From contig SVGL01000006.1 in assembly GCA_015056325.1 (NCBI GenBank), positions 62,001-126,000 on the forward strand: a DNA stretch of 64,000 nucleotides. The letters run 5' to 3'. The notes beneath the pieces were generated by a model. The model was given only the letters and a program-made list of their open reading frames with translations. It made no database searches and had not been told where the DNA came from. A program made the position numbers and the translations under genes. This document shows positions 1 through 64,000 of the stretch, in pieces (position 1 is the first letter of the stretch; the number at the start of each line of letters is the position of its first letter). Origin of the DNA: Clostridiales bacterium (GTDB taxonomy: Bacteria; Bacillota; Clostridia; Christensenellales; Aristaeellaceae).

Positions 1-1365
1 GTGCTGGCCTCTTCCCAATGGGAGGACAGCCGCGCCTACGACCCGGTGGTGGACGCCATGCAGCAGAACAACGTCTTCCAGACGCCCCCGAACCTGAAAG
101 AGCTGGGCCCGCTGCCCTCCCGCCGTATGTCCCACCGCAAACTGATCCGCTTGATCACCCTTTTCCTGGTGATCGGCGTGGTAGGTCTGGTGGGCCTGCT
201 CGGCTTCACCGTTTATCAGAGTCAGAAGGAAAAGGAGCGGGAAAAGAACCGGGCGCTGGTCACTGCATCCATCGTCAACGATCAGGCTGCCCACACCATT
301 CTCATCCCCGGTGAGGACGGACAGCAGATCTTCATCAGCAACGAGGAAATCCGCGCGAGCTACCCGGTGGTGGGCGGATTCGCCACCATTGAGATTGCCG
401 ACCATGTCTGGTACGAAAACATCGAAAACATCACTGAGGAAAGCATGAGCGTGACGCTCCTGCCCTATGTGAAAACCGCCTCCCGCCAGAAGCCGCTGGA
501 GCCCATCACCTATGACATCGTCATTCCCCTCAGCCCGATCCAGCTGGTCACGCCTGAACAGCTGCGTACCGAGGTTACCACAGCCATGTACTCCATGCTC
601 TTCAATGTTCGCCCGGATTCCCGGGTGACCATCAACGGCGTGGATGTCTCCGACACGGTGAACGAGCGTGGCGAATTGACCTATAACGCCACCGTACAGC
701 CTATCGGCGACAACGTATATCATGTTTCCGTCCGCAGTCCCTACTGCCGCGATAACACGATGACCGTCACCCTCTTCCGTGAAGTGCAGGAGATCCCGCT
801 GGACCTGTCCGCTACCACCTATACCTCCACCAGCAATAAGGTCATCCCTATCGACTGCACCACCATCCCCGGTGCGGAGATCGAGATTCTCTCCCCCTTC
901 ACCGACCTCAAGATCACTGATCTGGACACCACGGGTGAGTTCTCCTTCAACGCTGTGTTTGACCATATCGGCTACAACACCATCTCCATCACCGCATCCT
1001 ATCCCGGCAAGAAGACCTCCCGCGTGGATTACACCATCTACTACGTCCCCAGCCCGGATGATTACACCATCAAAGCTTGGCCGCTGAATCGCGATGCGGA
1101 GTACAACGAGCTGCTCAACAACATCGAAGCCCGATCCGCCAAATCAACCGTGTATCTTGGCGTGGGCACCATCGCCTACCTGGTCAGCGATGAAAAGCCT
1201 CAGCTGGCTGTCATGTACTGCTCTGATGATGGCACGACCCGCCCGGTGCTGCTGGAGAACCAGACCAAGACCACCTGGAAGGTCGGCGAGTACTACAAAA
1301 TCTACTGCGACGCCTACGGTGTGTACAACGGCATGCCCTGGCTGATCGCCCGCTATACCTACTAA
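1..1365 (+). CDS. Membrane-anchored protein of unknown function (5' end probably outside window)
   Basis: The frame is open from the first base, so the true start probably lies upstream. It encodes at least 454 residues: about 48 cytoplasmic residues, one transmembrane segment near residues 49-72 (core LITLFLVIGVVGLVGLL), a short charged stretch, then a long extracellular part rich in Thr, Ser and beta-branched residues that looks like stacked beta-sandwich domains. I recognise no enzyme motif. The next gene starts 15 bp downstream with its own Shine-Dalgarno sequence, so the two are probably one operon of cell-surface proteins. Confidence 0.75.
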   Translation: MLASSQWEDSRAYDPVVDAMQQNNVFQTPPNLKELGPLPSRRMSHRKLIRLITLFLVIGVVGLVGLLGFTVYQSQKEKEREKNRALVTASIVNDQAAHTILIPGEDGQQIFISNEEIRASYPVVGGFATIEIADHVWYENIENITEESMSVTLLPYVKTASRQKPLEPITYDIVIPLSPIQLVTPEQLRTEVTTAMYSMLFNVRPDSRVTINGVDVSDTVNERGELTYNATVQPIGDNVYHVSVRSPYCRDNTMTVTLFREVQEIPLDLSATTYTSTSNKVIPIDCTTIPGAEIEILSPFTDLKITDLDTTGEFSFNAVFDHIGYNTISITASYPGKKTSRVDYTIYYVPSPDDYTIKAWPLNRDAEYNELLNNIEARSAKSTVYLGVGTIAYLVSDEKPQLAVMYCSDDGTTRPVLLENQTKTTWKVGEYYKIYCDAYGVYNGMPWLIARYTY

Positions 1366-1379
1366 AACGAGGTGACCCC

Positions 1380-2138
1380 ATGTTCCGACTGCTGATCCTG
1401 CTGCTCATTGCAGCACTGCTGCCCCTTGGCAGCGTCGCGGAAGCACCTGTCTCCTTCGCGGATGACCTGACGGCTGTCTACACCTGGCCTGAGGGCGCCC
1501 CCGAGTCCGAAGCCAGCTATGTGTACCGCTGTACCTACCCACAGCTCGCGGGAGACGAAGCCATCGCCCAGACCATCAACAACATCTACCAGTACGAAGT
1601 CAGCTATGCTCTGGACTTTGACTGCCCGATGAACGGCTCCAGCCATGACCCGGCGGAGGGCCAGATGCAGGTGGATGTCACCTACGAGGTGACCCACCTG
1701 AGCAGCGACCACCTGTCCATCCGGATCGATAAGGAAGTAACCATTGGCGAAAGCTGCGTCCGCGTGGTAACAGCCCACACCTTCCCCCTGACGGGTGAGC
1801 GCGCCGGTACCGTCATATCTCTTCCGTACCTGCTTGGCGTGATCAAGCAGGGCGAGACGGACGAATGGCTCATCGACCGCCAGACCGCCAAGGTGGACGC
1901 CTGTGCTCGCGACATGGTGTGGTTCCTGGTGGAGCGGGCCATGAAGCAGGAGAACAGCCCCATCTATCCGGATATGACCCTGGAGGAGTTCGAATGGGGC
2001 TTCTACCCGGAGGAGGACTTCTTCCTGGATGAGGAAGGCAATTTCGTGTTCTTCGTGCAGGAGGGCGTCATCGCGCCTGCCGAGGCCGGTCAGTTCTTCT
2101 TTCCTGTAACCCTGGATGAACTGCTGGACGAGCTCTGA
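1380..2138 (+). CDS. Exported DUF3298-like protein
   Basis: A 252-residue protein with a signal peptide (residues 1-20, hydrophobic LLILLLIAALLPLG) and no further membrane segment. The C-terminal part contains a pattern typical of DUF3298/RsiV-like extracellular domains: a Phe-rich 'yPEEDFFLDEEG..FFVQEGVIAPAEAG' region at about residues 207-235. In some relatives this domain binds muramidase or follows a DUF4163 domain; no ligand can be inferred here. GAGGTG lies about 5 bp before the ATG. A strong terminator follows directly, closing the operon with the upstream gene. Confidence 0.7.
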   Translation: MFRLLILLLIAALLPLGSVAEAPVSFADDLTAVYTWPEGAPESEASYVYRCTYPQLAGDEAIAQTINNIYQYEVSYALDFDCPMNGSSHDPAEGQMQVDVTYEVTHLSSDHLSIRIDKEVTIGESCVRVVTAHTFPLTGERAGTVISLPYLLGVIKQGETDEWLIDRQTAKVDACARDMVWFLVERAMKQENSPIYPDMTLEEFEWGFYPEEDFFLDEEGNFVFFVQEGVIAPAEAGQFFFPVTLDELLDEL

Positions 2139-2142
2139 TGCA

Positions 2143-2174
2143 AGCGGAGGATGCTGCAGCGTCCTCCGTTTTTT
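2143..2174 (+). terminator. Rho-independent terminator
   Basis: The stem CGGAGGA/TCCTCCG (2145-2151 with 2162-2168) is followed by six T. It lies directly after the DUF3298-like gene and closes the first operon. Confidence 0.9.
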
Positions 2175-2219
2175 ACATTTGTGACTGTATTTTCCCGGCC
2201 AGGAAAGGCCCTGCAGCCC

Positions 2220-2247
2220 TTGACAGACGCGAATCGTGCCGTATAAT
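2220..2247 (+). promoter_or_regulatory. Sigma-A promoter for the gene at 2330
   Basis: TTGACA (2220-2225), a 16-bp spacer and TATAAT (2242-2247): both hexamers are perfect consensus. The leader to the ATG at 2330 is about 75 nt. Confidence 0.85.
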
Positions 2248-2329
2248 AGTGTATATGTCGGATCGTATCTGCCATTGCAACTCGCCGTCGGCAGACCAAC
2301 ATTACGAATTTCCCGAAAGGAGGCCTTCC

Positions 2330-3373
2330 ATGCTGCGTGAAACCAATGTCCAGCGGCTGCACTGGGCAGACAAAACCATGTCCGTCATCCGCCAGGAGCA
2401 GCTGGAGGCCTGCGAAAAGCGCCTTCTGGCCCTGCCGAAGGTTACCGTGTTCGACCTGAGCGACGATTTGCAGATAGAAGAGATCTGGCAATGCTCCTAT
2501 GACGCTCAGGAGCATCCCCGGATGGAGCAGCTCCATACCCGCAAGGAGCTGCGGGCCCAGGTGCTGGCCAGCCTTGCTGCAGAAGCCGCACTGCTGAGCG
2601 TGGAAGAGCATTTGCTGGTGGAACGCCTGATTACCCTGGGCGGCACGGCAGAGCTGATCGACTGGGAGGAAACCTCTGCAGCGGAATCCCTCGTGCGGCG
2701 CCTTTGGTGCACCATCAGCCGCCGGAATAACCGCACGGTCGTCCACATGCCGGAGGCACTGCTTACCCCGCTGACACTCACCCTGTCCACCCATCAGCAC
2801 CAGGAGATCCGTGACCGGCTGATGCGCCATGACGCTGTCATCCGCGCAATGCTCTATATCGGCGGCCTGCTGCATTATGAAGAACCGCTGTATCACCTGA
2901 TGGCGGACGTGCTGCAGGATACCTATGCCAGCAGCCCCGAGCTGGCCCTGCGCTACCTGCGCACCGCCTATGATTACACCCATGACCGCAACGGCGACAT
3001 GATCCTGCTCCATCCCGGCCTGGCAGATCCGGAGCACCTGCTGAATCAACACGTTCGGGTGAAGGAGTACTCCATCGAGCTCAGCGAGGAAACCATGCGC
3101 GGCGCGGTGGACGGCATTCTCCCCGAAGAGGAACCCCTCTTTGACCGGCTTTACGGCCTGTTTGTGGGCGCCACCCGCCCCGAACTCACTCCCGAGGGTG
3201 CGGCTGAGGACATGCTGATGCTGGCCAAACAGGGCGTATCCCTGAAGGAAATGCAGGAGGTGCTGGGGACGCTGCTGAGCATCCAGCCCACCGAGGATAT
3301 GCGCCGTGCCGTGGCCCTTGTCCACACACACACGCCCCGCTGGGGATTGATGCACACCGCCCTTTCCCAGTAA
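2330..3373 (+). CDS. Conserved hypothetical soluble protein
   Basis: A 347-residue protein without signal peptide or membrane segment, rich in Leu, Glu and Arg and predicted to be mainly helical. I do not recognise the family. The start at 2330 is chosen because AAAGGAGG stands just before it and a consensus promoter lies about 80 bp upstream; the same frame is open further upstream but would cross the preceding terminator. It is followed after 12 bp by an RluA-type pseudouridine synthase gene and is probably cotranscribed with it. Confidence 0.7.
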   Translation: MLRETNVQRLHWADKTMSVIRQEQLEACEKRLLALPKVTVFDLSDDLQIEEIWQCSYDAQEHPRMEQLHTRKELRAQVLASLAAEAALLSVEEHLLVERLITLGGTAELIDWEETSAAESLVRRLWCTISRRNNRTVVHMPEALLTPLTLTLSTHQHQEIRDRLMRHDAVIRAMLYIGGLLHYEEPLYHLMADVLQDTYASSPELALRYLRTAYDYTHDRNGDMILLHPGLADPEHLLNQHVRVKEYSIELSEETMRGAVDGILPEEEPLFDRLYGLFVGATRPELTPEGAAEDMLMLAKQGVSLKEMQEVLGTLLSIQPTEDMRRAVALVHTHTPRWGLMHTALSQ

Positions 3374-3385
3374 CGGAGAATAGAC

Positions 3386-4252
3386 ATGAAGTACGAGTTT
3401 ATCACCGATATGGCGGCGGAAGGCCAGCGCATCGACGCGTGCATCCGCCGTTTTTTGCCGGAGGTGCCCCAGCGCACGGTTCAGCAGAGCTTCACCCGCC
3501 GGGATGTGAAGCTGGACGGCAAGCGCGTCAAGCCTGACGTTCGTGTCACCCACGGACAAAAAGTGGAGCTATTCTGCATGGAACAGACCACGCCCCTGGT
3601 GGACGTGGTCTATGAGGACGATGACGTGCTGCTGATCAACAAACGCGCTGGTGTCAGTGTTGAGCCCGACGAGAAGGGCGGCGTGACGCTGACCGAGCTG
3701 GCGCTGAAGCACGTCCGCCAGAAGAACCCGGACGCGTACCCGCCCAAGGCCTGTCACCGCCTGGACAACCAGACCTGCGGATTGACCCTCTTTGCCAAGA
3801 ACGAACGGGCGGAAGCGATCCTCACCCGCGCCTTCAAGGAGCGCAGCATGGACAAGCGTTACATCTGCCTTGTCCGAGGCATGATGAAGCCCCCCGCCGC
3901 CACCTGCAAGGCCTACCTGGTCAAGGACGCCAAGGCAGCCCGCGTCACCATTCATGACGATATGGTGAAGGGCGCGCGGCCCATCATCACCGAATACGAG
4001 ACCCTCGAGGCTGGGCCCATCAGCCGCTTGCTGGTGCACCTGGTGACGGGCCGCACCCATCAAATCCGCGCTCACATGGCCGCTCTGGGCCATCCCTTGC
4101 TGGGCGATGACGTCTACGGTGATCGTGCCTTCAATCGCCAGCAGAAGGTGCAGGGCCGTCTATGCCTGTGCGCCGCCCGGCTCACCCTGGAAACCGGCGG
4201 CGAGCTCCCCCAGCTGGACGGAAAGACCTTTTCGGTCAAATGCCCCTTCTGA
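3386..4252 (+). CDS. RluA-family 23S rRNA/tRNA pseudouridine synthase
   Basis: This 288-residue enzyme is predicted to isomerise uridine to pseudouridine in structured RNA. An N-terminal S4-like RNA-binding part (about residues 10-70, with FTRRDVKLDG) precedes the catalytic domain. The family signature HRLDNQTCGL around residue 120 supplies the catalytic Asp, and TGRTHQIRAHM near residue 215 is the conserved RluA C-terminal motif. Length is normal for RluD/YlyB-type enzymes. The start is preceded by GGAG. The exact RNA target cannot be read from sequence. Confidence 0.92.
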   Translation: MKYEFITDMAAEGQRIDACIRRFLPEVPQRTVQQSFTRRDVKLDGKRVKPDVRVTHGQKVELFCMEQTTPLVDVVYEDDDVLLINKRAGVSVEPDEKGGVTLTELALKHVRQKNPDAYPPKACHRLDNQTCGLTLFAKNERAEAILTRAFKERSMDKRYICLVRGMMKPPAATCKAYLVKDAKAARVTIHDDMVKGARPIITEYETLEAGPISRLLVHLVTGRTHQIRAHMAALGHPLLGDDVYGDRAFNRQQKVQGRLCLCAARLTLETGGELPQLDGKTFSVKCPF

Positions 4253-4259
4253 TATTTTG

Positions 4260-4284
4260 ACGGACTCTTCGGAGTCCGTTTTAT
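4260..4284 (+). terminator. Terminator with UUCG tetraloop
   Basis: ACGGACTC-TTCG-GAGTCCGT followed by TTTATT. The C(UUCG)G loop is exceptionally stable. It ends the pseudouridine-synthase transcript and abuts the convergent SPOR gene. Confidence 0.9.
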
Positions 4285-5114
4285 TGTGCCGCCAATGCAG
4301 TACGCCAGCTGCAGATCTCGTCATACATGCCCATCGCGTGGGTTTTCAGCGCCGCTGAGAGAGCCGTTGCATCTTCCGCAGCAAGCAGATCGTCATACCG
4401 GGCATCCCAGTTGGCCGTGATGGCCATCATGTCCCTGAACAGCGCCGGCACGTCCCTGCCGAAGCGGCGATTCACCGTGTCTTCCCAGAGGGTGATCTGC
4501 GCATCCATGGCGTCCATGGCGGAGACAACCTCCTGGGTGGTCAGCTGGGCTGCATCCAGCTCCACGGCGATATCACGGAGCGCCGCAGCGGTGGACGTCA
4601 GCAGCGTAAAGCCAGCTTCTGCTGCATCCAGCTGGCCAGTCATTCCTGACAATCGCATGCGCAGCTCCGGGCATTCCCAGACATAAAGATAGGTGTCCAC
4701 CTTCTGGTTGGTTTCCAGGCGAGTGCGCACGGCGGAGGCCTCCGCTTCCGTACCGTAGCAGGCAATAAACACCCGCCACTTCTCCCCTTGCTTGACCACC
4801 GTTCCCGGCGCGCCCCGCTGGCTGTAAGCGTCTGCCTTTTGTGTCGCTGCCTCCTGGGTAGAGAACACCCCTGTCTGGATAGCGTACCATGTTTCGGCGG
4901 GCAGCGTGACCTCGCGGGATTCTGTCGTTTTGTCAAGATCGCCCGTCAGCGGCGCAGGGACGGACAGTCCGATCTTCTCCATCACGAAGGAAGCCTGTCC
5001 CTTGCCAAAGAACCATACCGCAGCGCACGCGGCGATCACAATCACCACCAACCACCTCAGACGCGCCGCCCGTTTCTTCCGTCGCTTGTACATCCGCGTT
5101 TCCACCCTGCCCAT
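4281..5114 (-). CDS. SPOR-domain membrane protein
   Basis: A 277-residue bitopic protein. A basic N-terminus ([12 protein letters not shown]) is followed by one membrane segment at about residues 20-38. A SPOR domain lies at about residues 70-150 ([15 protein letters not shown]... [14 protein letters not shown]), then a helical extracellular C-terminal part. SPOR domains bind denuded peptidoglycan glycans, often at division septa or in spore-cortex turnover. The start at 5114 is chosen because a purine-rich AAAGGGGGGG sits 6 bp upstream; the open frame extends 26 codons further without a better site. It is transcribed away from the rubredoxin gene. Confidence 0.8.
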
Positions 5115-5196
5115 GTACGTCCCCCCCTTTTGTTTGAACATATGTGAAAAAAACATCGCGTATGCAGCAATTTCATGTTTCACTTGCCGCATACGC

Positions 5197-5205
5197 TGGT
5201 ATCAT
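5197..5205 (+). promoter_or_regulatory. Possible extended -10 promoter for rubredoxin-FprA
   Basis: TGG-TATCAT fits an extended -10 element about 34 bp before the rubredoxin ATG. No good -35 hexamer is present at 16-18 bp, so the call is tentative. Confidence 0.4.
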
Positions 5206-5238
5206 AAAAGCATCAAAAGAAAGCGAGGTATCTACCTT

Positions 5239-5397
5239 ATGAAGAAGCATGTCTGCGAAGTTTGCGGTTGGGTTTACGACGAGGAAGCCGGTTACCCTGA
5301 GGGCGGCATTGCCCCCGGTACGAAGTTTGAAGATCTGCCCGAGGATTTCGAGTGCCCCCTGTGCGGCGTGGGTAAGGATCAGTTCAGCGAGGAGTAA
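5239..5397 (+). CDS. Rubredoxin
   Basis: A 52-residue iron-only electron carrier. The two metal-binding knuckles CEVCGW (from residue 5) and CPLCGV (near residue 38) supply the four Cys ligands of the Fe(SCys)4 centre, and the [12 protein letters not shown] segment is typical of the family. The start is the ATG after GCGAGGT. It is only 6 bp upstream of a flavodiiron protein gene, for which rubredoxin is the usual electron donor, so the pair is expected to reduce O2 or NO in this anaerobe. Confidence 0.97.
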
Positions 5398-5403
5398 TTT
5401 CTG

Positions 5404-6555
5404 ATGCGTATCACCAACGACATCCGCTACGTGGGCGTCAATGACCACGATCTTGACCTGTTTGAGGGCTTGTACCCTGTGCCGGAAGGCGTGAGCTACA
5501 ACTCCTATGTCATCATGGATGAGAAGATCGCCGTGATGGACGCAGTGGACGCCAGCTTCGGCGGTACCTGGCTGACCAATGTCCGCAAGGTACTGAACGG
5601 CAATCAGCCCGATTTCCTCATCGTCCACCACATGGAGCCCGATCACTCTGCCTCCATCGCACTGTTTATGGACGCTTTCCCCGAGGCTGTGATCGTTTCC
5701 TCCCAGAAGTCATTCCCGATGATGAAGGCCTTCTTCGGCGCTGATTACGCCAACCGTCGTATAATCGTCAAGGAGGGCGACATGCTCTCCCTGGGCCGTC
5801 ACAGCCTGACCTTCATCAGCGCGCCCATGGTTCACTGGCCCGAGGTGATCATGACCTATGACCAGACGGACAAGGCGCTTTTCACTGCGGATGCATTCGG
5901 TAAATTCGGCGCCCTGGATATTGAGGACGACTGGGCCTGCGAGGCCCGCCGTTATTACTTCGGAATCGTGGGCAAGTACGGCGCCCAGGTGCAGTCCGTG
6001 CTGAAGAAGGTTGCCGCGCTGAACATCGGGACCATCTGTCCCCTGCATGGCCCCGTCCTGCAGGGCCAGCAGCTGACGGAAGCTCTGCGGCTTTATGATA
6101 TCTGGTCCTCCTACCTTCCGGAGGATGAGGGTGTGGTGATCGCCCATGCCTCGGTGTACGGCAACACCCGCGCTGCAGCAGAAAAGCTGGCGGAAGCCCT
6201 GCGCGAGAAGGGCGTAATGGTCACGCTGCATGACCTGACCCGCTGTGATATCGCAGAAGCCGTGGAAGACGCCTTCCGTTATGATCGCCTGGTTCTGGCC
6301 GCCGCTACCTACAATGCGGATGTGTTTCCGCCCATGCGGAATTTCATCACCTGGCTGACGGAGCGCGGCTACCGCAGCCGCCGGATCGGCCTGATCGAGA
6401 ATGGCTCCTGGGCGCCCATGGCTGCCAAGGTTATGCGCGGCCTGCTGGAGGGCAGCCGTGATCTGACCATCCTCGAGCCCGTAGTGAAGATACAGTCCGC
6501 CCTGAATGAAGATTCCACCGCGCAGCTTTTAACTCTGGCTGACGCGCTGGTATAA
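5404..6555 (+). CDS. FprA-type flavodiiron protein (O2/NO reductase)
   Basis: This 383-residue A-type flavoprotein is predicted to use a non-haem diiron site to reduce O2 to water, or NO to N2O. The N-terminal metallo-beta-lactamase-like domain contains the iron-binding HHMEPDHS motif near residue 78 and further His/Asp ligands (SAPMVHWPEV, CPLHGP). The C-terminal half is a flavodoxin domain beginning near residue 245 (IAHASVYGNTRAAAEKLA, the FMN phosphate loop). It has standard class A length with no extra C-terminal domain. Electrons should come from the rubredoxin encoded just upstream. Confidence 0.95.
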   Translation: MRITNDIRYVGVNDHDLDLFEGLYPVPEGVSYNSYVIMDEKIAVMDAVDASFGGTWLTNVRKVLNGNQPDFLIVHHMEPDHSASIALFMDAFPEAVIVSSQKSFPMMKAFFGADYANRRIIVKEGDMLSLGRHSLTFISAPMVHWPEVIMTYDQTDKALFTADAFGKFGALDIEDDWACEARRYYFGIVGKYGAQVQSVLKKVAALNIGTICPLHGPVLQGQQLTEALRLYDIWSSYLPEDEGVVIAHASVYGNTRAAAEKLAEALREKGVMVTLHDLTRCDIAEAVEDAFRYDRLVLAAATYNADVFPPMRNFITWLTERGYRSRRIGLIENGSWAPMAAKVMRGLLEGSRDLTILEPVVKIQSALNEDSTAQLLTLADALV

Positions 6556-6565
6556 ACCCACTTCG

Positions 6566-6587
6566 CCCCGCTTCGGCGGGGTCTTTT
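6566..6587 (+). terminator. Terminator of rubredoxin-FprA operon
   Basis: CCCCGC-TTCG-GCGGGG followed by TCTTTT, about 10 bp after the FprA stop. Confidence 0.92.
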
Positions 6588-6696
6588 CATGGATTCAAGG
6601 CAGTCTATGCATCCTCCCGCCAAATAGTAAGGAAGACTCCCTTCCCCTCCTGGAGTCATTGTGGTATCATCAATGCATTACAAAAGGGGGATTCAA

Positions 6697-7230
6697 ATGA
6701 ACCTTGACATGAAACGCATCGGCGCGTACATTCAGCTGCGTCGGAAACTCACCGGACTGACCCAGGCACAGCTGGGCGAACGGCTTCATGTGACAGCCCA
6801 ATCCGTCAGCAACTGGGAACGCGGCGTTCTGCTGCCGGACACGGCTACCCTGCCTGACCTGGCAGAAATCCTCGGCACAACGGTGGACAGCCTGCTCGCT
6901 GGCGGAGATTGTCCCCCGCGCTACCGCCGCCGGATGACGGTGGAACGCATCCGGGAGGCCATGGGCTGCATCCAGCGGCTGCGGGAAATCCTGGGCGCCG
7001 ACCATCCATTCTACCGCACGATGATTGACGCACTGGATGCCCGCATGAACAGCAGCATCGAACTTGCCTTCCAGCGGGAGGGCGCGATGGACGCCTATAT
7101 CTGTGAAGCGCTGCTGTTCTGTCTGGAGCAGGGAGACTATGTAGACCGTGATAACGTGAAGGCAAACATTGCCAACATAAAGGCCGCCGCCTTTGTCCTT
7201 GCGCGGCTGGACGCTATGGGTGCCAAATAA
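6697..7230 (+). CDS. XRE-family transcriptional regulator
   Basis: A 177-residue protein. Residues 5-65 form an HTH_3 domain (IGAYIQLRRKLTGLTQAQL... VTAQSVSNWERG... LAEILGTTVDSLL), a Cro/cI-type helix-turn-helix. The remaining helical part, with a Cys-containing segment near residue 130, has no domain I recognise and may bind a ligand or partner. The ATG at 6697 is preferred because AAAGGGGG lies 6 bp before it; the frame is open 12 codons further upstream. It faces a convergent exported-protein gene across a shared terminator. Its target genes are unknown. Confidence 0.85.
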   Translation: MNLDMKRIGAYIQLRRKLTGLTQAQLGERLHVTAQSVSNWERGVLLPDTATLPDLAEILGTTVDSLLAGGDCPPRYRRRMTVERIREAMGCIQRLREILGADHPFYRTMIDALDARMNSSIELAFQREGAMDAYICEALLFCLEQGDYVDRDNVKANIANIKAAAFVLARLDAMGAK

Positions 7231-7237
7231 ATACACA

Positions 7238-7278
7238 AAGAGGATCGCTCCCCCATCGGGAAGCGATCCTCTTGCTTT
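7238..7278. terminator. Terminator between convergent genes
   Basis: An 11-bp stem, AGAGGATCGCT/AGCGATCCTCT, with a C-rich loop, flanked by AAAG and TTGCTTT. It can serve both the XRE gene (plus) and the exported protein gene (minus). Confidence 0.85.
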
Positions 7279-7285
7279 GATTTGA

Positions 7286-7978
7286 TTACTTGGTGACAGC
7301 AGTGATGTGGGTGTTGATGCCGTTGTACCAGTACACGAAACCGGTCACGTCCACCACATCGCCAGCCTGCAGGGCGCCCACAGCCGCGTAGACCTCGGTC
7401 TCGGGGCCGGTCAAGTAGCGCTCCACGCAGAAGCTGTAGTCAGCGCCAGCGTAGGTCAGGGTGACATAGATGTCATCGCCGGGCTCGCCGTTCTTGTACT
7501 CAATGGCCTTCACGGTCATGCCCTTGAAGATGGCCAGCTGATTCTGGTAGGAGATCAGCTCCTCAGTGCCCAGCACAGCGGTCAGGTCGATGGGCTCGGC
7601 AACGTAGTTGATGCCGCCCTCGACGAACTCAAAGGTGCCGTCCATGACTTCCACTTCGTCCGCCCAGGCGCCCTTGTAGCCGGTCACCTTGATCTTGGCA
7701 CCGGGAACCATCTTGGTAGCATCTTCCTCGGAGCAGGCCAGCTCATACAGGAAGTAGGCGCCTTCCTGGTCAGCGGCGTACACGGTGATCTTGTTGTCCC
7801 ACCAGGACTGGGTGGCCTGCACGTAGCACTCGATGACAACTTCGTCATCAATCGCGGCGGCGGCGTACTCAGCGTAGGTCATCACGCCCTCGGACTTGGC
7901 TTCCACAGCGGGAGCCTCGGCAACGGCGACGCAGCCCAGCATCATCAGGGCCAGCAGCATAGCAACGATCTTCTTCAT
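7286..7978 (-). CDS. Exported OB-fold-like protein
   Basis: A 230-residue secreted protein. The signal peptide spans residues 1-20 with a likely AVA-EAP cleavage site; a Cys in LGCVAVA makes a lipoprotein possible but the lipobox is weak. The mature part has two related beta-rich halves. The first (DDEVVIECYVQATQSWW... PGAKIKVTGY) and the second (ALQAGDVVDVTGFVYWYNG) carry the 'G..V.V.G' patterns of extracellular OB-fold domains. Function is unknown. GGAGGG precedes the ATG at 7978. Confidence 0.7.
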   Translation of the reverse strand: MKKIVAMLLALMMLGCVAVAEAPAVEAKSEGVMTYAEYAAAAIDDEVVIECYVQATQSWWDNKITVYAADQEGAYFLYELACSEEDATKMVPGAKIKVTGYKGAWADEVEVMDGTFEFVEGGINYVAEPIDLTAVLGTEELISYQNQLAIFKGMTVKAIEYKNGEPGDDIYVTLTYAGADYSFCVERYLTGPETEVYAAVGALQAGDVVDVTGFVYWYNGINTHITAVTK

Positions 7979-8022
7979 TTTGTTTCCCTCCATATTTCTG
8001 TTAGGATCGGGGTTACCTGGCT

Positions 8023-8051
8023 ATTATACAGGTTTTTTGACAAAAAATCAA
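8023..8051 (-). promoter_or_regulatory. Promoter of the exported OB-like gene
   Basis: On the minus strand TTGATT (8046-8051), a 17-bp spacer, then TATAAT (8023-8028), about 45 bp before the ATG at 7978. Confidence 0.75.
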
Positions 8052-8085
8052 TGGATAGGTCAAGATTGTTAAAATTCCTACTATT

Positions 8086-9699
8086 TTATTTTGTGGCCTG
8101 CTTATGCTTGCGCAGCCATTCCGCAGCGACGTAAGCGATGATGCCAAGCCACACCACAACCAGACCCGCCAGCAGCGCCACGGCCGTCCCCGGCAACGGG
8201 CCAAGGTCCTCGCGCTGTGAGGCGTCCCCCTCCTCCGCACCGGCAACGTTGATCTGATCCAGTCGGTAGAGGTTGACCATCTTGCCGTACAGGTCATCGA
8301 TGAAAGCGTCGTCCACCGTTTTCTTGCGGCGGACGCCCTTGGCGGTCTCCTCGATCAGCTGACCGGCAGCGTCGCGCAGAGAAGCAGAGCCGTTGAACAC
8401 AGGCGTTGTAAAGGTGTCTCCCACATGCTCCATGAGGAGACGGGTGGCGTCCAGCTTGACAGCGTAATGCAGGTCGTTGTCCTCGCCGCGGCGGGAGAGG
8501 TAATCCGCATATTCGGCGGATTGCTGGGCTTTGGTCGTCACCGGAACATAGCCCTCGGTGTTGGAGTAGGCGATCTGCACGTCGTTGGAAAGCATGTACT
8601 GCACGAAGATCCAGGACGCCAGCACCTCCTGGGGATCCGCCTTGTTAAACACACACATGGACGGGCCCTGGGAGATCATTTGCGGATGCTCCGGATCGAC
8701 CTGGGGGATGAGCATGACCTCGGTCTCGAAATCAACCATCTTGTCCTCGTCGATGTCGATCAGCGGCGCGTCGGAGCCCATCCAGGTGGAACCGGCAGTG
8801 GAGTCGATGGCGAAGATGCACTGGCCCGCATTGAGCCAGTTAGCCGGGTAGCTGCTGATCTTGAAGGTGGAGAAAGCGCCGGTCTTCACATGCTCCGCGA
8901 CGGTTTTGAGCACCTGGCGGGCCTCGTCGTTGAAGAGGAGCACCTCGCCCGCCTCGGTTGAGTAGCCCGCGTTCATCTGCCGCATGAGCTGAATCATCAT
9001 GTTGTCCGTAGACTTGTAGATGAAGGGGATCATCGTCGGCTGGCCGTTGACGAGGTAGTTGCCGTCCTCCCCTTTCGCCAGCGCCGCCTCGGAAACCTCC
9101 CACACAAAATCCCAGGTCAGCACATCAGGCAGAGTGTAGCCCAGCTTCTCCACATAGGTTTTGTTGACATAGCACATCTCAGTTGAGCGCATGTAGGGCA
9201 CTGCGTAGGTGTGGCCGGATAGCTCGCACTCCGCCAGGTATTCGGGAATCATCTCGCTGTATGTCGGCGCATCGAAGCGGATTTCCCGTCCACCCAGGCC
9301 GTAGTTCGCATCCGTGAACAGCGTATCCAGCGGCACCACGCAGTTGTTGCCAGTCAGGTAGGTGGCGATGTGGTCAGGGTATGTGATGCACACATTGGGA
9401 GTGGAATTGGTGGCGATGTTGGTGATCACGTCCTGGTAGATACGGCCGTAATCGGTGTAGAGCTTGAGGTTCACGCGGATGTTGGGGTAGATCTGCTGGA
9501 ACTTCTCGATCGCATCCTTATAGATGTTCGCCTGGGTGACGTTGCTTTCCGTCTTGGCCCAGAAGGTGATCTCGTAGGTGCGGCTCTCGTCGAAGCTCGC
9601 CGGCAGGAGGAATGCATCCTTATCTTGTGCGCCATGACAGCCCGTCAAAAGCAGGCAGGCACACAGGAGAAACGCCAGCAGCATGCGCTTGGTCTTCAT
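8086..9699 (-). CDS. ABC sugar importer solute-binding lipoprotein with C-terminal membrane anchor
   Basis: A 537-residue family-1-type extracellular solute-binding protein. The signal sequence ends in a clear lipobox LLLTGC, so Cys21 is likely lipidated. The binding domain covers about residues 40-470, with YEITFWAKTESN at the start and the cluster YVPVTTKAQQSAEYADYLS late. Unusually, residues about 503-527 form a hydrophobic helix (LLAGLVVVWLGIIAYVAAEWL) followed by a Lys/Arg tail, which would anchor the protein at both ends. It is the last gene of the transporter operon and overlaps the upstream permease by 4 bp. The substrate is a carbohydrate by family, otherwise unknown. Confidence 0.88.
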   Translation of the reverse strand: MKTKRMLLAFLLCACLLLTGCHGAQDKDAFLLPASFDESRTYEITFWAKTESNVTQANIYKDAIEKFQQIYPNIRVNLKLYTDYGRIYQDVITNIATNSTPNVCITYPDHIATYLTGNNCVVPLDTLFTDANYGLGGREIRFDAPTYSEMIPEYLAECELSGHTYAVPYMRSTEMCYVNKTYVEKLGYTLPDVLTWDFVWEVSEAALAKGEDGNYLVNGQPTMIPFIYKSTDNMMIQLMRQMNAGYSTEAGEVLLFNDEARQVLKTVAEHVKTGAFSTFKISSYPANWLNAGQCIFAIDSTAGSTWMGSDAPLIDIDEDKMVDFETEVMLIPQVDPEHPQMISQGPSMCVFNKADPQEVLASWIFVQYMLSNDVQIAYSNTEGYVPVTTKAQQSAEYADYLSRRGEDNDLHYAVKLDATRLLMEHVGDTFTTPVFNGSASLRDAAGQLIEETAKGVRRKKTVDDAFIDDLYGKMVNLYRLDQINVAGAEEGDASQREDLGPLPGTAVALLAGLVVVWLGIIAYVAAEWLRKHKQATK

Positions 9700-10571
9700 C
9701 CCTTCACTCCTCCCCTCGCCACGCCGGCCATGATCTTCTTGTGGAAGATGAGGAACAGCAGGATCAGCGGCACAGAGACCGCCACCACCGCCGCCATCAT
9801 GGCAGGGATGTTGTCACGGCCATAGCCGCTCTCGCGGATGTTCTGAATGCCGCCGGAAACCAGGAACATCTTCGGGTCATCGGTGATAAGCCTCGGCCAG
9901 ACATAGCTGTTCCAGCACTCGATGACCTTCAAAATCAGGATCGTTACGATGGTCGGGCGGCAGATGGGCACCATCACCTTACCCAGGTATTTCAGGTCGC
10001 TGGTCGCGTCCACCTTGGCGGCGTAGTAGAGTTCATCCGGAATCTGCGCGAAGTTCTCCTTCAGCAGGTAAATGTAAAACACGCTGGACACCGACGGAAG
10101 GATCAGGCCAAGGAAGGTATTGTCCAGTTTAGCGGTCTTCATGGTGACGAAGTTGGTGATGATAACCAGCTCGTTGGGAATCATCATCAGCGCGAGGAAG
10201 AGCACGAATGCGAGGTTCTTCCCCGGGAAGTCCAGCCGCGCGAAGGCGAATGCAGCCATCACTGTTACCACCAGCATCGCCGCTGTGGTCAGCACAGTGA
10301 ACACAAAGGTGTTGAAGAAGTACCGTCCCAGATCGGCCTCAGTGAAGACAGCGAGGTAGTTCTCCATCGTCGGAGACAGTGTGAAGAGCTTCGGCACAAT
10401 TTCGGAGGCGTAGGAGCCCTGGGTTTTCACCGAGGTCAGCAGCATCCAGTAGAACGGGAACAGCACCACCAGCGCCCACAGCCCCAGGAGGCCGTAGACG
10501 ACGATGTTGCGGATGATGGTATTGCGCTTCGCCCGCTTCTCGATGCGGTCAAAGTCCATGATATTGCTCAT
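9696..10571 (-). CDS. Carbohydrate ABC transporter permease (MalG/LacG type)
   Basis: A 291-residue inner-membrane subunit with about six transmembrane helices. The EAA loop that docks on the ATPase is visible as YYAAKVDATSDLKYLGKVMVPICRP at about residues 179-203. AAGGAGG stands before the ATG. It pairs with the other permease to form the translocation pore of a sugar importer. The stop overlaps the start of the binding-protein gene, so the two are translationally coupled. A structured 106-bp gap separates it from the first permease. Confidence 0.93.
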   Translation of the reverse strand: MSNIMDFDRIEKRAKRNTIIRNIVVYGLLGLWALVVLFPFYWMLLTSVKTQGSYASEIVPKLFTLSPTMENYLAVFTEADLGRYFFNTFVFTVLTTAAMLVVTVMAAFAFARLDFPGKNLAFVLFLALMMIPNELVIITNFVTMKTAKLDNTFLGLILPSVSSVFYIYLLKENFAQIPDELYYAAKVDATSDLKYLGKVMVPICRPTIVTILILKVIECWNSYVWPRLITDDPKMFLVSGGIQNIRESGYGRDNIPAMMAAVVAVSVPLILLFLIFHKKIMAGVARGGVKG

Positions 10572-10590
10572 GAGAGCCTCCTTATGAGAT

Positions 10591-10677
10591 CGGGGCCTTG
10601 GCCCCGATTAGCGTTGTCATTGCTTGCAATGATGACGCGTAGCCAGCACTGCCCCGCAGCGGGCAGGGATGGCCGAA
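10591..10677. repeat. Intergenic palindromic repeat, copy A
   Basis: It contains GGGGCC-TT-GGCCCC, then the 17-mer GTCATTGCTTGCAATGA (10616-10632), exactly 6 bp later GTAGCCAGC, an inner hairpin CTGCCC/GGGCAG, and GATGGCCGAA (10668-10677). GCCA and TGGC can pair around the inner hairpin. A second copy with the same order and spacing lies at 54379-54434. Here it is inverted relative to the transporter transcript. Confidence 0.75.
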
Positions 10678-11568
10678 TCAGTAATGAACCTTTTTCTTGG
10701 ACACCAGCAGGTTAATGCAGGTGATCGTCAGCACGATGACAAACAGGATGATCGCCGCTGCCGACGCAAAGGACGGATATCCGCCGCTGTCACCGTAGAG
10801 CATGTCGTACACATAGCCGACGATGGTATTCATTTCCGCCACATTGAGATTCTCGCCAAAGAGCGCCACCGCGTCGGAATACGCCTTGAACGCGCCGATA
10901 AAGCCGGTGATGATCAGGTAGAACATGGTCGGAGAAATCATCGGCAGCGTCACCTTGCGGAAGATGCGCCATTTGGGGGTACCGTCCATGCGGGCGGCCT
11001 TGTAGTAGGTTTCGTCCACCGAAGCCAGTGCACTGGTCAGCACGAGGATCTTGAAGGGCAGCACGATCCACACCGTGTACAGGCACAGCACGAGCATCTT
11101 CGCCCAGTAGGGACCGTCGATGAAGTCGATGGGCTCCATGCCAAATATGCCGAGGATCACGTTGATGAGGCCCGGCGTCACATCCGTGGCGTCAAAAAGG
11201 TACATGAACACCAGACCCACCGCGAGGGTGTTGGTGACATAGGGCAGGAAGAAGACGGTCTGGAACAGCTCGCGGAGCTTGGGAATCGCCGAAATGCCCA
11301 GGGAGATCGCCAGCGCCAGAATGGTCGAGAGCGGCACAGTAATCGCCACCAGAATGAAGGTGTTCTGCACCGCCTGCAGGAAGTATGGATCATGCAGCAC
11401 GAACTCGTAGTTGTAGGTGCCCACGCCGTAGAAGGTCTGGGAGGCGGAGTTATACCCCTCCTCGAAGGAGTAGATGAACACGTCTGCCAGCGGATACACC
11501 ATGAACACGCCGAGGAAGAGGATCGCGGGCAGCAGATAGAGCCAGCCCTTCCAGCTTTTGTTTTCCAT
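10678..11568 (-). CDS. Carbohydrate ABC transporter permease (MalF/UgpA type)
   Basis: A 296-residue membrane protein with six predicted helices, beginning with LYLLPAILFLGVFMVYPLADV. The ATPase-contacting EAA motif is YYKAARMDGTPKWRIFRKVTLP near residues 191-212. A GAGGAGG site precedes the ATG. It lies 12 bp after the ATPase gene and is the first permease in the order ATPase - permease - permease - binding protein, typical of CUT1 sugar importers. Confidence 0.93.
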   Translation of the reverse strand: MENKSWKGWLYLLPAILFLGVFMVYPLADVFIYSFEEGYNSASQTFYGVGTYNYEFVLHDPYFLQAVQNTFILVAITVPLSTILALAISLGISAIPKLRELFQTVFFLPYVTNTLAVGLVFMYLFDATDVTPGLINVILGIFGMEPIDFIDGPYWAKMLVLCLYTVWIVLPFKILVLTSALASVDETYYKAARMDGTPKWRIFRKVTLPMISPTMFYLIITGFIGAFKAYSDAVALFGENLNVAEMNTIVGYVYDMLYGDSGGYPSFASAAAIILFVIVLTITCINLLVSKKKVHY

Positions 11569-11580
11569 GCTGTCCTCCTC

Positions 11581-12681
<1,101 letters not shown>

Positions 12682-12733
12682 ATGCAAACGCCTCCTGTGC
12701 AGCAGACGGCCTCCGTCTTTTGGTATCTCTTCT

Positions 12734-12762
12734 ATTTTACTGCCATATTCCGCGCAAGTCAA
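12734..12762 (-). promoter_or_regulatory. Promoter of sugar ABC operon
   Basis: On the minus strand TTGACT (12757-12762), a 17-bp spacer, then TAAAAT (12734-12739). I see no clear repressor palindrome overlapping it. Confidence 0.8.
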
Positions 12763-12862
12763 TGCAAAATCGGCGAATGTGCAGCGCATGCCACGGCAAA
12801 AGGACTTGCCATTTCAAGCGGGATATGCTACCATAGCAGCAGAGAAATGACGGAGGATGAGC

Positions 12863-13351
12863 ATGAAACGCTATATTAAGGATTTGGTACGCGTAAACCT
12901 GATCATGATGGCATGCGTCGGCACTCCTGCGCTGTTTGCCTCCCTCTTCGGTCTGCATCGCGAAAACGGCTTGATGCTGCTGGTGATGTGCTTAGGCTTT
13001 GCACTGGCGGTATTCGCGGTGTGCATGCTACCCTCGCTGCGTTTTTGGTGGATGATCCGCCGCCAGGAGAAATTGGGCCTTCCCTTCCCCAACGAGGAGC
13101 CCCGCCGCATCGATTTGGGCTGGACGGGCACCTACCTGACCCAGGACTGGCTGATCTACGCTGGTATTCACGCTCTGCATCACAGTCAGATCGCTGCCAT
13201 CCACGGCAAGCGCATCAACCCCGGCAGATTCGCCGTCGGACATCTGATCATCGTCAAGACAGTCAACGGACGTACCTATCGCTGGCACCTCAGCCAGCGC
13301 AACGTCAAAATCATCCGCGACTGGCTCAAGGCCCATCAGGCTGCCAACTGA
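12863..13351 (+). CDS. Small membrane protein with PH-like cytoplasmic domain, unknown function
   Basis: A 162-residue protein with two hydrophobic segments (about residues 10-30 and 38-58) followed by a soluble domain of roughly 95 residues. The pattern LTQDWLIYAGIHALHHSQIAAIHGKR... VKTVNGRTYRWHL resembles bacterial PH-like membrane-associated domains, but this is only pattern similarity. Of two in-frame ATGs, 12863 is preferred, 6 bp after GGAGG; the upstream ATG touches the Shine-Dalgarno. The gene is followed after 28 bp by the DUF6062 gene. Confidence 0.65.
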   Translation: MKRYIKDLVRVNLIMMACVGTPALFASLFGLHRENGLMLLVMCLGFALAVFAVCMLPSLRFWWMIRRQEKLGLPFPNEEPRRIDLGWTGTYLTQDWLIYAGIHALHHSQIAAIHGKRINPGRFAVGHLIIVKTVNGRTYRWHLSQRNVKIIRDWLKAHQAAN

Positions 13352-13379
13352 AAAGTATTTCACATCAGGAGGAGAGTTC

Positions 13380-14159
13380 ATGCGTTACCATATCGATACC
13401 ATCCCCGTTTGGGACGCCATCAAGCTGGATGGCGAATGCTTCCTGTGCGCGCTGAAGCGCAAGACCGAGATCGGCGAAGTAGAGCACTACCTGGGCGCGT
13501 CCGTCATGGAGCCCGACACCCGCATCCGCGTCAACAAGAATGGTTTTTGCAACAATCATCAGCGGATGCTCTATGCGGTGGACAACCGCCTGGGCCACGC
13601 GCTGATGCTGGAAAGCCACGTCGCCGAGACCCGCGAACGCCTGGAAAAGGCCGTCAAACAGATGAAGTCCGCCTCCAAGAGCGCATCCGGTGCATCCCTG
13701 AAGGACAAGCTGACCGGCAAGGTTCCCAATGCCGCAAAGATCATGGAGGAGGCTGCCTCCGCCCTGGAGGCGCTGACCTGCACCTGCGTCGTGTGCGACT
13801 CCATCGAGGAGAACATGGGCCGGTATCTTCACACCTTCTTCCACCTGTACCAGAACGACACCGAGTTCCGCAAGAAGTTCGAGGGCTGCAAGGGCACCTG
13901 CATCCCCCACGCGGCGGAGTTGCTGCGTCTGGCTGCCAGCGAACTGCCGGGCAAGGCGCTGCCGGAATTCACCTCCACCGTCTGCCGCCTGGAGACCGAG
14001 GCCTTCGACCGCATGCAGGAGGACGTCTCCTGGTTCTGCCGCAAGTTTGACTACCGCTACTATGACGAGCCCTGGTACAACAGCCGCGACGCGGTGGAGC
14101 GCACCGTCAACAAGCTGCGCGGCTGGTGCGTGGGCACGGAGCCGAACCCCAAAGACTAA
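13380..14159 (+). CDS. DUF6062-like cysteine-pair protein
   Basis: A 259-residue cytoplasmic protein. The N-terminus (MRYHIDTIPVWDAIKLDGECFLCALKRKTE) matches what I know of DUF6062 proteins of Clostridia. Cys pairs occur at CFLC (about residue 20), GFCNNH (about 58) and CTCVVC (about 138), with a further GCKGTCIPH near 175, suggesting a metal site built from Cys and His. No catalytic role is known to me. AGGAGGAGAG precedes the ATG, and a bidirectional terminator follows. Confidence 0.75.
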   Translation: MRYHIDTIPVWDAIKLDGECFLCALKRKTEIGEVEHYLGASVMEPDTRIRVNKNGFCNNHQRMLYAVDNRLGHALMLESHVAETRERLEKAVKQMKSASKSASGASLKDKLTGKVPNAAKIMEEAASALEALTCTCVVCDSIEENMGRYLHTFFHLYQNDTEFRKKFEGCKGTCIPHAAELLRLAASELPGKALPEFTSTVCRLETEAFDRMQEDVSWFCRKFDYRYYDEPWYNSRDAVERTVNKLRGWCVGTEPNPKD

Positions 14160-14169
14160 GTCGCATATG

Positions 14170-14202
14170 AAAAGTCCGCATCCATGCCGGGTGCGGACTT
14201 TT
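14170..14202. terminator. Bidirectional terminator
   Basis: AAAAGTCCGCA/TGCGGACTTTT with a C/G-rich loop. It serves the DUF6062 gene (plus) and the convergent hydrolase gene (minus). Confidence 0.9.
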
Positions 14203-14207
14203 ATGTG

Positions 14208-14987
14208 TCATTGTGCATTCTCCTCCGCCCAGCGGAAGTGTTCACCGATGGCTGCGGCGATTCGCTCCGCCTCATGGGTGATGGTGCATACATGGGGCGC
14301 CTCCTGCAGCCAAAGCACGCCCTTGCGCCCGCTGGACACGCCGCCCATGATCACCTCCGCGCTGTCTGCGGAAATGGTTTCATCCCCGTGGCTCTGCACC
14401 ACCAGGACGGGACAGGTCACCGCGTGGAGGTTCTGGCGGGAGAGCTTGATCAGCTTCGAGAGATGCCTCGCACATCTGTTGCGGAAGCCGGGATACCCGT
14501 AGTCATACTCGTTCCTCACAGGTACCAGCTGACCATCACGGGTCTTCCACCAGATGGTGGGCAGAAACGGCCTCGCCAGCGATGCCAGCCATAGGGGCAG
14601 CTTCGTCCCCATGGGCGCAGAGATCGGCGCAATGGCCGTGGGATGCATCTGCTCTGCCAGCAGCAGCGACAGGCAGCCGCCCATGCTCAACCCCGCCACG
14701 CTGACATGATTGCAGCGCTTCTGCAGCGTGAGGAAAGCATCCTTGGCAGCATCCAGCCAGTCCTGCCAGGTGCACTTCGCCATGTCATCCATGGTGGTGG
14801 CATGGCCTGGCAAATTGACGCCCATCACCGTGAAGCCCTGGCGATGCAAAGCCTCCGCCACCGGGCGCAAGTGGGCGATCGTGCCGGTAAAGCCATGCAG
14901 CAGAAGCACGCCGTGGCGCATATCCCCTTCCATCAGGAAAGGTTGACATACCTCCGTGCTGAAATCCCGTTCGGCGCGTTTTTCCAT
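14208..14987 (-). CDS. Alpha/beta hydrolase (carboxylesterase Est30 / monoacylglycerol lipase type)
   Basis: A 259-residue cytoplasmic hydrolase. The oxyanion motif HGFTGT lies near residue 30, the nucleophile elbow GLSMGG near residue 95, the acid in VQSHGDETIS and the catalytic His near CTITHEAERIA. These resemble Bacillus/Geobacillus Est30-like carboxylesterases and lysophospholipases that act on small acyl esters. The start at 14987 has GAGGTG 7 bp upstream; an ATG two codons earlier is too close to it. The natural substrate is unknown. Confidence 0.85.
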   Translation of the reverse strand: MEKRAERDFSTEVCQPFLMEGDMRHGVLLLHGFTGTIAHLRPVAEALHRQGFTVMGVNLPGHATTMDDMAKCTWQDWLDAAKDAFLTLQKRCNHVSVAGLSMGGCLSLLLAEQMHPTAIAPISAPMGTKLPLWLASLARPFLPTIWWKTRDGQLVPVRNEYDYGYPGFRNRCARHLSKLIKLSRQNLHAVTCPVLVVQSHGDETISADSAEVIMGGVSSGRKGVLWLQEAPHVCTITHEAERIAAAIGEHFRWAEENAQ

Positions 14988-15006
14988 GATCATTCACCTC
15001 ATTATC

Positions 15007-15035
15007 ATTATAGCGCACTTCCCTCCACCTGTAAA
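15007..15035 (-). promoter_or_regulatory. Promoter of the hydrolase gene
   Basis: On the minus strand TTTACA (15030-15035), 17 bp, TATAAT (15007-15012). It overlaps the last codons of spoIIE, so the hydrolase is transcribed independently of the sporulation gene. Confidence 0.8.
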
Positions 15036-17341
15036 GCTCGCCCTGCGCTGCGGATGTACACCACAAGCACAGACTGATCGTCCCGCCGCTGCCCTTCGCC
15101 AGCCTCCAGCGCAGCGTCCAGAAGGTATTCTGCGGCCGTTTGCGGACAAGCGGCGCTCAAGGATGCCAAGATTGCCTCCTCAAGGGCGCTGATGCTGGCA
15201 AATGCGTCCTCCACACCGTCCGTCAGCAGCACGACTGCATCCCCCTCCGCCAAGCGAAACATGCTGCCGTTTTGATCAATTCCCTCTACAATCCCCAGCG
15301 GCAGCGTATCCCCTGTCACGCGGGTCAATTCCCCTCTGCGGTACACCCAGGAGCCTGCCGCGCCCAGCTTGTCCAAAGATGCATTGCCGCTCCACAGGTC
15401 GATCATCAGCACATCGGCGGTGGAGAAATGGTCCCCTATCCCGTCCAGCAGCATCATGCCGTTGACAGCAGTAATCGTCTGCTGCCGATTGTAACCGGCA
15501 TCCAGGCAGAGCCGCAGCAGTTCCACCGTCTGTCGTGAAGCCATGGCAGCGCCTTCCCCGTGCCCCATTCCGTCAGAAAGGGCAGCCAGATATCGCCCAT
15601 CCTGAAGTCGTCCTGTACAGGAGGTATCACCGCATATCTTTCCGCCACTGATGGCTGCACAGGCTGCGCCAGATTCTGCCTGCAGCAGAGGGATTTCCTT
15701 GAGCAGCACACGATCCCCATCGATGGCGTCAATCTCCATGGGCGCGTCCAGCACCGCATCTGTCAATTGAGCCAGCACTTCTGCCTGAGTTCTGGCGCCG
15801 GTGATGAACTGTAGCTCAAATGCTGCCTGCACATGTCCCTGCACCCGGCGGACATAGGCCAACGACGCCGGAACAGCCCGCTCTGCCAGCACACCGCGTA
15901 TCCGTCTTGCCGCCATGTAATCCCACCAGTTCTCGCCGCAGGATAGCGTCGCAAACCTTCTTGCCGCCCCGGACATTGCCGTCAGATGTGTGAGCAGCAT
16001 ATCCCGCCGCATCTGTGCCTGCCGTATGTTCAGCCGCGCAGCCTCATCCTCCCTGCGCAGTGCATTCATACCATTCATCAGGTGGTACAATCTCTGGCAG
16101 CCCATCCCCCGCAGCTGATCCAGCGCATCCTGCCAGATGCTTTCATCCGCAAAACGGTATTCCCAAACCGATTCCGCCTTCGCCGTCCCCAGCGCCGTAC
16201 GCAAGCAGCCGCAATGCTCCGCTTCCGGACATCCTTGACATAGATGTTCCTCCCACCAGACGCTCGTTCGCTTGTCATCCTCTTCCCGGGGACAAGGCAT
16301 CGCCCTTGCCATCGCGCTGATGGTTCGCTCCCAGGCATGCAGGACATCTGCAGCATAGGCGTCCCCCGGCACGGCCTCGTTGGGCAGCAGGCGACGAAGC
16401 TGCTGCGTCATCCGCTCATAATATTCCCGCGGCATAAGACAGAAGGGAATCACCGATGCCAACACCGCAGCACCGCAGCCGAAGCCATTTGCTCCACTAA
16501 GGAGCAGCATCAGCCAAGCCCCTGCCGCAAAGAATCCGCAGCTCACCTGACGCCTTTTGAGACTGGCTGCCACCCCCGCCAGGAAGCCTCCCATGGCAAG
16601 GGCAACGCTGATCACCACCGGAAGCCCATGCAGGGTCAGTGTAATGCCCGTCAGCATCCCGGTAAGTACACCTGCTCCGACGCCCAGGGTCATCGCCATG
16701 GCAAGGGTTGCTCCGGCTCCCATCAGCACCCCCAGGTTAACACCCAGCAGCAGCATCCGCGCTCCTCCGCACAAACACATGGCTGCCAGGTATCCTACGG
16801 CAATACGCTCTTCCAGGGCTGCAATATGCCCCTGACCTGAGATTGCCTTCAGCGCCCGTACCATCATCGGTGCGGATAGCGCCGCTATGCCCACTGACGC
16901 CCAGCCCTGCAGGGTTTGGGAAGCCGTTTGTGCAAAGAAAGCCGCTGTACCCGATGGCAGCAGCGATAGCGCAGTATATGCAGTCAACCGCCAGGCAGAG
17001 CGGCGGTTCAACATCATGGGCGCTGCTGCAATCATCAGCAATGTCAGCAGCATTTCCCACCGGGGCGGCAGACCTGACAGCAGCCGCATCAGCATCGCCG
17101 CCACGCTTCCCAGCAGGACAGGCCGGACGTCGCCGCCGGTTGCTGCCAACGCCATGCCATAGGCTGCATGCAGCCCGGAAGGAATGCCTACCATGTCCGC
17201 AAAGGCCAGCAGATACGCAGGTATGCTCCTGGCCGCAAACATCCCCATCGCCCGAAGCTGCGCCCTGCTCGGCCCTCGCTTTTTCTTTGGCATCCACCTG
17301 TCCACACGGCGCTTGTGACCGCGGATGATCGCCTCTGCCAT
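15008..17341 (-). CDS. spoIIE: Stage II sporulation protein E (SpoIIE)
   Basis: A 777-residue polytopic membrane phosphatase that, in Bacillus, dephosphorylates SpoIIAA-P to activate sigma-F in the forespore and helps place the polar septum. The N-terminal third has about ten hydrophobic helices. The C-terminal PP2C-type phosphatase domain starts near residue 570, with LSDGMGHGEGAAMASRQ (metal-binding Asp and Gly-rich turn) and LLTDGVEDAF near the end. The start at 17341 is chosen 8 bp after GGAGG; alternatives 2 to 60 codons upstream exist. Length is close to the 827 residues of B. subtilis SpoIIE. Confidence 0.93.
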   Translation of the reverse strand: MAEAIIRGHKRRVDRWMPKKKRGPSRAQLRAMGMFAARSIPAYLLAFADMVGIPSGLHAAYGMALAATGGDVRPVLLGSVAAMLMRLLSGLPPRWEMLLTLLMIAAAPMMLNRRSAWRLTAYTALSLLPSGTAAFFAQTASQTLQGWASVGIAALSAPMMVRALKAISGQGHIAALEERIAVGYLAAMCLCGGARMLLLGVNLGVLMGAGATLAMAMTLGVGAGVLTGMLTGITLTLHGLPVVISVALAMGGFLAGVAASLKRRQVSCGFFAAGAWLMLLLSGANGFGCGAAVLASVIPFCLMPREYYERMTQQLRRLLPNEAVPGDAYAADVLHAWERTISAMARAMPCPREEDDKRTSVWWEEHLCQGCPEAEHCGCLRTALGTAKAESVWEYRFADESIWQDALDQLRGMGCQRLYHLMNGMNALRREDEAARLNIRQAQMRRDMLLTHLTAMSGAARRFATLSCGENWWDYMAARRIRGVLAERAVPASLAYVRRVQGHVQAAFELQFITGARTQAEVLAQLTDAVLDAPMEIDAIDGDRVLLKEIPLLQAESGAACAAISGGKICGDTSCTGRLQDGRYLAALSDGMGHGEGAAMASRQTVELLRLCLDAGYNRQQTITAVNGMMLLDGIGDHFSTADVLMIDLWSGNASLDKLGAAGSWVYRRGELTRVTGDTLPLGIVEGIDQNGSMFRLAEGDAVVLLTDGVEDAFASISALEEAILASLSAACPQTAAEYLLDAALEAGEGQRRDDQSVLVVYIRSAGRALQVEGSAL

Positions 17342-17459
17342 GCCCATACCCTCCGTCCATTTCCTGTGGACAGGATACGGCATGTCCGCACCGTGCACCG
17401 TCGCTTTCCCCTGCGAAGAATGGAAAAGCCCGGAGGCTGATGCAGCCCCCAGGCGTCGT

Positions 17460-19964
17460 TTATTCGATGGATAGCACGGCGTAGTCTTCCTCCTCCACCG
17501 CCGCACGGAGGACGTCATTGGCAACCTCAGCCTTCAGGGTGACGATGGCCGTTCCGGCGGTATGGCTGGGCACAGCGCTCTCCACGCCGTCGATGGCCTC
17601 CAGCGCCCGTTTGACCATGGCCTCGCAGTGGCCGCACATCATGCCCTCGATGCGCATGGTGATGACAGGCAGCTCCTTGGGCAGCTCAATGTCGGGAAGG
17701 TCCACAGGCTTACGGCGCTGCTCGCGCTTCACATCATGCAGGCGTAAGAGGTTCAGACGCAGCGCATTGGACACCACGCAGAAGCTGGAGAGACTCATCG
17801 CAGCCGCGCCGAACATGGGATTCAGCCGCCATCCCAGCAGCCCGATAAATGTGCCTGCTGCCAGCGGGATACCCAGCGTGTTGTAGCAGAAGGCCCAGAA
17901 CAGGTTCTGGTGGATGTTGCGCAGAGTTGCCCGGCTGAGGCGGATGGCCGCGCTGACATCGGTAAGCTTGCTGTTCATGAGAACCACGTCAGCCGCATCA
18001 ATGGCCACATCTGTACCTGCGCCAATGGCGATCCCCACATCCGCACGGGTCAGGGCCGGGGCGTCATTGATGCCGTCGCCCACCATGGCCACCTTTCCAG
18101 CAGCCATCAGCTGACGGACAACTTTCTCCTTGCCGTCAGGCTTCACCCCGGCAATGACCTTGTCCACGCCAGCCTTCTCACCCATGGTGCGGGCAGTGCG
18201 CTCGTTGTCGCCGGTGAGCATCACCACGCGGATGCCCATGTTCTGCAGCTCGCGGACGGCCTGGGGGCTGTCCTCCTTGATGGCGTCTGCCACGGCGATC
18301 ACCCCCAGCAGCATGTCCCCCTTGGCGAAGAACAGCGGCGTTTTGCCCTGTTCGGCAAGTTGTTCGGCTTGCTCACGGACGGCTTGCGGTACGGCGACCT
18401 TACTTGAAAGGAAAGCCATGCTTCCACCGTGGACAGGTACGCCATTCAACACAGCAGAAAGGCCATTGCCCGGCACTGCGCGGAAATCCGCCATATCGGT
18501 CAGAGTGGTATCCCCGGCAGCAGCCATGACAGCACGGGCCAGCGGATGCTCGGACATGCGTTCCAGAGATGCTGCCAGCTGAAGCAGTTCTGCCTCCTGC
18601 ACGCCCTCTGCAGGAAGGACGTCCGTCACGACCGGCTGGCCGGTGGTGATGGTACCCGTTTTATCCAGCGCGACGATCTGCACCCGGCCCGCACTTTCCA
18701 GTGCAGCGGCCGTCTTGAAGAGGATGCCATGTTTTGCGCCCATGCCACTGCCCACCATGATAGCCACAGGCGTTGCCAGGCCCAGAGCGCAGGGACAGGA
18801 AATCACCAGCACGGAGATGGCCCGGGCCAGCGCGTTGCCGATGCTCTCGCCCAGCAGCAGCCAAACGATCAGCGTCACAACGGCAATGGCAATCACCACC
18901 GGCACAAACACACCGGACACCTTGTCCGCGACCTTGGCAATGGGCGCTTTGGTGGCCGCTGCGTCGGAGACCATCCTGATGATCTGGCTCAGGGTGGTGT
19001 CCTCTCCCACACGGATCGCTTCGCACCGCAGAAAGCCGGAGGTATTCACTGTAGCCGCGGAAACAGCATCCCCCGCAGCCTTGTCCACGGGGATGGATTC
19101 ACCGGTCAGGGCCGCCTCATTCACCGCGGAGTGTCCCTCGATGACCCGGCCGTCCACCGGGATGCTCTCGCCGGGGCGGACGACGAATTCATCGCCCTTC
19201 TGCACCTGCGTGATAGGAACGACTTTCTCCGCGCCGTCCACAACGATGGTCGCCGTCTGGGGCGCAAGGGACATGAGGGACTTAAGTGCATCGGTGGTGC
19301 GGCCTTTGGAGCGGGCTTCCAGCATCTTGCCCACAGTGATGAGGGTCAGGATCATTGCGGCGGACTCAAAGTAGAGCTCATGCAGATAGTGATGCAGCGT
19401 TTCCGGAGCGTGAATGGCCGCATGGGTCATGCCAAATAGCAGCGCCAGGCTGTACCCGAAGGATGCCGCCGAACCCAGGGCCACCAACGTATCCATGTTG
19501 GGCGCACCTTTCATCAGGGATTTGAAGCCGCTGATGAAGAACCGTTGATTGATAACCATAACGACGCCCGTCAGCACCAGCTGGATCAGCGCAATGGCCA
19601 GGGCGTTCTCCGCCAGAACAGCGGGCAGAGGCCATCCCCACATCACATGGCCCATGCTGACATACATCAGCACCAGCAAAAACCCCAGCGACCACCACAA
19701 ACGTCGCTTGAGCCGTGGTGTTTCGTGGTCCGCCAGTGCATCGGTAGGCGCAGCAGCCTTCCCCTGCCCCTTGACGGCAGCGCCGTAACCCGCATCCGTC
19801 ACAGCCTTGATAATCGCCGCATCCGCCGCAGCGCCCTCCACGCCCATGGCGTTGGTCAGCAGTGACACGGACACATTCGTCACGCCGGGCACGGCCTTCA
19901 CTGCCTTCTCCACCCGCGCAGAGCAAGCTGCGCAGGTCATGCCGGTCACTTCGTATTGCTTCAT
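17460..19964 (-). CDS. copA: Copper-exporting P1B-type ATPase (CopA)
   Basis: An 834-residue membrane pump for Cu(I) efflux. An N-terminal heavy-metal-associated domain carries GMTCAAC (residues 9-15). The core has the CPC metal site ([11 protein letters not shown]), phosphorylation motif [15 protein letters not shown] and GDGINDAP. A second metal-binding domain with MMCGHC lies at the very C-terminus, after the last membrane helix, a less common arrangement. The start at 19964 has GAGGTG 6 bp upstream; a GTG three codons earlier is possible. It is 10 bp downstream of csoR and shares its copper-responsive promoter. Confidence 0.95.
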
Positions 19965-19974
19965 ATTGATCACC

Positions 19975-20271
19975 TCACTTCATCCATTTTTGCAGCGTAT
20001 CCAGCAGTTCATCGAGGGTTTCATCGCTCCCCCGGCGGACGTCCTCTGCCACGCACGTGCGGATATGCTCCGACAGCAGCGCCTTGGCAAAGCCGTTCAG
20101 CGCCGCAGCCGCAGCGGATGCCTGCGTCAAGATATCCGGACAGTAGGCGTCCTTCTCCACCATCGCGCGGATACCGCGAATCTGCCCTTCAATGCGGCTG
20201 AGGCGGTTGATCAGCAGGCGTTTTTCTTCATCGCTGCGCTCCTTTTTGCGGCAGCAGGTGTTTTCAATCAT
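19975..20271 (-). CDS. csoR: CsoR-family copper-sensing repressor
   Basis: A 98-residue helical repressor. The Cu(I) ligands are visible: Cys in DAYCPDIL (about residue 44) and the pair in EHIRTC (about residues 69-73), the C-H-C pattern of CsoR rather than of RcnR or FrmR. An extra N-terminal Cys pair (TCC at residues 5-7) is not a family feature. Copper binding releases the repressor from DNA and induces csoR-copA. Two matching operator palindromes lie directly upstream. Confidence 0.93.
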
Positions 20272-20297
20272 CAGGATGACCCCCCAGATACAGAATC

Positions 20298-20347
20298 ATA
20301 CCCCCACAGGGTATTTCTATTATATACCCTCCCCCGGTATTTGTCAA
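20298..20347 (-). promoter_or_regulatory. csoR-copA promoter with two CsoR operators
   Basis: On the minus strand TTGACA (20342-20347), 17 bp, TATAAT (20319-20324), a perfect promoter. Two 17-bp GC-rich palindromes flank the -10: ATACC...GGTAT at 20324-20340, filling the spacer, and ATACCC-CCACA-GGGTAT at 20298-20314, covering the transcription start. Their centres are 26 bp apart. This fits known CsoR sites (TACCC...GGGTA). Confidence 0.88.
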
Positions 20348-20352
20348 GGCAT

Positions 20353-20386
20353 GAAAAAGGCTGACCTTCCGTTTGGAAAGTCAGCC
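20353..20386 (-). terminator. Terminator of the PG-binding repeat gene
   Basis: On the minus strand GGCTGACTTTCC-AAAC-GGAAGGTCAGCC followed by TTTTTC, just after the stop at 20394. Confidence 0.92.
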
Positions 20387-20393
20387 GCGATGA

Positions 20394-22805
20394 TTACCAG
20401 GTGGCCTTCATGGCCTGAGCGATGGCATCCTGATGGTCCTGCTTGACCTCATCGGTGCCGTGGGTCTTGCTGCCGTAGAAGTGCAGGCAGAACTGGCCCT
20501 CGAAGTTGTTGTCAGTGATGGTCTGCTCACCGTGGGGCACGGAGTAGATGGAGGCCGCGTACACATGGCCGTTGTGCTTGACCAGCATGGGACGGCGGTT
20601 CCACTTGAACTCCACGCCGCCGTTGATCTTCAGCAGGGTGGCAGTGTCAGCCTTGGTGAGGGGCTCCACGTCCAGGTGGTGCTCGCCGTAGAGCACCTTG
20701 CCCTTGAAGACCAGGCCGGTCTTGACGTCCTTGATCTCAATCACGGGACGACCCGCGAACTTGGCGCGGCCGCCATTGAACCAATCCAGACGCTCGGTCT
20801 TGTACTTGGTGGTCGTGGTGTTGCCGGTATTGGTATTGGTGTTATTGTTGGCCGCGCCGGCAGAAATGGCGCTGGAGGACACCAGCTTGCGCAGGGTAGC
20901 GGGATTCGCCGTGCCGGTGACAGTCAGCTTGTTGGCACGCTGGAAATCGCTCACTGCAGCGGTAGTGCGGTAGCCATAGTCGCTGTCCAGGGTAGTGGTG
21001 TAGTAGCCCAGCTCCTTCAGGCGGGCCTGCAGCGCCTTAACCTGAGCGCCGCTGTCGCCAGACTTAAGGGTCTGGTTGGTCTTGAGCTCCACAGTGGTCT
21101 TGCCGTTGGCAGCCACAGCGTTGGAGGAATTCATCTTCTTCATGGTGGCGGAGCCCGCAACACCGTCAGCAGTCAGGCCATTCTTCTTCTGGAAAGCCTT
21201 CACGGCAGCGATGGTCTTGGAGCCGTAGTCGCTGTCAATGGCGGAAGTGTAGTAGCCCAGCTCCTTCAGGCGCTCCTGCAGCTTCTTGACCTCAGCGCCC
21301 TTGTCGCCGGACTTGAGGCCATCGGTGGTGGTCGTCGTGGTATTGGTGGTGGTGCCGGCCTTGACGGCGGAGCTGGAATTCAGCTTTTTCAGCGTGGAGG
21401 AGCCCGCAACACCGTCAGCGGTCAGGCCATTCTTCTTCTGGAAGGCCTTCACAGCCACCACCGTCTTGGCGCCGTAGTCGCCGTCGATGGCATTGTTGTA
21501 GTAGCCCAGCTCCTTCAGGCGGCGCTGCAGCTCCTTGACGGCCTCGCCCTTCGCGCCGGACTTGAGCGTGGTGCTCGTGGTCACAGTGTTGGCACCATTG
21601 GCCTTCACGGCGGAGCTGGAATTCAGCTTCTTCAGCGTCGCCTCACCGGCAACGCCATCAGCGGTCAGGCCATTCTTCTTCTGGAAGGCCTTCACGGCGG
21701 CAATGGTCTTGGAGCCGTATTCAGCATCGATGACAGAGGTGTAATAGCCCAGTTCCTTCAGACGCTGCTGCAGCTTCTTGACGTCCTCGCCCTTATCTCC
21801 AGACTTGAGGCCCTTGCTCTTGACCGTGGTATCGGCATTGGCCTTGATGGCTGAGGTGGAGTTCAGCTTCTTCAGAGTTGCTTCGTCCACATTGCCGGTC
21901 TGGCTTAGGCCATTCTTCTTCTGGAAGGCCTTGACTGCATTGACGGTCTGGGTGCCATAATCGCTGTCAATCGCAGCAGTATAATAGCCCAGCTCCTTCA
22001 GGCGCTGCTGCAGCTGCTTGACGGCCGTGCCCTTATCGCCCTTCTTGAGGGTACCGTCAGCCTTGGTGCTGGCATTGGCCTTCACGGCGGAGGTAGAGTT
22101 CAGCTTCTTCAGGGTTGCTTCGTCCACATTGCCGGTCTGGCTCAGGCCATTCTTCTTCTGGAAGGCCTTCACCGCTGCCACGGTCTTGGCGCCGTAGTCA
22201 CTGTCAATGGTGGAAGTGTAGTAGCCCAGCTCCTTCAGGCGCTGCTGCAGCTGCTTGACCGCCGTGCCCTTATCGCCCTTCTTGAGAGTACCGTCGTCCT
22301 TGCTGGCGGTGGTATTAGCCTTCACCGCAGAGGTGGAATGCAGCTTCTTCTGGGTGGCAGCATCCGCAATACCGGTCTGGCTCAGGCCATTCTTCTTCTG
22401 GAAGGCCTTCACCGCATTCACAGTCTGGGTGCCGTAGTTGCCATCGCAGGAGGCACTGTAGTAGCCCAGCTCCTTCAGACGCTGCTGCACAGCCTTGACC
22501 GCAGAGCCGGAATCACCCTTTTGAAGGACCTCATCCCCGGACTTGGTCACGACGATATAATCCTTATACACATAGCCGGTGTACTTGCCGGTGGTTACCT
22601 TATACCAGCTGCCGGACTTGCCCAGGACCTCCAACTTATCGCCGTTGCGAAGCATCTTCACCACAGCAGTGGAAGAGTCAGGGCCCTCGCGCAGGTACAG
22701 GCTGTCAGCAGTGACGGTTGCAGTATCCGCCATTGCGGTAGCAGCCAGCAGCATCAGCAGGGCAAGAATACCAGCCAGGAACCACTTTTTGCTCACGTGA
22801 ATCAT
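20394..22805 (-). CDS. Exported SH3 / seven-repeat peptidoglycan-binding protein
   Basis: An 803-residue secreted wall protein. The signal peptide ends near AMA (residue 26). A bacterial SH3 domain spans about residues 27-86 (LYLREGPDSSTAVV... GYVYKDYIVV). Seven tandem PG_binding_1 modules follow, each with 'LQ.RLKELGYY', 'YG..T..AVKAFQKKNGL' and 'ATLKKLNSSSAVKA', separated by Thr/Asn-rich linkers. The C-terminal ~150 residues form a separate domain (HLDVEPLTKADTATLL... FCLHFYGSKTHGTDEV) common in Clostridia surface proteins; it lacks the YkuD L,D-transpeptidase Cys motif. The repeats are near-identical at DNA level. The start at 22805 has AAAGGGG upstream. Confidence 0.88.
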   Translation of the reverse strand: MIHVSKKWFLAGILALLMLLAATAMADTATVTADSLYLREGPDSSTAVVKMLRNGDKLEVLGKSGSWYKVTTGKYTGYVYKDYIVVTKSGDEVLQKGDSGSAVKAVQQRLKELGYYSASCDGNYGTQTVNAVKAFQKKNGLSQTGIADAATQKKLHSTSAVKANTTASKDDGTLKKGDKGTAVKQLQQRLKELGYYTSTIDSDYGAKTVAAVKAFQKKNGLSQTGNVDEATLKKLNSTSAVKANASTKADGTLKKGDKGTAVKQLQQRLKELGYYTAAIDSDYGTQTVNAVKAFQKKNGLSQTGNVDEATLKKLNSTSAIKANADTTVKSKGLKSGDKGEDVKKLQQRLKELGYYTSVIDAEYGSKTIAAVKAFQKKNGLTADGVAGEATLKKLNSSSAVKANGANTVTTSTTLKSGAKGEAVKELQRRLKELGYYNNAIDGDYGAKTVVAVKAFQKKNGLTADGVAGSSTLKKLNSSSAVKAGTTTNTTTTTTDGLKSGDKGAEVKKLQERLKELGYYTSAIDSDYGSKTIAAVKAFQKKNGLTADGVAGSATMKKMNSSNAVAANGKTTVELKTNQTLKSGDSGAQVKALQARLKELGYYTTTLDSDYGYRTTAAVSDFQRANKLTVTGTANPATLRKLVSSSAISAGAANNNTNTNTGNTTTTKYKTERLDWFNGGRAKFAGRPVIEIKDVKTGLVFKGKVLYGEHHLDVEPLTKADTATLLKINGGVEFKWNRRPMLVKHNGHVYAASIYSVPHGEQTITDNNFEGQFCLHFYGSKTHGTDEVKQDHQDAIAQAMKATW

Positions 22806-22827
22806 AGGTACAACCCCTTTCACACAT

Positions 22828-22856
22828 AATATATTACAATTATGTGTCATTGTCAA
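22828..22856 (-). promoter_or_regulatory. Promoter of PG-binding repeat gene
   Basis: On the minus strand TTGACA (22851-22856), 17 bp, TATATT (22828-22833), about 22 bp before the ATG. Confidence 0.82.
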
Positions 22857-22999
22857 TAGAACAATTGAATGATTTTACAAATTTGTCACATTCCTTCCGT
22901 GCAGTGCACATCGCAATGCACACAAGAAACCACTCTTATTATAGTATATCTTGCCAGATTTGTAAAGCAAATAATCTTGAACTTTTTTCAAAAAAATGC

Positions 23000-23028
23000 T
23001 TGACACCCAGGGGAAGGTGTGGTATACT
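23000..23028 (+). promoter_or_regulatory. Promoter of rplJ-rplL
   Basis: TTGACA (23000-23005), a 17-bp spacer, TATACT (23023-23028). The transcript begins about 165 nt before rplJ, leaving room for the L10 leader. The stretch 22857-22999 upstream is AT-rich and holds no gene. Confidence 0.85.
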
Positions 23029-23035
23029 TTTCAAG

Positions 23036-23167
23036 GTTTTTGAAGAAACCTGTGCCGTAGACAGCCGGTGTCCACTGGACGTAAAGGGGCTCGCCCCGCC
23101 TGCCGAGGTGTAATGGATATAGCATGACTTTGCTCATCCCTTGCACCTGTTGCAAGGGTTTTCTTTT
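23036..23167 (+). ncRNA. Ribosomal protein L10 leader with attenuator
   Basis: It contains the hallmark segments of the L10 leader RNA: CCGTAGACAGCCGGTGTCC and, about 40 nt later, CCTGCCGAGGTG, which form the multi-stem structure bound by the L10(L12)4 complex. It is followed by CCCTTGCA-CCTGT-TGCAAGGG (23138-23158) and TTTTCTTTT, a transcription attenuator. Excess L10/L12 should bind here and reduce expression of rplJ-rplL. Confidence 0.88.
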
Positions 23168-23199
23168 ACTCCAAACCTTTAAGGAGGTGCAAGAAAGAA

Positions 23200-23712
23200 A
23201 TGGCAAAGGTGCATGAGATCAAGCCCGAGAAGGTTGCAGTTGTTGCTGACATCGTGGAGAAGCTGAAGGCCGCCCAGAGCGTGACCATCGTGAGCTACTC
23301 CGGTCTGACCGTGGAGCAGGTGACTGAGCTGCGCAAGCTCTGCCGTGCTGAGGAAGTCGCCTACACCGTGCTGAAGAACCGTCTGGTTCTGCGCGCGCTG
23401 AACGAGGTGGGCATCGAAGGTCTGGATGATCTGCTGAACGGCCCCAACGCCTTCGTGTTCTCCATGAAGGATGCTGTCGCCGGTCCCCGCGTGATCAACG
23501 ACTTCATCGAGAAGAACAAGCTGCAGTCCCTGAAGATTACCGGTGGTATTCTGGAGGGCAAGGCGATCGACGTCGCGACCGTCAAGGCGCTGGCGAATCT
23601 GCCCAGCCGCGAGGTCCTGCTGGCCAAGCTGCTCGGCTGCATGTCCAACACCGTTGCGAGCTTCGTCCGCGTTATCGACGCGTACCGCAAGAAGCTGGCC
23701 GGCGAGGAGTAA
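23200..23712 (+). CDS. rplJ: 50S ribosomal protein L10
   Basis: A 170-residue protein that forms the base of the ribosomal stalk, binding 23S rRNA and dimers of L7/L12. The start (MAKVHEIKPEKVAVVADIVEKLKAAQ) and VSYSGLTVEQVTELRKLCR match L10; YTVLKNRLVLRAL lies near residue 50. The C-terminal helix (VIDAYRKKLAGEE) is the L12-binding part. AAGGAGGTG precedes the ATG. It sits downstream of its autoregulatory leader and upstream of rplL. Confidence 0.98.
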   Translation: MAKVHEIKPEKVAVVADIVEKLKAAQSVTIVSYSGLTVEQVTELRKLCRAEEVAYTVLKNRLVLRALNEVGIEGLDDLLNGPNAFVFSMKDAVAGPRVINDFIEKNKLQSLKITGGILEGKAIDVATVKALANLPSREVLLAKLLGCMSNTVASFVRVIDAYRKKLAGEE

Positions 23713-23852
23713 GGGTCTTCGACCCGTTTTTCCGCCAATGTTGCGCATAGCCTGATGTAGGCAGCCGCGCCCCGAATTGAGCGGAACCAGAGGAATGAGG
23801 CGAATGCCTCCTCCCCTACTCAACATTAAAACATACTTAGGGTCACAGACCC
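23713..23852 (+). other. rplJ-rplL intergenic region with two matching hairpins
   Basis: GGGTC-TTC-GACCC followed by GTTTTT lies directly after the rplJ stop (23713-23730), and GGGTC-ACA-GACCC lies 24 bp before rplL (23840-23852). The first could partly terminate or process the transcript. I see no convincing separate promoter for rplL. Confidence 0.55.
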
Positions 23853-23876
23853 AATCGAATTAGGAGGAACAATAAA

Positions 23877-24254
23877 ATGACTCATGCTGAGATCATTGCC
23901 GCCGTCGAGGCTATGACGGTGCTGGAGCTGGCCGATCTGGTCAAGGCCATGGAAGAGAAGTTCGGCGTTTCTGCCGCTGCTACCGCTGTTGTTGCGGGCC
24001 CCGCTGCTGCTGCTGCTCCCGTTGAGGAGAAGACCGAGTTCGACGTCATCCTGAAGGGCTTCGACGCCGCTGCCAAGCTGAAGGTTCTGAAGGTCATCCG
24101 CGAAGTGTGCGGCCTGGGCCTGAAGGAAGCTAAGGACTTCGTTGAGGCTGCTGCTACTGGCCCCAAGACCGTCAAGGAAGGCCTGTCCAAGGAAGATGCC
24201 GAGAAGCTGGCTGCCCAGATCAAGGAAGTCGGCGGCGAAGTCGAGGTCAAGTAA
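23877..24254 (+). CDS. rplL: 50S ribosomal protein L7/L12
   Basis: A 125-residue acidic stalk protein that recruits translation GTPases. The N-terminal dimerisation helices ([19 protein letters not shown]) lead into an Ala-rich hinge ([19 protein letters not shown]) and the C-terminal factor-binding domain ([38 protein letters not shown]). AGGAGGAACAAT precedes the ATG. It is present in several copies per ribosome, so its expression relative to L10 may depend on the intergenic hairpins. Confidence 0.98.
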
Positions 24255-24281
24255 TCTCACTTCTCTCGAAGAAGCTTTCAC

Positions 24282-24312
24282 AAGAGGATGCTCGAAAGAG
24301 CGTCCTCTTTTT
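24282..24312 (+). terminator. Terminator of rplJ-rplL
   Basis: GAGGATGCTC-GAAA-GAGCGTCCTC, a GNRA-looped stem with one G-T pair, followed by TTTTTG. Confidence 0.92.
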
Positions 24313-24334
24313 GTATGCCTCCCCTGCTGGACAG

Positions 24335-24368
24335 AAAAACCTGAGCAGATTTCCTGCTCAGGTTTTTT
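24335..24368. terminator. Bidirectional terminator between rplL and feo operon
   Basis: AAAAACCTGAGCAG and CTGCTCAGGTTTTTT pair in either strand. On the minus strand it ends the feo transcript. Confidence 0.88.
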
Positions 24369-24378
24369 CTGTCTTTCT

Positions 24379-24534
24379 TTATTGATTTTTGTTGCAGCCG
24401 CCGCAGTTTCCGGAGCACGCCTTCGCATGCGGACATCCAATACACTTCTGTCCGGCCTTCTTCGCACGGTAGATATACAGCGCCGCGCTACCCAGGATCA
24501 GCACCAGGATCAGGACAACAATCAGGTCAGCCAT
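24379..24534 (-). CDS. FeoB-associated Cys-rich membrane protein
   Basis: A 51-residue protein. The N-terminal helix (ADLIVVLILVLILGSAALYIYR) spans the membrane, and the cytoplasmic tail carries the Cys pattern CIGCPHAKACSGNCGGC, as in the small FeoB_associated family. It sits 11 bp after feoB in the same direction, the usual context. It probably supports ferrous iron uptake, perhaps as an iron chaperone or as a substitute for FeoC. The second of two adjacent ATGs is used as start because it is better spaced from GGGGGAG. Confidence 0.9.
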   Translation of the reverse strand: MADLIVVLILVLILGSAALYIYRAKKAGQKCIGCPHAKACSGNCGGCNKNQ

Positions 24535-24545
24535 CATGCTCCCCC

Positions 24546-26540
24546 TTACGCGCCCAGCTTACGGCCATGAGCGGCGGTACGGCGGTTGCGCAGGATGATC
24601 GCGATGATCGCGCCAACGAAGGCCGCCACAGCCAGCAGGCCGCCCAGGAAACCCGTGCCCACGGCGCCGGTGGTAATCAACGTACCGATCTGGTACACCA
24701 GGAAAGCCACGGTGAAGCCGATGCCCAGCTGCAGACCGAGGCCGCCCCACAGCCACTTGGCGCTCTTTATTTCAGCGTTCATGGCGCCAATGGCCGCAAA
24801 GCAGGGCGGAGTGAACAGGTTGAACATCAGATACGCCAGGGCCGCTGCCTTGCTGATGGCGATAATGCCGGCAATCTCCGCACCAGTACCCTGCAGCATG
24901 GCCAGCTCATCCGCATCGATCAGGTTCTCCAGGCCAACAAAGCACACCGCCAGCGTCCCCACCACGTTCTCCTTGGCGATAAAGCCGGTCACAGCTGCAG
25001 CAGCCATCTGCCAGCTCAGCACACCGATGACAGGCACCAGCAGGTACGCAAAGGGATGAGCGATGGAGGCCAGGATGGACTGGTCCGCAGATTCCGCTAC
25101 AGTGAAGGACCAGGTGAAGGACTGCATGATATGTACAGCGGTATTGCACAGCAGGATAATGGTGCCCGCTTTGACGATGTAAGACCAGCCGCGCTCCAGC
25201 ATGGACTTGACTGCGAAGATCAGCGAGGGTACCTTGTACTCCGGCAGTTCAATAATGAAGTAGGACTTGCGAACCTTCCGGCCGGTGATCAGGTTGACCA
25301 GCAGCGCTCCCAGAAAGATCAATACGATGCCGGCGAAGTACATCGCAGGAGCAACCCAGGGGCTATCCCCGAAGAAGGCTCCGGCAAACAGGGCGATGAC
25401 CGGCAGCTTGGCGCCGCAGGGCATGAAGGGCGCCAGCATGGCAGTGGCACGGCGTTCACGCTCATCACGGATGGTACGGGCAGCCATGACGCCGGGGATG
25501 GCGCAGCCGGTGGTGATCACAAAGGGAATGACGGACTTGCCGGAGAGCCCCACCTTCTTGAAGATCGGATCCAGCACCACGGTGGCGCGGGCCATATAGC
25601 CGCAATCCTCCAGGAGAGCAATGAGGAAATACATCACCATCACCAGGGGCAGGAAGCCCACCACGGCAATCAGACCGCCGATGACGCCATCCACCAGCAG
25701 GGACTGCAGGATGTCGGAGGCGCCGCTCACCAGACCGGCTACCCAACCCTGGAATATCTCCAGCCAGGCCACCAGGGTGTCGGCCAGCCAGGGCCCGAAG
25801 GACGCCTGGGAGAACCAAAACACGAAGTACATCACCGCCGCAAAGATCACCAGGCCCACTGCAGGATGGGTGATCACAGCGTCAATCTTATCGGTAACAT
25901 TGCGGTCGGCCGTGCGGACGGCGCGCTTCTCCACCTGGCGGACGACGGAGTTGACATAAGAGAATCGTGCCCGATCAGCCTTAAGCACCTCCGCCTTGTT
26001 GGTCATGTCGATCTTCGGCTGATGATAGGGCGCCTTCTGTTCCTTTCCCACCAGGGACACGGCAGTCTTGATGACCTCGCGCAGGCCTTCGTTGCTGGTG
26101 GACACCGTTTCCACCACGGGACAGCCCAGGGCTGCAGAAAGCGCAGCCACATCAATGACGGTTTTCTTCTTCTCGTTGACGTCCGCCTTGTTCAGCGCTA
26201 CCACCATGGGAATGCCCAGCTCCAGCAGCTGCGTGGTGAAGAACAGGCTGCGGGAAAGGTTGGTGGCATCCACAATGTTGACAATCACGTCCGGATGCTC
26301 ATTGCGTACGTAATCGCTGGTGACGCTCTCCTCACTGGTGAAGGGCGACATGGAGTAAGCGCCGGGCAGGTCAACGGCTACCAGGCCTTCCTGCTCCCCG
26401 GCGTACAGCTTGCGGATGGCATGCTCCTTGCGCTCCACGGTAACACCCGCCCAGTTGCCGACCTTCTCACTCCGGCCGGTGAGGGCATTGTACATGGTGG
26501 TTTTGCCGCTGTTGGGATTACCCGTCAGTGCAATTCTCAT
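24546..26540 (-). CDS. feoB: Ferrous iron transporter FeoB
   Basis: A 664-residue inner-membrane Fe(II) importer. The N-terminal G domain has GNPNSGKTT (G1, residues 7-15), VDLPGAYS (G3) and NKADV (G4), followed by a GDI-like helical region. The C-terminal half contains two Gate domains with the Cys-bearing segments TTGCAIPGVMAAR and FMPCGAKLPV. The start at 26540 is set by GAGGAGG. It is cotranscribed with feoA upstream and the Cys-rich gene downstream; a GTTAG-N6-CTAAC palindrome lies in the feoA-feoB gap. Confidence 0.97.
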   Translation of the reverse strand: MRIALTGNPNSGKTTMYNALTGRSEKVGNWAGVTVERKEHAIRKLYAGEQEGLVAVDLPGAYSMSPFTSEESVTSDYVRNEHPDVIVNIVDATNLSRSLFFTTQLLELGIPMVVALNKADVNEKKKTVIDVAALSAALGCPVVETVSTSNEGLREVIKTAVSLVGKEQKAPYHQPKIDMTNKAEVLKADRARFSYVNSVVRQVEKRAVRTADRNVTDKIDAVITHPAVGLVIFAAVMYFVFWFSQASFGPWLADTLVAWLEIFQGWVAGLVSGASDILQSLLVDGVIGGLIAVVGFLPLVMVMYFLIALLEDCGYMARATVVLDPIFKKVGLSGKSVIPFVITTGCAIPGVMAARTIRDERERRATAMLAPFMPCGAKLPVIALFAGAFFGDSPWVAPAMYFAGIVLIFLGALLVNLITGRKVRKSYFIIELPEYKVPSLIFAVKSMLERGWSYIVKAGTIILLCNTAVHIMQSFTWSFTVAESADQSILASIAHPFAYLLVPVIGVLSWQMAAAAVTGFIAKENVVGTLAVCFVGLENLIDADELAMLQGTGAEIAGIIAISKAAALAYLMFNLFTPPCFAAIGAMNAEIKSAKWLWGGLGLQLGIGFTVAFLVYQIGTLITTGAVGTGFLGGLLAVAAFVGAIIAIILRNRRTAAHGRKLGA

Positions 26541-26581
26541 GGGGATCCTCCTCAATAGATACAGGTGAAGCGGGGACACTT

Positions 26582-26597
26582 GTTAGCATCGGCTAAC
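26582..26597. promoter_or_regulatory. GTTAG-N6-CTAAC palindrome in the feoA-feoB gap
   Basis: GTTAG (26582-26586), 6 bp, CTAAC (26593-26597). It has the same half-sites and spacing as the site beside the feoA promoter, so it is probably bound by the same metal-responsive regulator. Confidence 0.6.
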
Positions 26598-26637
26598 TCA
26601 TCCCCCGAAAGAAGATCAGCCGGATCCTCCCGAGGCA

Positions 26638-26850
26638 TTACACCTCGATGGCACGGGCCAGCTGATCATCAATGCAATAGCGAGCGTCCTTGACCGCAAT
26701 GGTGCAGCTGCGCTTCTTGCGGCTGACCACAGTGATGGGTTCCCCCTGGTAGCATCCCAGAGAAAACAGGAACTGGTCCAGCTCTTCGTCATCGGTCATG
26801 ATTGAGCGGATGTTGTACTCCTTGCCGGTCACAGCCTCCCACAGGGTCAT
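26638..26850 (-). CDS. feoA: FeoA-domain protein
   Basis: A 70-residue cytoplasmic SH3-like protein required for FeoB activity. The family pattern is visible: LWEAVTGKEYNIRSI, LGCYQGEPITVVSR and the closing IDDQLARAIEV, a compact beta-barrel. The ATG at 26850 is 7 bp after GGAGG, and another ATG two codons upstream abuts it. It is the first gene of the feo operon, under a promoter carrying a palindromic operator. Confidence 0.93.
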   Translation of the reverse strand: MTLWEAVTGKEYNIRSIMTDDEELDQFLFSLGCYQGEPITVVSRKKRSCTIAVKDARYCIDDQLARAIEV

Positions 26851-26881
26851 GCGCATCCCTCCATCGCAGAAAATGTTGGCA

Positions 26882-26935
26882 GTTAGGGTTGTCTAACACA
26901 GGAGTCATGATAGCACCGCAAGGCAGGTTTGTCAA
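26882..26935 (-). promoter_or_regulatory. feo promoter and probable iron-regulator operator
   Basis: On the minus strand TTGACA (26930-26935), 17 bp, TATCAT (26907-26912). The palindrome GTTAG-N6-CTAAC (26882-26897) begins about 9 bp after the -10, where a bound repressor would block transcription. The half-site resembles DtxR/IdeR-type operators (TTAG...CTAA), not a Fur box. Confidence 0.75.
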
Positions 26936-26963
26936 GAGGTTTCCAGAAGATTATTTGCAAAAA

Positions 26964-27013
26964 GTGAGGTTTTTCTAACTGTTTCATGTTTATAAGTGTT
27001 AGCCATGGCTGAT
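26964..27013. promoter_or_regulatory. Two degenerate copies of the feo palindrome
   Basis: GTGAG-N6-CTAAC (26964-26979) and GTTAG-N6-CTGAT (26998-27013) keep the 16-bp geometry with one and two mismatches. They lie between the feo promoter and the promoter of the divergent capA-like gene. Confidence 0.45.
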
Positions 27014-27035
27014 ACGGTCAGAAAAGCCTAAGCTC

Positions 27036-27064
27036 TTGACAGGTACGCCCGCCAGGATTATAAT
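27036..27064 (+). promoter_or_regulatory. Promoter of the capA-like operon
   Basis: TTGACA (27036-27041), 17 bp, TATAAT (27059-27064), perfect consensus, 27 bp before the ATG. Confidence 0.9.
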
Positions 27065-27091
27065 GTAAGAATCAAATGAAAGGCGGTTACC

Positions 27092-28147
27092 ATGCGTAGA
27101 ACCCTGATTCTATTAATGCTGTGCCTGCTGCCGCTGTCAGCCCTGTCGGAAACGGTGACCATCACCTTCCTTGGGGACTGCACCATCGGCGGCGAAGACA
27201 GGCTGCGGCTGTTTGATTACTCCTTCGACGGCTACCTGCGCCAATATGGGTATGACTACTTTTTTGAGAAGGTACAGCCCGTGATCGCGAAGGACGATCT
27301 GACCATCGCCAACCTGGAGGGCTGCTTCCTCAACTATGAGAGCGGCGCAGTGGAAAAGACCTACAACTTCCGCGGACCCAAGGATTATGTGCAGGTGCTC
27401 ACTGGCTCCAGCGTAGAGGCTGTCAGCATTGCCAACAACCACATCATGGACTACGGCTATGATGGTGTGGCCCACACGATCAAAACCCTGGACGGCGCTG
27501 CGCTCCCCTACTTCGGCACCATTGACACGGTGGAAAAAACCTGGATCTGGGACAAGGGCAACGCCAGAATCGGCTTTGTCAGTATGGAGATCAGCTACTG
27601 GTACTACCGGCACCGCAACCTCCTCAAGAGTCAGGTACAATCCCTGCGGGATGCCGGCTGCGATGTGGTCATCTGCGTCATGCACGGCGGCGAAGAGTAC
27701 CGTCTCCGCCATCTGCGCATCCAGGAGCAGTTTGCCCATGCAGTGCTGGACTACGGCGCGGACATCGTCGTGGGGCATCACCCGCATGTGCTCCAGGGCG
27801 TTGAAGTCCGGGATGGCAAGACCATCTGCTACTCCATCGGCAACTTCGTCTTCGGCGGCAACGCCAAGGTGCGCGCCCCCTATACAGCCATATTCCAGTT
27901 CAACCTGTCATTCTCGGAGGAAGGCGAATATCTGGGACATCAGCTGAACATCATCCCTGCACTGCCTTCGGGCGACAAGGAGAACAACAACTACCAGCCG
28001 GTACTGGCCACAGGCGAGGACGCCGAAACGGTCATGGCCCAAATCCAGCATGACACCAAGTTCACGCTTAACCCTTATGTGGAAGGCGTCGGTGCAATGC
28101 AGGACTTCATCCCCGTTCAACCCAAAATGCAAACCAAGGAGGACTAA
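27092..28147 (+). CDS. CapA-family exported metallophosphatase-like protein
   Basis: A 351-residue protein with a signal peptide (residues 1-19). It has the CapA/PgsA fold motifs: FLGDCTIGG (residues 26-34), NLEGCF, SIANNHIMDYG near 112, a metal-binding HGGEEY near 195 and GHHPHVLQGVE near 225, ending in YSIGNFVFGG. CapA is involved in poly-gamma-glutamate or capsule metabolism, and several homologues are surface phosphoesterases. No other poly-glutamate genes are nearby, so the pathway is not established. It is cotranscribed with the leucine-rich-repeat gene, 3 bp downstream. Confidence 0.9.
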   Translation: MRRTLILLMLCLLPLSALSETVTITFLGDCTIGGEDRLRLFDYSFDGYLRQYGYDYFFEKVQPVIAKDDLTIANLEGCFLNYESGAVEKTYNFRGPKDYVQVLTGSSVEAVSIANNHIMDYGYDGVAHTIKTLDGAALPYFGTIDTVEKTWIWDKGNARIGFVSMEISYWYYRHRNLLKSQVQSLRDAGCDVVICVMHGGEEYRLRHLRIQEQFAHAVLDYGADIVVGHHPHVLQGVEVRDGKTICYSIGNFVFGGNAKVRAPYTAIFQFNLSFSEEGEYLGHQLNIIPALPSGDKENNNYQPVLATGEDAETVMAQIQHDTKFTLNPYVEGVGAMQDFIPVQPKMQTKED

Positions 28148-28150
28148 TTG

Positions 28151-29077
28151 ATGAAAAAGTCAATCATTGCATTGCTGATGCTGATCGTGCTGCTCACGAC
28201 CAGCCTGGTACACGCAGAGGAATCCCAGACAGTCAGCTATCTGGGTCAGTTCAAGGCGGACGTCAATGCCGAGTACATCAATATGGATAAGACCCGTGTG
28301 ACCGACATGGACGCCTTCATCAACTTCCTGCGCAAGCTGCCCAACCTGAAAAAGGTGGATATGTTCTCCACCCAGATTTACACCAAAGACATCGATAAGC
28401 TTGCTGCCGCTTTCCCGGATATTGAGTTTGGCTGGACGATGCGCATCGGTGATCACTGGGTCCGCACAGACGCCACCGCCTTCTCCACCTTGCACAACAA
28501 CTCCTCCCCCGCCCACACCGAGAAGCAATTCCAGTACCTCAAGTACTGCAAGAACCTGCTGGCGCTGGACATCGGCCACAATGGCGTGAAGGATCTCTCC
28601 TTCCTCTATGACCTACCCAACCTGAAGGTGCTGATCCTGGCCTGCAACATCAACCTTAAGGACATCACCCCCGTTGGCAGCCTGAAGGATCTGGAGTACC
28701 TGGAGCTGTTCAAGAACGACATCAACGATATCTCCTGCCTGGCCAACTGCACAAATCTTCTGGATCTGAACATCTGCTTCAACCGCATCAAGGACTGGAC
28801 CCCCATCCATGGCCTCACCAATCTGGAGCGTCTGTGGGTATACAACAGCAACAACTGGTCTGAGCAGTACCCCGTGGACCGAAAGGTCGTGGCTGACCTC
28901 AAGGCTGCCCTGCCCAACTGTCATATCGACTCCACCTCCTACTCCACCCTGGGCGGCTGGCGCGAGCACGACCGCTACTACGTCATCTTCCACATGTTCA
29001 AGTACGGCGAGTATATCCCCTTCCACCGCAGCCAGGAAATCAAGCAGAAGTACCCCAACGGCATCAATCTCAACTAA
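28151..29077 (+). CDS. Exported leucine-rich-repeat protein
   Basis: A 308-residue secreted protein with a signal peptide (residues 1-22). About five leucine-rich repeats occupy residues 115-240, for example LLALDIGHNGVKDLSFLYDLPNL, KVLILACNINLKDI, LEYLELFKNDINDISCL and LLDLNICFNRIKDWTPI. The C-terminal part is rich in His and Tyr. Such proteins mediate binding; the target is unknown. AAGGAGG stands 7 bp before the ATG. A TTG just upstream could also be read but is less likely. Confidence 0.85.
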   Translation: MKKSIIALLMLIVLLTTSLVHAEESQTVSYLGQFKADVNAEYINMDKTRVTDMDAFINFLRKLPNLKKVDMFSTQIYTKDIDKLAAAFPDIEFGWTMRIGDHWVRTDATAFSTLHNNSSPAHTEKQFQYLKYCKNLLALDIGHNGVKDLSFLYDLPNLKVLILACNINLKDITPVGSLKDLEYLELFKNDINDISCLANCTNLLDLNICFNRIKDWTPIHGLTNLERLWVYNSNNWSEQYPVDRKVVADLKAALPNCHIDSTSYSTLGGWREHDRYYVIFHMFKYGEYIPFHRSQEIKQKYPNGINLN

Positions 29078-29083
29078 GGCATA

Positions 29084-29126
29084 AAAAGTCCGCAGGTCCG
29101 GCAAACGCGCCAGACCTGCGGTTTTC
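29084..29126. terminator. Bidirectional terminator
   Basis: CCGCAGGTC/GACCTGCGG flanked by AAAAAG and TTTTCTT, between the leucine-rich-repeat gene and the convergent Lgt-like gene. Confidence 0.9.
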
Positions 29127-30056
29127 TTATTCTGCTTTGTTCAGCTTGCGGTAGGCCCACTGCTCCAGCGCGCCCATACAGCAGATGGCCGCAACCATGA
29201 TGGCGTAGCAGCCCACAGTCGGGATCTCAATGCCGAAGAGGAGCTTGTTGTCCAGGGTGAACTCCATCCAGATCAGCACAGCCGCGCAAAGAAGACACAG
29301 CACGGCTGGCACGTAGGCAGAGAGCTTACGCATCCGGATGCAGGCATTCAGGATCACACCGAAGACGATCAGCGCGCACAGCAGCTGCTCAATCTTGACA
29401 AAGCCCCAAGCCATGCAGTCGCCCAGGATCTGCTCGCAGAAGATCTGCGGCAGCGCCAGGAAGGTCATCGTATGCAGGAAAACCCGACCTGGCTTGAATC
29501 CACCCTTGCGGCTGAGCAGGAACGCCGCCAGCGCACACAGCAACGCCAGCGCCGCCTCCAGCATGAACACCGCATAGAAGGTACCCATCCACTCCACTTC
29601 CACCGCCAGCGGGAAGAAATGCAGCGCCTCATTATCCACCCAGGCACCCAGGCCGACCATCTTCATCGGGTCGATCAGGCCCTCGCAGGCCCGGGCGATG
29701 GCCACCATCAGCGCGCCGCTGGGCGCGAAGGCATCCAGCAGGGGCAGCGCCCGCTGATGGGTGAGCTTTGCCGTCAGCAGAACGGCCAGGATCACACCAA
29801 GACATCCGCCGATGATGGAGAACTCCTGGGGATTGCCAGACAGCAATCCGGCAAGGCCGTCATGCTTGACGTACATATCCCGGAACTCCAGGGCAAAGTA
29901 GGCCACGCGGGCCATCACCAGGCCCAGAACGCAGGACAGCGGCAGGGCAATCCATGCCGCAGCAGCCTTCAAACCAGCACGGCGAAGCTTCCATGCAAAG
30001 AGACCGGCGCAGAGGACTGCACCGATCGTGAGCGCGAGAAAATACATAGTATTCAT
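29127..30056 (-). CDS. Lgt-like polytopic membrane protein
   Basis: A 309-residue protein with about eight hydrophobic helices. The order 'ARVAYFALEF... FSIIGGCLGVILAVLLTAK... LLDAFAPSGALMVAIARACEGLID' follows the pattern of prolipoprotein diacylglyceryl transferase (Lgt). However, the strongly conserved GRxGNFxN motif is replaced by IARACEGLID, keeping only an Arg. It may be a divergent Lgt relative with another acceptor. The gene starts 12 bp after the phosphodiester-glycosidase gene and is cotranscribed with it. Confidence 0.55.
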   Translation of the reverse strand: MNTMYFLALTIGAVLCAGLFAWKLRRAGLKAAAAWIALPLSCVLGLVMARVAYFALEFRDMYVKHDGLAGLLSGNPQEFSIIGGCLGVILAVLLTAKLTHQRALPLLDAFAPSGALMVAIARACEGLIDPMKMVGLGAWVDNEALHFFPLAVEVEWMGTFYAVFMLEAALALLCALAAFLLSRKGGFKPGRVFLHTMTFLALPQIFCEQILGDCMAWGFVKIEQLLCALIVFGVILNACIRMRKLSAYVPAVLCLLCAAVLIWMEFTLDNKLLFGIEIPTVGCYAIMVAAICCMGALEQWAYRKLNKAE

Positions 30057-30068
30057 TGCTATGCTTCC

Positions 30069-30932
30069 TTACTTGCCATCCCATGCGGAGGCAAAATAGA
30101 TGATATCGCTGATCGCGCGGGAATTCTGATTTTCCTTATCGTTGACCTTCTCGTTGTTGAAAACCATGATGGTGGAGTCGCCGCCGTCCAGGTTATAGGC
30201 CTGCACAGCTCCCAGTTCCTTGGCCAGCTGAGCAAACTGCAGCAGATCCATGCCCTCGCTGCCACGCTGGGGACCGGCACAGCACATCGCCATGTACTCC
30301 AGCGGACCGGTCTGAGCAATGCACATCCGCTGACGCTTGAGCTCCGGGGCCAGCCAGTAGCTGGCATCCAGCGTGCCCACTTCACCGTCAATCACCAGCG
30401 CGGGGCCAAAATGGAAGGCATTGATGATCTGCTTGCCATTGTAGATGGTCGGAACCTCGCCCTTGTCCGGCACCAGGAAGAGGTGGAAGTCGCCCGCCTC
30501 ATCGATGGCCAGCACATCGCGCTCCTTGCGCAGCTTGTCGCGGTAGAGCACACCCTGACGCAGCACGATACCGTAGGGGTAGTAGGAGAAATAGTCGCCG
30601 TCGATAGCCAGAACAGCATTCTGGCGCTTGGCCATGTACTGGCCCTTCATGGAATGCTCGTTTTCAAAGCCGCCGGCAGCCGCGGTGCGCAGCTGGGAAG
30701 CATGGCCAATCTTCACGCGGGCAACCCAGTAATCGCAATCGTCCTTTCGGCCGGTTTCGATCACCACATGCAGCGTCGGATCCTCATACTCGGTGGCACT
30801 GATATAGTTAGCCTGGTTCACAGGCTTGCCGCCCGTGAGGTCCACCGGCAGGGTGGGTACCGTCTCCGCCACCGCGGTCGCGCCCAGCACCAGCATGAGC
30901 ATCATTACAACAAAAGCCTTCAAGAAACGCAA
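30069..30932 (-). CDS. Exported phosphodiester glycosidase-family (NAGPA) protein
   Basis: A 287-residue secreted protein with a signal peptide (residues 1-22). It contains the NAGPA domain: AIDGDYFSYYPYGIVLRQG near residue 112, an extended central sheet, and QAYNLDGGDSTIMVFNNE near 250, the conserved 'NLDGGGS' position. NAGPA enzymes cleave N-acetylglucosamine from phosphodiester-linked sugars; bacterial ones act on wall or exopolysaccharide glycans such as teichoic acids. The start codon is TTG, about 11 bp after AAAGGTG. It is the first gene of a two-gene operon with the Lgt-like protein. Confidence 0.87.
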   Translation of the reverse strand: MRFLKAFVVMMLMLVLGATAVAETVPTLPVDLTGGKPVNQANYISATEYEDPTLHVVIETGRKDDCDYWVARVKIGHASQLRTAAAGGFENEHSMKGQYMAKRQNAVLAIDGDYFSYYPYGIVLRQGVLYRDKLRKERDVLAIDEAGDFHLFLVPDKGEVPTIYNGKQIINAFHFGPALVIDGEVGTLDASYWLAPELKRQRMCIAQTGPLEYMAMCCAGPQRGSEGMDLLQFAQLAKELGAVQAYNLDGGDSTIMVFNNEKVNDKENQNSRAISDIIYFASAWDGK

Positions 30933-30973
30933 GAATACGTCAGCACCTTTCTGGTGATATTGTCATCCTGGCT

Positions 30974-31002
30974 ATTATACCGGAAATACGCCCCAAAGTC
31001 AA
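30974..31002 (-). promoter_or_regulatory. Promoter of NAGPA / Lgt-like operon
   Basis: On the minus strand TTGACT (30997-31002), 17 bp, TATAAT (30974-30979). Confidence 0.85.
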
Positions 31003-31048
31003 CCGAGGACGGGCATATTTTACAATACAGCCATATCTGCTTTCCCGC

Positions 31049-31083
31049 ATAAAAGCCGCCAGGGACTCCTTCCCCGGCGGCCA
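31049..31083 (-). terminator. Terminator of GH120 gene
   Basis: On the minus strand GCCGCC...GGCGGC with inner GGG/CCC pairs, followed by TTTTAT. Confidence 0.85.
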
Positions 31084-31113
31084 GTTCTGTTGATTGAAAT
31101 ATGCAGCAGCCGC

Positions 31114-33084
31114 TTACCACAGGGCCTTCTTGGCATCCTCCGCAGAAGCGAAGGGGCCAGGCAGGACGCCCACACCGCGGGTGTTGCCCAGATAGTCACG
31201 GTCAAAAACAATAGCAGACCCGTCAGGGCTCTCGAAGCGCTGCTCCGGCTCAAAGGCACAGCCCAGGATGTCGCTGTTGATCATACCTGCACGGTAGGCA
31301 GCGATCAGGTCGTACACGTTGGTCTTCAGCACGGGTGTACCGTTCTCCTCGGTCAGCTCCACGTTGGGCATGTCGTCCATAACCAGGCAGTCGTTCTCAT
31401 GCTTCCAAGGCTTGGCGCCGCCCAGGTACACATTGCCCTTGGCCCAGACAGGCAGGTGGCTCTCGTGGTACTTCTCCATCTTGCCCATGTCGGGACGGGC
31501 CACATCCAAATCGAACCAGTTGATCCATTCGTCGTAAGTGGGGTACTCGTCGAACTGCCAGGTACCGCACACGCGCTCGTTGGCATTGGGTTCACCCCGG
31601 CGATCGTCAGGATTCTTGTCTATGCCCTGGACGAAGATGTTGTTGTAGAAGCGGTCGTCGCCATGGAGGAAGTGCATGAAGCCAGCAACCTCTGTGCGGT
31701 GACGGATGTGATAGGGGGTATAACGTCTGCCTGTGCCGCCGCCGACAAAGGTGAAGGTGCCCATCATCAGGTTGTGCACCATGGCCACGCCCTGGGTCGC
31801 AATGCGCAGGCTCACGCGGGACAGCAGGATATTGTTGTCAATCAGCGTCGGGCCGTGGGATACCTCCACGAAGATGTCCTGGCTTTCCATGCCGCCCTCA
31901 GCCCAGGTGCAGTAGTCGGGACGATGGTTGTCGTGGAGCAGGTTCTGGCTGATGCGGGTGCCCTGCGCCTGCCAGTCGCACCAGATGCCCATGGTGCAGT
32001 GGTGGATGTGGTTGCGGCGCATGGTGACGTCGATAGCTGCGTGGAGCTTGATGCCGGAGATCTCCGCACCGCCCAGCTCCTGCATGTTGTTGATGTGGTG
32101 GATATGGTTGTCCTCAATGATGGAGAACACAGCGCCCATGCGGCCCACGATGCCGGTCTGCTCACAGTGATGGATATTGCAGCGGCGGACGATGTGGCTG
32201 CCGACCTTCTCCTTGAGCCAGCCGTGATACTGGCCGCGGCACAGCGCGTCGCGCTCCATCTGGGTGGGAGATTTGAGGTGCTTGACGGTGAAATAGTGGT
32301 CATTCTCCGGGTCGTAGTACTTGCCCAGGGAGATGCCGCAGCACTTGGAATGGGAGATCTCGCAGTCTTCGATAATCCAGCCCTTGGACCAGTGCGGGCC
32401 GACCATGCCGTCCTGGAAGGCAGCGGGAGGCGCCCAGGTGGTGGCAGCCTTCTCCACCTTGAAGCCGGAGAAGGTGATGTAGCCCTTCCCTGTCTCGTCC
32501 GGGAAGAAGCAGCGGCGGCGGACGTTGATCTCGGTCTTCTGGGTATTGGGGTCAATGTCGTGGAAGTTGGCGTAGATGACAGTCTCATTGCCGTCCTGCT
32601 CGGCGATCCACTTGTAGATGGAGTTCTTGGGATCCCAGGAGGGCGTGTAGACCTCGCCCGCGATGCACTCCTCCATCGTCAGCGCCTCATAGAGAGCCAC
32701 ATCGTTGAGGTAGACGCAGCCGGTGTGACGAACGGTGGGCGCGAAATACCAGTCGCCGAAGGCTTCAACGATGTAGGGGTTGAAGTCGCCGAAGATAGCG
32801 TTGTCCACGCGGAGCATCCACAGGCCGTTGTCCTGCTTCACCCAGCCGGAGACCTCCTCCGCACCAGTGATGAGGGCGCCCAGCGGCTCCACAGAGCGGT
32901 AGGTGATGCGCGCTTCCTCGGTGCCGCCATTGCGAGGGCTGACCTGCTCGCGGTACACGCCGGGGTACACCAGCACCTCGTCGCCGGGCAGGGCGATGTT
33001 GGCCGCGTCGGAAATGCGGCGGAAGGGACGCTCCTTGCTGCCGTTGCCCTCACGGGGCGCATTGGCATTGACGTAATAGATCAT
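31114..33084 (-). CDS. GH120 beta-xylosidase (parallel beta-helix)
   Basis: A 656-residue enzyme without signal peptide, therefore probably intracellular, hydrolysing xylo-oligosaccharides. It closely follows the Thermoanaerobacterium GH120 enzyme XylC as I recall it: WAPPAAFQDGMVGPHWSKGW near residue 217, SGIKLHAAIDV near 343, GIWCDWQAQGT near 366 and FVEVSHGPTL near 405. Asp370 and Glu407 lie where the nucleophile and acid/base residues are described for this family. Relative to XylC about 14 residues are inserted between them. The start at 33084 has GAGGAGG 7 bp upstream. The gene stands alone with its own promoter and a palindrome at the start site. Confidence 0.9.
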   Translation of the reverse strand: MIYYVNANAPREGNGSKERPFRRISDAANIALPGDEVLVYPGVYREQVSPRNGGTEEARITYRSVEPLGALITGAEEVSGWVKQDNGLWMLRVDNAIFGDFNPYIVEAFGDWYFAPTVRHTGCVYLNDVALYEALTMEECIAGEVYTPSWDPKNSIYKWIAEQDGNETVIYANFHDIDPNTQKTEINVRRRCFFPDETGKGYITFSGFKVEKAATTWAPPAAFQDGMVGPHWSKGWIIEDCEISHSKCCGISLGKYYDPENDHYFTVKHLKSPTQMERDALCRGQYHGWLKEKVGSHIVRRCNIHHCEQTGIVGRMGAVFSIIEDNHIHHINNMQELGGAEISGIKLHAAIDVTMRRNHIHHCTMGIWCDWQAQGTRISQNLLHDNHRPDYCTWAEGGMESQDIFVEVSHGPTLIDNNILLSRVSLRIATQGVAMVHNLMMGTFTFVGGGTGRRYTPYHIRHRTEVAGFMHFLHGDDRFYNNIFVQGIDKNPDDRRGEPNANERVCGTWQFDEYPTYDEWINWFDLDVARPDMGKMEKYHESHLPVWAKGNVYLGGAKPWKHENDCLVMDDMPNVELTEENGTPVLKTNVYDLIAAYRAGMINSDILGCAFEPEQRFESPDGSAIVFDRDYLGNTRGVGVLPGPFASAEDAKKALW

Positions 33085-33141
33085 CGTTTTTCCTCCTCTG
33101 CACATCAATCGATCGAATCTTTTTGGGGATATCCTTTGTAT

Positions 33142-33185
33142 TAAACCGTTTTAGATATTATACACTGCGCTCATCCATCGCACAA
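33142..33185 (-). promoter_or_regulatory. GH120 promoter with LacI-type palindrome
   Basis: On the minus strand TTGTGC (33180-33185), 17 bp, TATAAT (33157-33162), then the near-palindrome TAAAACGGTTTA (33142-33153) at the transcription start. An AAACG/CGTTT core is typical of LacI-family or CcpA operators, consistent with sugar or catabolite control. Confidence 0.6.
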
Positions 33186-33674
33186 TGTATGATCCGGTAA
33201 GTTGCGCAGCGGTGAACATCCCGCCGTTGTGGCGCCCCGACCATCATTGATCCATATACCCGTCGCCTGCCCATCGGCCGCCAGCGCATCGTCCTGCTGA
33301 TTGCAGGTATTTGCAATCGGCATTTCTTGAAGAACGAAAGCAGCGACGACGGCCAATCTCATTTGTGTCTGAAAAAAGCCGCAGCTCCTGCATCTGCAAG
33401 GCTTGCGGCTTTAAGTAGGACGAACTGGAGCGCACCTATGACCACCAGAAGCTCAAGGCCACAACAAAGAAATATTTTACATCAGCGATACATCGTTTCC
33501 GTATTTCTGTTGCGGCCTGCTCGCGTGATGGGTATTATTTTCATGGCGCGCTGCCCCTCCACCGGCTTCGTACCACAGAGGTTTTCCTCCACATGAACAG
33601 CTATATGCTTCCTCTGCCTCGGAAAAAGGGACGCGCCCATTCTTTCCTGAACAGGGCAGAATCCTTTGCATTCC
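33186..33674. other. Gene-free stretch with one terminator-like hairpin
   Basis: About 490 bp without a credible gene. At 33372-33412 AAAGCCGCA...TTGCGGCTTT forms a strong hairpin with A and T flanks; its sequence resembles the terminator of the tRNA-Val gene at 46.4 kb, and the following 120 bp share scattered similarity with 40.25-40.37 kb. The rest holds nothing I can name and may be decayed accessory DNA. Confidence 0.5.
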
Positions 33675-34931
33675 CTATTTTCTGCGCAGCGTCACGATAA
33701 AGCTGATCTGATCCTGTCCGACGGGGCTGGCCTGAATGGAGCCGCCGTGCCACTGCGCCGCCTTCTGTGCGATCGACAAGCCCACGCCGAAGCCGTTGCG
33801 AATACTATCTTTGCGGCGTGCAGCATCTGCCTTGTAGAATCGGTCGAACATCCGCTCATAAACCGAGCTGTCCTTCGCGGCAGGCCAAGGGTTCTGTACT
33901 CGCAGCGTCACGGTCTTGGCCTTGGATGATAATGTCATCCGGATATTCCCCTCCCCGGAGGCATGTCTGATAGCATTGTCGCACAGGACAGAAATCAACC
34001 TGCGCAGCAGCTCTTCGTTACCCATGATTTCCACATGCTCCGGCACGTCCAGTTCAATCATGCGTCCGACGGCCTCTGCCATGGGGGTAAAGCAGGTAAC
34101 CGCGTCTGCAACAAGTTCGCTCAAATCCAGCAGCTGCTTTTCGCCATAGAGGGAAGCCTCCTCGTCCAGCCGGGCAGCGCAGATGAGCTGATCCACCAGC
34201 TTCCTCAGCATGCCAAGCTGTTCGTTGGTGCTGGCAATCCACTCGTTTTCGCCTGTTTCCAGCGCCAGAACCTCCATGTTCACCGAAATGGCAGACAGCG
34301 GTGTTTTCAGCTCATGGCTTGCATCGGTGATAAACTGCTGCTGCTGCTGTGCGCTGACAAGGATAGGCCGGATGGCTCTTTTTGACAGCCAGAGAACAAT
34401 CAGGAATGTCACCGTCAGCCCTATAGCCCCCATCACCGCGGAAATCAGGGCAAAGCTCTTCAGCGCAGCTCGCTCCTCCTGCCAGTCCAGGAAAATGATC
34501 TGCTTCCGCGAACTATCCTCACGGGTGTAGACCATAAAAACATAGCTGTCTGCAAAGCCATATTCCCGTCCCGATGCAGCGGCCAGCCGCCCAAGCCGGT
34601 CAGCTTCCGCTTCATCAACCGCAGCAATCCGCTGAAGATTGACATTGGCAACGCTTCCGTCGGCCCGGATCGTCACTTGAAAATACCGGAGGCGGTGCTC
34701 GGACTCCTCGGTGATCTCATATCCGCGTCCGTGCCGTTTTTTCGTCATTGGCGAATTGTACGCAGGGAAACTGCCGTCATTCTCGGCCAGGATGGTCAGG
34801 ACGTCCCTTTGCCCCATGACGACACGGTATGTATTGAACAGGTTGATCAGCAGGAGCAGCAGCACCAGACAGGCCGTCATGGACAGCATGGCAATGAGGA
34901 TGAATTTCTTGCGATAGGTTTGTATATTCAT
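33675..34931 (-). CDS. Sensor histidine kinase
   Basis: A 418-residue membrane kinase. Transmembrane helices lie at about residues 8-28 and 175-195 and enclose an extracellular sensor region. The HisKA phosphoacceptor is in ITDASHELKTPLSAISVNME (His near 232). The ATP-binding domain has the N box LCDNAIRHA and the G box GFGVGLSIAQKAA. The start at 34931 follows GGAGGAG and overlaps the regulator stop by 4 bp, so the pair is translationally coupled. The divergent efflux operon at 35.8 kb is the likely target; the signal is unknown. Confidence 0.93.
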   Translation of the reverse strand: MNIQTYRKKFILIAMLSMTACLVLLLLLINLFNTYRVVMGQRDVLTILAENDGSFPAYNSPMTKKRHGRGYEITEESEHRLRYFQVTIRADGSVANVNLQRIAAVDEAEADRLGRLAAASGREYGFADSYVFMVYTREDSSRKQIIFLDWQEERAALKSFALISAVMGAIGLTVTFLIVLWLSKRAIRPILVSAQQQQQFITDASHELKTPLSAISVNMEVLALETGENEWIASTNEQLGMLRKLVDQLICAARLDEEASLYGEKQLLDLSELVADAVTCFTPMAEAVGRMIELDVPEHVEIMGNEELLRRLISVLCDNAIRHASGEGNIRMTLSSKAKTVTLRVQNPWPAAKDSSVYERMFDRFYKADAARRKDSIRNGFGVGLSIAQKAAQWHGGSIQASPVGQDQISFIVTLRRK

Positions 34932-35602
34932 TTCTGCTCCTCCAGGGAGTAGCCCGTACCGCGCAGGGTTTTGATGTAAGCACGGCTTCCCAGCTGTTTC
35001 AGCTGTTTGCGCAGGAAGGACACATTGACCCACACCACATGGATTTCCGCCTCCGAATTCCAGCCCCAGATACGCTCCATCATGAGCTCGGGCGAAATCA
35101 CCACACGCGGATTCCGCATGAATGTTTCCATCACCTGATAGGCCTTGCGGCTGAGGGTGATGCTTTTTTCTCCGCAGATCAACTCGCAGGTGCCGGCGTC
35201 CAGTTCAAGATCGGCAAAGGCCAGCCGGGTGGGCGTATAATCCGCCCTTCGCCGCAGGAGAGCCCGCACCCGCGCCCGCAATTCGCTGCCTGCAAAGGGC
35301 TTGGGAAGATAATCGTCTGCGCCCGCATCCAGTCCATCGACCCGGTCCTGCACGCCCCCCTTTGCAGACAGGAACAGCACCGGCGTGTTGTTCTGCGCTT
35401 GCCGAAGCTTGCGCACAACGGACAACCCGTCCATCCCGGGCATCATCACGTCCAGAATGATGCAGTCATATTGTTCCTGCTGGGCATAGTCTACTGCGGC
35501 AAGGCCATCCGCCACTGCATCAACGATGTACCCGTCGTGCTCCAGCAGTGCCGTTACGCCCCTTGAAAGGGTTTTATCATCTTCTGCAAATAGAATCCGC
35601 AT
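34928..35602 (-). CDS. OmpR-family response regulator
   Basis: A 224-residue regulator. The receiver domain covers residues 1-115, with acidic pocket EDD (7-9), phosphorylated Asp in CIILDVMMPGMDG (about 51), Ser in FLSAKGG and Lys in YLPKPF. The winged-helix DNA-binding domain follows (ITLSRKAYQVMETFMRNP... ISPELMMERIWGW... VWVNVSFLRKQLKQLG... IKTLRGTGYSLE). It is first in the two-gene operon with the kinase and lies back to back with the efflux operon, separated by 214 bp. Confidence 0.95.
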   Translation of the reverse strand: MRILFAEDDKTLSRGVTALLEHDGYIVDAVADGLAAVDYAQQEQYDCIILDVMMPGMDGLSVVRKLRQAQNNTPVLFLSAKGGVQDRVDGLDAGADDYLPKPFAGSELRARVRALLRRRADYTPTRLAFADLELDAGTCELICGEKSITLSRKAYQVMETFMRNPRVVISPELMMERIWGWNSEAEIHVVWVNVSFLRKQLKQLGSRAYIKTLRGTGYSLEEQK

Positions 35603-35816
35603 GGCTTGTCACCTCGCTTTCATCATACGCGTCGTAGTTAAAACAGACCTAACAGATTTCTTCAAAATCATTTACAAACGATTTTAGGCATGCTTTAAGT
35701 ACCAGTGGTAGCATGGATACTGCAGACTGGCAGCTGTCTTTATGCCCATTATACAGCAATGCGTGCCCTGCCGCAAGCAGAGCCGCAGCCGGAAAAAGCG
35801 AAAGGAGCTCAATTGA

Positions 35817-36851
35817 ATGAGCGAGATGATCCATCCGACCCACCAGCAGCAGAAATTACAGAAGAAAAAAAAGCGGAAAAAGGTGCTGCGCGCGATTCTG
35901 CGCACCATCCTGCTTCTGATTCTGATGGCCGCACTGGCCATCGGCGGCTTATTCATCTACAGAAAGACGAACCCCGCACAGGCTGTGACCTATCAGCCCT
36001 ACACAGCCTCGCAGGGAACGATCTCCAACGCGCTGTCCTTCAGCGGAAGTCTGCAGCTGATCAACAACACTACCTATACGGCGGATGCAGCCAGCGAGGT
36101 GCGCAACATCTATGTTGCGGAGGGAGATCAGGTGACAGCGGGGCAGAGGCTGCTGCGCCTGTCCAACGGTCAAACCATTGAAGCGGAGTTCGACGGACGC
36201 GTCAATCAGCTGCTGGTCAACGCAGGCGACAAGGCCTCTGCCGGTGCACAGCTGGTTCAGGTGGCGGATTTTTCCCGCATGAAGGTTTCCATCCGCGTGG
36301 ATGAATACGACATCAGCGACGTCCATGTCGGCCAGACCGCCCGCGTGACGGTCACCGCCACTGAACAGACGGTTGAGACGACGATCGCATCCATCAACTA
36401 TATCTCCTCCTCCTCAGGCAACGTAGCCTACTACACCGCCACCGCCTATGTGGATGTGCCGGAAGGCGTGTATCCGGGCATGCAGGCGACCATCAGCATT
36501 CCCCAGTCCGAAGCACAGAACGTGGTTGTGCTCAAGCTGGATGCCATCAGCTTCGATGAAAAGAACCAGGCCTACGTGCTCATGCAGAACGCCGATGGCT
36601 CCATGAAGAAGGTCAACATCACCACGGGCGTAAGCAACGGCAACTATGTAGAGATCACTTCCGGGGTGCAAAATGGAGATGTGGTCTATGTGGAAACCAA
36701 GGTGAATGCGCAAGGCGGCAGCATCTTTGAAGGCCTGTTCAACTTCGGCGGAGGCCAGCAGCCCCGGCAGAACAACAATAACAACAGAAACAACAATCAG
36801 CGCAACAACACCCGTCAGAACAACGGCGGCGGTCAGGGTGGTGGTCGGTGA
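35817..36851 (+). CDS. Periplasmic-adaptor-type efflux subunit (MacA/HlyD-like)
   Basis: A 344-residue protein. A basic N-terminus (KKKKRKKVLR) and one membrane segment (LRTILLLILMAALAIGGLFIY, residues 28-48) anchor an extracellular adaptor with a barrel-sandwich hybrid (SFSGSLQL... VAEGDQVTAGQRLLRL), no long coiled coil, and a beta-barrel (SIRVDEYDISDVHVGQ). The last 35 residues are a low-complexity tail of Asn, Gln, Arg and Gly. AAAGGAG stands before the ATG. It is the first gene of a four-gene MacAB-type operon opposite a two-component system. Confidence 0.88.
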   Translation: MSEMIHPTHQQQKLQKKKKRKKVLRAILRTILLLILMAALAIGGLFIYRKTNPAQAVTYQPYTASQGTISNALSFSGSLQLINNTTYTADAASEVRNIYVAEGDQVTAGQRLLRLSNGQTIEAEFDGRVNQLLVNAGDKASAGAQLVQVADFSRMKVSIRVDEYDISDVHVGQTARVTVTATEQTVETTIASINYISSSSGNVAYYTATAYVDVPEGVYPGMQATISIPQSEAQNVVVLKLDAISFDEKNQAYVLMQNADGSMKKVNITTGVSNGNYVEITSGVQNGDVVYVETKVNAQGGSIFEGLFNFGGGQQPRQNNNNNRNNNQRNNTRQNNGGGQGGGR

Positions 36852-37546
36852 TGGCGAATGAATTCTTCCGCATGACTGGCATCCACAAGATCTACCCGCT
36901 GGGCGATGAGGAGCTGCACGTCCTCAAGGACATCAACCTTCACATCGCGCAGGGGGAATACCTCTCCATCCTGGGACCCTCGGGCAGCGGCAAATCTACA
37001 CTGATGAACATCATCGGATGTCTGGATACGCCCAGCCAGGGAAGCTACATCCTTCATGGGCGGCAGGTGGATGAAATGAACGAAAAGGAGCTATCCCGGC
37101 TGCGCAGCAAGGAGATCGGCTTCGTGTTCCAGAATTCCCAGCTGCTGCCCCGGCTGACGGCACAGCAGAACGTGGAGCTTCCCCTGGTCTACGCCGACGT
37201 TTCCACCAGGGAGCGCCGGCGGCGCGCCCAGGAAATGCTGGAGCGCGTGGGACTTTCTGACCGCATGGGACATTACCCCAACCAGCTCTCCGGCGGCCAG
37301 CAGCAGCGCGTAGCCATCGCCCGGGCACTGGTGGGCAACCCTTCCATCCTGCTGGCGGACGAACCCACCGGTGCGCTGGATCAGAAAACAGGCAAGCAGG
37401 TCATGCAGCTATTCCAGTCCCTCAATGATGAAGGACGAACTGTCATCATGATCACCCATGATATGAACATTGCAGCATATGCCCGGCGCATTGTGCACAT
37501 CATTGACGGTGAACTGACAGAAGGCGGTGATACATCCGATGCTTAA
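36851..37546 (+). CDS. MacB/LolD-type ABC transporter ATPase
   Basis: A 231-residue ATPase. Walker A is GPSGSGKST near residue 38, the Q-loop [11 protein letters not shown], the signature [15 protein letters not shown], Walker B ILLADEP and the H-loop MITHDMN. LNGERSER-like spacing and the 'GALDQKTG' D-loop place it in the MacB/LolD group that drives mechanotransmission rather than transport through a channel. The ATG overlaps the stop of the adaptor gene (TGATG), so translation is coupled. Confidence 0.95.
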
Positions 37547-38750
37547 GAAAATCACCCAGTTTTTGCGGATGCTGCGGGAATGCTTCATTATGTCCATTCA
37601 CAACATCCGGGGCTCCCGGATGCGCTCCTTCCTGACGATCCTCGGCATCCTCATTGGCGTGGCGGCGGTCATTGCACTTATTACAACAGTGTCGGGCTTT
37701 TCCGGATCGCTGTCAAGCTCCTTTGCCTCCATGGGTGCGGGTACGTTGACCGTCTCCGTCACAGGCAGCGAGCTGAAGGAAGGCCTGTCCTCCGCTGATC
37801 TGGATGTGCTCACTACCATGGACTGCATCCGGGGCGTAACGCCAACGGTATCCCTCAGAGCCCGCGTCTCCCGGGGGCATGCATATAAATCCAATGTATC
37901 CCTCTCCGGCAGAAACACCTTCTACTTCCGTGAGAATGAGGAACTTGTCAGCCGTGGCCGCGCCATTACACCGGTGGACGAAAGCAACATGTCCTATGTG
38001 TGCCTGATCACCACGGGGATGATGGAGACCTTCTTCTTTGGCGTGGACCCGCTGGGCGAAACCCTCTACATCAGCGGCATTCCCTTTCAGGTGGTCGGCA
38101 TCCTCTCTGACAACACCGCCACGAGCCTGACCTCCCTCATGAGCGGCTCAGCGGATATCCTCATCCCCTATACCACTGCCATGCGCCTGAACAACGTGAA
38201 CGTGGTCACCGCCTTTACCGTCTATCTGGCGGATGGATACGATTCAGAAACCGGAACAATCCCCATCGAGGAGGAGCTTGACCGGATGTTTTCCTTTGAG
38301 GAGGACTGCTTTACCATTACCAACATGTCCGGTGTGGAGGACACGATGGAGTCCATGCTGTCCATGGTCAGCGCGCTGCTGGCGGGCATCGCTTCCATTG
38401 CGCTGGTGGTCGGCGGCATCGGCATAATGAACATGATGCTTACCACCGTCACCGAGCGCACGGTAGAAATCGGTCTGAAAAAGGCGCTGGGAGCGCTGCC
38501 ATGGCAGATCCAGACCCAATTTCTGATGGAATCCTTCATGCTGTCGATGATCGGCGGCATTCTGGGGATCCTGATCGGCCTGATCCTGTCCTATACGCTG
38601 TGCACCATGATGGATACAAGCTTTGTCATTTCCATGGGTGCGATTGCGCTGGGCGCAGGCTTTTCAGCGGCGGTCGGCATTATCTTCGGCTGGGCGCCCG
38701 CGAGGAAGGCCAGCAAACTCAACCCCATCGACGCGCTGCGTTCGATGTAA
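37539..38750 (+). CDS. MacB-type FtsX-domain permease
   Basis: A 403-residue membrane protein with an N-terminal helix (FLTILGILIGVAAVIALITTV, about residues 30-50), a large extracellular MacB_PCD domain, then three C-terminal helices of an FtsX domain (ALLAGIASIALVVGGIGIMNMML; GLKKALGALPWQIQTQFLMES; IFGWAPARKASKLNPIDALRSM). The closing 'P..ALR' motif is typical. The start at 37539 overlaps the ATPase gene by 8 bp; a GTG four codons upstream is possible. It works with the ATPase and adaptor to export a peptide or drug. Confidence 0.93.
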   Translation: MLKKITQFLRMLRECFIMSIHNIRGSRMRSFLTILGILIGVAAVIALITTVSGFSGSLSSSFASMGAGTLTVSVTGSELKEGLSSADLDVLTTMDCIRGVTPTVSLRARVSRGHAYKSNVSLSGRNTFYFRENEELVSRGRAITPVDESNMSYVCLITTGMMETFFFGVDPLGETLYISGIPFQVVGILSDNTATSLTSLMSGSADILIPYTTAMRLNNVNVVTAFTVYLADGYDSETGTIPIEEELDRMFSFEEDCFTITNMSGVEDTMESMLSMVSALLAGIASIALVVGGIGIMNMMLTTVTERTVEIGLKKALGALPWQIQTQFLMESFMLSMIGGILGILIGLILSYTLCTMMDTSFVISMGAIALGAGFSAAVGIIFGWAPARKASKLNPIDALRSM

Positions 38751-38762
38751 CACGGAGGTATC

Positions 38763-39824
38763 ATGATGAAGAAGTTTATTGCCATTCTGCTGATGACGCT
38801 GATGGTATGCAGCACAGCCACAGCATTCACGGAGGAGCTTGAATTAACCGGCACTGTCACTGCGACTCAGACAGTTACGCTGAGCTCCCCTGCTTCGGGA
38901 AAGATCGAAGCGTGCAGCGTCATGCCCGGCGACCATGTGAAGGCAGGAGACGTGCTTCTGTCTCTGGAAACGGTGAAGGTTTACGCACAGGAGGACGGCA
39001 TAATCCGCACCTTCGGCTGGATCGGCGACAACCTGGACACCCTGACAACGCGTTACGGAGGCGTTGCCTATCTGGAGCCAGAGCAGCGCTACACCATCTC
39101 CGCATCCACCAAGAATGCGTACAGCAACGATGACAACAAGCGGATTCACCCCGGTGAAACAGTATACCTGCGGGGCTCAAGCAACAATGCATTGAAGAGC
39201 CTCGGCACTGTGACGGCGGTTTCCGGCACCAGCTTCACCGTTGCCGTACACGGAAACACCATCCCCAGCAACACCTTGGTATACATCTTCCGCGATTCAA
39301 CCTATGATGCCTCCAGCCGCATCGGCAGCGGAAGCATTACCCAGGTCAGCGCAACGGTGTATACCGACACCGGTTATCTGGTGAAATGGCATGTAAAGAG
39401 CGGAGACTTCGTTACGGAGGGCGATCTGCTCTATGAAAAGCTGGAGGGGAGTTTTGCCCCAGGCGCCGTGAATCTGAACCAGATTACATCGGAGGAGGCA
39501 GGCGTGATCGTCTCGCTGGCAACCGGCAAGGGCAAGACTGTCATTACAGATGAAGAGGTGATTGAGTTTTACCCGGATGCGGGCATGCGAATTGTCGTTT
39601 CTGTTCCGGAGAGCGACCTGGCCCGCATCGAGCCTGGTACAAAGGTGCAATACACATTGGCCAGCGAGGACGACAGCGCAGAACCGCTCACCGGCACGAT
39701 TGAGAAGATATCCCTTCTGCCCGATGCTGATACGACCTACGGCACAACCTACAGCGTCTACATCATCCCTGATAAGATCAATGAACTCAAATACGGCATG
39801 AGCGTGACCGTACTGATCCCCTGA
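38763..39824 (+). CDS. Second exported efflux adaptor-like protein
   Basis: A 353-residue protein with a cleavable signal peptide (residues 1-20). The biotinyl-lipoyl-like motif is ELTGTVTATQTVTLSSPASGKIEACSVMPGDHVKAGDVLLSLETVKVYA (in pieces about residues 25-75), followed by beta-rich segments including WHVKSGDFVTEGDLLYEKL and IVVSVPESDLARIEPGTKVQY. It is related to HlyD/MacA adaptors but lacks their membrane anchor. GGAGG lies before two adjacent ATGs. As the last gene of the operon it may complete the adaptor assembly across the wall. Confidence 0.8.
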   Translation: MMKKFIAILLMTLMVCSTATAFTEELELTGTVTATQTVTLSSPASGKIEACSVMPGDHVKAGDVLLSLETVKVYAQEDGIIRTFGWIGDNLDTLTTRYGGVAYLEPEQRYTISASTKNAYSNDDNKRIHPGETVYLRGSSNNALKSLGTVTAVSGTSFTVAVHGNTIPSNTLVYIFRDSTYDASSRIGSGSITQVSATVYTDTGYLVKWHVKSGDFVTEGDLLYEKLEGSFAPGAVNLNQITSEEAGVIVSLATGKGKTVITDEEVIEFYPDAGMRIVVSVPESDLARIEPGTKVQYTLASEDDSAEPLTGTIEKISLLPDADTTYGTTYSVYIIPDKINELKYGMSVTVLIP

Positions 39825-39924
39825 TGCATCGCATGCTGTTCCTGAACAACAGGAATTGCGCACGTGAAAATTGACATTTTGGTACAAAACAGCCCTCAAG
39901 CCCATGACGTCAAGGCATGCAGCC

Positions 39925-39960
39925 TGAGGATGATAAGCAGGCTCAAACCTGCGATCCTCA
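39925..39960. other. Nested hairpin in the gap after the efflux operon
   Basis: TGAGGAT (39925-39931) pairs with ATCCTCA (39954-39960) around an inner GCAGG/CCTGC stem. No T-run follows. The gap 39825-40388 otherwise contains the integrase remnant and the att copy listed below. Confidence 0.5.
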
Positions 39961-40077
39961 CAAATCTCTACGTCTGTTATACGGCCTGTTCTTTGTGAAA
40001 GCGAAGGACGGGTCGCATTTTCTTTTCAGCCACTGCTTGCACCACCATCACAACCTATATATACCTGCATAATATCA

Positions 40078-40170
40078 AGAGTCTATGCGCCGACCCGCCA
40101 CGAGAGCATCATTGCGCATCAGGATTTGATCAATTCCCTGGCAAAAAAACAGCTCGTGGTACCGGCAGTC
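40078..40170 (+). pseudogene. 3'-end remnant of a tyrosine integrase gene
   Basis: The 31 codons translate to RVYAPTRHESIIAHQDLINS followed by LAKKQLVVPA, nearly the same as the C-terminus of the intact integrase ending at 46255. Everything upstream of the Arg codon is lost and the stop is gone. It is the scar of an earlier, related element at the same tRNA site. Confidence 0.88.
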
Positions 40171-40212
40171 ACAGCACACATAAATTGTTATACTTTCAGA
40201 CAAAAAGAAAAA

Positions 40213-40290
40213 CCGCAACCCCTGTATTCACAAGGCTTGCGGTGCAAGTGGGATTAGTAGGGCTCGAACCTATGACCTCCACGATGTCAA
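40213..40290. repeat. Left att copy: 78-bp direct repeat with 3' half of tRNA-Val
   Basis: It is identical except for one base to 46389-46466. It contains the 3' 42 nt of the tRNA-Val gene (40249-40290, from the anticodon loop to the discriminator) plus its terminator. Sequence diverges immediately past the anticodon loop. This is the classical attachment-site arrangement for a tyrosine integrase using a tRNA 3' end. Confidence 0.9.
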
Positions 40291-40388
40291 AACTTCCAAA
40301 AAATAGAATTGTTTACAGTTCGCGATGCGTCCTTCCTGCGTTTTTGTTACAGTCTGTTCTCTGTCACAGCAGAGAACAGGCTGTTTTT

Positions 40389-41630
40389 TCACCGATACAT
40401 CATCCCCGGCATCACCACCAGCTCGCACTTGTCCTGCGCCAGGTCGTTGTGCCCCATCAGGGAGGCCGCACAGATCATCCCGTACCCGAACCGGCTACGC
40501 AGATCATCCACGCAGTTGTCCAGCGCCCGGCGACGCTCACGGCGCTCCGCATCATGGAACAGATCCAGCTGCAGCGGCTGATGGATGGGCACCAGGTTGA
40601 TCCCCCTGATGGTCAACGCCCGAACCGGCTTGTGCCAAGTATACCGCTGACGGAACAAGTCAAATCCAGCGGCAGCCAGATCCAGAGGGCTCTGCGTCGG
40701 GAACGGCAGCGGCGTCTGGTACTGCCGGTAATCCAGATCATTGTCCTTCACCGTGATCTGCACGCCCCGGGCACACAGCTCATGCTTGCGCAGACGATGC
40801 TGCACATCCTGGGCAAGCTCGTACAGCACGCGCCAGACAGCATATTCGGAATCCAGGTCGCAGACGCAGGTCGTGCCATGACCGACGCTCTTGATGGGCG
40901 CGACGAAGTCCCTGGGCATGACGGGCGCATGGTCATCCCCGTTGGCAAAGCGCCACAGCATCAGCCCGTTGACGCCCAGCCATCGCTGCAGCAATTCCGG
41001 CGCACAGTTGGCCAGCGCTCCGATGGTGGGGATGTTCATCTTCATCAGCTTGCGGGTGGTTGCAGGGCCCACATAGAGCAGCTCCGACACCGGCAGCGGC
41101 CAGATTTTCTCCCGGAAATTCTCCTTGCTGATCACCGTAACCGCATCCGGCTTTTTCAGATCGCTGCCGAGCTTGGCAAACACCTTTGAAAATGAAACAC
41201 CGATGGACACCGTCAGCCCCGTCTCTTCCCTCACCCGCTGCCGGATCTCCTCCGCAATCTGCTGTCCAACGCCTTCCACGTCACCCCCACCATATGGGAG
41301 CGACAGCCAGTTTTCATCCATGCCGAAGGGCTCGATGGCATCGGTGTACTCCGCATAAATGCGCCGGACGATTTTGGAATACTTGATGTACAGTTCATAC
41401 CGGGGAGGCACGCAGATCAGCCCCGGACACGCCTGACGCGCTTGCCAGTTGGCCGAGCCAGTCTTCACGCCCATCCGCTTGGCGGGATAGGATGCCGTCA
41501 GCACAATACCGTGCCGATCCTCAGTGCTTCCGCATACCGCGACAGCCTTTCCTTTCAAAGCGGGGTTTTCGTTCATCTCCACGGATGCATAAAAGCAATT
41601 CAGGTCACTGTGCAGAATGATATCAGCCAT
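40389..41630 (-). CDS. dinB: DinB-type Y-family DNA polymerase IV
   Basis: A 413-residue error-prone polymerase. The N-terminal catalytic Asp lies in HSDLNCFYASVE (residues 7-18, with the aromatic steric gate), and the second acidic pair is in FGMDENWLSL near residue 104, where most DinB proteins have SIDEAYLD; the two metal ligands remain but the context is unusual. A helix-hairpin-helix (VGPATTRKLMKM) and the little-finger domain follow. The start at 41630 has GGAGG 7 bp upstream. A LexA/DinR box GAAC-ATTC-GTTC lies between promoter and start, so the gene is SOS-induced. Confidence 0.93.
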   Translation of the reverse strand: MADIILHSDLNCFYASVEMNENPALKGKAVAVCGSTEDRHGIVLTASYPAKRMGVKTGSANWQARQACPGLICVPPRYELYIKYSKIVRRIYAEYTDAIEPFGMDENWLSLPYGGGDVEGVGQQIAEEIRQRVREETGLTVSIGVSFSKVFAKLGSDLKKPDAVTVISKENFREKIWPLPVSELLYVGPATTRKLMKMNIPTIGALANCAPELLQRWLGVNGLMLWRFANGDDHAPVMPRDFVAPIKSVGHGTTCVCDLDSEYAVWRVLYELAQDVQHRLRKHELCARGVQITVKDNDLDYRQYQTPLPFPTQSPLDLAAAGFDLFRQRYTWHKPVRALTIRGINLVPIHQPLQLDLFHDAERRERRRALDNCVDDLRSRFGYGMICAASLMGHNDLAQDKCELVVMPGMMYR

Positions 41631-41649
41631 GGTCACGCCTCCATTACAA

Positions 41650-41701
41650 GAACATTCGTTCTTTCATTGGACAGCATACCACGTTTGGCGACACTTGTAA
41701 A
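41650..41701 (-). promoter_or_regulatory. dinB promoter and SOS box
   Basis: On the minus strand TTTACA (41696-41701), 17 bp, TATGCT (41673-41678). The Gram-positive SOS box GAACATTCGTTC (41650-41661, perfect GAAC-N4-GTTC) lies just downstream of the -10. Confidence 0.9.
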
Positions 41702-41743
41702 GCGAACATCGAATATTTGTTTGCGTATTTTTTTCCATTCCCC

Positions 41744-41790
41744 TTTACACATTGCGCTCTACATGGTATGATATACAAGAACAATCGTTC
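41744..41790 (+). promoter_or_regulatory. Divergent SOS promoter of the small gene
   Basis: TTTACA (41744-41749), 17 bp, TATGAT (41767-41772), then the SOS box GAACAATCGTTC (41779-41790). Promoter and operator geometry match those of dinB. A half-conserved GAACATCGAATA lies at 41704-41715. Confidence 0.9.
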
Positions 41791-41805
41791 TCAGAGGTGA
41801 TTCTT

Positions 41806-42084
41806 ATGGCTTCCTCCTCCCCCATAAAAGTCTATGTACAAGTCAGCGTGAATTTTGATGATACTGGCCGCATGCATCCCACCAGCATTCTCTGGGAGGA
41901 TGGCACACATTACGAGATCGACCGCGTGATGGACGTCCGCCCGGCATTTGCCGCCCGTGCCGGTGGCCAGGGCGACCGCTACACCATCCGCCTGGGCGAG
42001 CAGATCACCTACCTGTTCTTCGAGCACAACGTGGACTACGGCAGCCCCATCCCCGGCCGATGGTTTGTAGAACGCAAGGGTTAA
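41806..42084 (+). CDS. SOS-regulated small protein, unknown function
   Basis: A 92-residue soluble protein, predicted all-beta (IKVYVQVSVNFDDTGRMHPTSILWEDGTHYEIDRV... RYTIRLGEQITYLFFE... GRWFVERKG). I recall similar short proteins beside dinB in other Firmicutes but no assigned function. GAGGTG precedes the ATG. Its promoter carries an SOS box identical in layout to that of the divergent dinB, so a role in the DNA-damage response, perhaps as a polymerase accessory factor, is a reasonable inference. Confidence 0.75.
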   Translation: MASSSPIKVYVQVSVNFDDTGRMHPTSILWEDGTHYEIDRVMDVRPAFAARAGGQGDRYTIRLGEQITYLFFEHNVDYGSPIPGRWFVERKG

Positions 42085-42090
42085 TCCCAC

Positions 42091-42113
42091 GAAAAAAGGC
42101 GGGAGTCCCGCCC
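42091..42113 (-). terminator. Terminator of SRAP gene
   Basis: On the minus strand GGCGGG-ACT-CCCGCC followed by TTTTTT. Confidence 0.92.
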
Positions 42114-42116
42114 TGT

Positions 42117-42701
42117 TCACACCGGTGTGAAGTTCATATTGGTCTGCGCTGCCCGGAGCACCTCCACCGCGTCATAGCGCGGATTGAGCCAGTCCGGCAT
42201 CGCCTCTGCCGGGAGGATCACCGGCATCCGATGGTGGATGTGGGCCACGCAGTCCGCCGCCTCCCGCGTCAGGATGGAGCACGCCGCCTGATTGCCTTCC
42301 CGGCGATAGATGCCCGCCAGGTAGATCATCTCCTGCCCCTGGGTCGCAATGGCATGCTTGATTTTCCGATCTCCGCGCTTCTCCCATTCAAAGTAGCACG
42401 TCGCAGGGATCAGACAGCGCCGCTGCTTCATACCGTCCGCAAAGAGAGGCTTCACCGCAGCCGTTTCGCTCCGCGCGTTGAACATGGGCTTCCCATCCGG
42501 CATGGTATAGCCCCAGCGCATGGCAAACACACCCTGCTGCATCGACTGGCCATTGGCAACGGTCATGACGATATCCGTTGGCCGAATCTCTCCCCGGGTT
42601 TTTACACCAGGATTTCCGTTGTACTTCCGGTTCATCAGGTCAATGATGCGCTGCAGTTCCTCGGCCTTGTCTTCCTCGGCAATGTAAAAGCGTCCGCACA
42701 T
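42117..42701 (-). CDS. SRAP-domain protein (YedK/HMCES)
   Basis: A 194-residue protein that, by family, crosslinks to abasic sites in single-stranded DNA through its N-terminal Cys. The processed N-terminus would be Cys2 (MCGRFYIAEED). Other conserved active-site parts are FNARSET near residue 77, CYFEWEK near 104 and HHRMPVIL near 160. The start is fixed by the Cys2 requirement and by AGGAGGTG upstream. It shares a locus with dinB, suggesting a DNA-damage module. No SOS box is visible before it. Confidence 0.94.
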   Translation of the reverse strand: MCGRFYIAEEDKAEELQRIIDLMNRKYNGNPGVKTRGEIRPTDIVMTVANGQSMQQGVFAMRWGYTMPDGKPMFNARSETAAVKPLFADGMKQRRCLIPATCYFEWEKRGDRKIKHAIATQGQEMIYLAGIYRREGNQAACSILTREAADCVAHIHHRMPVILPAEAMPDWLNPRYDAVEVLRAAQTNMNFTPV

Positions 42702-42798
42702 GGTTCTCACCTCCTGGACTGGACATCGTGCTTTTGCAGTCAGTCCCTCACTCGACCACCTACCCGTCAGCATTAGATTTTGCGCTGGCGGGTTAGTT

Positions 42799-43023
42799 TT
42801 ATGTACCCCCGGTCGCGTCGTCTGTGCGCTTCCAGTCTTCTTCGGATAGGCCAAGCTCAATACGCAAAAGACGATTCACCATGCCATTGATCGATTCGTC
42901 TTTGGTAGCAGCGCAGGTCTCCACAATAGCCTTCCTCCCCTTGGGGATGGTAATAGCCAAGCGATCATAGGCTTTTTCATTGTAGCGTTGCTTTACAGCA
43001 GAGGACGTCTTTGTCTTCGCCAT
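42799..43023 (-). CDS. Ribbon-helix-helix-like small DNA-binding protein
   Basis: A 74-residue protein. KAYDRLAITIPKGRKAIVETCAATKDESINGMVNRLLRIEL has the strand-helix-helix layout of Arc/CopG-type regulators found on mobile elements. AAGGAGGTG precedes the ATG at 43023. Three 18-bp palindromes lie in the 180-bp gap to the next gene, which is transcribed the other way, so the protein probably represses both genes. Confidence 0.75.
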   Translation of the reverse strand: MAKTKTSSAVKQRYNEKAYDRLAITIPKGRKAIVETCAATKDESINGMVNRLLRIELGLSEEDWKRTDDATGGT

Positions 43024-43060
43024 AGTAGTCACCTCCTTGGCAGTATTATATCACGCCAAA

Positions 43061-43151
43061 CATACTAACACAAGTATGCACATTCAACATACTAGCAGCA
43101 GTATGTTTGTGAAATGTGTCAATTTACATACTAACACCAGTATGTTATAAT
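43061..43151. promoter_or_regulatory. Three CATACT-N6-AGTATG operators between divergent promoters
   Basis: Perfect half-sites CATACT/AGTATG with 6-bp centres occur at 43061-43078, 43088-43105 and 43127-43144. The plus promoter TTTACA (43123-43128), 17 bp, TATAAT (43146-43151) encloses the third palindrome in its spacer. On the minus strand TTGAAT-17-TATGTT encloses the first. Confidence 0.88.
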
Positions 43152-43203
43152 GAATACAACGGTTGAGTTCTAGCCCAGCCAAATGAAAAGGAGGTACACC
43201 TAC

Positions 43204-43401
43204 ATGAGCAACACCACCCTGGAGGACAGCGTCAAGGCTGTCATGGGAGACGACGAACTCCTCACAGCAGGCGCGTACAAGGTCAGCTGGAAAACCTTCA
43301 CATCATCCCGCGTTGACACCACAGCTCTGAAAAAAGCCCTGCCGGACATCGCCGCCCAGTTCACCAAGCAGACCACAGCCCGCCGATTTTCCATCAATTA
43401 A
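43204..43401 (+). CDS. Orphan 65-residue protein resembling a recombinase C-terminus
   Basis: A small protein whose second half (YKVSWKTFTSSRVDTTALKK... QFTKQTTARRFSIN) resembles the C-terminal tail I know from YqaJ-type phage recombinases; the nuclease core is absent. AAGGAGGT stands 8 bp before the ATG, and a consensus promoter with an operator drives it, so it appears to be a genuine gene rather than debris. Family assignment is from memory of the pattern and is tentative. Confidence 0.55.
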   Translation: MSNTTLEDSVKAVMGDDELLTAGAYKVSWKTFTSSRVDTTALKKALPDIAAQFTKQTTARRFSIN

Positions 43402-43524
43402 AGCCGGGACACCTACCACAGCATCCCGGCAACACTCACACCAGCAACCGAGCAAGGACACCGGGGAGAGCATCTCATTCTACCACACTGAGGTGCTCCT
43501 CCGCAATAAGGAAGGAGCAATTTC

Positions 43525-44013
43525 ATGGATATTTACGAGCACGGCGACGCCAAGACGAAGAAGGAGCTCGCCATGCTGTTGGAGCTGGCTCAACCAAGCG
43601 ACACCATCATCACCCTTGAGGTCAGCCGCCTGAGTCGCAGCACCCAACAGCTATGCGAGCTGATCGACACCATACGCGAGAAGCGGCTGCGGCTGGTCAT
43701 CATGGGAAGCATCACCATTGACTGTCGGAACGGTGAGATGGACGCCATGTCATCGGCATTCCTGAAGATGGCAGGCGTATTCTCAGAACTGGAGCTACAG
43801 ATGATCCGTGCCAGAGTGAAGTCAGGCATGGTCAACGCTAAGGCGAAGGGCAAGAAGATCGGGCGGCGGCCTACTACCAAGGAGGACATACCGGCAATCT
43901 TCCTGAAGCACTACGCCATCTTCATGGAAGGCAAGATGAACGTGTCAGAGCTGGCGCGGGTGTGCGAGCTGTCAAGACCAACGGTGTACAAGTATCTCGC
44001 CTTGCTGGCGTAA
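43525..44013 (+). CDS. N-terminally truncated serine recombinase
   Basis: A 162-residue resolvase/invertase-family protein. It has the Arg-bearing catalytic segment IITLEVSRLSRSTQQL, the E-helix FSELELQMIRARVKSGM and a C-terminal helix-turn-helix (MNVSELARVCELSRPTVYKYLALL). The first ~35 residues of the fold, including the nucleophilic Ser (usually in YxRVS), are missing and are not found upstream in any frame. GGAAGGAG lies before this ATG, so the shortened protein may be made, perhaps as a catalytically dead DNA-binding protein. Confidence 0.82.
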   Translation: MDIYEHGDAKTKKELAMLLELAQPSDTIITLEVSRLSRSTQQLCELIDTIREKRLRLVIMGSITIDCRNGEMDAMSSAFLKMAGVFSELELQMIRARVKSGMVNAKAKGKKIGRRPTTKEDIPAIFLKHYAIFMEGKMNVSELARVCELSRPTVYKYLALLA

Positions 44014-44021
44014 ACAGCATA

Positions 44022-44064
44022 AATTGGGGACTGACCGCATCTGGCAGACAGTCCCCAATTCTAT
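44022..44064. terminator. Terminator after recombinase fragment
   Basis: AATTGGGGACTG pairs with CAGTCCCCAATT, flanked by A and T runs. It also touches the end of the convergent dockerin fragment. Confidence 0.85.
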
Positions 44065-44309
44065 TGAAGTGTTACGTTCCAGCCAGCGTCATATTGCAGA
44101 ATCAGCAGCACATCGTAGATATCTGCCGCTCCATCTGCGTTGACATCGGCATTGCTTGTGTTGATATTGACATTCCCCTCTGCGTCATACTGTAGAATCA
44201 ACAACGCATCGTGCATGTCTACCTCGCCGTCCACATTCGCATCGCCCGGGATGCGTGTTGTGCCCGTGGCAGGAATACGCTCCGAACGAAGGATTACTTT
44301 GCAGTTCAT
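44061..44309 (-). pseudogene. Orphan dockerin type I domain (gene fragment)
   Basis: An 82-residue frame containing both duplicated calcium-binding segments of a dockerin: GDANVDGEVDMHDALLILQY and, about 20 residues on, ADVNADGAADIYDVLLILQY. Dockerins normally end large secreted enzymes; here no signal peptide or catalytic domain precedes it, and the DNA upstream belongs to a different, oppositely oriented gene fragment. It is most likely the 3' end of a lost gene. Confidence 0.85.
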
Positions 44310-44582
44310 GCACTGAATTATGACTTGTCTCCCCGTGCGCTTACCCTGTACATTTATCTGGACAAGCTGCCCACCACAATGCCCTGGGGCCTGAAAGAAA
44401 GCGTTGTCCTCAGCAAGACACAGCTGACCCCAGACGGTTACGATCTGGCCCTGGAGGAATTAATTCGTAAAGGCTACCTGACGCCAGGCGAGATCCACCT
44501 GAACGGCAAGGATTATTTGACCGGCAGTTATCATTTCTGGGAATCCCCGGAGCTGAATGAGGATGGACACGATTTTCATTAA
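44290..44582 (+). pseudogene. Truncated replication-initiator-like / helix-turn-helix fragment
   Basis: From about 44290 the frame reads TKDYFAVHALNYDLSPRALTLYIYLDKL... GLKESVVLSKTQLTPDGYDLALEELIRKGYLTP, resembling the winged-helix part of mobile-element replication or antirepressor-type proteins. There is no start codon at the homologous beginning; the upstream codons are antisense to the dockerin fragment. It is a 5'-truncated remnant joined to foreign DNA. Confidence 0.55.
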
Positions 44583-44997
44583 AACTTTTCGAGTCGAAAA
44601 ACGGGGTTTTCTCCTCGAACCAGGTTTTCGCCACCGGCTCAAACCTAATTGACGAATTTTGAAATTCAAAAAAGCGGGACAAAACTGTGGGTACTCTTTA
44701 TATAAGGCACCCCCAGAAATGTCCCATATAATCCCATTAATTTGCTTCGCTTTGTTTCCGTTTCCAAGTTTTTTCCGTAATCCTCTGAAAGAGGAAAAAT
44801 GTGTCCACCCCCAAATCAATCCCAATTCGAATTAATTCATGAAAAAACATAACAAATTAATTTATTTAAGAATAATAAAAGAAAGGAATAGCCGAACCAT
44901 GAATACGAGGTATTGCCTCCGTTTTTTGCACGCTATCGCAGGTACCAATTATGACAGGAGAAGGAGCTCTACTATGCCCAAACAACGTTGACACCCA
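44583..44997. other. AT-rich gene-free stretch before the integrase
   Basis: About 415 bp much richer in A and T than the rest of the window, with no convincing gene on either strand. It includes a five-codon frame with a good Shine-Dalgarno (ATG at 44973), which may be chance or a leader peptide. Confidence 0.5.
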
Positions 44998-45006
44998 TGG
45001 TATAAT
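44998..45006 (+). promoter_or_regulatory. Extended -10 promoter of the integrase
   Basis: TGG-TATAAT, an extended -10 element without a good -35 at standard spacing. It implies a leader of about 130 nt. Confidence 0.5.
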
Positions 45007-45145
45007 GAACATGAACGGCTTCCAGGATGCCATCGCCTATGCCGCCTATATCGGCGCGATGACCGCCATACGTACCCTTGGAAGCATGAACCTTGACAAC
45101 AGAATGCAGGAACCATACGCATCGCCATGTGAAGGAGATACCGAC

Positions 45146-46255
45146 ATGGCAAGCAAATTCCGCGCAACCTACACTTACACAGACGCCCAGGGCAAGCAGC
45201 ACACCATCCGCTTGAACGGACAGAGCAAGCAGGATACTGACCTCCAGTTCCAGGAGTTTCTCGGCCAGCCTGCACTCCCTGCCAAGAAGACCGGTAAGAC
45301 GCTCCGGCAGTTTGTTCTGGAGGACTACCGCCCCGCGTTCACCACGAACCTTTGCCCCACGACACTCAAGTCGTACACCCTGTTTGAGGAGAAGTACATC
45401 TTCCCCAACATCGGTGACAAGCCCCTCGACGCCATTACCGTCAAGGACATCCAGACGCTCATGGACTGGCTTGCCTACGGCGAAAAGAACGGACTGCAGA
45501 AGAACATCGTCGCCGGAACCATTGACCGCGTGAAGGGACACCTGGCCACTATCTTCGAGATCGCCAAGGAGATGGGTCTGATCAGCGACACGCCGGTGAA
45601 GAACAAGCTGCTGAAAAACAACGGCGAGGATTCCACTCACCACAAGGCCATGCTGCCCGCTGAGTACGCCGAGGTACGCAAGCAAGCCCTGGCACTCAGC
45701 AACCCACGTCATCAGCTGTACGCCTGTCTTCTGGCCTACACCGGCATGCGCATCGAGGAGATCCTCGGTCTGAAATGGGAGCTCGTCAACCTGGATGAGG
45801 GCTACTGCATCGTGCAGGAGGTCGTCACCTACCCCGACAAGTCGCTCCCCTTTGTTGATCCTAACCCCAAGACGGAATCCTCCGCCCGAACCGTGATCCT
45901 GCCTCCACCGGTGGTTGACGTTTTCCGCAAGCACGCCAAGCCTAGCGGCTTTGTTCTTTCCGCAGGGCGCAATCCCCAGGAGGCCATGCCCTATGTCACC
46001 TATCAGCGGATGTACCGCGAAACCTTCCGGGAGCTGGGCATCTACGGCAAGTACACCAACCACGACTTCCGCGCCTCCTATGCGACCTGGCTGAAGGAGA
46101 GCGGCGTTGAGATCTCCAGCGCGGCTGACCTGATGGGCCACAAGGATACCCGCATGATGTCCCGCGTCTATGCGCCAACCCGGCATGAAAGCATCATTGC
46201 CCATCAGGATCTCATCAATTCCCTGGTGGAAAACCAGCTCGTGGTACCGGCGTGA
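45146..46255 (+). CDS. Tyrosine-type site-specific integrase
   Basis: A 369-residue integrase. A small N-terminal part leads into a SAM-like core-binding domain (about residues 60-145) and the catalytic domain with TGMRIEEILGLKW (first Arg), NHDFRASYATW (H-x-x-R) and MGHKDTRMMSRVYAP (His and the nucleophilic Tyr). GAAGGAGATA precedes the ATG at 45146. The frame is open 65 codons further upstream, so a longer N-terminus cannot be excluded. It ends about 170 bp from the tRNA-Val gene whose 3' half forms the attachment site. Confidence 0.93.
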   Translation: MASKFRATYTYTDAQGKQHTIRLNGQSKQDTDLQFQEFLGQPALPAKKTGKTLRQFVLEDYRPAFTTNLCPTTLKSYTLFEEKYIFPNIGDKPLDAITVKDIQTLMDWLAYGEKNGLQKNIVAGTIDRVKGHLATIFEIAKEMGLISDTPVKNKLLKNNGEDSTHHKAMLPAEYAEVRKQALALSNPRHQLYACLLAYTGMRIEEILGLKWELVNLDEGYCIVQEVVTYPDKSLPFVDPNPKTESSARTVILPPPVVDVFRKHAKPSGFVLSAGRNPQEAMPYVTYQRMYRETFRELGIYGKYTNHDFRASYATWLKESGVEISSAADLMGHKDTRMMSRVYAPTRHESIIAHQDLINSLVENQLVVPA

Positions 46256-46329
46256 CACCTGGATGAAGTCCGCAAACCCTTGATTTTCCCAGGTTTGAAG
46301 GCTCTCCACGCACTCATTTCTGGCACGCC

Positions 46330-46388
46330 CGTGGTACCGGAGCTCTTTACACGTCGAAATCCCTTATGTTTCTATACACAAAGAAAAG
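46330..46388 (+). repeat. Third copy of integrase-end / att junction sequence
   Basis: CGTGGTACCGG at 46330-46340 repeats the sequence at the intact integrase end (46240-46250) and the remnant (40155-40165). It is followed, as at 40166, by about 48 bp of related sequence leading into CCGCAACCCC. It is probably the trace of a still older element next to the tRNA. Confidence 0.6.
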
Positions 46389-46418
46389 CCGCAACCCCTG
46401 CATTCACAAGGCTTGCGG
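46381..46418 (-). terminator. Terminator of tRNA-Val
   Basis: On the minus strand CCGCAA...TTGCGG followed by CTTTTCTTT, just after the mature 3' end of the tRNA. It is part of the 78-bp att repeat. Confidence 0.85.
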
Positions 46419-46466
46419 TGCAAGTGGGATTAGTAGGGCTCGAACCTATGACCTCCACGATGTCAA
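46389..46466. repeat. Right att copy (tRNA side), 78 bp
   Basis: The partner of 40213-40290 with one mismatch in 78 bp. It covers the tRNA 3' half and its terminator. The ~6.2 kb between the two copies is the integrated segment. Confidence 0.9.
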
Positions 46467-46498
46467 CGTGGCGCTCTAACCAACTGAGCTATAATCCC
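46425..46498 (-). tRNA. tRNA-Val (anticodon GAC)
   Basis: On the minus strand the acceptor stem is GGGATTA/TAATCCC, the D arm TAGCTCAGTTGGTTAGAGC, the anticodon arm CCACG-TTGACAT-CGTGG with anticodon GAC, and the T arm has GGTTCGAGCC. The discriminator is A and CCA is not encoded. It decodes GUC/GUU valine codons. The gene is intact and serves as integration target. Confidence 0.96.
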
Positions 46499-46540
46499 AT
46501 CTTTAGTTTGTTTCGGGCTGTTGCGCCGTCAACGTTGTAT

Positions 46541-46569
46541 ATGATATCATAGTTCCAGTGCTATGTCAA
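46541..46569 (-). promoter_or_regulatory. Promoter of tRNA-Val
   Basis: On the minus strand TTGACA (46564-46569), 17 bp, TATCAT (46541-46546), about 43 bp before the tRNA. Confidence 0.88.
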
Positions 46570-46601
46570 TAGGGAAAATGAAATTTTTTCAGAATTCTTT
46601 G

Positions 46602-46642
46602 CCCCCTGCCGACGGTTCCTGTTGAAGGTCGTCAGCAGGGGG
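46602..46642. other. Large inverted repeat after XRE/Lys-rich gene
   Basis: CCCCCTGCCGACG pairs with CGTCAGCAGGGGG. No T-run follows on either strand, so it is either an atypical terminator or a stabilising hairpin. Confidence 0.5.
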
Positions 46643-46649
46643 ACTGGAA

Positions 46650-47174
46650 TCATTTCTTGCCCAGAATACCACCCAGCACGTTTTCCAGCACATCCTCCAC
46701 AGCACCGCTAAGATCCGCCCCATCCAGCAGCGCGCCAATGCCTTCTTCTTTGCCTTTCAGGATGTCCATGGCACGCTTCTTGGTATCGGAGTTCGCCATG
46801 CGGTACGCCTCCACCAGTTTACGCTCCGTGGCAGTCACCTTCATGGTGCTGTTAGCGTTGGCGGGCGTCTTCGGCGTGGTGGTTTTCTTGGTTTCAGTCG
46901 ACTTCTTGGCGGTCGTCTTCGTGCTCGTCTTCTTGGTTGTGGTCTTCTGTGACGTTCCGTTCTCTTCGCGGGCCGCGTTGATCAGGCTCGCCTGTGTCAC
47001 GCCAGTGATGGTGGCGATCTTCTTGAGCTGCTCCTGGGTGAAATCCTTTTCACCACGCTCAGCAAGGCTGATATCATTGGCAGAAACGCCGCTGATACGC
47101 CGCGCCAGCTGCTCCTGAGTCATGTCCGCGCCAGTGCGGGCAGCTTTGATGAGCTTACCGACTTTCTTGCCCAT
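46650..47174 (-). CDS. XRE-type DNA-binding protein with Lys/Thr-rich linker
   Basis: A 174-residue protein. Residues 1-65 are an HTH_3 domain (VGKLIKAARTGADMTQEQLARRISG... NDISLAERG). Residues about 75-105 are a basic, low-complexity linker of Lys, Thr and Ser (QKTTTKKTSTKTTAKKS), like the tails of histone-like proteins. A helical C-terminus ends in VLENVLGGILGKK. The linker suggests non-specific DNA binding or chromosome compaction, which is inference. The start at 47174 has AAGGAGG upstream. The region before it carries a 90-bp tandem duplication. Confidence 0.8.
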   Translation of the reverse strand: MGKKVGKLIKAARTGADMTQEQLARRISGVSANDISLAERGEKDFTQEQLKKIATITGVTQASLINAAREENGTSQKTTTKKTSTKTTAKKSTETKKTTTPKTPANANSTMKVTATERKLVEAYRMANSDTKKRAMDILKGKEEGIGALLDGADLSGAVEDVLENVLGGILGKK

Positions 47175-47194
47175 GGGAATTCCTCCTTCGTTAT

Positions 47195-47374
47195 ATCGGC
47201 CCCTCCCGGTGACAGGCACCGTGACGGGCTTCGTGCGGCGATTTCTCAATCGCTCTCACTCGTCGTGCTTCGCCCGACCTCAAAATCGGCCCCTCCCGGC
47301 GACAGGCACCGTGACGGGCTTCGTGCGGCGATTTCTCAATCGCTCTCACTCGTTATGCTGATGCTCGACCTCAT
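47195..47374. repeat. Tandem duplication, two 90-bp units
   Basis: Bases 47195-47263 and 47285-47353 differ at one position (T47210/C47300), and the remaining ~20 bp of each unit are diverged. Each unit has GGTG-ACAGG-CACC or its variant and the hairpin GCGATT-TCTC-AATCGC. It fills the whole gap between two minus-strand genes. Confidence 0.85.
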
Positions 47375-48024
47375 TATTTCAGGCTCTGGGGCAGCAGCAC
47401 CGCGATCTTGGGCTGGCACATGATGTCACCCTTGGCGACGCGCAGCAGGTTGACTTCCTCCGCAGGTATGTCGTAGAGCTGAGTGAAAGCCTCCAGCGGG
47501 GCGATGGGCCAGTCTGCGTTAACGCGGGTCTTGTAGTGCATGGGCAGAATGATCCGCGTACCCAGCAGACCAGCAGTCTCTTTGGCCTGGGCTGCGTCGA
47601 TGGTGAAGAAGCCGCCCACGGGGATCATCAGCACATCGGCGGGACCCAGCGCGTCAATCTGCGCGGCATTGGGGATGTGCCCCAGGTCACCCAGGTGGAT
47701 GGCGTTCAGGCCCTCAGCGCGGATGGCGAACAGCAGCGTCTTGCCACGCTTGGTACCCTCCGCGTCATCATGGAAAGCCTCAATCGCAGTGATGGTCACA
47801 CCGTCACCCAGGTCGTACTCCCCTGCCGCGTCGATGACGCGGGGTGTACCGGGAATGGTGTCCACCGCGCTGTGGTCATGATGGCCGTGGGAGACCAGCA
47901 CCACGTCTGCAGGGACAGGCGTGACGGGGTAGCCGCAGGTGGCATCGTAGGGATCGGTGACGATGCGCAGTCCGTTCTCCAGCTCAATGAGGAACTTGGC
48001 GTGGCCGATGCAGGAAAAAATCAT
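47374..48024 (-). CDS. Metallo-beta-lactamase-fold hydrolase (UPF0173/UlaG-like)
   Basis: A 216-residue metal-dependent hydrolase. The zinc/manganese motif is LVSHGHHDHSAVD near residue 48, with further ligands in AIEAFHDDAEG, HLGDLGH and LPMHYKT. Length and order match the small cytoplasmic YtkL/UPF0173 family, whose substrates are uncertain. The ATG at 48024 has GAGGAGG upstream. It follows the hypothetical gene at 48038-48523 closely and is probably in one operon with it and the DUF1934 gene. Confidence 0.88.
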   Translation of the reverse strand: MIFSCIGHAKFLIELENGLRIVTDPYDATCGYPVTPVPADVVLVSHGHHDHSAVDTIPGTPRVIDAAGEYDLGDGVTITAIEAFHDDAEGTKRGKTLLFAIRAEGLNAIHLGDLGHIPNAAQIDALGPADVLMIPVGGFFTIDAAQAKETAGLLGTRIILPMHYKTRVNADWPIAPLEAFTQLYDIPAEEVNLLRVAKGDIMCQPKIAVLLPQSLK

Positions 48025-48037
48025 CGCGGTATCCTCC

Positions 48038-48523
48038 TCACTTGTAGAATGTGTTGTAAGCATGACAGAGATAGGGCAGCAGCGCGCCGGGCAGCAGGCG
48101 GTGTTCCCGCAGGCAGGCGGCAAAATCGCCGTGCAACCGGGTACATAGCCGTTCAAAGGGCAGTCTGCCAGCATCCTCCGCCTTGACAACAGCGCGAATG
48201 CAATCATGTGCCGGGGCGTCCCCCCGATGCCGCAGCAGCAGCGAGATACAGCAGCCGCACGCCCCTTCCGCAGGCTCCGGGATATCATATTCCGGCGCCG
48301 GAACAGGCGCATCCAGCGTGAGCCAGCCATTGCGCTCGCGAACCGTCCATCCCTGCGTTTCCATGTCCGCAATAAACGTCTGGACAGCGTCCGCCGCTGC
48401 AATCAGGGTCAGATCGGTGGCAAACAAAGCATCCGGCGCATCAGAGCGCCGCAGGGCTGGCTTGCGTTTGGCAGGCACGGTATACAAGGCGGCCTGCACC
48501 TGGGCCCGCAGCCCCGTCAGCAT
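48038..48523 (-). CDS. Conserved hypothetical protein
   Basis: A 161-residue soluble protein I do not recognise. It is predicted mixed alpha/beta, with a Cys cluster GACGCC near residue 88 and a C-terminal helical part (LPYLCHAYNTFYK). The ATG overlaps the stop of the DUF1934 gene by 7 bp (ATGCTGA), indicating translational coupling. The overlap and conserved direction make the gene credible in spite of its unknown family. Confidence 0.68.
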   Translation of the reverse strand: MLTGLRAQVQAALYTVPAKRKPALRRSDAPDALFATDLTLIAAADAVQTFIADMETQGWTVRERNGWLTLDAPVPAPEYDIPEPAEGACGCCISLLLRHRGDAPAHDCIRAVVKAEDAGRLPFERLCTRLHGDFAACLREHRLLPGALLPYLCHAYNTFYK

Positions 48524-48987
48524 GGCTGGCTGCTTTCCGCGCAGAAACTCACGTCGATGCACTGCACCGCAGAGTAGCTGCCCTGCATATCCAGCTGGTA
48601 TTCCAGGTGGATGCTGCCGTAATCCTCGGCCACCTTGCACTGCACCTGCATGGCGTACAGCGCCAGCGCCAGATCACCGTAGGGAGTATGATAAGCGCCC
48701 TCAAAGCGGCGATCCTTGACAAAGACCATGGTGGTCCCGTAGTCGCCCATGCGGGTCATGGTGACACGGGGCACGGGGCCGCACTGGATATTGAGCATCA
48801 CATCCTGCACCATGGGTGCGGAGTTGGCGTCCTCCTGCTGCACCTCCTGGTAGCGGACCATGCAGCCGTCGGTGGTGAGCTTCATTTTCCCGTGACACAT
48901 CAGCTTCACGGGCTGTTCCTTCTCGCCGTGCTCGCCCCGGGAATAACTCTGCAGCGTGACGATCACAGGGATCAACTTGTGTTCCAT
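48517..48987 (-). CDS. DUF1934 (YwiB-like) beta-barrel protein
   Basis: A 156-residue protein. The layout KLIPVIVTLQSYSRGEHGEKEQP... LMCHGKMKLTTDGCMVRYQE... FEGAYHTPYGDLALALYAMQV... GSIHLEYQLDMQG matches the DUF1934/YwiB family, small lipocalin-like barrels of unknown function that often occur near cell-wall genes. AAGGAGG precedes the ATG at 48987. It shares a compact divergent promoter region with ispE. Confidence 0.87.
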   Translation of the reverse strand: MEHKLIPVIVTLQSYSRGEHGEKEQPVKLMCHGKMKLTTDGCMVRYQEVQQEDANSAPMVQDVMLNIQCGPVPRVTMTRMGDYGTTMVFVKDRRFEGAYHTPYGDLALALYAMQVQCKVAEDYGSIHLEYQLDMQGSYSAVQCIDVSFCAESSQPC

Positions 48988-49014
48988 GGGATTTCCTCCT
49001 TCGCAAACATAAGT

Positions 49015-49064
49015 ATTATAGCACAGATTTTCCGCTTGCACAATCGGGGATGTTGGCGTATGAT
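49015..49064. promoter_or_regulatory. Divergent promoters with overlapping -35 boxes
   Basis: Plus strand: TTGCAC (49036-49041), 17 bp, TATGAT (49059-49064) for ispE. Minus strand: TTGTGC (49038-49043), 17 bp, TATAAT (49015-49020) for DUF1934. The two -35 hexamers share four bases, so polymerase can occupy only one at a time. Confidence 0.82.
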
Positions 49065-49092
49065 ACAGATAACACACATTTGGGAGGAATAC

Positions 49093-49968
49093 ATGATGCG
49101 CTTGAAGGCCCGGGCGAAGATCAACTGGACGCTGGACATCGTCGGACAGCGGGCAGACGGCTACCACCTGATGGACATGCTCATGCAGCCGGTGACCCTC
49201 GCAGACGATATCACTCTCGTCCCGGCGGAGGAGATCACCCTGACCACCGGCGGTTCCCCCCTGCTGCCCGCAGACGCAAAGCACCTGGCCTACCGTGCTG
49301 CCGTCGCACTGAAGCAGCACGCCAGCTACCCCGACGGTGCAGCCATCCACGTGGAGAAGCACATCCCCGTAGGAGCCGGCATGGGCGGCGGCAGTGCTGA
49401 TGCAGCAGGGGTACTCGTTGGGCTGAACAAGCTATGGGGCTTGAATCTTCCCCAGGTGGAGCTGGAAGCCATCGGTCTCACCCTGGGTGCGGACGTACCC
49501 TTCTGCATCCGCGGCGGACTGACCCGCACCACCGGCATCGGCGAAATCATGGAGAATCTCCCCTGCGGACGAAACTGGCCCCTGGTGGTCATCCAGCCCT
49601 GCGAAAGCCTCTCCACCAAGGAGATCTTCACCGCTTATCACGAAGGTGTTGTAGACGACCGCCCCGACAATAAAACGGCCGCCCTGGCCCTGGCGAAGGG
49701 CGATTCAGCCGCCCTGGCCGCCGCGATGGCGAACGTGATGCAACCCGTCAGCGAGGCGCGCCGCCCCGGCATCCACGATGCCATCGTGGCCCTCCGGGAG
49801 CAGGGTGCCTTCGTGGCTCAGATGACCGGCAGCGGCTCGGCGGTATTCGGTGTATTCACGGATGATGCCTCCGCCGCCAAAGCTTACGAGGTGCTGCGCA
49901 TCCGCTGGGCGCGCACCTTCCTGTGCGCCACATGCATGGAAAGCGTGGTGTTTGCCAATGATGATTAA
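49093..49968 (+). CDS. ispE: 4-diphosphocytidyl-2-C-methyl-D-erythritol kinase
   Basis: A 291-residue GHMP kinase of the non-mevalonate isoprenoid pathway; it phosphorylates the 2-hydroxyl of CDP-methylerythritol. The N-terminus (LKARAKINWTLDIVGQRADGYH) is diagnostic for IspE, the ATP loop is PVGAGMGGGSADAAG near residue 95, and MTGSGSAVFGVF closes the active site near residue 255. GGAGG lies before two adjacent ATGs. The gene overlaps the start of the GNAT gene. Confidence 0.96.
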   Translation: MMRLKARAKINWTLDIVGQRADGYHLMDMLMQPVTLADDITLVPAEEITLTTGGSPLLPADAKHLAYRAAVALKQHASYPDGAAIHVEKHIPVGAGMGGGSADAAGVLVGLNKLWGLNLPQVELEAIGLTLGADVPFCIRGGLTRTTGIGEIMENLPCGRNWPLVVIQPCESLSTKEIFTAYHEGVVDDRPDNKTAALALAKGDSAALAAAMANVMQPVSEARRPGIHDAIVALREQGAFVAQMTGSGSAVFGVFTDDASAAKAYEVLRIRWARTFLCATCMESVVFANDD

Positions 49969-50461
49969 ATCCGAGCGGCTGCTGATCACCGATTTCACCC
50001 CGGACATGGCACGGGCGGTCCATCTGGGCTCCCTGGATGAGGACACGCGGCGCTTCCTCCCGGACGAGGTGTTCGAGACGGAGAACATCGCCGCCGCTGT
50101 CCTCGCCGACCTGATCGAGTGCTATGCCAGCGCCGCGGGGCCATTCGTCCACCCTGTGCTGTCCGAAGGCGTGTACGCAGGCTATGTGCAGCTTGTTCCT
50201 TTGGCAGACGGCGGCTGGGAAATCGGCTACCACACGGTGAAATCCATGGCGGGGCGCGGCTACGCCACCGAGGCAGTGCATGCCTTCCTTCCGGTGATGA
50301 TGAACCGGCTGGGCCTGAACCAAGTCATGGGCGTCTGTGATGCGGAAAACGCCGCCTCCCTCCGCGTGCTGGAGAAATGCGGCTTCACCCGCGTGTATGC
50401 GGGCGAAGCACTGTATCATGGCGAGATGAAGCCCGTTGTGAAGATGTTGTACACCAAGTAA
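49958..50461 (+). CDS. GNAT-family N-acetyltransferase
   Basis: A 167-residue acetyltransferase (RimJ/RimL-like). The start SERLLITDFTPDMARAVH is typical; the acetyl-CoA loop is KSMAGRGYATEAVHAF near residue 93, and VCDAENAASLRVLEKCGF near 127 is the conserved motif B. The start lies inside the last codons of ispE without its own strong Shine-Dalgarno, so it relies on coupling to ispE. The acceptor is unknown. Confidence 0.9.
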   Translation: MMIKSERLLITDFTPDMARAVHLGSLDEDTRRFLPDEVFETENIAAAVLADLIECYASAAGPFVHPVLSEGVYAGYVQLVPLADGGWEIGYHTVKSMAGRGYATEAVHAFLPVMMNRLGLNQVMGVCDAENAASLRVLEKCGFTRVYAGEALYHGEMKPVVKMLYTK

Positions 50462-50464
50462 ATG

Positions 50465-50494
50465 AAGGCTCTGCGGCGAACGCAGGGCCTTTTC
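50465..50494 (+). terminator. Terminator of ispE-GNAT operon
   Basis: AAGGCTCTGCG pairs with CGCAGGGCCTT around GCGAA, followed by TTTTC. It abuts the convergent germination operon. Confidence 0.85.
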
Positions 50495-51472
50495 TCATGC
50501 CGGGCCATCCACCCCGACAGCGACCTCCCAGCGGATACCACGGCACCTCTCCCCCCAGTTCAGCGCCTGCCACTGCGCCATATCATGAGTGCGCATGATG
50601 GCCTGCCGTCCCAAGCCCAGAGCGTCGCAGCCATTGGCAGACAGGCGGGTAAGAAGCTTGATGACACCATCGGCAACGGTCTGTTCAAGCTCATTCTCCG
50701 TAAAGGAGGACGCCGTAGCCGTCATGCTCAGCTCTACCCTGGCCCCGTTCAAGCCCTCTGACAACCTGAAGCTGGCGGAAACGTCCCGCAGGTCAGCATA
50801 TCCTCCTGGCAGAGTCAGCCGCAGGGATTTGGCATGTCCCAGCAGCAGCGACAACAGGGCGGTTTCATCCGGCGCGAGGTGCGAACCATCCATCGTATAT
50901 CCTCCGGCCAGGCTCAACTCCTGCCCCTCCAGCGACAGTGCGATCAGCACAGGCGACTGCCTCTCGCCCATGCGCAGCACGTCAGCAAGCGTCGCAGGCA
51001 GGATGCTTCCCTGCTCAATGCGCGCGTCCAGCATGAGGTCGAGCGCCTTGGACAAGCGCGCTCCGGCTGCGGGCTTGAGAGCCTCCGCAACGTCCTTGGC
51101 AGAGGCATCAGTCAGCGCAACGGCGCATTGCATCCGCATGTCGATGCGGTCAGACAGCTCCATCAGCAGGGAGGATAAATCGCCGGATTTTGCGAGTTCC
51201 GCATCCACCGCCAGCAGACGCAGTTGGGACAAATTGATCCTCATCGGTGCAGCAGCATCCATGTTAAGCAATGCTTTGCCGAAGGTTTTCCCCTCGCCTG
51301 TGACGGTCATGTACCCTCCGCCGGACTGGTATGTCGGAATGCGCCCATGAACGCGCCAGGCGCCGTTTCTTTCCACGCAAAGCGCAACCGCGAAAGCCCG
51401 CTCCTCAGCAGGCAGCGCCGTACACGATGAACACACAAGGGGAATCAAGAGCAGAAGAATCAATATTTTCAC
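50495..51472 (-). CDS. Spore germination protein, Ger(x)C family
   Basis: A 325-residue lipoprotein subunit of a nutrient germinant receptor in the spore inner membrane. The start is GTG at 51472, 8 bp after GGAGG, overlapping the gerB stop (GTGA). A hydrophobic leader (ILILLLLIPLVCSSC) is followed by the Ger(x)C body, visible in ERAFAVALCVER, GYMTVTGEGKTFGKALLNMD and the closing DALGLGRQAIMRTHDMAQWQALNW. It is shorter than most GerC proteins (about 370-400 residues). Confidence 0.88.
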   Translation of the reverse strand: MKILILLLLIPLVCSSCTALPAEERAFAVALCVERNGAWRVHGRIPTYQSGGGYMTVTGEGKTFGKALLNMDAAAPMRINLSQLRLLAVDAELAKSGDLSSLLMELSDRIDMRMQCAVALTDASAKDVAEALKPAAGARLSKALDLMLDARIEQGSILPATLADVLRMGERQSPVLIALSLEGQELSLAGGYTMDGSHLAPDETALLSLLLGHAKSLRLTLPGGYADLRDVSASFRLSEGLNGARVELSMTATASSFTENELEQTVADGVIKLLTRLSANGCDALGLGRQAIMRTHDMAQWQALNWGERCRGIRWEVAVGVDGPA

Positions 51473-52518
51473 GTCTTTTTCCTCCGAATGAACGCTGTGG
51501 GCACGCAGATGAACGCAATCTCCATCAGCGGCGCCAGCAGCCAAGGCTGCACTGCCATAAGCAATCTCCAAAGATGGGCTGCATCGCCTGTTTGCGTCAG
51601 GATCAACCCGATCAGCAGGGCATGGGGCAGCCATGTTGGGCGGTATTTCAGCGGAGCGCAGAGGTGCACCGTAGCCAGCTGCACCGATGCGCCAATGGAC
51701 AAAAATGTCGTCAGTATCAGCAGGCACAGATACAGAACACGCAACGCATTGGCTGCATATTTCGTTGGCAAAAGCAGCAATGCAGCCAGGCTGGTTTGTC
51801 GGGAGACCAGCTCCTGGGGGATGGTCAGCGTCAGCAGCAGGAGCCCTGCCACCGAAGCAAACACGGGCAGCACTGCACTCCGCAATCGTCCTGGACGAGC
51901 GTGGGGCACTGTCAGCAACAAGGCAACTGGCCAGGCTAAACTGATCCCCGCTTTCAGCGCCGTCAGGACGGATGCATTCCCCCATCCATGCAGCGGGAAC
52001 AGGTTATCCAGGCGCGCGCTGGGCACAAGGCATGCTGCAATCAGCACGGCAGCAGCAGCCATTCCCCCGCGCAGAAAATGTGCCGCCCGGGGCAGCCCAT
52101 CCCGGTGCAGGGAAAGCAGCAGCGCGCCGCCAGTCAGCAGCGCCATCGTGAAGGGGGTCCCACGGGTACCCACGCCCTGGGTGAAGAGAGTGATCAGCGC
52201 GGTCAGCCCGGAGAGCCCCTCCACCAGCAGAATTGCTGCCAGCACAGCAGAAATCGCCCATGCGCCAACCTTCCCCAGGCATGCACGGACGGCCTCCGTC
52301 AGCGTGGAAGTTTGGGTCAGATGCATCACATACCGCAGCAGCGCCGCCGCGGCAAAACCCGGCAGCAGGCAGACCAGCGTCACCCACCAGGCGGACACGC
52401 CGCACAGTGGCAACACACGCGTCACTGCTGTACGCCAGATGGACACAGCGCACAGCAGCCGCAGCAGCATCAGTCGGGCACAGTTTTCTCCGGCCATCCG
52501 GGATGCATGTTGGCTCAT
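51469..52518 (-). CDS. Spore germination permease, GerB family
   Basis: A 349-residue polytopic protein of the amino-acid permease-like spore_permease family, with about ten hydrophobic helices. Segments such as WVTLVCLLPGFAAAALLRYVM, AISAVLAAILLVEGLSGLTALI and ALFLL-type helices, and its position between GerA and GerC, identify it. It is thought to bind or transport the germinant. The first bases overlap the gerA stop by 4 bp and the last overlap the gerC start, so the three genes form one tightly coupled operon. Confidence 0.9.
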   Translation of the reverse strand: MSQHASRMAGENCARLMLLRLLCAVSIWRTAVTRVLPLCGVSAWWVTLVCLLPGFAAAALLRYVMHLTQTSTLTEAVRACLGKVGAWAISAVLAAILLVEGLSGLTALITLFTQGVGTRGTPFTMALLTGGALLLSLHRDGLPRAAHFLRGGMAAAAVLIAACLVPSARLDNLFPLHGWGNASVLTALKAGISLAWPVALLLTVPHARPGRLRSAVLPVFASVAGLLLLTLTIPQELVSRQTSLAALLLLPTKYAANALRVLYLCLLILTTFLSIGASVQLATVHLCAPLKYRPTWLPHALLIGLILTQTGDAAHLWRLLMAVQPWLLAPLMEIAFICVPTAFIRRKKT

Positions 52519-53999
52519 CGGTTCCTCCTGTCCCAGCGGCGCATGGGGCCGCGCACCCGCATTCGGTCATCGGCATCGCTCAGCCATGTGCGCCAGCGCT
52601 GCATCCACAAGGGGGCGCGTGCTAATCCATCCGGGTTATGAGCCCTTGGCGGACTGTACGGCGCAGCAAAAGGCGACCCCAGGCTGGTCAGGCTGCACAG
52701 GCGGACGGCACCTACGGCAATCATCAGCACCATGCCGTATACCCCGAAGACACTTCCGGCCAGCACCAGAAGCAGCTGACCGATGCGCAGGGCGATACCC
52801 AGGGAATAGTCCGGTACGGCATAGCTACCCAGGCTCGCCACCGCCACAACGATCAGCAGCAGCGGATGCACCAGGTGGGCGTCCACCGCTGCTGAACCCA
52901 AAATCAGCCCGCTGACCGTCCCCAGCGTGGAGCCGACAACCGATGGTACACGGGTAGCTGCCTCGCCGATGAGGTTGAACATGATGAGCATGACCAGCGT
53001 CTCCACCGGAATGGAGAAGGGCACAGAGGCCTGGCTCTCCAGGATGGAGGTGAGCAGCGTCACCGGCAGCGCCTCCGGGTGGAAGGTGACGAAGGCCACG
53101 AACAGCCCCGGCAGCAACAGCGCGCACAACAGCCCCAGCAGGCGGATCATCCGCATGAATGTGCCATACTGGAACCTGGCGGAGGTATCATCCGGGGTAT
53201 GAAGCAGGTGCCAGATGCTGGCCGGCAGCACCAGCGCCTGAGAGGAGCCATCCAGCAGGAGGACAATCTGTCCTTCCAGCAGCATGGAGGCCGCACGGTC
53301 GGGACGCTCGGTGAGAATGCACTGGGGCAACAGCGCGTAAGGTCTGTCCTCCAGCAGCTGCTGCAGCGCCCCGATGGACAGCACATGGTCGGTACGTATT
53401 CCATCCAGGCGGGCCTTCACCCGGGACAGCGTGCCTTCATCCGCCACACCATGCAGGTACATGACGCACAGGCCAACTGGATAACGGCTGCCGATGGGGC
53501 GCATCTCACCGATCAGGTCAGGGGTGGGCAGAATACGTCTAATGAGAGTGATGCAGTCCCGCAGGGATTCGTTGAAGCCCTCATGGGGTCCGAGAACAAC
53601 CTGCTCGGTCAGCGGCGGAGAGATTCCCCGGCGGACAAACATCCGCACATCAAAGCCCAGGGCGCCATTCATGCCGTCCACAAAAACCACGGCTTGGCCG
53701 GTGAGAGTCTGGGCAACGGCGTCCTCTATCGTCAGGGCGGGCTTCACGGCTGCATTGTACACGGCCTGACAGAGGGCTTCACCCAGGTCAACGGGAGCAG
53801 GAGCATCCCGGAGCGCCGTCAGCGGCGTGAGGACGTAGTGCTGCAGGAAATCAATGGAGCACAGCCCCTCGGCATAATAGAGGCTGGCGTCCCTTCCGAA
53901 CACGCAAAAGTGCCGGACATGCATGTCCGGGTTAACATCGCGATGAAGCGCCGCATCCATGCGGCGACGGCTTTCAACGATGGAGGATGTGATGGGCAT
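52515..53999 (-). CDS. Spore germination protein, GerA family
   Basis: A 494-residue receptor subunit. The N-terminal soluble domain (about residues 1-240) is followed by a membrane domain with about five helices (ALLLPGLFVAFVTFHPEALP, VSGLILGSAAVDAHLV, VFGVYGMVLMIAVG). The motifs MYLHGVADEGTLSRVKARL and PFSIPVETLVMLIMFNLIGEAATRVP are strongly GerA-like. GGAGG stands before the ATG. It is the first gene of the germinant receptor operon, expected to be expressed in the forespore; I could not identify a convincing sigma-G promoter. Confidence 0.95.
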   Translation of the reverse strand: MPITSSIVESRRRMDAALHRDVNPDMHVRHFCVFGRDASLYYAEGLCSIDFLQHYVLTPLTALRDAPAPVDLGEALCQAVYNAAVKPALTIEDAVAQTLTGQAVVFVDGMNGALGFDVRMFVRRGISPPLTEQVVLGPHEGFNESLRDCITLIRRILPTPDLIGEMRPIGSRYPVGLCVMYLHGVADEGTLSRVKARLDGIRTDHVLSIGALQQLLEDRPYALLPQCILTERPDRAASMLLEGQIVLLLDGSSQALVLPASIWHLLHTPDDTSARFQYGTFMRMIRLLGLLCALLLPGLFVAFVTFHPEALPVTLLTSILESQASVPFSIPVETLVMLIMFNLIGEAATRVPSVVGSTLGTVSGLILGSAAVDAHLVHPLLLIVVAVASLGSYAVPDYSLGIALRIGQLLLVLAGSVFGVYGMVLMIAVGAVRLCSLTSLGSPFAAPYSPPRAHNPDGLARAPLWMQRWRTWLSDADDRMRVRGPMRRWDRRNR

Positions 54000-54020
54000 G
54001 TTTACCTCCGTGCTTTTGGA

Positions 54021-54052
54021 GGAGCAGGCATATCATCAAATACGCCTGCTCC
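54021..54052. other. Hairpin between gerA and DUF1540 genes
   Basis: GGAGCAGGC pairs with GCCTGCTCC around a 14-bp loop that extends the stem. No T-run; it could be a weak terminator or processing hairpin for the DUF1540 transcript. Confidence 0.5.
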
Positions 54053-54064
54053 CCCATGGTCATC

Positions 54065-54232
54065 TTACCAGCGGCACTTGTAGGAGTTGCACTGGCTTTC
54101 GTCGGCCTTGCCGGTGCAGCAGCTGTGCTTGGGCGCAACCTGGATGTCAGTCAGCTGGCACATGCCGTCCTTGGCATGGTGCTGGCAGCTTTCCACGGAG
54201 CAATGGATGGCCTGGTTGTTCTTCGCGTTCAT
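54065..54232 (-). CDS. DUF1540 small Cys-rich protein
   Basis: A 55-residue protein with the DUF1540 pattern IHCSVESCQHHAKDGMCQLTDI and a further Cys pair plus a terminal Cys (KHSCC... SQCNSYKC), probably a small zinc-binding fold. DUF1540 proteins are common in spore-forming Clostridia, and the neighbouring ger operon fits a sporulation context, which is inference. The ATG at 54232 is preferred; a start five codons upstream is possible. Confidence 0.85.
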   Translation of the reverse strand: MNAKNNQAIHCSVESCQHHAKDGMCQLTDIQVAPKHSCCTGKADESQCNSYKCRW

Positions 54233-54295
54233 GCTGAATACCCCCATCGTTGTTGTCGCCTTGCGGCGCAGTACTCATTCTGCCCGGATAAGGGC

Positions 54296-54324
54296 TTGTG
54301 ATTCCGGGAATTTTGTGCTATTCT
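54296..54324 (+). promoter_or_regulatory. Promoter of queT
   Basis: TTGTGA (54296-54301), 17 bp, TATTCT (54319-54324), giving a leader of about 120 nt that contains the palindromic repeat copy B. Confidence 0.65.
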
Positions 54325-54378
54325 GTATAAGGCCGATGGGCACTGGACTTCCTTTCCGGCAGCCGCGGAATGTTGGAG

Positions 54379-54434
54379 GTCATTGCTTGCAATGACCAAG
54401 TGTAGCCAGCGCCGCCTTGGCGGTGATGGCCGAA
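54379..54434. repeat. Intergenic palindromic repeat, copy B
   Basis: GTCATTGCTTGCAATGA (54379-54395), a 6-bp gap, GTAGCCAGC, an inner hairpin CCGCC-TT-GGCGG, then GATGGCCGAA. The order and spacing match copy A at 10616-10677, with a different inner stem. It lies in the queT leader, ending about 5 bp before the Shine-Dalgarno. Confidence 0.75.
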
Positions 54435-54451
54435 AGATAGGAGGCGCTTTT

Positions 54452-54931
54452 ATGTTCAAAAAGCTGCTGACGCCCCATTCCCTGTGCATAAGTGCCGTAA
54501 TTGCGGCACTCTATGCCGCGCTGACGCTGCTGCTGGCCCCGATTTCCTACGGGCCCATCCAGCTGCGGCTGTCCGAAGCACTCACCCTCCTGCCGATGGT
54601 ACTTCCCCAGGCCATCCCCGGACTCTTCGTGGGCTGCCTGATCGCAAATCTCTACACCGGCATGCTGACGGATATCATCTTCGGCTCCCTGGCAACGCTG
54701 ATTGCCGCCATCGGCACCTGGCTTCTGCGGAAGAAGCCCATCCTCGCGGCGGCCTGCCCGGTGGTTTTCAACGGCGTGATCGTCGGTCTGGTGCTGGCGA
54801 AGACCTCCGGCCTTCCCATCGCGCTGACCATGGCGGAGGTTGCCATTGGCGAAGTCGGCGCGGTACTGATCGGCCTTGTCATCCTCGGCGCCATGAAGCG
54901 CGCGAAGATTGATCTCACCCGGCTTGGCTGA
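54452..54931 (+). CDS. queT: QueT-family queuosine precursor transporter
   Basis: A 159-residue membrane protein with about five helices, the substrate-binding (S) component of an ECF-type importer for a queuosine precursor such as preQ1. The pattern ALYAALTLLLAPISYGPIQLRLSEALTLLP and QAIPGLFVGCLIANLYTG is characteristic of QueT. AGGAGG precedes the ATG at 54452. QueT genes often follow a preQ1 riboswitch; I find none in this leader, which instead contains a palindromic repeat. Confidence 0.9.
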   Translation: MFKKLLTPHSLCISAVIAALYAALTLLLAPISYGPIQLRLSEALTLLPMVLPQAIPGLFVGCLIANLYTGMLTDIIFGSLATLIAAIGTWLLRKKPILAAACPVVFNGVIVGLVLAKTSGLPIALTMAEVAIGEVGAVLIGLVILGAMKRAKIDLTRLG

Positions 54932-54944
54932 TTTTTTGCTCAAC

Positions 54945-54973
54945 ATGAGTCTGCCCTGCGGCAGGCTCTTTTT
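54945..54973 (+). terminator. Terminator of queT
   Basis: GAGTCTGCC-CTGC-GGCAGGCTC followed by TTTTT. Confidence 0.92.
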
Positions 54974-55038
54974 GCATGAAAAAATTGTGTCGATCAGAAG
55001 AAAATTTACAATTATACATTCCCATTTTCGGGTACATG

Positions 55039-55047
55039 TGGTATAAT
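55039..55047 (+). promoter_or_regulatory. Extended -10 promoter of maf
   Basis: TGG-TATAAT at 55039-55047 with a perfect -10 and extended TG. The -35 position (TTCCCA) is poor. Confidence 0.6.
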
Positions 55048-55133
55048 GCAGAATGGAATGTTATGCTGGTGGGCGTATGTCCCCGGAAGAGCGCATTCTG
55101 CCTATCATTGCACGCCTCAGGAGGTCTCCCCTG

Positions 55134-55700
55134 ATGAACGATACACCTCTGATTCTGGCCTCAGCCTCGCCCCGTCGGCGGGAGCTGATGGCCCTGACCG
55201 GCCTCCCCTTCACGGTGGACGCCCCCGATGTGGACGAGAGCTGTTCCCTGCCCCCGCGCGAGGCGGTGATGGAGCTCTCCCGGCGCAAGGCGCTGGCTGC
55301 AGCGGCTCTCCACCCCGGCTGCGTCATCCTCGCGGCCGACACCCTGGTCGCGGTGGATGATGCCGCCCTTGGCAAGCCCCGCGACGCTGAGGATGCCTTC
55401 CGGATGCTGCGCAGCCTCTCCGGCAGATGGCACCAGGTGTACACTGGCGTAACCGTGGTGGACGCAAAGGGCGCCATCCATTGTGAGGCCGACAGCACTG
55501 ACGTCCATTTTGAAGCCATGTCCGACGAGGCCATCCGCCGCTACATCGCCACCGGCGAACCGATGGACAAAGCCGGCGCCTACGCCGTGCAAGGCATTGC
55601 TGGCCTGTGGATCGATCAGCTGCACGGCAGCCATACCAATGTCATCGGCTTGCCGATGGCCCTCACCCGCCGCCTGCTGGAAGACTGCGGCCTCCTGTAA
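55134..55700 (+). CDS. maf: Maf-family nucleoside triphosphate pyrophosphatase
   Basis: A 188-residue house-cleaning enzyme that hydrolyses non-canonical or modified nucleotides (dTTP/UTP-type Maf). It begins with the family signature PLILASASPRRRELMALTG (residues 5-23); further motifs are ILAADTLVAVDD near 68, GKPRDAEDAFRML and AGAYAVQGIAG near 148. The start at 55134 follows AGGAGG. Maf genes commonly precede mre genes, as here, and overproduction blocks septation in Bacillus. Confidence 0.95.
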   Translation: MNDTPLILASASPRRRELMALTGLPFTVDAPDVDESCSLPPREAVMELSRRKALAAAALHPGCVILAADTLVAVDDAALGKPRDAEDAFRMLRSLSGRWHQVYTGVTVVDAKGAIHCEADSTDVHFEAMSDEAIRRYIATGEPMDKAGAYAVQGIAGLWIDQLHGSHTNVIGLPMALTRRLLEDCGLL

Positions 55701-55705
55701 GCGTT

Positions 55706-55895
55706 CGCAAAAATGCAGACAGCATTTTTGCGAGGATTGCACGCGCTCACTGGTCGTGCTAATGCCTTCCCGGCCGTTCGCTTGTGTAAGGATATTTCGC
55801 CTGACAGCGAAATTCGAAAATCACCGCACATGTCGCTGATTTTCGATTGACAGTCTGCCGACGGCGGATATCTTTTGCTAAGGTTTTCTCACATT
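55706..55895 (+). repeat. Structured intergenic module upstream of mreB
   Basis: About 190 bp with three hairpins: CGCAAAAATGC/GCATTTTTGCG (55706-55732), ATTTCGC/GCGAAAT (55794-55813) and CGAAAATCA/TGATTTTCG (55815-55845, loop CCGCACATGTCGC). A conserved tail ACAGTCTGCCGACGGC follows, overlapping a possible promoter TTGACA (55847-55852), 16 bp, TATCTT (55869-55874). A related module lies at 61801-61987 before minD. Confidence 0.8.
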
Positions 55896-55921
55896 TTTGA
55901 TTAGTAGAAGGATGAACAGAT

Positions 55922-56944
55922 ATGCATTTTTTCGCCCCTGATATGGGTATTGACCTTGGTTCCTCCAACACGCTGGTGTATGTGAAGAAGCGCGGCATCG
56001 TCATCAGCGAGCCGACGCTGGTAGTTGTCTCCGGCACCAACAAGAAGCAGGTTCAAAGCGTCGGCGACGAAGCCCGCCGCGTCCTGGGCCGCGTGAATGA
56101 TTCCAAGACCATCATCCGCCCTATCCGCAACGGCGCCATCGCTGATTTCGACATGACCACCCTGCTGCTGAAGTACTTCATCCGCAAGGCCATCGGCGCC
56201 AGCAATGTCATCCCGCCCAAGGTGGTCATCTCCGTGCCCGCCGGTATGGACGACGTCAACCGCCGTGCCATCACCGAAGCTGTTCAGCGTGCCGGCGTGA
56301 AGAAGGTCTACCTAGTGGAGAAGCCCTTTGCCGCAGCGCTGGGCTCCAATCTGCCAGTGTACGACCCCATCGGCTCCATGGTGGTGGACATCGGCGGCGG
56401 CACCACAGATGCCGCTGTCGTATCCCTGGGCGGCCTGGTGGTCAGCCAGTCCATCCCCGTGGGCGGCGCCAAGATGGATGAAGCCATCATCAACCACATC
56501 AAACGCGAGTTCAACATGCTCATCGGCGACCGTACTGCCGAGGACGTCAAAATTGACCTGGCCTCCGCGATGCCTGCGCTGGAGGACCGCTCGGTACGCA
56601 TCCGCGGCCGGGATCTGCTCTCCCCCCAGGCCATGGACATCGAGTACACCTCCCGCCAGGCCTACATGGCCGTGCATGAGCCCTGCCGCGCCATTGTGGC
56701 CGCCATCCGCTGGGTGCTGGAGCGCACGCCGCCGGAACTGGCCAAGGACATCATGCGCACCGGCATCCACCTGACCGGCCGCGTCGCCCAGCTGTACGCA
56801 ATGGATCAGTACATCGCCAGCGAGCTTGGCATTCCGGTGCTCATCGCCAAGGAGCCCGGCGACTGCACGGCCCTGGGCCTGGGCTACATTGTAGAGAACA
56901 TGGCCATGCTCCAGGAGCAGGGCCACATGCCCAGCCAGGCCTAA
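55922..56944 (+). CDS. mreB: Rod-shape actin homologue MreB
   Basis: A 340-residue cytoskeletal ATPase that organises the elongation machinery. The phosphate-1 loop MGIDLGSSNTLVYVKKRGIV starts at residue 8; VVDIGGGTTDAAVVSLGG near 160 is phosphate-2, and HLTGRVAQLYAMDQYI near 283 is the adenosine motif, where most MreB have LTGGGA. The N-terminal HFF may be the membrane-binding part. The Shine-Dalgarno is AGAAGGA. It heads the mreB-C-D-mrdA-minD-rodA cluster. Confidence 0.95.
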   Translation: MHFFAPDMGIDLGSSNTLVYVKKRGIVISEPTLVVVSGTNKKQVQSVGDEARRVLGRVNDSKTIIRPIRNGAIADFDMTTLLLKYFIRKAIGASNVIPPKVVISVPAGMDDVNRRAITEAVQRAGVKKVYLVEKPFAAALGSNLPVYDPIGSMVVDIGGGTTDAAVVSLGGLVVSQSIPVGGAKMDEAIINHIKREFNMLIGDRTAEDVKIDLASAMPALEDRSVRIRGRDLLSPQAMDIEYTSRQAYMAVHEPCRAIVAAIRWVLERTPPELAKDIMRTGIHLTGRVAQLYAMDQYIASELGIPVLIAKEPGDCTALGLGYIVENMAMLQEQGHMPSQA

Positions 56945-56982
56945 ACCGGTTTATCGCCCATTATTGAATTGAGGTGAGCAAA

Positions 56983-58590
56983 ATGGCCAAACGCCATGAC
57001 GCCAAAGACACCCAGCGGAAGAATCCCTTCCTGCCTGATCCAGACGAATATTATTTTGACGACGAGCTGGACAGCGTGACCCGCAACCTCCCCACGGAGG
57101 AGGAATACCTCCCCCAGGAGCAGCAGCCTGAAGCCGAAGCTCAGCCCGTGACCGAGGGCACTAACCGCCTCGGTGTGCGGATGATCGGCCTCAAGCCCAC
57201 AGCAGAGGATATTGCTGAGGAGGACGAGGACGATTTCACCCCCGCCTACGACGCCGGTGACGACGATGATCTCACCGCCCCCCGCCGCTTCACCCGAAGC
57301 GCCCCTGCGGTGGACATGACCCCCGAAAACGAAGAGGATGCACCCGTCATCCGCAGCAAAACCAAGAAGCAGCAGCGCCGCCTCCAGGATGAAGGGGAAA
57401 AGAAGCCCCAGGGCAAGACGCTGCGCATCGTGTTGAGCATCCTGATCACCGGCGCACTGCTGATCGTCATCGGCATGATGATGCTCTCCCGCACCATGAT
57501 GCCTGACACCGCCTTCCTCCAGGCGCCTGAGGCCGCGATTTCCTCCGCCGTCAGCCCGGCACAGGGCTTTTTCACCGGCCTGGTGGACAGCATTGCGGAC
57601 TACTTCCGCAAGATCAAGCTCCGCGAGAACCTGGAGCAGGCCTATGTTGATCTTCTGGCAGAAAACGAGGAGCTCTACATCCTGGCCGCCCAGGCCCAGG
57701 AGTACGCCGACCGCCTGGCCATGTATGAGGACATCGACGCCGAGATGCAGAAGAACCTCGGCCTGAACCCCATCCGTTGCCAGGTCATTGGCCGCGAGCA
57801 GGGCAACTACTTCTCCACCTTCACCATTGACCGGGGCGAGCGCGACGGCATCGAGCCCTATATGGCCGTCACTATCTCCGGCGCGCTGGTGGGCTTCACT
57901 GAAAAGGTCTATGCCTCCTCTGCCACCGTGCGTACCATCATCGACTCCAACGCCTCCATCTCCGGCTTGATCCAGTCCAGCCGCGATCAGGGCATCGTCT
58001 CCGGCACCCTGGGCGTCAACGGCGAGCCAATGTGCCGCATGTACTACCTCCCCGACGATCACCTGCCCCGTCCCGGCGACATCGTGGTCACCTCCGGCGT
58101 GGGCATGTCCTTCCCCAAGGGTATCCCGATCGGCACGGTGCGCGAGTCCACCCGCGGCATGGAGAGCAACAAGCAGTACATCGTCGTGCAGCCCTCTGCG
58201 GACTTTGAGCACATCGAGTACGTCATCGTCTACCGCTACAAGCCCGCCGCCGAGGCTGTGGAGGGCCGCACCAGCACCGCCACCTACAATGAGTACGTCC
58301 CCACGGTGACGGCGCGCCCCTATCCGACGCTGCGCATCGGCACGACGCTGAAGTTCGGCGAGACGGCAACGCCTGCGCCTACCGCATCCGCGACGCCCTC
58401 CCCTACGCCTTCTCCCACGCCAACGCCCTCTCCCACGCCTTCTCCCACGCCCAGCGGCACCAAAGCGCCCTCGGTGGAGTACCAGTCCTCGCTCCTGGGC
58501 CCGACGCCCTCCCCCACGCCTTCTCCCACGCCCTCTCCCACGCCGGTTGTGATTGTCAATCCGGATGACTTTACCTGGGAGGAGGAGTAA
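56983..58590 (+). CDS. mreC: Rod-shape protein MreC, unusually long
   Basis: A 535-residue bitopic protein, against about 280-300 in most bacteria. An acidic N-terminal cytoplasmic extension of ~145 residues precedes the single membrane helix ([22 protein letters not shown], about 148-170) and a coiled coil. The typical MreC beta-domains are visible in [35 protein letters not shown] and [20 protein letters not shown]. The last ~90 residues are Pro/Thr/Ser repeats (SPTP units) with Ala. GAGGTG precedes the ATG at 56983. It links MreB to PBP2 outside the membrane. Confidence 0.93.
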
Positions 58591-58592
58591 GC

Positions 58593-59192
58593 GTGCGTAA
58601 TGCTCTTACGCGTCAGGTGAAGCTGGTTCTGGCGATCCTGGTGGGCTACCTGGCACATGTATCCGTGATGCCCTATATTCGCCTGGGTGACGTTTCACCC
58701 AGCCTGCTGATCGCCATGACTGCCATCATCACCGTTGGCTACGGCATGCTGCGTGGGCTGTGGACTGGCATGTTCTACGGCATCGTGATGGAAATCATGC
58801 TGCCCACGGTGCCCATGCTGAACCTGCTGTTCTACCCCATTTCTGCGCTGCTGTGCGCCGTGTTCTTCGCGGACCGGTCTGAGGCGCAGCTGCAGTACGC
58901 CCGTTCCATCGGCAAGCGGGGCCGAAACATCAGCCCCCTCGTCCGCACGGTGCTGTGCGCATTCTTCAACTGTGTGATCTATGATATCGTCAACCTGGTT
59001 TATATGTACCTCAGCGGCGCAGCGCTTTCTTCCGCCCTCATCCAGCGCGGATTCTCCAGTGTGCTGGCCACAACGCTGCTGACCATCATCATCATGGTTC
59101 CTGTACGAAAGATTCTCGGCTTCCGCAAGCAGGAAGAGAAGCAAGCCCCGCAGCTGCGCTTTGACCACCGGCCCGAGCGCGATACTCTCTGA
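58593..59192 (+). CDS. mreD: Rod-shape membrane protein MreD
   Basis: A 199-residue integral membrane protein with about five helices. It starts at GTG, after GGAGGAG at the mreC end, 2 bp after its stop. The pattern SPSLLIAMTAIITVGYGMLRGLWTGMFYGIVMEIMLP, a charged loop and the C-terminal helix TTLLTIIIMVPVRKIL fits MreD. It completes the MreBCD complex and lies between mreC and the PBP2 gene. Confidence 0.9.
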   Translation: MRNALTRQVKLVLAILVGYLAHVSVMPYIRLGDVSPSLLIAMTAIITVGYGMLRGLWTGMFYGIVMEIMLPTVPMLNLLFYPISALLCAVFFADRSEAQLQYARSIGKRGRNISPLVRTVLCAFFNCVIYDIVNLVYMYLSGAALSSALIQRGFSSVLATTLLTIIIMVPVRKILGFRKQEEKQAPQLRFDHRPERDTL

Positions 59193-59230
59193 TTGCCCGT
59201 ACAGGCACAAACCCGGAAGGGAGGTTTTTC

Positions 59231-61798
59231 ATGAGCAATGTATCACAGCATGATCCCCACAAGGGCATCGGCTGGCGATTCTACGTGTTCATCGGCATAC
59301 TGCTGCTGATGTTCGGTTACCTGGCCAGCGGCCTGGTGCGCCTGCAGCTGGTCAACAGCGAGGAATACCGGGACAAGGCCAAGGACGTCCGCACCAAAAC
59401 CATTGTGCTGCGCGGCAAGCGCGGCAATATCACCGACGCCGACTCTGTCATTCTCGCCAAGGACGAGTTGGTCTACAACATCACCTTCTACAAGGACGGC
59501 TCCAACGTTGCCAAGTCCGACTATTATGAGTACACCCAATCCATCATCGAAACCATCCAGATCATCGAGCGCAACGGCGGTGAGCTGGCCTTCGATTATG
59601 TCATCGCCCGGGATGAAGTGACCGGGGAGTGGGTGTTCGACTTCGGCTCCGGCGTGTCCGAATCCGTCCTTCAGACCCGCGAAGATCAGTGGCGGAGCAA
59701 CAACTATGTGACCGCCCGCTCCTACCCCACGGCGCAGGACTGCCTGCAGCGCCTCAAGCGCAAGTACCGCATCGCCCAGAACGAGGAGGACATCGCCTCC
59801 TACAAGGAGATCGAGGGCGACAAGTACGAGGATGTCATCATCCTGGAAGAGGATCTGATGCTCAAGGTCATGGCGGTCTATTCCGAGATGCAGATGAACC
59901 TGTTCAACTCCCTGCCCATTCCGATTGCGGAGGACGTGGCCTACGAGACCGTCATCGAAGTCGAGACCAAGTCCATGATGCTGCCCGGCATGGGTGTGGA
60001 GATCGCCACCAGGCGCGTCTACCCCAAGCACACCCTGGCCGCGCAGATCATCGGCTACGTTGGCAAGATCCCCAGCCGTACCAAGTGGCTGGAACTCCAG
60101 GCCGAGGGCTACTCCTATAATGATGTGATCGGCCGCGACGGCATCGAGTATTCGATGGAATCCTGGCTGACCGCCTCCTCCAACCGTACCCAGGGCAGCC
60201 GTGTGGTGGAGCGCAACAACCTCTCCACCGTCGTGCGCGAGCTGGACTACACCGAGCCCGAGGATGGCAACAATGTCAAGCTGACCATCCGCAGCGCCTA
60301 CCAGCAGCAGGCGGAGCGCGCCATCGCCAGCAACGTGGAGCAGATCCGCGACAAGCAGGAGGCCCTGATGGTGGACTCCTCCTGGCTGGAGGACAACCGC
60401 ACCGACATCGCCAAGCGCAACTGGGAGCAGTATCCCCTTGAGCTGGCCGAGCACGGCGTCATGGTCGTGCTGGACATGCAGGACCGCGTGCTGGCGATGG
60501 CCAACTTCCCCACCTATGACCTCAACGCCCTGGTGGGCGCCGGCGCTGAAGCCCGCGCCATCCTGGCAGATGACCGCAACCTGATGCTCAACTACGCCAT
60601 CGGTTCCCGTGCGACCCCCGGTTCCATTTTCAAGATGGTCACCGGCTTCGGCGCGCTGTCCGAGGGCGAACTGAGCCCCAAGGAGCGCTTCACCGACATG
60701 GGCTATTACACCAAGTACAACTCCGACGAGTCCACCGCGCCCAAGTGCTGGATCTCCGAAGGCCAGCGCCATAAGCACAACGCCCAGACCATCGTGGAAG
60801 CGATTGCAAACTCCTGCAACTTCTTCTTCTACGAGATGGGCGACCGCCTGGGCGAAGATCGGCTGTACCGCTATTCCTCCCTCTTCGGCCTGACAAGCCT
60901 GACGGGTATCGACCTGCCTGGCGAAGTCCGCAGCGTGGTGGGCAGCCAGAACACCCTCTACGACCCCTCCAAGGCTCTGGGCGAAGCGTATCAGGATACG
61001 TCCATGCCCATCATCGTTTACAACTCCCTGAAGACCCATCTGCGCAAGTGCGGCGCCAACCGCGGCCTGGAATACGAGGATGAGCGCCTGTCCGTCGCTG
61101 CCAAGCGCCTGATGGACATGGCCATCAACTATCCTCAGGGCGAGTGGGTGCCCCAGATGCGCATTATCCTGATGGAAGAGCTGGGCATGACCAAAGAGAT
61201 GGTTTATCTGAACGCCGTCATTCAGGATGCCTACATCTACCTGAATGATATCAAATGGGGCGGTCAGCAGACCATCCTGACGGCCATCGGCCAGTCCGTT
61301 ACCACCATCACCCCCATCGCGGCAGCCCGCTATGTTGCAGCGGTTGCCAATGGCGGATACATCTACAACGTGTCTATCATCGACTCCATCATCAGCCCCG
61401 AGGGTGAGATTCTCTCCCAGCGTGAGCCCACCCTGGTCAATACCCTGGACGACCCCAACGATTACATGGGCCTGATCCGCAAGGGCATGGCGGGCGTTAC
61501 CGACGATACCGGTACCGCGCGCAACTACTTCCGCGACTACCAGAACGTGCAGGACGTCATCGCTGCGAAGACGGGTACCGCGCAGGTTACCTCCATTGAC
61601 CTGGAGAACAACGCCTGGTTCGTGTGCTTCGCGCCCCGCGAGAAGCCTGAGATCGCCATCTGCGTATTCGTGCCCCATGGCTACTCCGGCGGTATGGCGT
61701 CTATCGCCGCCCGTGACTTCATCGACTGGTTCCTGGACCAGACCGAACTGCGCACGACGGATTACATCCTGCCGGCTGGCAACAGTCTGGCCCCCTGA
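59231..61798 (+). CDS. mrdA: Penicillin-binding protein 2 (elongation transpeptidase)
   Basis: An 855-residue class B PBP, longer than typical (about 600-720). A single N-terminal membrane helix (FYVFIGILLLMFGYLASGLV, residues 18-37) is followed by the pedestal domain and a transpeptidase domain with SIFK (in TPGSIFKMVTG, catalytic Ser near residue 465), SCN (AIANSCNFF) and KTG (AAKTGTAQVTS near 780). It crosslinks lateral-wall peptidoglycan with RodA as partner, whose gene follows minD. AAGGGAGG precedes the ATG. Confidence 0.95.
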   Translation: MSNVSQHDPHKGIGWRFYVFIGILLLMFGYLASGLVRLQLVNSEEYRDKAKDVRTKTIVLRGKRGNITDADSVILAKDELVYNITFYKDGSNVAKSDYYEYTQSIIETIQIIERNGGELAFDYVIARDEVTGEWVFDFGSGVSESVLQTREDQWRSNNYVTARSYPTAQDCLQRLKRKYRIAQNEEDIASYKEIEGDKYEDVIILEEDLMLKVMAVYSEMQMNLFNSLPIPIAEDVAYETVIEVETKSMMLPGMGVEIATRRVYPKHTLAAQIIGYVGKIPSRTKWLELQAEGYSYNDVIGRDGIEYSMESWLTASSNRTQGSRVVERNNLSTVVRELDYTEPEDGNNVKLTIRSAYQQQAERAIASNVEQIRDKQEALMVDSSWLEDNRTDIAKRNWEQYPLELAEHGVMVVLDMQDRVLAMANFPTYDLNALVGAGAEARAILADDRNLMLNYAIGSRATPGSIFKMVTGFGALSEGELSPKERFTDMGYYTKYNSDESTAPKCWISEGQRHKHNAQTIVEAIANSCNFFFYEMGDRLGEDRLYRYSSLFGLTSLTGIDLPGEVRSVVGSQNTLYDPSKALGEAYQDTSMPIIVYNSLKTHLRKCGANRGLEYEDERLSVAAKRLMDMAINYPQGEWVPQMRIILMEELGMTKEMVYLNAVIQDAYIYLNDIKWGGQQTILTAIGQSVTTITPIAAARYVAAVANGGYIYNVSIIDSIISPEGEILSQREPTLVNTLDDPNDYMGLIRKGMAGVTDDTGTARNYFRDYQNVQDVIAAKTGTAQVTSIDLENNAWFVCFAPREKPEIAICVFVPHGYSGGMASIAARDFIDWFLDQTELRTTDYILPAGNSLAP

Positions 61799-61800
61799 CG

Positions 61801-61987
61801 GGTTTGCCAAAAATGCAGCCGAAATTGTGCAAGGATTTGCACTCCCCCACTGCTCGAACAGCAAGCTGTTCTCCCGGCCGTTCGCTCACGCAAGAAAGCG
61901 TCTCATATCTGAAACGCACGAAAGCCACCGCACATGTCGCTGGCTTTCGATTTACAGTCTGCCGACGGCAAATTACTTTTACTAAGG
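61801..61987 (+). repeat. Structured intergenic module upstream of minD
   Basis: Related to 55706-55895 in the same order: CAAAAATGCAG, CCCGGCCGTTCGCT, a hairpin GCGTCTC/GAAACGC, then CGAAAGCCA/TGGCTTTCG (61919-61927 with 61941-61949) around the identical loop CCGCACATGTCGC, then ACAGTCTGCCGACGGC. An additional hairpin GAACAGC/GCTGTTC lies at 61855-61871. Possible promoter: TTTACA (61951-61956), 17 bp, TACTTT. Confidence 0.8.
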
Positions 61988-62000
61988 AGAGATCGCTCTC
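61987..62000 (+). promoter_or_regulatory. Hairpin covering the minD Shine-Dalgarno
   Basis: GAGAG-ATCG-CTCTC overlaps the AAGGAG ribosome-binding site and ends exactly at the ATG. Folding would hide the site. Confidence 0.55.
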
Positions 62001-62822
62001 ATGAGTACCGCATGGATCATCGCCTCCGGCAAGGGAGGCGTCGGCAAAAGCACCATCACAGCCTGCGTGGGCCTCACCATGGCCCGCGAAGGCCGTAAGG
62101 TCTGCATCGTCGATGGTGATGTGGGCTTGCGCGATCAGGATGCGCTGCTGGGCTTGGAGAACAATGTCGTCTTCGACCTGCTGGATGTGGCAGAGGGCCA
62201 TTGCCGCCTGGAGCAGGCGCTGATCAGCCCTGAGGCTGAGGATCGACTCTCCCTGCTGCCGGCCAGCCAGTTTGCCCGTGCCAAGGAACTCAAGCCTGAC
62301 TGCTTCCGCCGCATTCTCAAGCGCCTCAAGCAGCTTTACGATGTGGTGCTCATCGACTGTCCTGCCGGTATCGAGAGGAGCCTTCGCGGCCTCCTGAACG
62401 AGGAGATTGACCAATGCATCCTCGTCTGTACCCCGGACGATGTTTGTATCCGCAATGCGGAGCGCGCCTGCGGCGTGCTGGAAAAGAAGGGCATGCCCCG
62501 CCCCCGCCTGATCGTCAACCGGCTGGATGACGCACTTATCCGCGGGGAAGAGATGTACTCCGCTGCTACCGTAGCCGCTACGCTGGACCTGGAGCTCCTG
62601 GGCGAGATTCTGGATGACTCCTTCGTCTACCGGGCCACACTGACCCATCAGCACCTGATGGACATTGAATGTGACGCCCAGGCAGCCCTCACCCGCATCG
62701 CCTGGCGTATGATGAACGCCCCGGATGTGGATCCGCTGCCCGGCTACGGCACGCAGAAGCTCAGCTGGTTCCGCCGGCTGTTCCAACCCACCCTCAAGGA
62801 GGTCAAGCGCATTGATCGCTGA
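62001..62822 (+). CDS. minD: Septum-site ATPase MinD
   Basis: A 273-residue ParA/MinD-type ATPase. The deviant Walker A KGGVGKST lies at residues 11-18, VDGDVGLRDQDALLG is switch I, LIDCPAGIERSL is Walker B/switch II. The C-terminal amphipathic membrane-targeting helix is QKLSWFRRLFQ near residue 253. MinD normally recruits MinC to block polar division and is moved by MinE or DivIVA-MinJ. Neither minC nor minE is adjacent. The gene overlaps the rodA start by 11 bp. Confidence 0.93.
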   Translation: MSTAWIIASGKGGVGKSTITACVGLTMAREGRKVCIVDGDVGLRDQDALLGLENNVVFDLLDVAEGHCRLEQALISPEAEDRLSLLPASQFARAKELKPDCFRRILKRLKQLYDVVLIDCPAGIERSLRGLLNEEIDQCILVCTPDDVCIRNAERACGVLEKKGMPRPRLIVNRLDDALIRGEEMYSAATVAATLDLELLGEILDDSFVYRATLTHQHLMDIECDAQAALTRIAWRMMNAPDVDPLPGYGTQKLSWFRRLFQPTLKEVKRIDR

Positions 62823-64000
62823 AAACAGACGCGCCCGCGCCCATATTGACATCCCGCTGATCATGCTGGTCAGCATGATGTCCATCTTCGGCGTGCTGGC
62901 CGTGTGCGTCGCCACCTTCTCCCCCGCCTCGGAGGCAGAAACCTGGCTTGCGCACATCGTGGAATCCTCTTATGCCATGAGGCAGTGCTTCTTCCTGCTG
63001 CTGGCTCCCATCATCGTCGTGGTCATCATGAACATCCCCTTCCACATCATCCGTCGTTTCACCAAGCTGGTGTACATCGGCGCATCCGGCCTGGTTCTCT
63101 TCACCCTGGTGACCAACGGCGCCGAGGGCGTGAAGGCCTGGACCGACGTTATCTGGGGCATGACCATTCAGCCCTCTGAGTTCATCAAGCTGGCCATGAT
63201 CCTCATGCTGGCCCAGGAGCTGGCCAAGTCCGAACAGCCCATGAGCACCATCAAGGAATTCGGCCGCATCATGGCACTGATCCTTGTGCCCGGCGTGATC
63301 ATCCTGGCCTCCGGCGAAACCGGCTCCCTGATCGTGATCATCTTCCTCGCAGCGGTGATGATGTTCTTCTCCAATGTCAACATGAAGCTGCTGCTGACCC
63401 TGGCCGCCATCGTGGTCCTGCTGATCCTGGCGGTATATGGCTTCGTTATCGCCACCGGTGTGGAGGACTACCGTATCAACCGAATTCTGGCCTTCCTCAA
63501 TCCTGAGCTCTCCCCCCTGGATGACGCATACCAGATGCGCCAGAGCCAAATCGCCATCGGTTCCGGCGGCACCACCGGCATCGGCCGCTTTGTGGATGGC
63601 GCCATGAGCCAGCTCAACTACGTCCCCGCCGACTGGACGGACTTCATCTACTCCACCATCGGTGAGGCCTGGGGCTTTGTCGGCTGCATCCTGGTGCTGC
63701 TGATGTACCTGTTCATCATCCTGCGCATGCTTTACCTGGCTCGTTTTACCTACGATAAATTCGGTATGCTGGTCATCATCGGCGTTCTGGGCATGCTGCT
63801 GTTCCATGTGTTTGAGAATATCGGCATGACCCTGGGCCTGATGCCCATCACAGGCATTCCCCTGCCCTTCCTCTCCTACGGCGGATCGAACATGACCACC
63901 AACATGGGTGGTATCGCCCTGGTGCTCAATGTCACCAAGAACCGCAGCCTTTCCGCTGCTATCTCCGCACCCCAGACGAATACCCCCACCGTGCGCTATA
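62812..64000 (+). CDS. rodA: RodA/FtsW-family SEDS glycosyltransferase (3' end outside window)
   Basis: The first 396 codons of a polytopic SEDS protein that polymerises glycan strands with PBP2. The start is TTG at 62812, 8 bp after AAGGAGGT and inside the end of minD. About ten helices are visible; signature segments are WGMTIQPSEFIKLAMILMLA, NRILAFLNPE and the family motif GIPLPFLSYGGSN near residue 345. Position in an mre-mrdA cluster favours RodA over FtsW or SpoVE. The frame is still open at the window edge. Confidence 0.93.
   Translation, partial: MIAENRRARAHIDIPLIMLVSMMSIFGVLAVCVATFSPASEAETWLAHIVESSYAMRQCFFLLLAPIIVVVIMNIPFHIIRRFTKLVYIGASGLVLFTLVTNGAEGVKAWTDVIWGMTIQPSEFIKLAMILMLAQELAKSEQPMSTIKEFGRIMALILVPGVIILASGETGSLIVIIFLAAVMMFFSNVNMKLLLTLAAIVVLLILAVYGFVIATGVEDYRINRILAFLNPELSPLDDAYQMRQSQIAIGSGGTTGIGRFVDGAMSQLNYVPADWTDFIYSTIGEAWGFVGCILVLLMYLFIILRMLYLARFTYDKFGMLVIIGVLGMLLFHVFENIGMTLGLMPITGIPLPFLSYGGSNMTTNMGGIALVLNVTKNRSLSAAISAPQTNTPTVRY

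Follow-up and report, generated by a model that had tools for sequence, protein, structure and literature searches.

Hairpin-built repeats ahead of mreB and minD in a Clostridiales genome are very probably old insertions of a dispersed MITE-like element

Two structured blocks of ~190 nt precede an mreB-family gene and a MinD-type gene in the 64,000-nucleotide stretch of Clostridiales DNA that we analyzed (the window; source assembly of 3.06 Mb, labeled G000). We conclude with good confidence that these blocks are old insertions, private to this lineage, of a dispersed MITE-like element, whose younger copies in related genomes carry IS1182-type ends and lie between duplicated stem-loops. The data also favor, with rather less assurance, the broader proposal that insertion of this hairpin-built MITE family and of an IS1182-type partner gives rise to a second copy of the entire terminator stem-loop, and that the DNA hairpin itself determines how long the duplication is. 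The initial annotation had placed the blocks at 55706-55895 and 61801-61987, where both are indeed present, and had read them as a possible regulatory element shared by mreB and minD, with a dispersed repeat that landed here twice as the alternative. It is the alternative that fits. The features of the two sites, all on the forward strand, are as follows.

55053-55700, +, Maf-like nucleotide pyrophosphatase gene 5' of the mreB-side copy (TIGR00172, above cut-off); its stop codon adjoins the element
55701-55865, +, mreB-side copy, conserved part (model match 55705-55846; right border uncertain, maybe extending to ~55907)
55705-55733, +, hairpin P1 of the mreB copy (covariation: 7 of 11 pairs changed on both sides)
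55736-55791, +, hairpin P2 of the mreB copy, long and imperfect (apical part backed by covariation, 5 of 10 pairs)
55794-55813, +, hairpin P3 of the mreB copy (the second stem of the initial annotation)
55815-55845, +, hairpin P4 of the mreB copy, loop CCGCACATGTCGC (the main hairpin of the initial annotation; covariation: 7 of 11 pairs changed on both sides)
55847-55874, +, promoter-like match TTGACA-16-TATCTT, overlapping the conserved tail (consensus match only)
55850-55865, +, conserved tail ACAGTCTGCCGACGGC of the mreB copy
55922-56944, +, mreB-family gene, 340 aa, 3' of the block (PF06723, 8e-110; TIGR00904)
59231-61798, +, penicillin-binding protein 2-like gene 5' of the minD-side copy (TIGR03423, 8.5e-108, below its cut-off)
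61804-61969, +, minD-side copy, conserved part (model match 61804-61950)
61805-61831, +, P1 remnant of the minD copy, pairing mostly lost
61836-61894, +, hairpin P2 of the minD copy
61898-61917, +, hairpin P3 of the minD copy
61919-61949, +, hairpin P4 of the minD copy
61954-61969, +, conserved tail ACAGTCTGCCGACGGC of the minD copy
62001-62822, +, MinD/ParA-type ATPase gene, 273 aa, 3' of the block (TIGR01968, 211.5 bits, slightly below the cut-off of 212.9)

The element is a putatively non-coding row of hairpins, P1-P4, followed by a tail. Chance ORFs overlap the block, and aligned copies carry indels in P2 and P3 that are not multiples of three. The minD copy shares 73% identity with the mreB copy (E 4e-18 in a DNA search with the latter), and the two score 120.6 and 127.5 bits, respectively, against a covariance model of which both are part, so that these scores are high by construction. 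On its left side the mreB copy starts with AGCGTTCGCAAAAATGC, which by eye is similar to the left end AGCGTGTCGAAAAAGTGC of copies in the sister species G002 and overlaps the stop codon region of the upstream gene. The 13-nt P4 loop CCGCACATGTCGC is the same in both copies (55824-55836 and 61928-61940), and two pairs of the P4 stem differ between them with both sides changed and pairing kept, as the initial annotation had described. P3 is almost wholly replaced between the copies. The claim of the initial annotation that this second stem also changed with pairing kept holds in full for the mreB copy, in which ATTTCGC/GCGAAAT pairs throughout, and in part for the minD copy, in which, from reading the sequence, six of seven positions pair and one is C-A. 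Folding of the single copies improves modestly on dinucleotide shuffles (z -2.46 and -1.72 for the mreB and minD copies). Across the whole window the only Rfam matches at gathering score are a tRNA and a ribosomal protein L10 leader (23037-23173; RF00557, 56.3 bits), both outside the blocks.

Base pairing among copies of the element appears to be maintained, a conclusion that the alignment of copies supports. With the core pattern 98 copies were gathered, of which 33 passed a completeness rule and 27 were aligned; six copies with P1 interrupted by inserted DNA were omitted, which raises the P1 pair counts. Over the 34-pair structure, standard pairs fill 96.9% of cells in the 27 copies (shuffled mean 86.1), 21 of 34 pairs are changed on both sides (shuffled mean 10.5; 0 of 500 shuffles as high) and the covariation score is 0.305 versus 0.125 in shuffles. 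When the structure is shifted by 1-3 columns, 32-52% of cells pair. The contrast is weaker for further pair types, of which there are 40 versus 33.1 in shuffles (1 of 500). Because shuffling leaves the relatedness of the copies in place and the structure came out of this very alignment, it is the effect size that counts and not the 0/500. The proposal that pairing is kept despite changed sequence is supported by the pairs changed on both sides, and covariation in relatives, on which the initial annotation had staked its structural argument, is present. As a side observation, CGCCCCGCCCCGCCGGGAAACCCGGCGG replaces P4 in 13 of the 98 copies by a loose pattern (for example L018, L020, L022 and L024), defining a second subtype.

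What caused this covariation is a separate matter. In quasi-palindrome correction, a template switch during replication copies one hairpin arm onto the other, so that both arms change together. Such correction, rather than selection on structure, is a possible but not a favored source of the covariation, and it would fit the mobile-element reading too. Entire arms do swap at once between copies, for example GCTTTTCC/GGAAAAGC versus GCGATTTTG/CAAAATCGC in P3, a hairpin for which we counted 24 distinct exact-complement arm pairs across 85 of the 98 copies. However, the P4 loop and the unpaired joints are nearly constant among copies while the stems vary, which suggests some constraint on form. 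Compensatory changes between repeat copies alone need not mean a regulatory RNA.

The element is short, multi-copy and dispersed, as is typical of a MITE. With up to 52 candidates scored in each genome, the covariance model finds 32 matches in the own genome at E ≤ 0.001, the dozens of copies by which the initial annotation would have recognized an ordinary repeat. Within the window, any match beyond the two blocks has an E value of 7.5 or worse. DNA searches return 15 own-genome matches with the mreB copy (E ≤ 0.001) and 23 with the minD copy (E ≤ 1). Covariance-model matches occur in 23 of the 60 genomes searched, namely in 17 of 18 of the genus (G005 has none), in 5 of 18 from other genera of the family and in 1 of 24 from elsewhere in the order. 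Sequence search alone places the element in 13 of 40 genomes, every one within the genus. By the covariance model, copy number is very uneven among species, with at least 52 in G002 versus 0 or 1 in G005, G001 and G003. These copy numbers are lower bounds because the repeat breaks the assembly at contig ends; in G002, a contig terminates no more than a few hundred bases away from most of the 20 unpaired element ends examined. The exact core pattern is found in 83 related contig stretches, all from MAGs of Clostridia, Clostridiales or Oscillospiraceae and many from ruminant gut, and in one scan it was absent from viral contigs, giving no phage link by that pattern.

The younger copies in G002 reveal how such an element may insert. 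They run from CAG[CG]GTGTCGAAAAAG to TTTTTTGACAGTCTG or variants, with sharp borders, and measure about 204-386 bp between their repeats. The left-end pattern has 74 matches in G002 and a control pattern has none. Of these left ends, 16 lie too close to a contig end, 58 were retrieved and 49 had enough sequence to be testable. Comparing the left flank of each copy with what follows its right end, against a null of 2352 cross-pairings of copies, we found flanking direct repeats above the 99th percentile of the null in 40 of the 49 testable copies, 27 of them above the null maximum, and no flanking duplication in the other 9. Most of the testable G002 copies thus carry target site duplications. 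An initial cross-genome survey, with a set that overlaps the G002 set, found flanking repeats in 27 of 31 scoreable copies and in 5 of 8 outside G002.

The duplicated sequences are host terminator-like stem-loops, one on each side of the element, as judged from their folding and flanks. The 40 repeats are 12-43 bp long (median 26), every one folds better than its own shuffles (z < -2), the weakest (L274) being 12 nt with three pairs, and in 29 of the 40 at least four T lie within 8 nt 3' of the right copy, as in terminators. Duplication length follows hairpin span with a correlation of 0.94, a value that is partly circular in that the hairpin was folded within the repeat. When the empty sites of these copies are rebuilt, stem ends lie near the borders and are often extended by weak pairing of the flanks; if the target is folded along with its flanks, no more than 17 of 40 place the outermost G-C pair of the stem at most 4 nt from each border.

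A candidate partner is found in the same genome. A PF13751 profile search of six genomes gave matches in G002 and G007. The G002 locus, L162, is an intact IS with a 479-aa transposase that scores above the cut-offs of PF13751, PF05598 and PF01609, and its 415.1 bits against NCBIfam NF033551 (cut-off 270) assign it to the IS1182 family by a curated threshold. Its ends, CAGCCTGTCAAAAAAG and CTTCTTTGACAAGCTG, border the transposase gene, and outside both lies the 25-bp palindrome AAACCACCCGTCAAACGGGTGGTTT, one copy on each side. The left end of the element and its TTTTTTGACAGTCTG right end agree with those of the IS at 14 of 16 positions, and the variant right end at 11 of 16. The G002 copies thus have terminal inverted repeats in common with an autonomous IS, and the window copies, by the left-end pattern at up to two mismatches, do not. 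A transposase of the L162 type or a relative probably moves the element, although the link between element and IS amounts to ~16 bp per end and the style of target.

Several observations bear on where this partner resides. The family model detects no IS1182 transposase in the own genome and places one above cut-off in only 2 of 60 genomes, though the repeat is in 23 of the 60; in the other species the transposase source may have disappeared, be missing from the assembly or be another one. The gene next to the L162 IS, followed in relatives in search of an empty target, has an orthologue only in G005, with a different neighbor. The IS1182-like gene of G007 (L163) seems, by eye, to have different ends. 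Readings of the element as an integron attC site or as related to IS1202 were also considered; a literature search on IS1202 and terminators yielded nothing useful.

These data suggest the following mechanism. In related genomes the younger copies share with the IS1182-family IS the imperfect terminal inverted repeats CAGNNTGTCNAAAAA and are bracketed by duplicate host stem-loops, in most cases terminators. The terminator stem-loop, extruded as a hairpin or cruciform, would be the target. An IS1182-type DDE transposase would join the 3' ends of the element at both 5' feet of the stem-loop, and gap repair would then copy the whole stem-loop to both sides, giving a duplication with a length set by the hairpin and no fixed stagger. 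The structure of the G002 insertions is that predicted by pathway b of the model in PMC5678879, in which attack at the 5' feet duplicates the whole stem-loop; we infer the use of this pathway, like the cut positions and transposition itself, from the insertion products. The initial idea of a protein-binding cruciform may survive in another form, given reports that a related family of transposons targets stem-loops or cruciforms.

The window copies lack these signatures. At fixed offsets, none of 17 own-genome copies, both window copies included, has flanking repeats above chance and hence a target site duplication, and the left-end pattern of G002 finds nothing in the own genome even when two mismatches are allowed. 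The window copies may be old copies that arose in the same way and then lost their ends and duplications, or may represent a subfamily that, like IS1272, inserts with a different result and replaces the stem-loop.

The hairpins of the element carry insertions of their own. Longer, gene-bearing DNA lies inside the P3 loop at L080, L087, L088, L142, L147, L143 and L149 and inside P1 at L146 and L148. The loop inserts always start near the apex and carry a TnpV-like small ORF (by eye) and ABC transporter-like genes, and at L143 and L149 the P3 insert is bounded by matching inverted ends. The TnpV-bearing inserts (L080, L087, L088 and L146) were considered as the autonomous partner and rejected, as they look like separate mobile DNA inside hairpin loops. 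A second repeat, GGCCATCACCGGGACAAGCCCGGCGCTGGCTA and what follows it, lies inside P2 or P3 of many copies (L020, L026 and many in G002), with 22 distinct contexts counted among the loci examined. The element may in turn offer its hairpin loops as landing sites.

With the element placed among mobile DNA, three functional readings of the blocks can be weighed. The best of these, although still an unlikely one, is that the mreB copy was co-opted as a promoter, its insertion separating mreB from the maf-like gene and supplying TTGACA-16-TATCTT. The match (55847-55874) agrees with consensus at 10 of 12 positions and lies ~48 nt ahead of the start codon, and relatives have a short gap before mreB; against this, it is a consensus match alone, with 0.4 expected in shuffles of the stretch, and no promoter-like match was found in the minD copy. 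Accordingly, the claim that the tail sits in a promoter-like context in both copies stands for the tail ACAGTCTGCCGACGGC itself, which both carry, and for the promoter context of the mreB copy, and fails for that of the minD copy.

We consider it less probable still that the element is primarily a structured RNA with its own function, for example as an attenuator or transcript-end module, dispersed and kept by selection at numerous 3' ends and only secondarily mobile. Strong covariation, the near-invariant P4 loop and position all speak for it, as in 14 of 17 own-genome copies the closest ORF on the upstream side terminates on the same strand, and in 12 of these no more than 10 nt separate its stop from the approximate left border. 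Against it stand the stem-loop duplications and transposon-like ends, the very uneven copy number among species and the lack of any Rfam family at gathering score, an E-value scan of 55650-55950 returning only nuoG in the mreB copy, far below threshold (E 1.4; 14.2 bits versus 33).

The reading with which the analysis began fares worst. None of the 11 sister species (G001-G011) has the block core or loop before mreB, where their gaps are short, and the core is absent before minD in 10 of 10 readable sister species, G003 offering only 73 nt of upstream sequence; in three of these ten a loose match to the 13-nt loop ~270-300 nt 5' of minD (L195, L197 and L198) lies within coding sequence and lacks the core. 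Because the orthologous gaps lack the core, the blocks are private to this lineage, and a conserved mreB/minD cis-regulator is therefore ruled out. A shared cis-acting RNA or protein-binding element controlling the two genes, for which one could cite the same orientation of two copies just 5' of cell-shape or division genes, the promoter-like match of the mreB copy and the covarying stems, is exceedingly improbable given 32 matches in the own genome, empty orthologous gaps, a minD copy with no promoter-like match and the orientation of the 17 copies examined, of which 16 have a downstream ORF and 11 of these point at its end and not its start.

An apparent regulatory element is thus better read as a mobile one. 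If the proposed insertion mode is correct, a stem-loop-duplicating branch that was merely drawn as a possibility for IS1272 operates at dozens of sites per genome, the terminator of the upstream gene is rebuilt on the far side of the element, and the hairpins of the element carry further insertions in their loops. Duplicating a terminator instead of deleting it would be a gentle mode of insertion, which may explain the tolerance of dozens of copies. With ~40 natural insertion products, a single genome speaks to the question of how a DDE transposase can recognize and cut a DNA stem-loop. In the open-licence papers searched, we came across no account of an IS1182-type MITE duplicating stem-loops.

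Among known systems, the BOX and RUP elements of pneumococcus are modular intergenic repeats that are short, structured and multi-copy. By description alone, our element resembles them in being short, intergenic, structured and multi-copy, and differs in belonging to another host group. The L162 IS has ends that match those of the element at 14 of 16 positions, and its insertion site is a terminator palindrome that flanks it left and right; it differs in carrying a 479-aa transposase, where the element has ~204-386 bp with a row of hairpins instead. IS1272 and TnSha1 of staphylococci are reported to have 16-bp inverted repeats and targets with no sequence consensus (PMC4923244, PMC5678879). 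IS1272, of the IS1182 family, inserts into inverted repeats and replaces them with no duplication (PMC5678879), and TnSha1 inserts into hairpins, several of them RNA-seq-confirmed terminators, with deletion (PMC4923244). In those accounts they share with the system described here an IS1182-family transposase and inverted-repeat or hairpin targets that include transcription terminators, and the G002 copies likewise have stem-loop targets of the IS1272 type. However, whereas IS1272 and TnSha1 are there described as deleting or replacing the stem-loop, the G002 copies duplicate the whole of it in 40 of 49 testable cases.
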